Of a stretch of 20,798 nt of DNA, positions 1 to 20,798 are shown piece by piece. The position numbers were made by a program, and so were the translations under genes. The stretch is from IMG/VR virus record IMGVR_UViG_3300018868_000055, positions 1 to 20,798 of that record. The stretch is one strand, 5' to 3'. A model generated the notes under the pieces. That model had not been told where the DNA came from and searched no databases. It saw nothing but the letters and a program-made list of their open reading frames with translations. Source of the stretch: a virus. The first letter of the stretch is position 1. Each line of letters opens with the position of its first letter.

Positions 1-474
1 AGTGAAAAATCTTATAAAAGTAAGGCATGGTGGTGGAGTTTTTACGGAACTGTGGTTTTGATCATCGCGATTGCCGCAACTGTGACTATTGCTTTATTTG
101 GCGGGGGTTTTATAGCAAATGAAGGAAAGGAAGTATCTTGGTCAATGTTGATGTTTATTTCGTTCAAGGGATTAATAGTACTTGGCGTACTCAGCCTCTG
201 GGCTAAGCACGCATTTTCCGTCAGCAATTCCTATATTCATGAGGCGATTAAGCGGTCTGACAGGGCGCACGCGATCAACTTCGGCAAGCTCTACCTCGAA
301 ATCTATGGCAGCACTGTCGAACGTAAAGAGCTGCTTGATATTTTCGAGAATTGGAACATCGCGACAGAAAGTGCGTTTTCAAAAGCTACGCCGTCAGAAT
401 TCGATCCCAAGGCTTTCGAAAAATTTGTAGAGGTTGCAAAGATGCTGAACCCAGGCAAGTCAGATAAGGATTGA
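1..474 (+). CDS. Two-TM membrane protein, 5' end outside the window
   Basis: The frame is open from base 1 and ends with TGA at 472-474, so the gene probably starts before the window. A GTG at 52 is the first standard start inside, but it falls in the first membrane segment and has no convincing Shine-Dalgarno, and the residues before it (Trp-rich, SKAWWWSFYGT) read as real protein. Two hydrophobic segments lie at about residues 18-38 and 50-70 of the visible 157 residues. A charged helical tail of about 85 residues follows, with a YLEIYG...RKELLDIFENW pattern. The shape (two TMs, then a short cytoplasmic helical tail) is loosely like the C-terminal end of DUF6161-type membrane proteins, but that is a weak comparison from memory. 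It is AT-richer than the phage genes and lies beside nuclease genes, so an accessory or defence role is possible. The function is not recognised. Confidence 0.7.
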   Translation, partial: SEKSYKSKAWWWSFYGTVVLIIAIAATVTIALFGGGFIANEGKEVSWSMLMFISFKGLIVLGVLSLWAKHAFSVSNSYIHEAIKRSDRAHAINFGKLYLEIYGSTVERKELLDIFENWNIATESAFSKATPSEFDPKAFEKFVEVAKMLNPGKSDKD

Positions 475-526
475 TTCCAGCTAACACAACGTGGTAATGC
501 TCGATCAAAATAAAGGTAATCTTAAA

Positions 527-727
527 ATGCGGTATTGATGGACACATCAAAATCAAACGTATAAATCCGACGTGTCTGGCGGCTTTCTGTGGTCCCCTAA
601 AACGTGGGCAGACGGCGGCAGAAATCAGTTCTATGAATACATTCGCATGGTCGAACCATGTGATCTCATAAATTTTGTTCTGGGAATATGTTCATGCCTT
701 TTTCTTTCCGGTATCTCTTTTTCATAG
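527..727 (+). pseudogene. Decayed N-terminus of an HNH-type endonuclease
   Basis: Reading from ATG 527 gives MRY, then TGA at 536-538, then an open frame to TAG at 725-727. After the TGA come WTHQNQTYK, SGGFLWSPKT and GGRNQFYEYIRMVEPCDL. This closely follows the N-terminus I remember for a family of HNH endonucleases of restriction type (MRYWWVNQNQTY...GGYLWSPK...RNQFY..M..V.PGDLVFSF). The TGA replaces the first Trp. The expected PGD reads PCD, and the match ends near 676, so no catalytic HNH part remains. An AAAGG at 514-518 still sits ahead of the ATG. The tail of the relic overlaps the start of the next gene. I infer that a nuclease gene was interrupted by a nonsense change and then mostly deleted or replaced. 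Confidence 0.6.
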
Positions 728-1707
728 TGAATCTACCTCGTATATTTACTAAATTGATGAAGTTGCTAGGTGTTGTATTCGCAGTTTTCGGGCTAGTTCT
801 TATTTTCTCCCCTTGGTTCGGGACGGTTATTACAAAAATAGTTCAAATAGACACGGAGGTTGTCGGGTTGCTCTGCGTTATGTTGTCTGTCGCTGCATAT
901 TCAATACTATATCTCCAATCAGAACACTATTATGTTAGCCATAAGCTGCCTAAGAGCGACAGTGAGCGCAATAAAGAATTTGATATACCTACAATCCTTA
1001 GAGGTAAGCCAAGTACTAAAGCTGTCACTGATGCTGAAGCAGACCTGCATTACTCTGATGACGCTTTCTTCAATAAAGTCGTAGACCGATGCGTGAGCGA
1101 CATCAATGCTGAAATGAAAGAAAAGAATTCGAGTCGCCGTATGAGTGAATCATCTGAAAGAATGGTGTCGCGAATTATTAGTGAGATTAATGACCTTAGA
1201 CTTAGAACAAATGTAAATCTTGTTATTGGCATGGTTATTACCTCCATTAGTGTTTACCTTCTGTGGTCAACTGTTTCTCTTGTTGATTCATCGACTTTGT
1301 TAAAAAGCATGGCACTTGACCATCAAACTAAAAACGATGAGTTCGTTAAGAGTCTATTGCTACCGATCGGGCCGAGAGCTTTGTTGATTATATTTATCGA
1401 ATTAATTGCATTTTTCTTCTTGAAACTCTACAAGACTGGCCTGGATGAGATCAAATATTTCCAAAACGAGCTTACAAACCTAGAGTCGAAATTTATTGCG
1501 CTCGAAGTAGCAATAATGGAAAAAAATCCAACTGCTTTGAAGTCAGCAATTGATGTTTTATCGAAAACAGAACGCAATTTTATACTCACTAAAGGGCAGT
1601 CGACAGTTGAGCTTGAGCGCGCTAAGAATGAATCCGATTTTGCAAAAGAAATATTGAAATATATTCCGAAAATAGTTGGTGAAAAGACCAAGGCAAAATC
1701 GGAGTAG
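688..1707 (+). CDS. Four-TM membrane protein next to a restriction endonuclease
   Basis: This 339-residue protein has hydrophobic segments at about residues 25-43, 57-76, 176-195 and 229-246. Between TM2 and TM3 lies a charged, mostly helical cytoplasmic stretch of about 100 residues. After TM4 comes a coiled-coil-like tail (KTGLDEIKYFQNELTNLESK). The start is uncertain: ATG 688 and ATG 694 are close together behind a poor ribosome site, and ATG 757 (residue 24) would still keep all four TMs. The tail and TM4 resemble widespread uncharacterised membrane proteins that I recall seeing near nucleases, but no function is known to me. The restriction endonuclease starts only 43 bases downstream, so the two are probably co-transcribed. 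The DNA is clearly AT-richer than the virion genes, a sign of separate origin. Confidence 0.8.
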   Translation: MFMPFSFRYLFFIVNLPRIFTKLMKLLGVVFAVFGLVLIFSPWFGTVITKIVQIDTEVVGLLCVMLSVAAYSILYLQSEHYYVSHKLPKSDSERNKEFDIPTILRGKPSTKAVTDAEADLHYSDDAFFNKVVDRCVSDINAEMKEKNSSRRMSESSERMVSRIISEINDLRLRTNVNLVIGMVITSISVYLLWSTVSLVDSSTLLKSMALDHQTKNDEFVKSLLLPIGPRALLIIFIELIAFFFLKLYKTGLDEIKYFQNELTNLESKFIALEVAIMEKNPTALKSAIDVLSKTERNFILTKGQSTVELERAKNESDFAKEILKYIPKIVGEKTKAKSE

Positions 1708-1750
1708 CACTGGGACATTAGATTTTTATTGTGTAGAAAGAGGTGAAGTG

Positions 1751-2458
1751 TTGGCAAAGGACTGGAGTAACTATCAAGAGGAGGCTGCAGAGTTTTTCCG
1801 TTCACTTGGCCTTGACGCGAGAACCAATGCCAAGGTTGAGGGGGCGAGAGGCTCACATGACGTTGACGTGCTAGTAGTATCAAATTTTGTTGGATTTGAA
1901 CTGAAGTGGATTGTTGAATGTAAATATTGGAAGACCCGTGTTAGTAAATTGCACGTACTTGGGTTACGTACGATTGTGCAAGAGACCGGCGCGGATCGAG
2001 GCATTGTTTTGGCCGAAACAGGTTTTCAATCTGGAGCAATCGAGCTTGCAAAAATGACTAATGTGCATTTGACCTCTTTAGCAGCACTTAGGACAGAGAC
2101 GAGCAGCGAAGTTTTTGGAATGCAGCTAACCGAATTGTACGATCGAGTAGAGGCATGCAGAATTATGTATGGTTCTATTTCCAAAAGAACGCGCATTGAG
2201 TACGGATTGCGTCCAGATACATTCGAAACTGGGTATTCTGGTAGGACTGTGATAACCACATTGCAAGAAGCATTGCGCAAAGGGTTTAGAGGTAGCTATC
2301 CGTTTTCAACAGAACGCTTATATTGGGATACAGAACATGCTGCACCTCGATTGTTGAACTCGCCGAAGGATTTAGTACAGTACATTGAGCCAATTCTTAA
2401 AGACCTTGAGACGCGCCTATCTCAATTCAAAGAAGTGATAGCTACCCTAGTTGAATAA
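1751..2458 (+). CDS. Mrr-like PD-(D/E)xK restriction endonuclease
   Basis: I start it at TTG 1751, which has an AGAGGTGA ribosome site about 6 bases upstream, giving 235 residues. The same frame could start at GTG 1748 or at TTG 1676, the latter overlapping the upstream gene by 32 bases. The N-terminal half is a typical Mrr_cat fold: helix YQEEAAEFFRSLGL (8-21), then SHDVDVLV with the metal-binding Asp at 37/39, then WIVECKYWK with Glu56-x-Lys58, then VSKLHVLGLR and GADRGIVLAETGFQSGA. All key residues of the nuclease core are present. Residues after about 110 form a C-terminal part that I do not recognise. Mrr-type enzymes cut modified or foreign DNA. In this phage context it may act against competing phages, possibly with the membrane protein upstream. 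The fold is a confident call; the target and any partner are inference. Confidence 0.85.
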   Translation: MAKDWSNYQEEAAEFFRSLGLDARTNAKVEGARGSHDVDVLVVSNFVGFELKWIVECKYWKTRVSKLHVLGLRTIVQETGADRGIVLAETGFQSGAIELAKMTNVHLTSLAALRTETSSEVFGMQLTELYDRVEACRIMYGSISKRTRIEYGLRPDTFETGYSGRTVITTLQEALRKGFRGSYPFSTERLYWDTEHAAPRLLNSPKDLVQYIEPILKDLETRLSQFKEVIATLVE

Positions 2459-2488
2459 GAAATACATGCTTGTTTAAATACAGGCATG
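2451..2488 (+). promoter_or_regulatory. Possible promoter and hairpin at the terS start
   Basis: TTGAAT (2451-2456) and TTAAAT (2474-2479), 17 bases apart, form a sigma70-like promoter. The expected start of transcription is near 2486, which is the A of the terS ATG, so the message could be leaderless. An inverted repeat (CATGCTTG 2465-2472, CAGGCATG 2481-2488, one G-U pair, 8-base loop) covers the start codon. No proper Shine-Dalgarno is spaced for ATG 2486. If transcription instead reads through from upstream, the hairpin would hide the start codon. Both readings are inference from short motifs. Confidence 0.35.
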
Positions 2489-3148
2489 AACAAAGATCAG
2501 TCAATTTCTCAACAGGATTCAACAGAAACCGCACAACTAGCTGTTAAACCGTCTGGCAACAAGAAGGGAGCCGATGGTTTAACGGATACCCAGCGTCTCT
2601 TCCTTACCGAGTATCTGAAGGACGGGAACGCAACAAAAGCAGCCATTCGCGCTGGTTATTCTGCCGACACTGCTGGTTCGCAAGGCTCGCGGCTGTTGAA
2701 AAATGAAAGAATTCAACAGGCAATTCAACAAGCTCAACAGGAAGTGCTGGAAGCTGTTAAGCATGAGACAGGCATTACCCTGGAGCGCACCTTGCGCGAA
2801 ATAGCCAGGCTGGCCTTCTTCGATCCGCGCCAGTTGTTTGCTGCTGATGGCAATCCATTATCCATACAGGAACTTAGTGACGACACGGCTGCCGCAGTTG
2901 CCGGCCTGGACGTGACGGAGGAGTTTGCCGGCACTGGCAAGGACCGCACCTTTGTCGGCTACACCAAGAAGTACAAGCTGGCCGATAAGAAAGCTGCCCT
3001 GGATATGCTCATGAAGCATCTGGGCGGCTATGGTGAAGACAATGGCCAGCAAGGCAAAGCTGCTGCTGGCACCCTGGCTGGTTTGCTTCAATCCATGCGC
3101 GGCAGTGGCTTGAAGGTCGTCAAGAAAGTGGACCTCGCTGATGAGTGA
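2486..3148 (+). CDS. terS: Terminase small subunit
   Basis: This 220-residue protein begins with a polar tail and then has GLTDTQRLFLTEYL (31-44), DGNATKAAIRAGYSA and QGSRLLKNERIQQAI. This is the DNA-binding helix-turn-helix region of the Terminase_2 family (PF03592). These proteins recognise the packaging site and load the large subunit onto concatemeric DNA. The middle part (about 90-190) should form the oligomer core, and the basic tail (SGLKVVKKVD) may contact the large subunit. It overlaps the large terminase gene by 8 bases, so the two are translationally coupled. It opens the late operon and lies directly after the AT-rich cargo. ATG 2486 is the only good start in frame, although it lacks a well-placed ribosome site. 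Confidence 0.9.
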   Translation: MNKDQSISQQDSTETAQLAVKPSGNKKGADGLTDTQRLFLTEYLKDGNATKAAIRAGYSADTAGSQGSRLLKNERIQQAIQQAQQEVLEAVKHETGITLERTLREIARLAFFDPRQLFAADGNPLSIQELSDDTAAAVAGLDVTEEFAGTGKDRTFVGYTKKYKLADKKAALDMLMKHLGGYGEDNGQQGKAAAGTLAGLLQSMRGSGLKVVKKVDLADE

Positions 3149-4703
3149 AGCTGTCCCGCTTGATTTTGAGCCAGAGACAGAGGAAGAGCTGGCAAAGTGC
3201 CTGGCTGATCCGATGTGGCGCGTTTGCAGCGGCTATCTGTACAAGATCATGGTCAAGAGCGACGACGGCGACGGTTCGGTCGTGCCGTTCAAGCCGAACC
3301 GGTCACAGCGCCGGTTTATAGGCAGTCTCTGGTACCGCAACATTATCCTGAAGGCCAGGCAGTTGGGTTTTACGACGCTGGTGGCAATTCGTTGGCTTGA
3401 CCACGCCTTATTCAATCCTGATCAGCGTTGCGGCATCATTGCACAGGACAGAGAAGCTGCTGAAGTCATCTTCAGGGACAAGGTAAAGCTGGCTTATGAG
3501 CGCTTGCCGGATGCTCTCAAAGAGGCCATGCCGCTTGCCAGGGATAGCGCCAGTGAATTGCTGTTTGCACACAATAACAGCTCCATCCGTGTGGCCACGT
3601 CCATGCGCTCGGGCACGATTCATCGCCTGCATGTCTCTGAATACGGGAAGATCTGCGCCAAATTTAAGGACAAAGCCAAAGAGATCATGACGGGCTCGCT
3701 GCCTGCGGTACCGCTGGACGGCATCACGATCATCGAATCCACCGCCGAGGGCCAAGAAGGCGACTTCTTTGATAAAACGCAGAAGTCCATGGCCAAGCAT
3801 GAGCAGGGTAGTGATCTGAATGCCCGGGACTTCCGGTTTCACTTCTATCCATGGTGGCAAGAATCAGCGTACAGGATGCCAACGGCGTCAGTCATCATCA
3901 CTGACAAGGACAAAGAGTACTTCGCAGAGATAGAAGGGCTGATGAAGTGCACGCTGGATGCCGCGCAGCGCAATTGGTATGTCGCTACCAGGGAGGCTGA
4001 CTTTTCTGGCGATCCTGAGAAGATGTGGCAAGAGTATCCCAGCACGCCACAGGAAGCATTCAAGGTTAGTACAGAAGGTACATATTACGCTGTCCAACTG
4101 GCAGCCGCAAGAAAGTCAGGGCGCATCGGGCATGTCCCGTTCGTTGAAGGTGTGCCCGTCAACACATTCTGGGATATCGGCAATACGGATGGTACCGCGA
4201 TCTGGCTGCATCAAAAGGTTGGGCTACAACATCGCTTCATTGGCTTCATAGAAGGCTGGGGCGAAGGTTATTCCTACTACATCAAGCAGCTTCAAGAGCT
4301 TGGTTATGTCTGGGGGACGCATTTCTTGCCTCACGATGCAGACCATAAGAGGCAGCAAGGCGAGACTGTTGAGGCACCAATCGACGTTCTGGAAAAGAGC
4401 CCCATCGGTGGCAAATGGGAGATCGTGCCCCGCGTTTCTGATATTCAGCACGGTATTAACGTCACGCGTGCTGCATTCAGCCAATGCTGGTTTGACGAAA
4501 CCGCCTGCAAAGAGGGTATTGAGCACTTGGCTGGCTATAGAAAGACCTGGAACACGCGACAAGGCCGCTGGAATGCGATACCTGAGCACAACATTCATTC
4601 CGAAGGTGCGGACTCTTATCGTCAATTCGCCCAGGCATTTGAAATCCTCAATGTCACCCGCGCAAAATTACCAAAACGAAACCGTAACTGGAGAACAGCT
4701 TGA
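3141..4703 (+). CDS. terL: Terminase large subunit (packaging ATPase-nuclease)
   Basis: This 520-residue protein has a usual length for a large terminase. The ATPase half shows a Walker A-like KARQLGFTT (71-79), a Walker B-like LHVSEYGK (163-170) and the coupling motif IIESTAEGQEG (198-208). The nuclease half starts near FWDIGNTDGTAIW (343-355), whose Asp346 should be the first metal ligand, and continues with LPHDADHKR (396-404) carrying further Asp residues. The protein pumps DNA into the prohead through the portal and cuts the concatemer. It overlaps terS by 8 bases and the next gene by 4. The family is clear; whether packaging is headful or site-specific cannot be read from this gene alone. 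Confidence 0.93.
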   Translation: MSEAVPLDFEPETEEELAKCLADPMWRVCSGYLYKIMVKSDDGDGSVVPFKPNRSQRRFIGSLWYRNIILKARQLGFTTLVAIRWLDHALFNPDQRCGIIAQDREAAEVIFRDKVKLAYERLPDALKEAMPLARDSASELLFAHNNSSIRVATSMRSGTIHRLHVSEYGKICAKFKDKAKEIMTGSLPAVPLDGITIIESTAEGQEGDFFDKTQKSMAKHEQGSDLNARDFRFHFYPWWQESAYRMPTASVIITDKDKEYFAEIEGLMKCTLDAAQRNWYVATREADFSGDPEKMWQEYPSTPQEAFKVSTEGTYYAVQLAAARKSGRIGHVPFVEGVPVNTFWDIGNTDGTAIWLHQKVGLQHRFIGFIEGWGEGYSYYIKQLQELGYVWGTHFLPHDADHKRQQGETVEAPIDVLEKSPIGGKWEIVPRVSDIQHGINVTRAAFSQCWFDETACKEGIEHLAGYRKTWNTRQGRWNAIPEHNIHSEGADSYRQFAQAFEILNVTRAKLPKRNRNWRTA

Positions 4704-5164
4704 ACCTTAATAAATCAATGATCGTGTCCGCCACTGGCCAGGCCATGTTTGGCATCGGCGGGCCCAAGACTCACAAGACAGCCGAATTCAAAGGCTACTG
4801 CGTATCGCTTGAATGGGATATGGCAGACGGCGAGCCAGTGATGCTTATCTGGTCGCCTCTTGGCGGGTTGGGTGCTGGCGTGTTCGGGATTTGTCTATCA
4901 AGCGCTGGCAAGTACGCCAATCCTGATGGACGCCCAACAGAAGAATGCTTCATGGAAGCTGCTGCAGCACTGCCCACGCTTGGCCGTGCGTTGATCCGTC
5001 TCGAAGTTTCGACCCTGGTTGACGTGATTATCCAGTTTCTCCCAGACTTGCTAACCATGCCACCAGCGTCCCGCGCCTCAAGATTAGAGGCAAAAGGCAA
5101 GGGGATTCTGGAGGTAACCCAGACCGATGTGAACGGTAAAGTGATAAGCGAGAGCCTACTGTGA
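4700..5164 (+). CDS. Conserved-looking phage protein between terminase and portal
   Basis: The start is TTG 4700, overlapping the terL stop by 4 bases and preceded by GGAG at 4690-4693 with good spacing; ATG 4718 is an alternative. The 154-residue product is not recognised. It has a Gly-rich N-terminal half (GLGAGVFGICLSS) and a helical middle (ECFMEAAAALPTLGRALIRL). It ends in a short charged tail. There is no signal peptide or obvious TM segment. Its end overlaps the portal start by 4 bases, so its translation is coupled to terminase and portal. The position suggests a head or packaging accessory role, but this is only context. Confidence 0.75.
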   Translation: MNLNKSMIVSATGQAMFGIGGPKTHKTAEFKGYCVSLEWDMADGEPVMLIWSPLGGLGAGVFGICLSSAGKYANPDGRPTEECFMEAAAALPTLGRALIRLEVSTLVDVIIQFLPDLLTMPPASRASRLEAKGKGILEVTQTDVNGKVISESLL

Positions 5165-7323
5165 GTGTTGTAACCGAAGAAAAGCCAGGTATAAATGCGT
5201 CCAAGGAAGAGAAGGCGCGTATCAAGCATGGCCGTCTGTTTAACTGGTTTGAGACCGAAATGCGAAGGCAGCAGGCTAACCGTTTCCAGATAGCGCTTGA
5301 TGAAGACTACTACGACTCGATGCAGTGGCGTCCGGATGAAATTGCCGAACTCAAGGGCCGTGGCCAGCAGCCGACTGTCTACAATGAAATCAAGCCCACA
5401 GTAGACTGGCTGATAGGCGTTGAGCGACGCACCAGGGTAGATTTTGAGGTCATGGCGCGTGATGATGACGAAGGCGCAGACGAGGATGCCAAGTGCAAAA
5501 CCAAGCTGCTGAAGTACATCGCTGATGTCAATCGGGTTGAATTCGAGCGCAGCGCGGCTGCTGACGATTGCTTTAAAGCCGGTTTGGGCTGGCTCGAAAT
5601 CGGCATTTCCCCTGATCCAGAGGATGAGCCCATATACTCGCGCTATGAATCGTGGCGCAATATTCTGTATGACAGCCTGGGTTCTCGTCGTGATCTGGAG
5701 GATAGTCGCTATCTGTTCAGGTTCAGGACCATTGATCTTGATGTCGCGATTGCCTACTTCCCCGACAAAGAGCGGGAGTTACGCGCCTCTGCCGTGCACC
5801 AAGACCGGGAGCAGTTTCTTGAATACTTCAATGGCAAGCGGCTTGATGACACGAACGACTATGAGGGCACCACGGACAAGTACAACATGTACGACTATGC
5901 CGCATGGGAACATAACGACCGTGAGCGCGTCACGCTGATTGAAGCCTGGTACAAAGAGCCAACCAAAGAAACGACAGGCAAGGGAGCTTCAGCCATTGAC
6001 CGCACGCGCATGCTGATGCAGTGCACGGTCATGACGGCGAAGTACATTATTCACGATAGCCCAAGCCCGTATAAGCACAATCGCTTTCCGTTCGTGCCGT
6101 ATTGGTGCTATCGCCGGAAGAAGGACAATGCGCCTTATTCAGTCATCAGACCTGTGCGCAGCCCACAAGATGCCCTGAATAAGCGTATGTCCAAGGCAAT
6201 ACACGTCATTTCCACCAACCAGGTGATCGCTGAGGCGGATGCCTTCGATGACAACGTGATGACTGCAGAAGAAGCGCGGGATGAATTGCTGGCTCCTGAT
6301 GCGTTTGTTTTGCTGGCAAAAGGCGGATTGGAGAAGCTGAAAACGCACCGTGAGAACGATGTGGCGCAAGGCAATTTGCAGTTGGCGCAAGCCGACCGCG
6401 AGATTATCCGCAATGCTTCTGGAGTGACCAGCGAGAACCTTGGCCGTGACACCAATGCGACATCTGGCATTGCCATCCAACGCAAGTCAGAGCAGGGCAG
6501 TCAACAAACTGCCGAGATTTTTGACAACATGCTGTTCTCGCGCCAGATGGAAGGTGAAATCAAGCTCAGCCTGATTGAACAGTATTACAACGAAGCCAAG
6601 ACATTCAGCATTACCGGTGAGCGCAAGAAACGGGAATATGTCCGCATCAATCAGAAAGACCCGGTAACAGGACAATTGCTGAATGACATGACGGCACGCA
6701 AGGCGATGTTCGTCATAGGCGAGAATGCCTGGAAGCAGACGCTGCAGCAGGCAGCTTTTGAGTCATTGATGCAATTGCTGACACAGTTGGCGCCTACTGC
6801 CCCGCAAGTCGTGACAGCCTTGCTGGATACTGTCTTTGAACTCGCTGACCTGCCCAACAAGAAACTGGTCATCCAGCGCATACGCCAAATCACTGGCATG
6901 ACAGACCCAGACGAGCCACCTACACCTGAGCAACAGCAGGCGCAGCAACAGCAACAGGCTCTGCAGCAGGCTCAAATCGAAGCGCAAATGGCGCAGGCCA
7001 AGGCCGATATCGTCAAGGCAAATGCCCAGGGTGAACAGATAGATGCTGATCGCCTGAAGAAGACAATCGAGGCAGTGTATGTGGCGATGCAAGCCAGTCA
7101 AACCATTGCGCAAGTGCCAGGAGTGACCCCGGTTGCGGACGAGCTATTGAAGTCTGTAGGATTTAGGGATCAAAACCCAGGCATGCCGCAAGCGCCTGAA
7201 ATGGTACCTGTACCAGTTGATCAACCGCCTCAAGCAATGCCGCCAGCACCCTTGCAAGCTGATGGTGCTGCCACTGGAATTGAAACGATGACCCCGACAG
7301 ACAATATTCAAGGAGCAGGATGA
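5161..7323 (+). CDS. Portal protein, P22 type
   Basis: The gene starts at GTG 5161, coupled to the previous gene by a 4-base overlap. It has 720 residues, close to the length of P22 gp1. Early features are LFNWFETEMRRQQANR (26-41), DYYDSMQW (49-56) and the strongly portal-like PTVYNEIKPTVDWLIGVERR (71-90). The core continues through PYWCYRRKKDNAPYSVIRP and GVTSENLGRDTNATSGIA. The C-terminal third becomes helical and very rich in Gln and Ala (about 575-625), as expected for a long crown or barrel helix, and then in Pro. Twelve copies should form the ring through which DNA enters and leaves the head and on which the scaffold nucleates. The family call is firm. Confidence 0.92.
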   Translation: MSVVTEEKPGINASKEEKARIKHGRLFNWFETEMRRQQANRFQIALDEDYYDSMQWRPDEIAELKGRGQQPTVYNEIKPTVDWLIGVERRTRVDFEVMARDDDEGADEDAKCKTKLLKYIADVNRVEFERSAAADDCFKAGLGWLEIGISPDPEDEPIYSRYESWRNILYDSLGSRRDLEDSRYLFRFRTIDLDVAIAYFPDKERELRASAVHQDREQFLEYFNGKRLDDTNDYEGTTDKYNMYDYAAWEHNDRERVTLIEAWYKEPTKETTGKGASAIDRTRMLMQCTVMTAKYIIHDSPSPYKHNRFPFVPYWCYRRKKDNAPYSVIRPVRSPQDALNKRMSKAIHVISTNQVIAEADAFDDNVMTAEEARDELLAPDAFVLLAKGGLEKLKTHRENDVAQGNLQLAQADREIIRNASGVTSENLGRDTNATSGIAIQRKSEQGSQQTAEIFDNMLFSRQMEGEIKLSLIEQYYNEAKTFSITGERKKREYVRINQKDPVTGQLLNDMTARKAMFVIGENAWKQTLQQAAFESLMQLLTQLAPTAPQVVTALLDTVFELADLPNKKLVIQRIRQITGMTDPDEPPTPEQQQAQQQQQALQQAQIEAQMAQAKADIVKANAQGEQIDADRLKKTIEAVYVAMQASQTIAQVPGVTPVADELLKSVGFRDQNPGMPQAPEMVPVPVDQPPQAMPPAPLQADGAATGIETMTPTDNIQGAG

Positions 7324-7589
7324 TGGTAAAGAAAACAAGCGCGATTCTTCCAAAAACAATTCCAGTCGAGCCAGCAGATGAAACCACGGAAGAAGTGAAA
7401 AGCCAGGCGGAGTTTGAGCCTATTGATCGTCTGGACCGCGTCCGAGCTCTGAAAGAAGCACCTGCTGATGCCGTGACAGCGCAAATGCTGGGTGGTATCG
7501 AGTACTTCAAGGATGCCGATGGCCGGACTATGCGCGTTTGCGTCGCTGATGGCGAGCTGTGCAAGCAGGAAATCAACCAAACCAACTAA
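7320..7589 (+). CDS. Small unknown phage protein after portal
   Basis: This 89-residue protein starts at ATG 7320 in an ATGA overlap with the portal stop, with a strong AAGGAG at 7310-7315; ATG 7323 would serve equally. The N-terminal 40 residues are polar and Thr/Pro/Glu-rich and look disordered. The C-terminal part (MLGGIEYFKDADGRTMRVCVADGE read in pieces) looks like a short beta hairpin domain. I do not recognise a family. The tight coupling between portal and scaffold suggests a minor head protein or assembly factor. Confidence 0.7.
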   Translation: MMVKKTSAILPKTIPVEPADETTEEVKSQAEFEPIDRLDRVRALKEAPADAVTAQMLGGIEYFKDADGRTMRVCVADGELCKQEINQTN

Positions 7590-7594
7590 ACAAC

Positions 7595-7606
7595 TCGCAG
7601 GAGCGA
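7595..7606 (+). promoter_or_regulatory. Hairpin presenting the scaffold Shine-Dalgarno in an AGGA loop
   Basis: TCGC (7595-7598) and GCGA (7603-7606) pair perfectly around the tetraloop AGGA (7599-7602). The AGGAG ribosome site of the scaffold gene (ATG 7614) is therefore displayed on the loop. CsrA/RsmA proteins bind GGA in hairpin loops that overlap Shine-Dalgarno sites, and a CsrA-like gene lies one gene downstream. The pairing is visible; binding is inferred. Confidence 0.45.
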
Positions 7607-7613
7607 AATTACT

Positions 7614-8549
7614 ATGTCGCACGGATATACAGAAGACGAATTGAAATTCCTCACAGCAGAGGAAATTGCTGCACTCGACGACGACGCTGGCGATGACGTT
7701 GATGTCGCCAAAGGCAATGCTGATGGTGATGACGACAAAAACGACACCAATGATGATGCAGACAAGGGCGCAGCCACGGCTGAAAAGAAGCCTGAAGATG
7801 AACCCAAGCCAGATGCCAAGGTAGAAGATACCGCAAAGCCTGAAGCTGATGACAAGCAAGAGTCAATTCCTGCTGACCGCACAAAGCCGCTCTACAAGTC
7901 TGATGCTGAAATAGCAGATTCAAAAGCCAAGCGCGAAGAACTCACAGGCGAAAAAGCCACCGCCCTGGCAAAATTGATTGAAGGTGAAATCACTGCCGCT
8001 GAATATTCGGCCATTGATACCAGGGTACAAGGCGAAATTAGCAAGCTGGATCGCGCTGAAACGAAGGCGGAAACAAAAGCTGAAGTCGCTGCCGAAATGA
8101 CGCAACAGCAGTTGCACCGTGAGTGGGATCGTGAAGTCATTGCCTTGACCAAACAAGCGAAAGTGGAAGGTATTGACTATTCTGACGAGAAACTTGGTAA
8201 GGAATTTGACACCTTGGTGCGAGTTTTTGGGCAGGAGGCGATAGCCAATGGCATGCCGGACGATAACCTGGTCGCGTCCAAGTGGGCTTTGGCTCAAGCG
8301 CATAGCACCATGAAAATGCGTCATGGTATTGCCGCTCAGGCACAGCCTGCAGCAGCGCCGGCAGAGCCGCAAAGCAAGAACGAGCCACGTCACAACGTCA
8401 AAACACTGGGCGCGCTGCCAGTGGCTGACTCGCAGAAGGTCGATAACGATCCGATCGCACGTTTTGCCACGCTGGAAGGCGAAGACCTGGAACGCGCAAT
8501 CGCCAAGATGTCGCCTGACGAAATCGAACGCATGCTGGCAGGAACATAA
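7614..8549 (+). CDS. Capsid scaffolding protein
   Basis: This 311-residue protein lies between portal and major capsid, the normal place for a scaffold. It opens with YTEDELKFLTAEEIAALDDD and then a very acidic Asp/Lys/Glu/Pro stretch (to about residue 85). Long charged helices with coiled-coil character follow (about 95-220), then an Ala/Pro linker. It ends in a short helix (ATLEGEDLERAIAKMSPDEI) that may contact coat protein. This composition and order fit scaffolds of P22-like and related phages, which guide coat assembly and then leave the prohead. The ribosome site is AGGAG at 7599-7603, held in a hairpin loop. The CsrA-like gene starts 2 bases after the stop, so both should be translated from the same message. 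Confidence 0.85.
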   Translation: MSHGYTEDELKFLTAEEIAALDDDAGDDVDVAKGNADGDDDKNDTNDDADKGAATAEKKPEDEPKPDAKVEDTAKPEADDKQESIPADRTKPLYKSDAEIADSKAKREELTGEKATALAKLIEGEITAAEYSAIDTRVQGEISKLDRAETKAETKAEVAAEMTQQQLHREWDREVIALTKQAKVEGIDYSDEKLGKEFDTLVRVFGQEAIANGMPDDNLVASKWALAQAHSTMKMRHGIAAQAQPAAAPAEPQSKNEPRHNVKTLGALPVADSQKVDNDPIARFATLEGEDLERAIAKMSPDEIERMLAGT

Positions 8550-8551
8550 GT

Positions 8552-8734
8552 ATGACCCAGCAGCACGGCATGTCCGTGGACGTTAAAGTCGGCCAAGCCA
8601 TTGATATCGACAACGGCAGAATACGCATCGTTGTCGAGCATAAAGAAGGAAAGCGAGCCCGGTTACGTATTGTTGCTGACAAGAGCATAATCGTGACTAG
8701 GCCGCAAGAGATTGCGACTAACAAAATCGCATAA
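8552..8734 (+). CDS. CsrA/RsmA-like small protein
   Basis: The 60-residue product (start ATG 8552 with AGGA about 9 bases upstream; ATG 8570 is possible) has the length and pattern of CsrA. Residues 13-54 read VGQAIDIDNGRIRIVV..., GKRARLRIVADKSIIV and TRPQEI. Compare CsrA: VGE.i.Igd.i.v.V...g..vriGv.APk.v.VhReEi. Arg50 falls where CsrA has its RNA-binding Arg44, and the five-strand plus short-helix layout fits. The N-terminal RNA-binding pair of CsrA (Leu4, Arg6) is not kept (SVDVK here), and there are two extra residues in the middle. It is therefore a divergent member, or a lookalike. CsrA proteins are dimers that bind GGA in hairpin loops and control translation. Its place between scaffold and capsid, next to two AGGA hairpins, suggests local control of those genes. 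The gene is certain; the family is probable. Confidence 0.6.
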   Translation: MTQQHGMSVDVKVGQAIDIDNGRIRIVVEHKEGKRARLRIVADKSIIVTRPQEIATNKIA

Positions 8735-8735
8735 G

Positions 8736-8804
8736 TAACCAGGGGTAGCCTGGGTTAAATGATTGACACGCAGGAGTGTGTCGTAATTTTCCATGAAAGG
8801 AAAA
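8736..8804 (+). promoter_or_regulatory. Structured leader of the capsid gene: three tandem hairpins
   Basis: Three stem-loops fill the gap before the capsid ATG. H1 (8736-8757) pairs TAACCAGG with CCTGGGTTA, with one bulged G. H2 (8765-8782) pairs GACACGC with GTGTGTC, 7 bp with one G-U, around the tetraloop AGGA (8772-8775). H3 (8787-8804) pairs TTTTCC with GGAAAA around ATGAAA, and buries part of the Shine-Dalgarno AAAGGA (8796-8801). A TTGACA at 8763-8768 could also be a -35 box, but only TAATTT at a short 15-base spacing follows. The pairings are directly visible; a role in translation control by the adjacent CsrA-like protein is inferred. Confidence 0.5.
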
Positions 8805-8806
8805 CT

Positions 8807-9937
8807 ATGTCACGCACTTCTATTCTGCCTTCCGATCCGGCGGCAGTGAAAGTATGGTCTGCAAAGATCGCAGTTGAAGCTCAGAAGAAATCCTTCTGGA
8901 CAAAAATGACAGGTGGCGAAGATGCTGCCATGCCTGTTGTCATCAAGTCAGACCTCGAATCTGGTCCTGGTGATGAAGTCACTACCACTCTGATCGCCAA
9001 GTTGCGCGGCAAGCCTATCGAGGGCGACGAAAAAGGCGAAGGTCGTGAGCAAAGACTGTCTCACTATACGCATAAAATGCGTATCGATAAGAGCCGGCAG
9101 TTGGTCAACGTCGGCGATGTTATGTCACAAAAACGTGTTCGCCAGGATATCGCCAAGCAAGCGCGTGCCCGTCTGTCGGACTACATGGCTGAAGTTCAAG
9201 ATGAACTGATTCATATGTATGCCTGCGGTGCGCGCGGCGTGGGTGACGAAATTCAGCATTATCCAAATAACTGGACAGGTTTCCCCAATCCTTTGACAGT
9301 GCCAGATGCAGCCCATCTGCAAGTCGGTGATGGTCTGACAAAAGCCACTTTGGTAGATGGTGGCGCAACTTCCAAAATGAGCACAGCGGTGATTGACCGT
9401 GCCCTTGTTCGTGCCTCGAAAATGTTTTCCCTCGAAGGCAAGAAAGGCGCTCGCATGGAGCCGGTCAGCGTGGAAACGCCAAACAGCGGTTCCGATAAGT
9501 GCTTTGTGCTCTTGACCTCTCCAGAATCAATGTATGACTTGCGTCGTGAAGTTGGTGACGCAGGCTGGTTGACGCTGGAAAAAGCAAAGGCGGCTGCAGT
9601 TGGTGCGAAGTCCCCCATCTTCCAGGGTGGTGATGCCTACTATAACGGCGCATTGGTGACGAAGCATGAAACCTGCGTGAAATTCAACGATTACGGTGCC
9701 GGTGGCAATGTCAACGCCGTTCGAAATTTGTTCCTGGGTGCCCATGCAGTGGCCGTTGCACATGGCATGAAGGGGCAAAAAGGTAATGTTCGCTATGAGC
9801 TGTCTGAATCATCTGTGGATCATGGCGAAGAAAGCGTGATCGTTGTTCGCATGATCGCTGGCTTTGACAAGACCCGCTACAACAACATGGATTTCGGTGT
9901 GCAGTCCATCGACACCGCTTACACAACCATCGACTAA
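8807..9937 (+). CDS. Major capsid protein, N4-gp56 family
   Basis: I start it at ATG 8807, with AAAGGA 5 bases upstream, rather than at ATG 8759, whose extra 16 residues (MIDTQECVVIF...) run through the hairpin leader. The product has 376 residues. It begins SRTSILPSDPAAVKVWSAKI and has FWTKMTGGEDAAMPV (30-44), followed by IAKLRGKPIEGD, MRIDKSRQLVNVGDVMSQKR and a later EESVIVVRMIAGFDKTRYN. This is the pattern of the N4-gp56-type HK97-fold capsid proteins. It will be the most abundant virion protein. The leader and the following intergenic region carry perfect hairpins that could control or stabilise its message. Confidence 0.9.
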   Translation: MSRTSILPSDPAAVKVWSAKIAVEAQKKSFWTKMTGGEDAAMPVVIKSDLESGPGDEVTTTLIAKLRGKPIEGDEKGEGREQRLSHYTHKMRIDKSRQLVNVGDVMSQKRVRQDIAKQARARLSDYMAEVQDELIHMYACGARGVGDEIQHYPNNWTGFPNPLTVPDAAHLQVGDGLTKATLVDGGATSKMSTAVIDRALVRASKMFSLEGKKGARMEPVSVETPNSGSDKCFVLLTSPESMYDLRREVGDAGWLTLEKAKAAAVGAKSPIFQGGDAYYNGALVTKHETCVKFNDYGAGGNVNAVRNLFLGAHAVAVAHGMKGQKGNVRYELSESSVDHGEESVIVVRMIAGFDKTRYNNMDFGVQSIDTAYTTID

Positions 9938-9956
9938 TCACATTTATCTGCACCTC

Positions 9957-9978
9957 GTTCGGGTACTCAATCCCGAAC
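9957..9978 (+). promoter_or_regulatory. GC-rich hairpin after the capsid gene
   Basis: GTTCGGG (9957-9963) and CCCGAAC (9972-9978) form a perfect 7-bp stem with loop TACTCAAT, 19 bases after the capsid stop. No run of T follows, so it does not look like a strong intrinsic terminator. It more likely protects or separates the capsid message from the downstream genes, or acts as a weak attenuator. Confidence 0.45.
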
Positions 9979-10009
9979 AGGTTTGGAAACTCACGTTCTG
10001 AGGAAAATC

Positions 10010-10477
10010 ATGTCTCTGAAACAATCCATTCAAATCGCGAACAATTATCCGGCGATTAACGCCAGTGGTTATGAACCCATCGTTATCTTTGGGGACTACA
10101 TCACCGTTGCCGGTCTGGCTGCCAATGACGTTATCGAAATGACGATTTTGCCATGCGGATACGTGGTAACTGGCCTGAAACTCACTTGCGACGACCTCGA
10201 CACTGGCGCTGCCATCACATTGGACTGCGGTCTGGTAAGTGGTAAAGCCGGCCTGGTCGACAATGCGCGCACATGCGGCAATGAAGCATTTGCTGCCAGT
10301 ACCATCGGCCAGACCGGTGGCATACAGGCGGAAAACAAAGTTTCGCTCCTGAATGCCGCGCCAAGTGCTGTTGAGCAAAGCTTAGGTCTGAAAATAGGTG
10401 TTGCTGCTGCTGGCCTGGTGGTCGGCGCGAAAATCCGTCTGACGGTCTTCGCACGTCCTGCATTGCACGGTGCATAA
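10010..10477 (+). CDS. Probable head (decoration-type) protein
   Basis: The start chosen is ATG 10010 with GAGGA about 6 bases upstream; an in-frame start at 9983 would add nine unlikely residues. The 155-residue product is beta-rich, with short hydrophobic strands alternating with Gly and Asn (YEPIVIFGDYITVAGLAAND, GYVVTGLKLTCDDLD, GAKIRLTVFARP). It has no TM or signal. A small beta protein directly after the capsid gene is the usual place for a head decoration or stabilising protein, but I do not recognise the sequence, so the role rests on position and composition. Confidence 0.75.
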   Translation: MSLKQSIQIANNYPAINASGYEPIVIFGDYITVAGLAANDVIEMTILPCGYVVTGLKLTCDDLDTGAAITLDCGLVSGKAGLVDNARTCGNEAFAASTIGQTGGIQAENKVSLLNAAPSAVEQSLGLKIGVAAAGLVVGAKIRLTVFARPALHGA

Positions 10478-10545
10478 ACAAGGGTAGGAAAAGCGAACGC
10501 AAGAGTGTTCTGCCTGGGGCCTTAACTCTCACTGCAGAAAAAACA

Positions 10546-10854
10546 GTGGATTCAAAAGCCCCAGGCACTAATGCACTGAAATCTATTGCTGAACAGGCAG
10601 GTTTGACCAATGTTGTGCAAGCCCTGAAAGCCATTGCCGTAGCAAAAGCGACCACTGAAGCACAAGCAACTACTGAAATAGAAGAAAGCCCGGTAGTGCC
10701 GCGCCCGAGGTCTGTTGATGCCATGAGCCATGTGCAGCTTAAGGAATATGCCGCTGAAATTGGCATCCAACAGCGTGATATTGATGGCCTGACCGAAGAC
10801 AGATTGCGGCAGAACTGTAAAGCACGCATTTTCACGTCAATGGAAGACGAATGA
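10546..10854 (+). CDS. Small phage protein with SAP/HeH-like tail
   Basis: The minimum call starts at GTG 10546 (102 residues). The frame is open upstream to about 10477 with protein-like sequence (SVLPGALTLTAEKT) but no ATG/GTG/TTG, so the true start is unsure. It may be a rare codon such as CTG 10510. GTG 10546 has no Shine-Dalgarno and lies in a CACTG/CAGTG hairpin (10530-10548). The first half is Ala/Thr-rich. The end (MSHVQLKEYAAEIGI...LTEDRLRQNCK) resembles a small helix-extended-helix module of the HeH/SAP kind. Its ATGA overlap with the next gene couples it to head-tail genes. Its function is unknown. Confidence 0.65.
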   Translation: MDSKAPGTNALKSIAEQAGLTNVVQALKAIAVAKATTEAQATTEIEESPVVPRPRSVDAMSHVQLKEYAAEIGIQQRDIDGLTEDRLRQNCKARIFTSMEDE

Positions 10855-11501
10855 TATTGGCATCCGCACTCATTCGACAGGCCCAGGGTATCGCTCAGGA
10901 TCTGTCTACATACCGCTGGACCACTGCTGAGTGGTTGGACTATCTGAATGATGCACAAATTCAGATTGTTCAGCTACGGCCAGACATGAGTGTGGCAAAT
11001 AGAAGTGTGGCTCTAACACCTGGCTGGAAGCAGGCAATACCTGCGGATGGCCTGAGATTACTCGCAGTCGAGGCTAATACATCAGGCAGAGCGATCAAAT
11101 TGATCAGTACAGAAAAACTCAATGCATTCGCTCCCGCGTGGCGCGTAGAGAAACAAGCAGATGTCATCAAGCATTACATGGTTGACCAGCGCGACCCGAC
11201 CCGATTCAGCGTCTACCCGCCGGCAAGCAGCAAAGCCAGTGTTGAATGCCTATTTTCTGTCATGCCGACCAGGTGCGATACAGAAAATTCACCGATATTT
11301 GCAGACATCGTAACAAATCAGATCCTGGACTGGATGTTGTTCCGTGCCTATTCCAAGGACGACGAATTTGCAGACGTGGCTGAGAAGCGCAGCTTTTATC
11401 AAAACAGTTTCCTGACAGCGCTGGGTGCCAAGACGCAAACTGATCTGGCATTTGATGCCACGAAGTCGCAGCCAGCCTTGATCAAGCCAGGGGTGAGATA
11501 G
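10851..11501 (+). CDS. DUF6682-type head-tail connector protein
   Basis: This 216-residue protein begins ILASALIRQAQGIAQDLS and has RWTTAEWLDYLNDAQ, ending with an FADVAEKRSFYQNSFLTALG helix. This order fits the DUF6682 family seen in the head-tail region of many podoviruses. In the middle are beta strands (RFSVYPPASSKASVECLFSV). Proteins in this position sit under the portal as an adaptor ring. It starts in an ATGA overlap with the upstream gene and ends 2 bases before the next, so the three adaptor-region genes form one translational block. The family call is from memory of the pattern; the adaptor role is inference from family context. Confidence 0.75.
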   Translation: MILASALIRQAQGIAQDLSTYRWTTAEWLDYLNDAQIQIVQLRPDMSVANRSVALTPGWKQAIPADGLRLLAVEANTSGRAIKLISTEKLNAFAPAWRVEKQADVIKHYMVDQRDPTRFSVYPPASSKASVECLFSVMPTRCDTENSPIFADIVTNQILDWMLFRAYSKDDEFADVAEKRSFYQNSFLTALGAKTQTDLAFDATKSQPALIKPGVR

Positions 11502-11503
11502 CC

Positions 11504-12130
11504 ATGCAGACATGGGAAAGCCTTTACCGCGACGTTTCACCCTACGTATCAGGCTGCTCTGAACTGGAGCTGGATCATGCACTTTTACGAGCTGCACAGC
11601 ATTTTTTCAGCCGTACTCGTGTGTGGACACTGTGGCTCGATGAAATCAACACGTCTGCCGGCCTTATGGAATATGACTTGAATCTTGAATCGAAGTCTGA
11701 GCTGGTGCGGATTGAGCGTGCAACGTTGAACGCACAACGTTTAACCATTCAAGCTGAAGGCCAATTACCTGACAACTGGCGTGAGTACCCTAACCAGGCG
11801 GGTGTTTGCCAGAGCATTCATACAACTGATCGCAAAACGGTCGTCTTGCTGCCACCGCCAGGTGACGGTTTGTTGCTGCAAATTCAGGCTTGTCTCAAAC
11901 CAAGCAACAACGCAGTGGGTATTGAAAACCGGTTCTATGACCAATACGCGCTGGCGATAGCGACAGGTGCCAAATCGATGCTGATGCTTCAGCCGGGCAT
12001 GCCGTTTTCAAACCCAAGCGAAGGATTGCGTCTCGAAAGCGAGTTCAACGGAAAGATGGCGGCGATATCGATACAGAACGCACGGGGATTTTCTTCACAT
12101 AGGCCGCGTCAGCGTGGCCGCTACTTTTAA
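11504..12130 (+). CDS. Probable head-tail adaptor / minor virion protein
   Basis: This 208-residue protein begins QTWESLYRDVSPYVSGCSEL and has LDHALLRAAQHFFSRTRVW. This first part reads like connector proteins that open with a short helical bundle. A beta-rich middle (TVVLLPPPGDGLLLQIQACL) follows. The end is helical (YDQYALAIATGAKSMLMLQP) with a basic tail (SSHRPRQRGRYF). Together with the upstream DUF6682-type protein it probably builds the short neck between portal and nozzle. It has no firm family name in my memory. The start is ATG 11504, just 2 bases past the previous stop. Confidence 0.7.
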   Translation: MQTWESLYRDVSPYVSGCSELELDHALLRAAQHFFSRTRVWTLWLDEINTSAGLMEYDLNLESKSELVRIERATLNAQRLTIQAEGQLPDNWREYPNQAGVCQSIHTTDRKTVVLLPPPGDGLLLQIQACLKPSNNAVGIENRFYDQYALAIATGAKSMLMLQPGMPFSNPSEGLRLESEFNGKMAAISIQNARGFSSHRPRQRGRYF

Positions 12131-12143
12131 CAACGGGGGCACA

Positions 12144-12533
12144 ATGCCAGCATCAAATTATTTAAAAGGTAAGGTCATCGACGGGACCGTCCGCGGCATA
12201 AGCTTTGCCGCTCCAGCCACTGTGTATGTATCACTGCATACGGCTGATCCAACTGCCAATGCCACGCCAGCAACTGAAATCTCAGCAGGGTGGTATGCGC
12301 GCCAGGCAACGGCTTTTGCCGCGCAGTCCACCGCAGGCCAGACAAGTAACTCGGGCACTGTCACTTATAACGGTGTCTCTGGCAGCCCGGTAACAGCAAC
12401 GAATTTCGCAGTGTGGGACGCTGCGACACTGGGCAACATGCTGTATTACGCGCCATTGTCCGCACCCAAGACGTTCGCTGTTACTGACGTTCCGACCTGG
12501 TTGCCAGGGACTTTGACAGTGACCGCGACCTAA
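12144..12533 (+). CDS. Tail-fibre-associated structural protein
   Basis: The start is ATG 12144 with GGGGG just upstream. An in-frame GTG 12114 would overlap the previous gene by 17 bases and is less likely. The 129-residue product starts ASNYLKGKVIDGTVRG and has TVYVSLHTADPT, GWYARQATAFAA, GTVTYNGVSGSPVTATNFAV and WLPGTLTVTAT. This order is typical of a family of small phage tail-fibre-type proteins (SLHTADP...YARQA). It is all beta and Ala/Thr-rich. It opens the fibre module and should sit near the base of the fibres. The detailed role is unknown. Confidence 0.75.
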   Translation: MPASNYLKGKVIDGTVRGISFAAPATVYVSLHTADPTANATPATEISAGWYARQATAFAAQSTAGQTSNSGTVTYNGVSGSPVTATNFAVWDAATLGNMLYYAPLSAPKTFAVTDVPTWLPGTLTVTAT

Positions 12534-12541
12534 GCAGAGTC

Positions 12542-13228
12542 ATGAACGGCCAGACGCTCAATGCCGCTGCCTTAAACAGCGTTGTTCCTTTAGCTCAGAG
12601 GGTATTTATACCGTCTTCCAGTGCGGGCATCGCATTTACGGTCTTTGAGCGCGCTTCTGTTTCCATGGCGGGTGCCACAGGTGTAACCATGGACGCAGTT
12701 GGTGATGTCGCGAAAGTAGCATTGCTGGCAGCTTCTTCAACGGGGATCGCTTTTACTGCAGCCGGTGAGTTGGCCGTAATGCGTCGGGTGGCAATTGACA
12801 ATATCTCAGCCGGAATCGCTTTTGGTTTGACTGGGCTGTTGAATGCCGATGCTTATATGCCAAATGCGTCGGTATCTATGGCAATGGGAGCGACTGGCAC
12901 GCTGACCAACTATGCACAAATGCAAGGCAATACTGGTATCGCGCTAGAAGGCGCAGCTCCTGCACCGGGAGCAATCCAGTATTTACAAGGTGATAGCACC
13001 ATTTTACTGAGTAGCGGTGGTGAATTGAGTTCGCTCAAACCCATTGCGCCATCTTCCACGGGTGTGGCATTCAGTTTGTCCGGGCAAGTAGGCAATCCTA
13101 TACGGCTTTCGGGTGTCGTAAGTATTGCTTTTTATCTCGACGGAACCCTGTCGATCAACCCCAATGCCCGCGATGCTGATGACAAGGTAGCCGTGCGTCC
13201 ATATCAAAACAGAACCGTATCGAGATAA
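12542..13228 (+). CDS. Repetitive beta-strand tail protein with GIAF repeats
   Basis: The N-terminus MNGQTLNAAALNS resembles the short 'NG..LN..PLN' start common in phage tail or baseplate proteins. The rest of this 228-residue protein is a degenerate repeat with core S-[AT]-G-[IV]-A-F followed by a strand and G-x-[LV]. The cores are at about residues 28, 67, 90, 131, 173 and 193. Spacing is 20-42 residues, so the repeats are not strictly periodic. A second repeated phrase is VSMA..GATG (40, 111). This suggests a stacked beta structure or trimeric shaft. The stop overlaps the next ATG by 1 base (TAATG). No enzyme motif is visible. Confidence 0.7.
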   Translation: MNGQTLNAAALNSVVPLAQRVFIPSSSAGIAFTVFERASVSMAGATGVTMDAVGDVAKVALLAASSTGIAFTAAGELAVMRRVAIDNISAGIAFGLTGLLNADAYMPNASVSMAMGATGTLTNYAQMQGNTGIALEGAAPAPGAIQYLQGDSTILLSSGGELSSLKPIAPSSTGVAFSLSGQVGNPIRLSGVVSIAFYLDGTLSINPNARDADDKVAVRPYQNRTVSR

Positions 13229-13749
13229 TGGCAATTTTAGAAAAATTCACTAAACAGCCGATTGAGGTGGAAATTTATGCCATCCAATTTGCGGCAGACA
13301 TGGCTGCCACGGACAGTATTACGTCGGGGCACCAGGTTGTCACGCATAACGGGAAGTCGAAAGGACTGATGGTCCTTTTTGCGCCCTACACGGCGACGGC
13401 GGCGGATGACCGCAAGACTTTGCGGACCAATTCTTCAGTCACGCTGCCAGCGGATGCAGCGGACGGATACACGCTGTATGTCGGGAATACCAATCAATCT
13501 GCAGCGATATCTGTAGGAGCGACAAACATACCGGCGCGTGGCTCTTCAATTCTGGTTCGCTCTGCCGGGAACTGGATCGTAGAGGCGAGTGCCACCGGCA
13601 TTATCGTGGCTGCTCCTGGCGACCAGCGGATACGGATCGTCTTCGTTGGCGGGCTGGATGGGAATAGCTACAAGGCGGAGCTCACCGCGATTACCAGCGA
13701 AGGCCGGACTATGCAAGACGAGCTGATCATCAAAGTAAGGGAATCTTGA
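13228..13749 (+). CDS. Fibre-tail adaptor protein with an inserted domain
   Basis: The first 42 residues (KFTKQPIEVEIYAIQFAADM, ...DSITSGHQVV) and the last 50 (GDQRIRIVFVGGLDGNSYKA, ELTAITSEGRTMQDELIIKV) match the two ends of the small 'phage fibre-tail adaptor' proteins. I recall these as about 100-120 residues. Here a beta-rich block of about 78 residues (43-120, with TLPADAADGYTLYVGNTNQS and RGSSILVRSAGNW) separates them, giving 173 residues. The inserted block resembles parts of phage head/tail fibre proteins that use SVTLPA...G..LYVGN phrases. The job is probably to join fibres to the tail. It overlaps the previous stop by 1 base and ends 1 base before the next gene. Confidence 0.7.
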   Translation: MAILEKFTKQPIEVEIYAIQFAADMAATDSITSGHQVVTHNGKSKGLMVLFAPYTATAADDRKTLRTNSSVTLPADAADGYTLYVGNTNQSAAISVGATNIPARGSSILVRSAGNWIVEASATGIIVAAPGDQRIRIVFVGGLDGNSYKAELTAITSEGRTMQDELIIKVRES

Positions 13750-13750
13750 T

Positions 13751-14644
13751 ATGCAATTATTCAGCAACAATGCTCAGTCGACCCTAGCAGTCGCCATCAC
13801 CAATGTGGCCACTAGCCTGACTGTCGCTAATGGAGAAGGCAGCCGCTTCCCCAACCCTACGGGAGGCGACTACTTTATAGCCACCCTGTATAAACTCAGC
13901 GGCATAACCGAATCGACCATCGAAATTGTCAAGTGCACGGCTAGGTCTGGCGATGTGTTGACGATCGTCCGTGCCCAGGAGGGCAGTGCAGCAGCCTCCT
14001 ATGCGAGCGGTGACAATATTGCCTTGCGTTTGACTGCGGGTGCAATGTCGACTGATTCGATTTCAGAAGGTGCAACCAATAAATATTTTTCGGCGGCAAG
14101 AGTATTGTCAGTAGTTTTGACTGGTTTGAATATCGCCACGAACCAGGCCGTTACTGCTGCCGATACGGTGTTGCAGGCCATCGGTTACTTGCAAAAGCAA
14201 ATCTCAGATGCTGTCACGAGCTTAGCAGGCAAGCAAAGCACCTTAGTGTCCGGCACAAGTATAAAGACGGTGAATAGCAATAGTTTGCTTGGTAGCGGTG
14301 ACGTTGCTGTTGGATATGCAAATATCCCTCAAAATAGCCAGAGCGCAGCATATACGCTGGTTTTGAACGACGCAAACAAGCACATTTTGCACCCCACATC
14401 TGACAACACCGCACGGACATTTACTATTCCAGCCAACAGCTCTGTGGCGTTTCCTATTGGTACGGCTCTTACTTTCGTCAATCAGGCTTCAGCGGGAGTT
14501 GTAACAATAGCGATTACCTCGGACGTAATGCGTATTGCAGGAGCAGGAACGACTGGCAGCCGGACTCTCGCAGCAAATGGTCTGGCGACTGCCCTGAAGA
14601 TAACTTCAACTGAATGGATTATATCGGGCGTGGGGTTGACATAA
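13751..14644 (+). CDS. Tail fibre protein
   Basis: This 297-residue protein begins MQLFSNNAQSTLAVAITNVA. It has a beta-rich N-terminal domain of about 100 residues with FPNPTGGDYFIATLYK and GDVLTIVRAQEGS, the pattern of the tail-attaching part of many fibres. A shaft-like region follows (ATNKYFSAARVLSVVLTGL), then the common fibre phrase LVSGTSIKTVNSNSLLGSGD (about 171-190). It closes with a C-terminal beta domain (GTALTFVNQASAGVVTIAIT). It probably trimerises. Its stop shares a base with the next ATG (TAATG), so the beta-propeller gene is translated from the same message and may be its receptor-binding partner. Confidence 0.85.
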   Translation: MQLFSNNAQSTLAVAITNVATSLTVANGEGSRFPNPTGGDYFIATLYKLSGITESTIEIVKCTARSGDVLTIVRAQEGSAAASYASGDNIALRLTAGAMSTDSISEGATNKYFSAARVLSVVLTGLNIATNQAVTAADTVLQAIGYLQKQISDAVTSLAGKQSTLVSGTSIKTVNSNSLLGSGDVAVGYANIPQNSQSAAYTLVLNDANKHILHPTSDNTARTFTIPANSSVAFPIGTALTFVNQASAGVVTIAITSDVMRIAGAGTTGSRTLAANGLATALKITSTEWIISGVGLT

Positions 14645-15534
14645 TGGGCGCGCTACAACAGTTTTTCTTGTCGGTTGCCTCGGCATTATTGCCAAAAACA
14701 TGGACTCCTCGCGACACCAGTAGGGACTGGCATCGTGTTGCATCGTCTGGTGATGGGGTAAAACTGATCGCTGCATTAAATGTAGGAAGAATATACCTCT
14801 CTGCAGATTCTGGTGTCACATGGACAATTAATTCATCCACACCATTTGCAAACTGGTATGGCGTGGCATCGTCAAACGACGGCACTAAATTAGTTGCTTG
14901 TGCGTATGGCGGGCAAATTTATACTTCTACGGACTCAGGTTCAACATGGAATGCACGCGATTCTGCGCGCAATTGGACTTCAATTGCGTCGTCAAGCGAC
15001 GGGGCTAAATTAGTCGCATGTGAGAGAGGAGGGCAACTCTACGTGTCTACAAATTCAGGTGTCACGTGGAATCCTAAAGATTCGAATAGGGACTGGAGTT
15101 CAGTTGCATCATCGAGCGATGGGGTGAAGTTAGTCGCCTGCGTGCATGGAGGGCAAATTTACACTTCCACAGATTCCGGAGCCACCTGGGCTGCACGGGA
15201 CTCCATACGGAACTGGGGCTCCGTCGCTTCTTCGAGCGATGGCACCAAATTGGCCGCGTGTGGTGACGGTGAGTATCTTTACATATCTAACGACTCAGGA
15301 GCAACATGGAATCCAAGAGATTCAATTAGAAGGTGGTTTTGCGTAGCATCGTCAAGTGATGGAAATAATATAGCTGCCTGCGTGCGTGACGGGAAACTAT
15401 ATACGTCTGTAGATTCTGGGCTAACGCCAATCGCATCAGATTCTAATCGGAACTGGTTCTCTGTTTGTTCTTCAAGTGACGGTGCCAAGCTGGTCGCCTG
15501 TGACTATGGTGGACGAATCTACACTTCTCCTTAA
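14644..15534 (+). CDS. Seven-bladed beta-propeller (Asp-box) receptor-binding candidate
   Basis: The start is ATG 14644 in a TAATG overlap with the fibre gene; an upstream ATG 14614 is less likely. After 18 residues the whole 296-residue protein is repeats of 40-42 residues: DS.RNW.SVASSSDG.KLVAC, then GGQIYTSTDSGATW. There are seven units. Six carry an S-x-[DN]-x-G Asp-box, the sixth of them ending TP rather than TW. The protein starts with KTWTPRD and ends with GGRIYTSP, so the first and last segments together complete the seventh blade, as in closed propellers. The DNA is AT-richer than most neighbours. Propellers of this kind bind glycans or peptides. With its fibre coupling this is a likely tip or adhesin; no catalytic residues can be claimed. 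Confidence 0.85.
   Translation: MGALQQFFLSVASALLPKTWTPRDTSRDWHRVASSGDGVKLIAALNVGRIYLSADSGVTWTINSSTPFANWYGVASSNDGTKLVACAYGGQIYTSTDSGSTWNARDSARNWTSIASSSDGAKLVACERGGQLYVSTNSGVTWNPKDSNRDWSSVASSSDGVKLVACVHGGQIYTSTDSGATWAARDSIRNWGSVASSSDGTKLAACGDGEYLYISNDSGATWNPRDSIRRWFCVASSSDGNNIAACVRDGKLYTSVDSGLTPIASDSNRNWFSVCSSSDGAKLVACDYGGRIYTSP
14701..15531 (+). repeat. Seven tandem 120-126 bp coding repeats
   Basis: Within the beta-propeller gene, units of 40 codons (42 for the second) begin at about 14701, 14821, 14947, 15067, 15187, 15307 and 15427. Shared phrases such as TCGTCAAGCGACGG, GGGCAAATTTA and GATTCAGG recur in register. The copies differ mostly at third positions and in a few variable residues, so they are diverged duplications rather than fresh ones. 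Confidence 0.85.
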
Positions 15535-15543
15535 GGTGTATTA

Positions 15544-16182
15544 ATGGAATACATTCAGATCAACGCGGATGGAAGTTTTGGCCGCATTTTGGAAACCAAT
15601 ATACCCATTGAATGGGATGCATCGCACTATTGCGAAGTATCTAAGCTTACGCCCGAAGAAACAAGTCTGTTTAGAGTGACGACAACTGTTGAAGTGGCAA
15701 AGCCAACAGTGAGTTTTGATAAAACAGTTGTGCGCGATGGGGCCATCAACGTAGGCGGATTGTGGCTTCAGAAATGGAAAATTTTAGCTAAGTCAGAATC
15801 TGAAATAGCAGAAGTCAGAAACTCCATCATTGAGTTAAAAACAAATTTGATCAAGGCTGAAAGAGACCGCCGTAAATTCAACGGTGTCAAGGTCAACGGG
15901 AAATGGATACACACCGACACCTACTCGCGTACGCAGTGGATGGCACTGATTATGGACCGGATGCTGCTTGGCGTCGCGATGCAGCCGATTCCATGGACGA
16001 CTATGGACGGTAGCATCGTGCCAACCACCATAGAGCTTGCCACCGCTGTTTTCACCGCCACGAAAACACTGGATGTTCTCGCATTTTCGCGAGCAGCCTT
16101 CCATATCGCACAGGTTGAGGCGTCGGCAGACCCAGCAGGCTATGACTTCTCGGCAGGCTGGCCCGAAACATTTGGAGAGTAA
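15544..16182 (+). CDS. DUF4376 tail-fibre-associated protein
   Basis: This 212-residue protein has an N-terminal beta region (EYIQINADGSFGRILETNIP), then a helix of about residues 80-108 (SEIAEVRNSIIELKTNLIKA). It then shows the hallmark of DUF4376: AERDRRKFNGVKVNGKWIHT, DTYSRTQWMALIMDR and a C-terminal ALQ-like helix. Such proteins lie beside tail fibres and are often annotated as fibre assembly or fibre-tip accessory proteins. It has AAGGTG ahead of ATG 15544 and ends 2 bases before the next start. The family call is good; the exact function is not known. Confidence 0.8.
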   Translation: MEYIQINADGSFGRILETNIPIEWDASHYCEVSKLTPEETSLFRVTTTVEVAKPTVSFDKTVVRDGAINVGGLWLQKWKILAKSESEIAEVRNSIIELKTNLIKAERDRRKFNGVKVNGKWIHTDTYSRTQWMALIMDRMLLGVAMQPIPWTTMDGSIVPTTIELATAVFTATKTLDVLAFSRAAFHIAQVEASADPAGYDFSAGWPETFGE

Positions 16183-16184
16183 GC

Positions 16185-16628
16185 ATGGCATTCAGGGCAG
16201 CGTTTTACAAGGGAGTGCGGCCAGGTGTCCCGGGTATCTATAACCGTTGTGTGCGCTGGTGGACACGCGGGCCATACAGTCATTGTGAGCTTGTTTTCAG
16301 TTCTGGAGTGTCTGCTTCTGCCTCATACATGGATGGCGGCGTACGCTTTAAGTGGATTGAATACGATCCCACACACTGGGATTTCATTTATCTGCCCGCA
16401 CATTTTGAACCTCATGCGCTGGCCGTTTTCGAGAAAAAGCAGGGTGATAGATATGACCTTCTCGGTAATGTACATTTCGTCATATCTGCTGTGGGGGATG
16501 ACGACGGTAAGTCTTTCTGTTCTGAGATTCTTGGCGAGGCGCTTGGATTATTGGAGCCGTACAGATTTTCACCAAATGCGCTTAGCGTAATTCTCAAGTC
16601 CATGTTCCCGCAGCTTCAGCCGGCTTAA
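16185..16628 (+). CDS. Permuted papain-like (YiiX/NlpC-type) cysteine hydrolase
   Basis: This 147-residue protein has RWWTRGPYSHCELVFSSG with His33, followed by SASYMDGGVRF, and later GDDDGKSFCSEILGEALGL with Cys112. In permuted papain-fold enzymes of the NlpC/P60 and YiiX type, the His lies early in an SH.[EG]LV phrase and the nucleophile later in [FY]CSE, exactly as here. A short Tyr90-Asp91-Leu-Leu-Gly phrase between them is also typical. The likely role is cutting an amide bond in peptidoglycan or a related substrate, either as a virion wall-entry enzyme or in lysis. It lies just ahead of the lysis genes. Fold and catalytic pair are probable; the substrate is inferred. Confidence 0.75.
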   Translation: MAFRAAFYKGVRPGVPGIYNRCVRWWTRGPYSHCELVFSSGVSASASYMDGGVRFKWIEYDPTHWDFIYLPAHFEPHALAVFEKKQGDRYDLLGNVHFVISAVGDDDGKSFCSEILGEALGLLEPYRFSPNALSVILKSMFPQLQPA

Positions 16629-16653
16629 CGCTAATCAACTACGGGCAAGGACT

Positions 16654-16902
16654 ATGAGCGATACAAGAAAACTAATCCTCGACAATATCGGGCATCTGCT
16701 GACGCTGATCAGTTTAATCGTGTCAGGCGTGGCTATGTGGCAGGCCATGGATAAACGGGTCCTGGTACTGGAAGAAGCGAGGGCGGCACAACGAGTCATC
16801 GATACTCGCCAGGACAATGAAATTGTCGAAAATAAGAAGACCGTTCGGGAAGATCTGAAGGAAATCAACAACAAGCTGGATCGTTTAATTGAGAGGAAAT
16901 AA
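16654..16902 (+). CDS. Small one-TM coiled-coil protein, holin/antiholin candidate
   Basis: This 82-residue protein has one TM segment at about residues 12-31 (NIGHLLTLISLIVSGVAMWQ). It is followed by a charged coiled coil (DKRVLVLEEARAAQRVIDTR ... REDLKEINNKLDRLIERK). There is no signal peptidase site, so it probably stays anchored in the inner membrane. Small proteins of this shape beside endolysins are often holins or their partners, but some are i-spanin-like. Its stop overlaps the endolysin ATG by 1 base (TAATG), which ties it to lysis. The start is ATG 16654 with AAGGA upstream. Confidence 0.75.
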   Translation: MSDTRKLILDNIGHLLTLISLIVSGVAMWQAMDKRVLVLEEARAAQRVIDTRQDNEIVENKKTVREDLKEINNKLDRLIERK

Positions 16903-17318
16903 TGAAAAACAGTCGTGACTTAGCGGACTTGCTGCCGGTCGTGGCAGCCAAGGCATCTGCATTTGTCGGTGCGTGCAAGAAGGCAGGAATCGACGTGCTG
17001 ATCACTTCCACCCTGCGTGACAACGAAGCACAAGCCGCTTTGTATGCTCAGGGACGAACAGCACCAGGCAAGATCGTGACAAAAGCAAAGGCTGGCCAGT
17101 CCTGGCACAACTATGGGTGCGCTTTTGACTTTGTGCCTATCGTCAATGGCAAGGCGCAATGGGATGACACCCGCACGTTTGAACGTTGCGGTGTGATTGC
17201 CGAAAGTGTCGGGTTGGAGTGGGCAGGACGCTGGAAGAGTTTTAAAGAACTGGCACATTGCCAGTACACCGGTGGTTTAACCCTGGCTGATTTGCAGGCA
17301 GGTAAAAAGATTCAATAG
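16902..17318 (+). CDS. Endolysin, M15 (VanY-type) peptidase
   Basis: This 138-residue enzyme has the M15 zinc site: TSTLRDNEAQAALYAQGRT (36-54), QSWHNYGCAFDFVP with His69 and Asp76 (SxHxxGxAxD), and KELAHCQYTGG with Glu116 and His119. These residues bind zinc and catalyse cleavage, usually of the L-Ala-D-Glu or D-Ala bond in peptidoglycan peptides. It has no signal peptide, so it should need a holin to leave the cytoplasm. Holin-like genes lie on both sides. Its length is normal for single-domain phage endolysins of this class. It is the main host-lysis enzyme candidate. Confidence 0.93.
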   Translation: MKNSRDLADLLPVVAAKASAFVGACKKAGIDVLITSTLRDNEAQAALYAQGRTAPGKIVTKAKAGQSWHNYGCAFDFVPIVNGKAQWDDTRTFERCGVIAESVGLEWAGRWKSFKELAHCQYTGGLTLADLQAGKKIQ

Positions 17319-17332
17319 CGAAAGGAAGCATC

Positions 17333-17743
17333 ATGGCACTCGATCCTCTCAGCGCGGTACTGGATATCGGCGGCAAGGTCATTGACCGTTTGTGGCCAGA
17401 CCCGGCTCAGGCAGCCAGTGCGAAACTGGAACTGATCAAGCTACAGCAGTCTGGCGAACTTGCGCAGATTGCAGGGCAGATGGAAATCAACAAGGTCGAA
17501 GCTGCCAGCTCCAGCACGTTTGTTGCTGGCTGGAGACCGTTCATTGGCTGGGTGTGCGGTGCTGCCTTTGCGTACAAGTTTGTCCTGGCTCCCATAGGTG
17601 CATTTGTGCTGGCTGCAGCTGGCCATCCTATCGTTATGCCAGTGCTGGACTTTACAGAAATGTCTTCTGTTTTACTGGGTATGTTGGGCCTTGGTGGTAT
17701 GCGCACCCTGGAAAAGATCAAGGGCGCAGAAAGTAACCGGTAA
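17333..17743 (+). CDS. Holin, three-TM type (GTA_holin_3TM-like)
   Basis: This 136-residue protein starts with LDPLSAVLDIGGKVIDRLWP, then an amphipathic helix (AASAKLELIKLQQSGELAQI) and SSTFVAGWRPFIGWVCGAAF. Hydrophobic segments follow at about 64-80, 83-96 and 109-122. This is the layout of the GTA_holin_3TM family (PF11351). The protein would form membrane holes that release the endolysin. It has AAAGGA well placed before ATG 17333, and it lies 14 bases after the endolysin gene. The next gene starts 2 bases after its stop. No Rz/Rz1 spanin pair is visible in or beside it. Confidence 0.8.
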   Translation: MALDPLSAVLDIGGKVIDRLWPDPAQAASAKLELIKLQQSGELAQIAGQMEINKVEAASSSTFVAGWRPFIGWVCGAAFAYKFVLAPIGAFVLAAAGHPIVMPVLDFTEMSSVLLGMLGLGGMRTLEKIKGAESNR

Positions 17744-17745
17744 AT

Positions 17746-20394
17746 ATGGCTGTTATTCAGATACGTGGCTTCGGAGGCATGGCACCAAGCGCCGAGCCTC
17801 ACGACCTGATGGACAACATTGCGGTGCATGCGAAAAATGTGGATACACGTTTCAGCAGCTTGCGGCAGTTCTATCAGCCTGCGACTGTTGGAAGTGCGGG
17901 CCCAGGGCAGACACTGTACAAGTTCGCCAACTCGTCCACGTTCATGACGCGTAGTGGTGACGTGAACTTTGTGCGCGGGCAAATCCCCAACGACAGCACA
18001 GAACGCACTTATTACACAGGTGATGGTGCGCCCAAAGTCACTGACGCAAGTATGACGGTGCGCCAGCTCGGCGTGCCTAAACCAGCGGCCGCACCAGTCG
18101 TCACTATCGTCAAGGAAGTGTCATTCACAACGGATGATGCTCTGGCGGCCAAGAAAAAAGCACCAACGACCATCACCAATGCCGTGCGCGATGCCATTAG
18201 CTGGCAATACAAAGGCCTGGCTGATGCTGATTTGGCTGACTTGCATGCCGTTCCAGAACGTCCGTGGGAATTCGACGTGATCCGGGGCGGACGCATAGAA
18301 AATGGTGGATTTATTCCAAATACCCCAAGCGATGTGAATTTGATGTCGGCTGATCTCAAGTACCGCTCTGACGCGGTCGGCCTGTATGTTGGTTTGTTTG
18401 TGCGCGCGGGGGTGTGGATTCTGGATAAATCGAAACTGACTACTTCCCTAACTGCAATTCCATCCCCAGACACGACGGCAAAAGAGGGGACAAAGCTTTT
18501 CACTCATGAGCAAGTAACTGATTTTGTTGACGCTGTGGAGACTTATTTCACATCGCGAGACAAAGAAATTGTCCCAATTGTTGCCAAAATCAAGGCGGCA
18601 AAGCGGTCGTTTGTTGATTTGGTGGTGAACCCTACGACCGTGACCAGTGCCACGAAGGGGACGGTAGATAGTTATTACACAAAATCCGAAACAGTCGCAG
18701 CGCTTGATGCGGCTATTGCCTCTGCCGCGCTGGATGTGGTGCGCCGTGCGGATAGCTGGCAAGTCAATCGAGGGCTATCAGTTGGCCAGGCCACGACAAC
18801 GATCACCGGCTTTATAGTCAAGCAGTCAGACGGCAGCAAGACCGTCAACGTGCCGGCCATGAAAACCTGGCTCGCCGCTGAGTTGCTGGCACCATCACCA
18901 GATGCGCGCAGGGACGCCAGCGAAATTGCTGCCGCATCCAGCGAGATCTGTGAGCAGCTCGTTACCGAAGTCGCCAAATTACGCATGCCCATATCCGGCG
19001 TGGCTGATTTGGGATCTTCAGCATTGAGTAGCATTACTGGTGTGGGCGGAAACAACGTTACTCAAACCATGATAGCCCTGCAGAGTGAACTGGAAAGCCT
19101 GGTCAAGTCTATCGAAGCCATGTCTAAAACCCTGCTCGATGGCACTGAAAAGAAAATTGCAGCCCTGTTCGAAGGCGATATGGGTGGTGCCATGCCAGAA
19201 GGCGAAATTCCTATTGTCACTGCGCGGGCTTACGTTTTTACCGAGGTCACTGACTGGGGCGAAGAGTCTGCTCCGTCCCCTGTGTCCAACATCATTGAAC
19301 TTGATCAGAACGATACCAGCAAGCTTGTTCTGCCAGGTGCGCCAGGCGGGCGCAATATCACCAAGCGCCGTGTGTACAGAAGTGCATCAGGATCGAACAC
19401 TTCGGCATTTCTGTTGCTGGGGGAATACCCAGCAGAGAAGGTCAACATTGACGACAAAGTGCCAGGAACGCAGCTCAATGAGCCTTGCCCAACATTCGGC
19501 TGGGATGAGCCACTTGAAGACTTAAAGGGGCTTGTGGGCATGCCAAACGGCATTATGCTGGGCTTTACCGATGCCACCTTGCATGCCTGCGAGCCGTACG
19601 CACCTTACGCCTGGCCAGCTAAATACGATATCCCGCTGGAGTATCCCATTGTTGGCATTGCTGTTGCCGGGCAAACGGCGGTGGTCACCACAACGGGTGT
19701 GCCTTACCTGGTAACTGGCGTCGATTCTGGCAGTCTGTCTGCTGAGAAACTGCCGCGCAACCAGTCCTGCGTATCCAAGCGCTCGATGGTGGCAATCGGT
19801 GGCTCGGTCATCTATGCATCACCTGACGGCCTGGTTGCCGTGGAAGGTGGGGACGCTCAGGTATTCACTGGTGACATGATATCGAAGGCAGATTGGAATA
19901 AATACAATCCGTCCAGCATGTTCGCGGCTGAATATGATGGCCGCTACCATGCGTTTTACACCAACCTTTCTGGTCAACGTGGCTGCCTGGTGTTTGACCT
20001 GGCAAACAAGACGCTGGTGGAACATGGCGGCATGGCTGACGCTGCGTACTCGGACAAGTCAACAGATACGCTGTTTGTGCTGTCTGGATCAAGTATCAAT
20101 GATTTTATTCCGACCACTGGCCCCCGGATGACTTCAGTCTGGAAGTCCAAGATATTCAGATTCAGCAAGCATGCGCCACTGGCATGGCTGCACGTCAATG
20201 CCCAGCCAGGTACGGTGAAAGTCGATATCTATGCCGAGGATGTCTTGTGGTGCACCAGGGTGATGACGGATAAGAAGCCGGTGCGCTTGCCACCTGGCCG
20301 CTACCGCGAATTTCAAATCGTCATCACCACGGATGTATGGGTGAATAGCGTTGTTTTGACTTCGACCACAGAAGAATTGAAGGCAGTACAGTAA
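17746..20394 (+). CDS. Large nozzle-like tail protein with a long helical insertion
   Basis: This 882-residue protein starts VIQIRGFGGMAPSAEPHDLM and has RTYYTGDGAPKVTD (87-100) and QLGVPKPAAAP. It resumes at VTARAYVFTEVTDWGEESAP (491-510), and the C-terminal part includes VVTTTGVPYLVTGVDSGSLS, VIYASPDGLVAVEGG and AAEYDGRYHAFYTN. The two outer parts fit the tail tube/nozzle proteins of short-tailed phages (T7 gp12-like role), which are usually much shorter. The stretch of about 365 residues between them (125-490) is mostly helical, Ala/Lys/Asp-rich, and contains long coiled segments. It looks like an inserted module. A nozzle closes the tail and lets DNA leave. The role is fairly likely from pattern and context; the insert is unknown. 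Confidence 0.75.
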   Translation: MAVIQIRGFGGMAPSAEPHDLMDNIAVHAKNVDTRFSSLRQFYQPATVGSAGPGQTLYKFANSSTFMTRSGDVNFVRGQIPNDSTERTYYTGDGAPKVTDASMTVRQLGVPKPAAAPVVTIVKEVSFTTDDALAAKKKAPTTITNAVRDAISWQYKGLADADLADLHAVPERPWEFDVIRGGRIENGGFIPNTPSDVNLMSADLKYRSDAVGLYVGLFVRAGVWILDKSKLTTSLTAIPSPDTTAKEGTKLFTHEQVTDFVDAVETYFTSRDKEIVPIVAKIKAAKRSFVDLVVNPTTVTSATKGTVDSYYTKSETVAALDAAIASAALDVVRRADSWQVNRGLSVGQATTTITGFIVKQSDGSKTVNVPAMKTWLAAELLAPSPDARRDASEIAAASSEICEQLVTEVAKLRMPISGVADLGSSALSSITGVGGNNVTQTMIALQSELESLVKSIEAMSKTLLDGTEKKIAALFEGDMGGAMPEGEIPIVTARAYVFTEVTDWGEESAPSPVSNIIELDQNDTSKLVLPGAPGGRNITKRRVYRSASGSNTSAFLLLGEYPAEKVNIDDKVPGTQLNEPCPTFGWDEPLEDLKGLVGMPNGIMLGFTDATLHACEPYAPYAWPAKYDIPLEYPIVGIAVAGQTAVVTTTGVPYLVTGVDSGSLSAEKLPRNQSCVSKRSMVAIGGSVIYASPDGLVAVEGGDAQVFTGDMISKADWNKYNPSSMFAAEYDGRYHAFYTNLSGQRGCLVFDLANKTLVEHGGMADAAYSDKSTDTLFVLSGSSINDFIPTTGPRMTSVWKSKIFRFSKHAPLAWLHVNAQPGTVKVDIYAEDVLWCTRVMTDKKPVRLPPGRYREFQIVITTDVWVNSVVLTSTTEELKAVQ

Positions 20395-20798
20395 TGGCGA
20401 CACCTATCGACAGCGAAAAAAACGCTCCATCTGGCGAAGCTCCGAATCTTCCATCTATACCCACAGTATCAGAAGGATCTTTGGTTAGTGCTGTCAACAA
20501 GATCAAGGAAATACTGGAAACCAGGGAAGGGCGACGGGGTTCCAAGTACGAAAAAGTGGTGACCTGGCGTGACCTCTGGAATGTCGGCCTGATTGCTTTT
20601 GACCGTGGTGGTAACTGGATATTTAATCAGGCGGACGGAGCGGTACAAGGCACAACCATCATCAATGGTGGCCAGGGCATGCGCTCAACGCTCGAAACCC
20701 AAATCCGAAACTCGCGAGCATTCAAGGAACTTTTTCAGCGCATCAATAGCCCAGAAAGCCTTGCCGAATTTCCAGATGAAGTACGCGCAGCGCTCTCA
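20394..20798 (+). CDS. Virion-associated protein, 3' end outside the window
   Basis: ATG 20394 shares its A with the previous stop (TAATG), and the frame is open to the last base, giving 135 visible codons. After a Pro/Ser-rich start comes VNKIKEILETREGRRGSKYE and VVTWRDLWNVGLIAFDRG. This is the phrase (IKEILEVREGRRG..LDR.VT.RDL) that I recall in many structural proteins near the tail end of phage operons. It then has GNWIFNQADGAVQG and a helical stretch. The rest is outside the window, so no function is assigned beyond probable tail or internal virion protein. Confidence 0.75.
   Translation, partial: MATPIDSEKNAPSGEAPNLPSIPTVSEGSLVSAVNKIKEILETREGRRGSKYEKVVTWRDLWNVGLIAFDRGGNWIFNQADGAVQGTTIINGGQGMRSTLETQIRNSRAFKELFQRINSPESLAEFPDEVRAALS

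Follow-up and report, generated by a model that had tools for sequence, protein, structure and literature searches.

In RNA phages, the coat protein reads a hairpin operator and controls the translation of a phage gene. In phage Mu, the small RNA-binding protein Com activates the phage gene mom through a hairpin that lies beside an inhibitory stem holding the start codon, and the available part of PMC6483171 describes a GA dinucleotide in the loop as crucial. Among host regulators, RsmA on phz2 and CsrA on ymdA and moaA act at or upstream of the Shine-Dalgarno sequence, where the CsrA-family protein melts a blocking structure or keeps it from forming (PMC3933668 and PMC7652899, in the parts available). 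Phages themselves carry csrA-like genes, grouped in PHROG 8397 and present in Lessievirus, F116, Pavtok and others. The same gene is annotated in the same place in DC1, JC1, BcepIL02, PEp14 and others, and several of these csrA-like phages are listed in excerpts of PMC7366521, a survey that calls for loss-of-function tests. The csrA knockdown in phage PTXU04 gave small plaques, with no target named in the excerpt of PMC11879866.

The window analysed here, a 20,798-nucleotide stretch of an IMG/VR virus record (IMGVR_UViG_3300018868_000055), contains the genes and RNA elements listed in Table 1. The initial annotation had placed a 60-residue ORF of CsrA pattern between scaffold and major capsid genes and an AGGA hairpin ahead of each of these two; the ORF and both hairpins are indeed found there, the first hairpin spanning the scaffold Shine-Dalgarno. 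The ATG of the csrA-like gene starts 3 nt past the last base of the scaffold stop codon. The product of the preceding gene is presumably the scaffold, judging from its position between portal and capsid, and the Pfam family matched by the capsid gene is Phage_capsid_3. The stem of the capsid operator hairpin has 8 bp including the outermost T-G. Two neighbouring hairpins of the capsid leader were compared by eye: in the one 5' of the operator the stem letters vary in relatives with the pairing kept (unscored), and in the Shine-Dalgarno hairpin both arms are altered in an Undibacterium prophage relative (TATCC/GGATA).

Table 1. Genes and RNA elements around the csrA-like gene of the window
Feature	Position	Strand	Remarks
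Scaffold hairpin TCGC-AGGA-GCGA	7595..7606	+	Loop is the Shine-Dalgarno; just 5' of scaffold ATG 7614
Scaffold-like head gene, 311 aa	7614..8549	+	phrog_8246 E=2.1e-33, family of unknown function
csrA-like gene, 60 aa	8552..8734	+	phrog_8397 E=1.3e-9; between scaffold-like gene and capsid
Leader hairpin CCAGG-GGTAG-CCTGG	8739..8753	+	5' of capsid operator
Capsid-leader operator hairpin TGACACGC-AGGA-GTGTGTCG	8764..8783	+	Predicted protein-bound, capsid-ON state
Operator loop and 3' arm, AGGAGTGTGT + CGTA	8772..8785	+	OFF fold: pairs with 8812-8821 and 8806-8809
Shine-Dalgarno hairpin TTTTCC-ATGAAA-GGAAAA	8787..8804	+	Lies within the alternative fold
Capsid start codon and next codons	8806..8821	+	Operator partner in OFF state
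Major capsid protein gene, 376 aa	8807..9937	+	PF13252 E=5.1e-53; phrog_334 E=3.4e-85; proposed controlled gene

The 60-residue protein is predicted to have the β fold of a CsrA subunit. With its AF2 monomer model (pLDDT 86.8, pTM 0.63) as query, the 15 best Foldseek chains in the PDB are all CsrA, RsmA or RsmE, with TMq up to 0.72 and weak E-values (best 0.033, none ≤0.001), and VIA gives Z of 5.2–7.0 for six entries and of 4.8 and 3.0 for a further two, against ≤2.6 for unrelated rows, values under 8 being of a size that can reflect a common arrangement. The fold suspected from the residue pattern is thus supported by structure prediction. Profile searches agree with the family assignment in part. 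Residues 7–58 of the 60 match PHROG 8397, "CsrA-like regulator", and a profile from 18 phage relatives matches RsmE 2jpp at E=2.2e-8 and seven further CsrA-family sequences at E≤0.01, but Pfam CsrA (PF02599) scores 20.3 bits (E=5.4e-4), below its curated cut-off of 27 bits, and the protein is therefore named CsrA-like and not counted as a member of the Pfam family. The window protein alone as query gave no match to a solved CsrA or RsmE at E≤1. The RNA-contact residues of CsrA include Leu4 and Arg44 (E. coli numbering); in the window protein these positions hold Val and Arg, respectively, and the Arg44 equivalent is found in 73 of 103 relatives.

Hairpins with GGA in the loop and stems of at least 4 are not enriched in the window (62 observed, 61.5 expected), so their mere presence proves nothing and was dropped as evidence. 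On the + strand of the window CGCAGGAG occurs only at the scaffold and capsid hairpins, and a rule-based scan of leaders in the window and in 59.0 kb of a 59.9-kb relative returned just the scaffold and capsid hairpins. The capsid hairpin stands above chance because it is conserved, with covariation exceeding that of shuffles. Of 115 distinct leaders taken from related capsid genes, 113 have the operator, with a core that is mostly GCGC-ANGA-GTGC and a loop 30–58 nt 5' of the capsid start codon, and in 111 leaders it scores above the 99th percentile of shuffled leaders. The relatives sampled were the best 80 of 448 and the best 80 of 466, so that far relatives are under-sampled, and the leader set excludes those with <100 nt upstream. 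For 41 operators with four-base loops (35 representatives of the 66 clusters and 6 additions, with five-base-loop operators, the GCTGC type and duplicates excluded), the covariation score of the hairpin is 0.424 compared with 0.161 ± 0.021 after shuffling, none of 500 shuffles being as high, and versions of the hairpin slid along the leader reach ≤0.126. Swap tests over the 66 clusters gave p=2e-4 for the hairpin and p=5e-5 for the alternative pairing, both at the permutation floor. Covariation and swap tests together show that the capsid stem is conserved in relatives with compensatory changes. Such changes, found in hairpin and long-range pairing alike, fit RNA, and the spacing of the operator relative to start codons fits translation, which makes it highly improbable that the operator works as DNA or in transcription, for instance as a terminator, an antiterminator or part of a promoter. 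A sigma70-like promoter match does lie 5' of the operator in 34 of 66 clusters (a raw count, made without a shuffled control), but such a promoter is absent in 11 of the 12 clusters of the window's clade. A search of Rfam with the leader element from six sources, the window included, gave no match at E≤1.

The operator loops differ between relatives (AGGA, ATGA, AAGA, AACA); if the protein does act on the operator as proposed below, these phages would offer natural protein/RNA pairs that may differ in specificity. GA is kept at loop positions 3–4 in 62 of 66 clusters, and the loop is not GGA in 31 of the 103 rows that have both gene and operator. Co-evolution of Arg44 with the loop was considered and retained as no more than a lead: the raw table (GGA with Arg 58, GGA with another residue 14, non-GGA with Arg 15, non-GGA with another residue 16) looked strong, but there is no significance with relatedness removed (independent pairs, capsid tree, 96 rows), the independent pairs numbering 2.6 one way and 0.9 the other, where fewer than 6 cannot reach 0.05. 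One leader, L058, combines an AAGA loop with Lys, and its relatives L071 and L068 combine GGA with Arg.

In computed folds, the capsid leader is an RNA switch with two states of which only one can form at a time, and the hairpin is one of these states, not a permanent structure. The minimum-energy fold of the window's capsid leader (−41.1 kcal/mol, z=−3.55, an energy that none of 200 shuffles reached) has the operator paired with the capsid start region and excludes the operator hairpin. The initial annotation had AGGA in a closed tetraloop at both sites, which holds for the scaffold loop, but at the capsid the AGGA is paired with capsid codons in the minimum-energy fold. Across relatives, the loop of the operator and its 3' arm have an alternative partner in the ribosome site, the start codon or the first codons, and this blocking fold is usually favoured over the hairpin by several kcal/mol. 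Clamping the hairpin in the 66 clusters costs on average 6.8 kcal/mol, compared with 2.0 in shuffled leaders (p=2e-12), and raises ribosome-site exposure by 0.171, compared with 0.029 (p=1e-10); exposure goes up in 60 clusters, goes down in 2 and is unchanged in 4. Bridging between a hairpin and the Shine-Dalgarno is a known CsrA mode, and the same could be imagined here as classical repression, in which a dimer on the operator would bridge to a GGA in the capsid Shine-Dalgarno and delay capsid until the protein is titrated out. Such a GGA is present at −20 to −4 of the capsid ATG in 43 of 66 cluster leaders and in the window itself (AAAGGAAAA), but 23 of the 66 are without it, a conserved start-blocking pairing would serve no purpose if the start were closed in the bound state as well, and the clamped hairpin increases exposure in the 60 clusters mentioned above. 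We consider repression of this kind unlikely.

The scaffold hairpin is real but limited to the window's clade, where it is found at 10 of 17 loci; the expectation that both hairpins would be conserved in relatives is thus borne out in general by the capsid one alone. The region 7585–7640 folds with the 4-bp scaffold hairpin at z=−1.62, with 15 of 200 shuffles as good. In the same clade, the CGC-AGGA-GYG core with compensated stems gives a covariation score of 0.330 versus 0.181 (14 of 500 shuffles as high), in a set of 8 rows that were picked for having this core.

Gene and capsid operator occur together. A csrA-like gene lies ≤3.2 kb upstream of the capsid leader in 103 of the 115 leaders, and the two are absent together in outgroups: six outgroup phages have no operator and no csrA-like gene in searchable sequence, the records L144, L147 and L150 have neither, and no csrA-like gene was found in the searchable sequence of the two leaders without operator. 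Among the 113 operator leaders, 10 have no csrA-like match within 3.2 kb upstream. PBC5 and Atu_ph08 have a weak match elsewhere; of the other eight (L064, L067, L093, L108, L126, L130, L170 and L187), four have <400 nt upstream, and all but L130 are fragments in which a search found no csrA-like match. In L170, a csrA-like frame is visible by eye only. In F116-like phages, the csrA-like gene is at another place and operators precede the two genes after it; F116 and 8P have no operator at the capsid gene. This distribution bears on the idea that the csrA-like gene serves host takeover or is a "moron", perhaps injected with the virion, and that the leader element is protein-independent or read by the host and merely adjacent. 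In JC1, whose authors classed the gene as a moron, a single peptide of the protein was detected in virions (PMC9144972, in part), so that it may have another role, and plaque size in the unrelated PTXU04 is affected by a csrA homologue that lies away from the head genes (PMC11879866, in part). Against this, operator and gene are jointly absent in outgroups, the operators of F116-like phages follow the gene to its other location, and no CsrA match was found in the Undibacterium genome in which a close relative of this phage resides. Since B. cepacia, B. cenocepacia and S. meliloti are also given as being without a chromosomal csrA (PMC7366521, in part), it is unlikely that a host protein reads GGA hairpins in such bacteria, and we regard an unconnected gene and element as quite improbable.

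In other csrA-carrying phages, the operator stands before several late genes, mostly in two-state form, and this looks like a late-gene regulon. In 13 such phages the operator pattern gave 36 sites, compared with 6 for the reversed pattern; 33 stand upstream of a gene start, and for the other three (8P 46903, JY07 36947 and PBC5 961) no downstream gene could be assigned. The genes behind the operators are those for capsid, DarB-like and virion proteins and for endolysins of different families. For the 19 non-capsid operator leaders, which include some near copies, the clamping cost is 8.8 versus 2.0 in shuffled leaders (p=1.9e-6) and the exposure gain 0.212 versus 0.044 (p=2.7e-5). The leaders of F116 ORF196 and Skulduggery ORF168 fail both cost and gain, that of USP_25 ORF193 fails gain, and the gains at the POI1126 and Itty13 endolysins do not stand out, being equalled or exceeded by 7 and 8 of 50 shuffles. 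With the pattern relaxed to CGCAGGA(N)GYG, 20 genomes from the Lessievirus-like clades and that of the window gave 66 sites, compared with 31 for the control. Capsid and scaffold operators make up 16 of these 66. Among the 27 inspected of the other 50 sites, no further targets were found in these clades: 21 comprise 18 within coding sequence, 1 possible leader and 2 that are neither, and another 6 all lie within long frames. PTXU04 was rejected as an instance of the same system, its csrA lying beside holin and endolysin genes, with another capsid protein and no operator match.

In the mechanism that we propose, the main targets of the CsrA-like protein would be the late mRNAs of the phage itself. 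The protein would bind the operator hairpin at its loop and keep it closed, preventing the blocking pairing and exposing the capsid ribosome site, a mode of activation like those proposed for phz2 with RsmA and for mom with Com. At the scaffold in the window's clade and at p49 in F116-like phages, where the Shine-Dalgarno itself forms the loop, such binding would hide the ribosome site and repress. As the protein builds up in the window, scaffold translation would go down and capsid translation up; in other csrA-carrying phages it would time endolysin, DarB-like and virion genes. The best model overall, in which we infer both binding and its direction, is that the phage protein represses scaffold and switches capsid on, and we think it probable; the predicted sign is activation for capsid and repression for scaffold. 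The local switch of the scaffold-to-capsid ratio first suggested for this locus is plausible in the window's clade, but it did not foresee the two-state RNA or the wider late regulon in relatives. One dimer bridging the two hairpins and an influence on host Csr control, also raised at the outset, are at most conjectures here. In a broader proposal, for which the chances seem evenly balanced, a large group of phages would use PHROG-8397 proteins specifically to regulate the translation of late genes. The shared two-state operator, ahead of lysis, DarB-like, virion and capsid genes, would mostly be opened and would be closed where the loop is the Shine-Dalgarno (scaffold, p49), and the order of head assembly and lysis would be set by translation and not by transcription.

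No described equivalent of this operator switch was found in the literature searched. RsmA-phz2 and CsrA-ymdA/moaA involve host genes and a host global regulator, whereas here the proposed reader is phage-encoded and the same operator stands before several late genes across many phages. Com is a zinc-finger protein with one gene under its control, in contrast to the predicted CsrA fold and several genes here. The coat proteins of RNA phages have another fold, and their operators serve autogenous repression of the replicase rather than the timing of late genes. For phage csrA-like genes, no target or leader element is described, and the role is called unknown or that of a moron, in the available parts of PMC9144972, PMC7366521, PMC10269572 and PMC11879866; the present analysis names likely csrA targets within the phage genome and defines a compact operator. 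It suggests that a protein-controlled RNA switch can set the capsid/scaffold balance and the timing of lysis; if true, the system would give DNA phages a translational regulon that comprises several genes.

The head module of this 20.8-kb viral record is of the Bcep22/Lessievirus-like podovirus type and comprises a P22-type portal, a scaffold-like gene, the CsrA-like gene and the major capsid gene. Both AGGA hairpins of the initial annotation were found in place. Among 18 phage records first fetched by a capsid or csrA match, the annotation of 12 places a csrA-like gene between the scaffold-like gene and the capsid gene (DC1, JC1, CSP3, BcepIL02, BcepMigl, Pavtok, PEp14, Itty13, Skulduggery, Parlo, ZX1 and LASTA), with one or two extra small genes 3′ of the scaffold-like gene in DC1, CSP3, BcepIL02 and BcepMigl. 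Mwe-JY07 has an unannotated equivalent at the same place, in F116 and 8P the gene is at another location, and only weak matches were found in POI1126 (E = 1.7e-4), PBC5 (4.3e-4) and Atu_ph08 (6.1e-6).

Features of the window
Feature	Position	Remark
Scaffold hairpin	7595-7606	TCGC-AGGA-GCGA
Scaffold-like gene	7614-8549	
CsrA-like gene	8552-8734 (+)	60 residues
Upstream hairpin	8739-8753	CCAGG/CCTGG, between csrA and operator
Capsid operator	8764-8783	hairpin in capsid leader
Major capsid gene	8807-9937	
Endolysin-like gene	16902-17318	phrog_2649, E = 4.2e-33; no operator in its leader

The window protein is CsrA-like. Its proposed membership of the CsrA family is borne out by profile searches only in part, with a match to PHROG 8397 (E = 1.3e-9) but 20.3 bits against Pfam CsrA, under the cut-off of 27 bits. 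A profile from 18 phage relatives reaches the solved RsmE with E = 2.2e-8; the window protein as sole query has no match at E ≤ 1 among the sequences of solved structures. The predicted structure agrees with a CsrA fold: for an AlphaFold2 model built from 72 relatives (pLDDT 86.8), the 15 best PDB matches by Foldseek are all CsrA, RsmA or RsmE chains, 14 of them with rmsd of 0.9–1.8 Å, although the Foldseek E-values are weak, with none at 0.001 or better. VIA-align gives Z = 7.0 against 1vpz_B and at most 2.6 for unrelated rows.

Related capsid genes were gathered from viral, genome and phage collections as 189 loci, 184 of them with a capsid match, which gave 115 distinct 100-nt leaders in 66 clusters; because the two broad scans took the best 80 of 448 and the best 80 of 466 relatives, the sample is biased to nearer kin. 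The operator core, mostly GCGC or ACGC followed by an ANGA or ANGAN loop and G[TC]G, is present in 113 of the 115 leaders (score ≥16), a descriptive count since the profile was derived from the same leaders, so that covariation is the test; 111 leaders score above the 99th percentile of shuffled leaders. The loop lies 30–58 nt 5′ of the start codon (median 46), and has GGA in 46 of 66 clusters and GA at positions 3–4 in 62. In 41 distinct operators with four-base loops, standard pairs fill 82% of pair cells versus 66% with partners shuffled, and the covariation score is 0.424 versus 0.161 ± 0.021 (0/500 shuffles as high) and at most 0.126 for structures shifted by 1–3 columns. The innermost three pairs are nearly invariant while the outer five vary with both sides altered, so the compensatory stem changes anticipated in relatives do occur at the capsid operator. 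At loci L143, L151, L157, L158, L163, L171 and their relatives the capsid gene is preceded by a tandem pair of operators, with AGTA and AGAA loops, and these leaders enter the tests with one operator each. A sigma70-like promoter (TTGxxx-N17/18-xAxAAT) lies 5′ of the operator in 34 of 66 clusters by unshuffled count (e.g., L017, L020 and L026), and thus the capsid mRNA may start near the operator; the window's clade has a match in L014 only. In relatives from the window's clade, the hairpin between csrA and the operator has different yet paired stems, as judged by eye.

The capsid leaders have two alternative predicted folds. In most of the 66 clusters the operator loop and 3′ arm are complementary to the Shine-Dalgarno-ATG stretch or just 5′ of it, as in BcepIL02 (GGATGTGC/GCACATCC), L133 (GGAAGTGCTCT/GGAGCACTTCC) and L083 (GGAGCTGCCT/GGGTAGCTCC), and in the window's own clade to the first capsid codons. 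When operators and start regions are swapped between clusters, the pairing score falls from 15.9 to 12.2 (p = 5e-5, the lowest value attainable with 20,000 permutations, in a test covering only 22 nt before the ATG), and native pairing is in the best tenth of swaps for 25 of 66 clusters. The closed AGGA tetraloop of the initial annotation needs qualification in the capsid leader: both hairpins are in place, but in the predicted fold of window 8735-8850 AGGAGTGTGT pairs with ACGCACTTCT and CGTA with TATG, which buries the start codon and encloses a Shine-Dalgarno hairpin (-41.1 kcal/mol, z = -3.55, 0/200 shuffles as low). With the operator hairpin forced, the mean unpaired fraction at the ribosome site is 0.495 instead of 0.324; exposure rises in 60 clusters, falls in 2 and stays the same in 4. 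The forcing cost is 6.8 versus 2.0 kcal/mol in dinucleotide shuffles of the downstream part (p = 2e-12) and the exposure gain 0.171 versus 0.029 (p = 1e-10), p-values that are optimistic because clusters are related. Native leaders beat at least 19 of 20 shuffles in cost for 48 of 66 clusters and in gain for 39; these shuffles also broke codons, a caveat that weighs most for the window's clade.

The operator also occurs at other late genes. In 13 complete csrA-positive phage records (five Lessievirus records, ZX1, PEp14 and E220 excluded), the pattern GCGCANGA(N)GTGC has 36 sites, 8 of them the capsid operators that gave the pattern, versus 6 for the reversed control; six csrA-less outgroups and PTXU04, an unrelated csrA-carrying phage, together have it once, not at a capsid gene. 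Of the 36 sites, 33 could be placed on the sense strand ahead of a gene start, whether predicted or annotated. Their targets are the capsid genes (8), a GH108-type endolysin of POI1126, the annotated endolysins of PBC5 and Atu_ph08, an N-acetylmuramidase of Pavtok (PF11860, E = 1.9e-52) with genes of Itty13 and LASTA like it by eye, a Skulduggery gene (best PHROG of unknown function, second phrog_90 endolysin, E = 1.2e-51), DarB-like genes of POI1126 and PBC5 and, by eye, an Atu_ph08 homologue, the POI1126 virion genes gp21 and gp26 with a gp26-like gene in Atu_ph08, and, in four F116-like phages, p48, p49 and a gene of 192–196 aa (phrog_8123 in F116). For unannotated targets the start was assigned to the earliest start codon that has a Shine-Dalgarno. 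The frame is open through the operator at the third sites of F116 and Epa33, in Pavtok, Itty13 and LASTA, at POI1126 gp26 and at the PBC5 DarB and endolysin genes, and the annotated gp26 start overlaps its operator, so an earlier start is possible at those sites.

The non-capsid leaders share the two-state design. Folding covered 19 of the 25 non-capsid sites (leaving out three p49 sites whose loops hold the Shine-Dalgarno and the three of Epa33; the p48 leaders of 8P and USP_25 are identical), and gave a forcing cost of 8.8 versus 2.0 kcal/mol (p = 1.9e-6) and an exposure gain of 0.212 versus 0.044 (p = 2.7e-5). F116 ORF196 and Skulduggery ORF168 failed in both cost and gain and USP_25 ORF193 in gain. 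With an ATGA loop, even the start codon can be paired, by way of CAT, as in POI1126 DarB (CATGACGTG/CACGTCATG). At L027 (PBC5) and L028 (Atu_ph08), the capsid and endolysin genes are divergent, each with an operator on its own strand, no more than about 100 nt apart. At PBC5 position 961, the ATG of an operator loop is at the annotated integrase start. The operators before endolysin genes of the rhizobial and some gamma-proteobacterial phages thus have no counterpart at the endolysin-like gene of the window.

Operator and csrA-like gene tend to be present or absent together. In six outgroup phages whose capsid proteins are homologous (about 24–27% identity; records of 38–60 kb, one a partial genome), the capsid gene has no operator, and no csrA-like gene was found in their records; one of these searches included no positive control, but its profile recovers the F116 and 8P genes in another. 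No csrA was found in the 47-kb record of operator-less L144, in the records of L147 and L150, which share its leader type, or in the available 5.7 kb of operator-less L146. The capsid genes of PBC5 and Atu_ph08 keep the operator though far from the weak csrA-like match, which in PBC5 directly follows the gene adjoining the portal. In F116-like phages the csrA-like gene lies 3′ of the capsid gene, the capsid leaders of F116 and 8P have no operator, and the next two genes after csrA have one: in F116, AGCGCGC-AGGA-GTGCGCT before p48, inside the csrA gene's end, and CGCGC-AGGA-GTGCG at p49. Operators varying in loop or stem occupy these places in 8P, USP_25 and Epa33 as well. F116-like phages such as PA8 (MZ285879) and BR228a (MK511043) have matches to the PHROG-8397-type gene and, elsewhere in the genome, to another CsrA of more canonical type (59% to E. 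coli).

The scaffold hairpin is far less widespread. The expected co-occurrence in relatives holds for the capsid hairpin and the gene, whereas the scaffold hairpin, with the Shine-Dalgarno as its loop, is almost lacking in other clades. Within the window's clade it is present at 10 of 17 loci and absent from L006, L007, L010, L013, L122, L219 and L222 (L001/L003 and L007/L010 being near copies). Where present, its stems are compensated (TCGC/GCGA, CCGC/GTGG, AGCGC/GTGCT, CTCGC/GTGAG), with 14/500 shuffles as high in covariation over eight rows picked for having the core. Scanning leaders by rule in the window and in the relative of the Undibacterium prophage gave nothing beyond scaffold and capsid, so that the predicted circuit of the window phage has two genes with opposite geometry. 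The suggested scaffold-capsid switch is plausible for the window's clade; in relatives the operator points to a broader set of late genes.

The natural reader of the operator is the phage CsrA-like protein, its binding being putative. The genome of Undibacterium umbellatum, which harbours a relative whose capsid protein is identical, has no CsrA match at E ≤ 0.001 in a search that was positive in the control genomes of E. coli, B. subtilis and T. maritima and in which the phage's own protein is too weak at that search size; PMC7366521 gives chromosomal csrA as absent in B. cepacia, B. cenocepacia and S. meliloti, and on these grounds the phage protein is taken as reader. The anatomy, the conservation and covariation of the operator, its two-state folding and its co-occurrence with the gene are shown by sequence and computation. 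We infer that the protein binds the operator, as well as the sign and timing of its action: binding would stabilize the hairpin and turn capsid translation on. Counting against this model are non-GGA loops in 31 of 103 rows, an Arg44 correlation with the loop that is not significant, and some fragments that carry the operator but yielded no csrA. GGA near the Shine-Dalgarno in 43 of 66 leaders would allow the protein to repress by bridging instead. Searches confined to the open-licence PMC literature listed no recognisable description of such a system, and Rfam has no match to the leader element from six sources, in keeping with the initial view, to which no described phage system of this layout was known. 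Activation by RsmA on phz2 (PMC3933668), by CsrA on ymdA (PMC7652899) and by Com on mom (PMC6483171) are close precedents for the proposed step.
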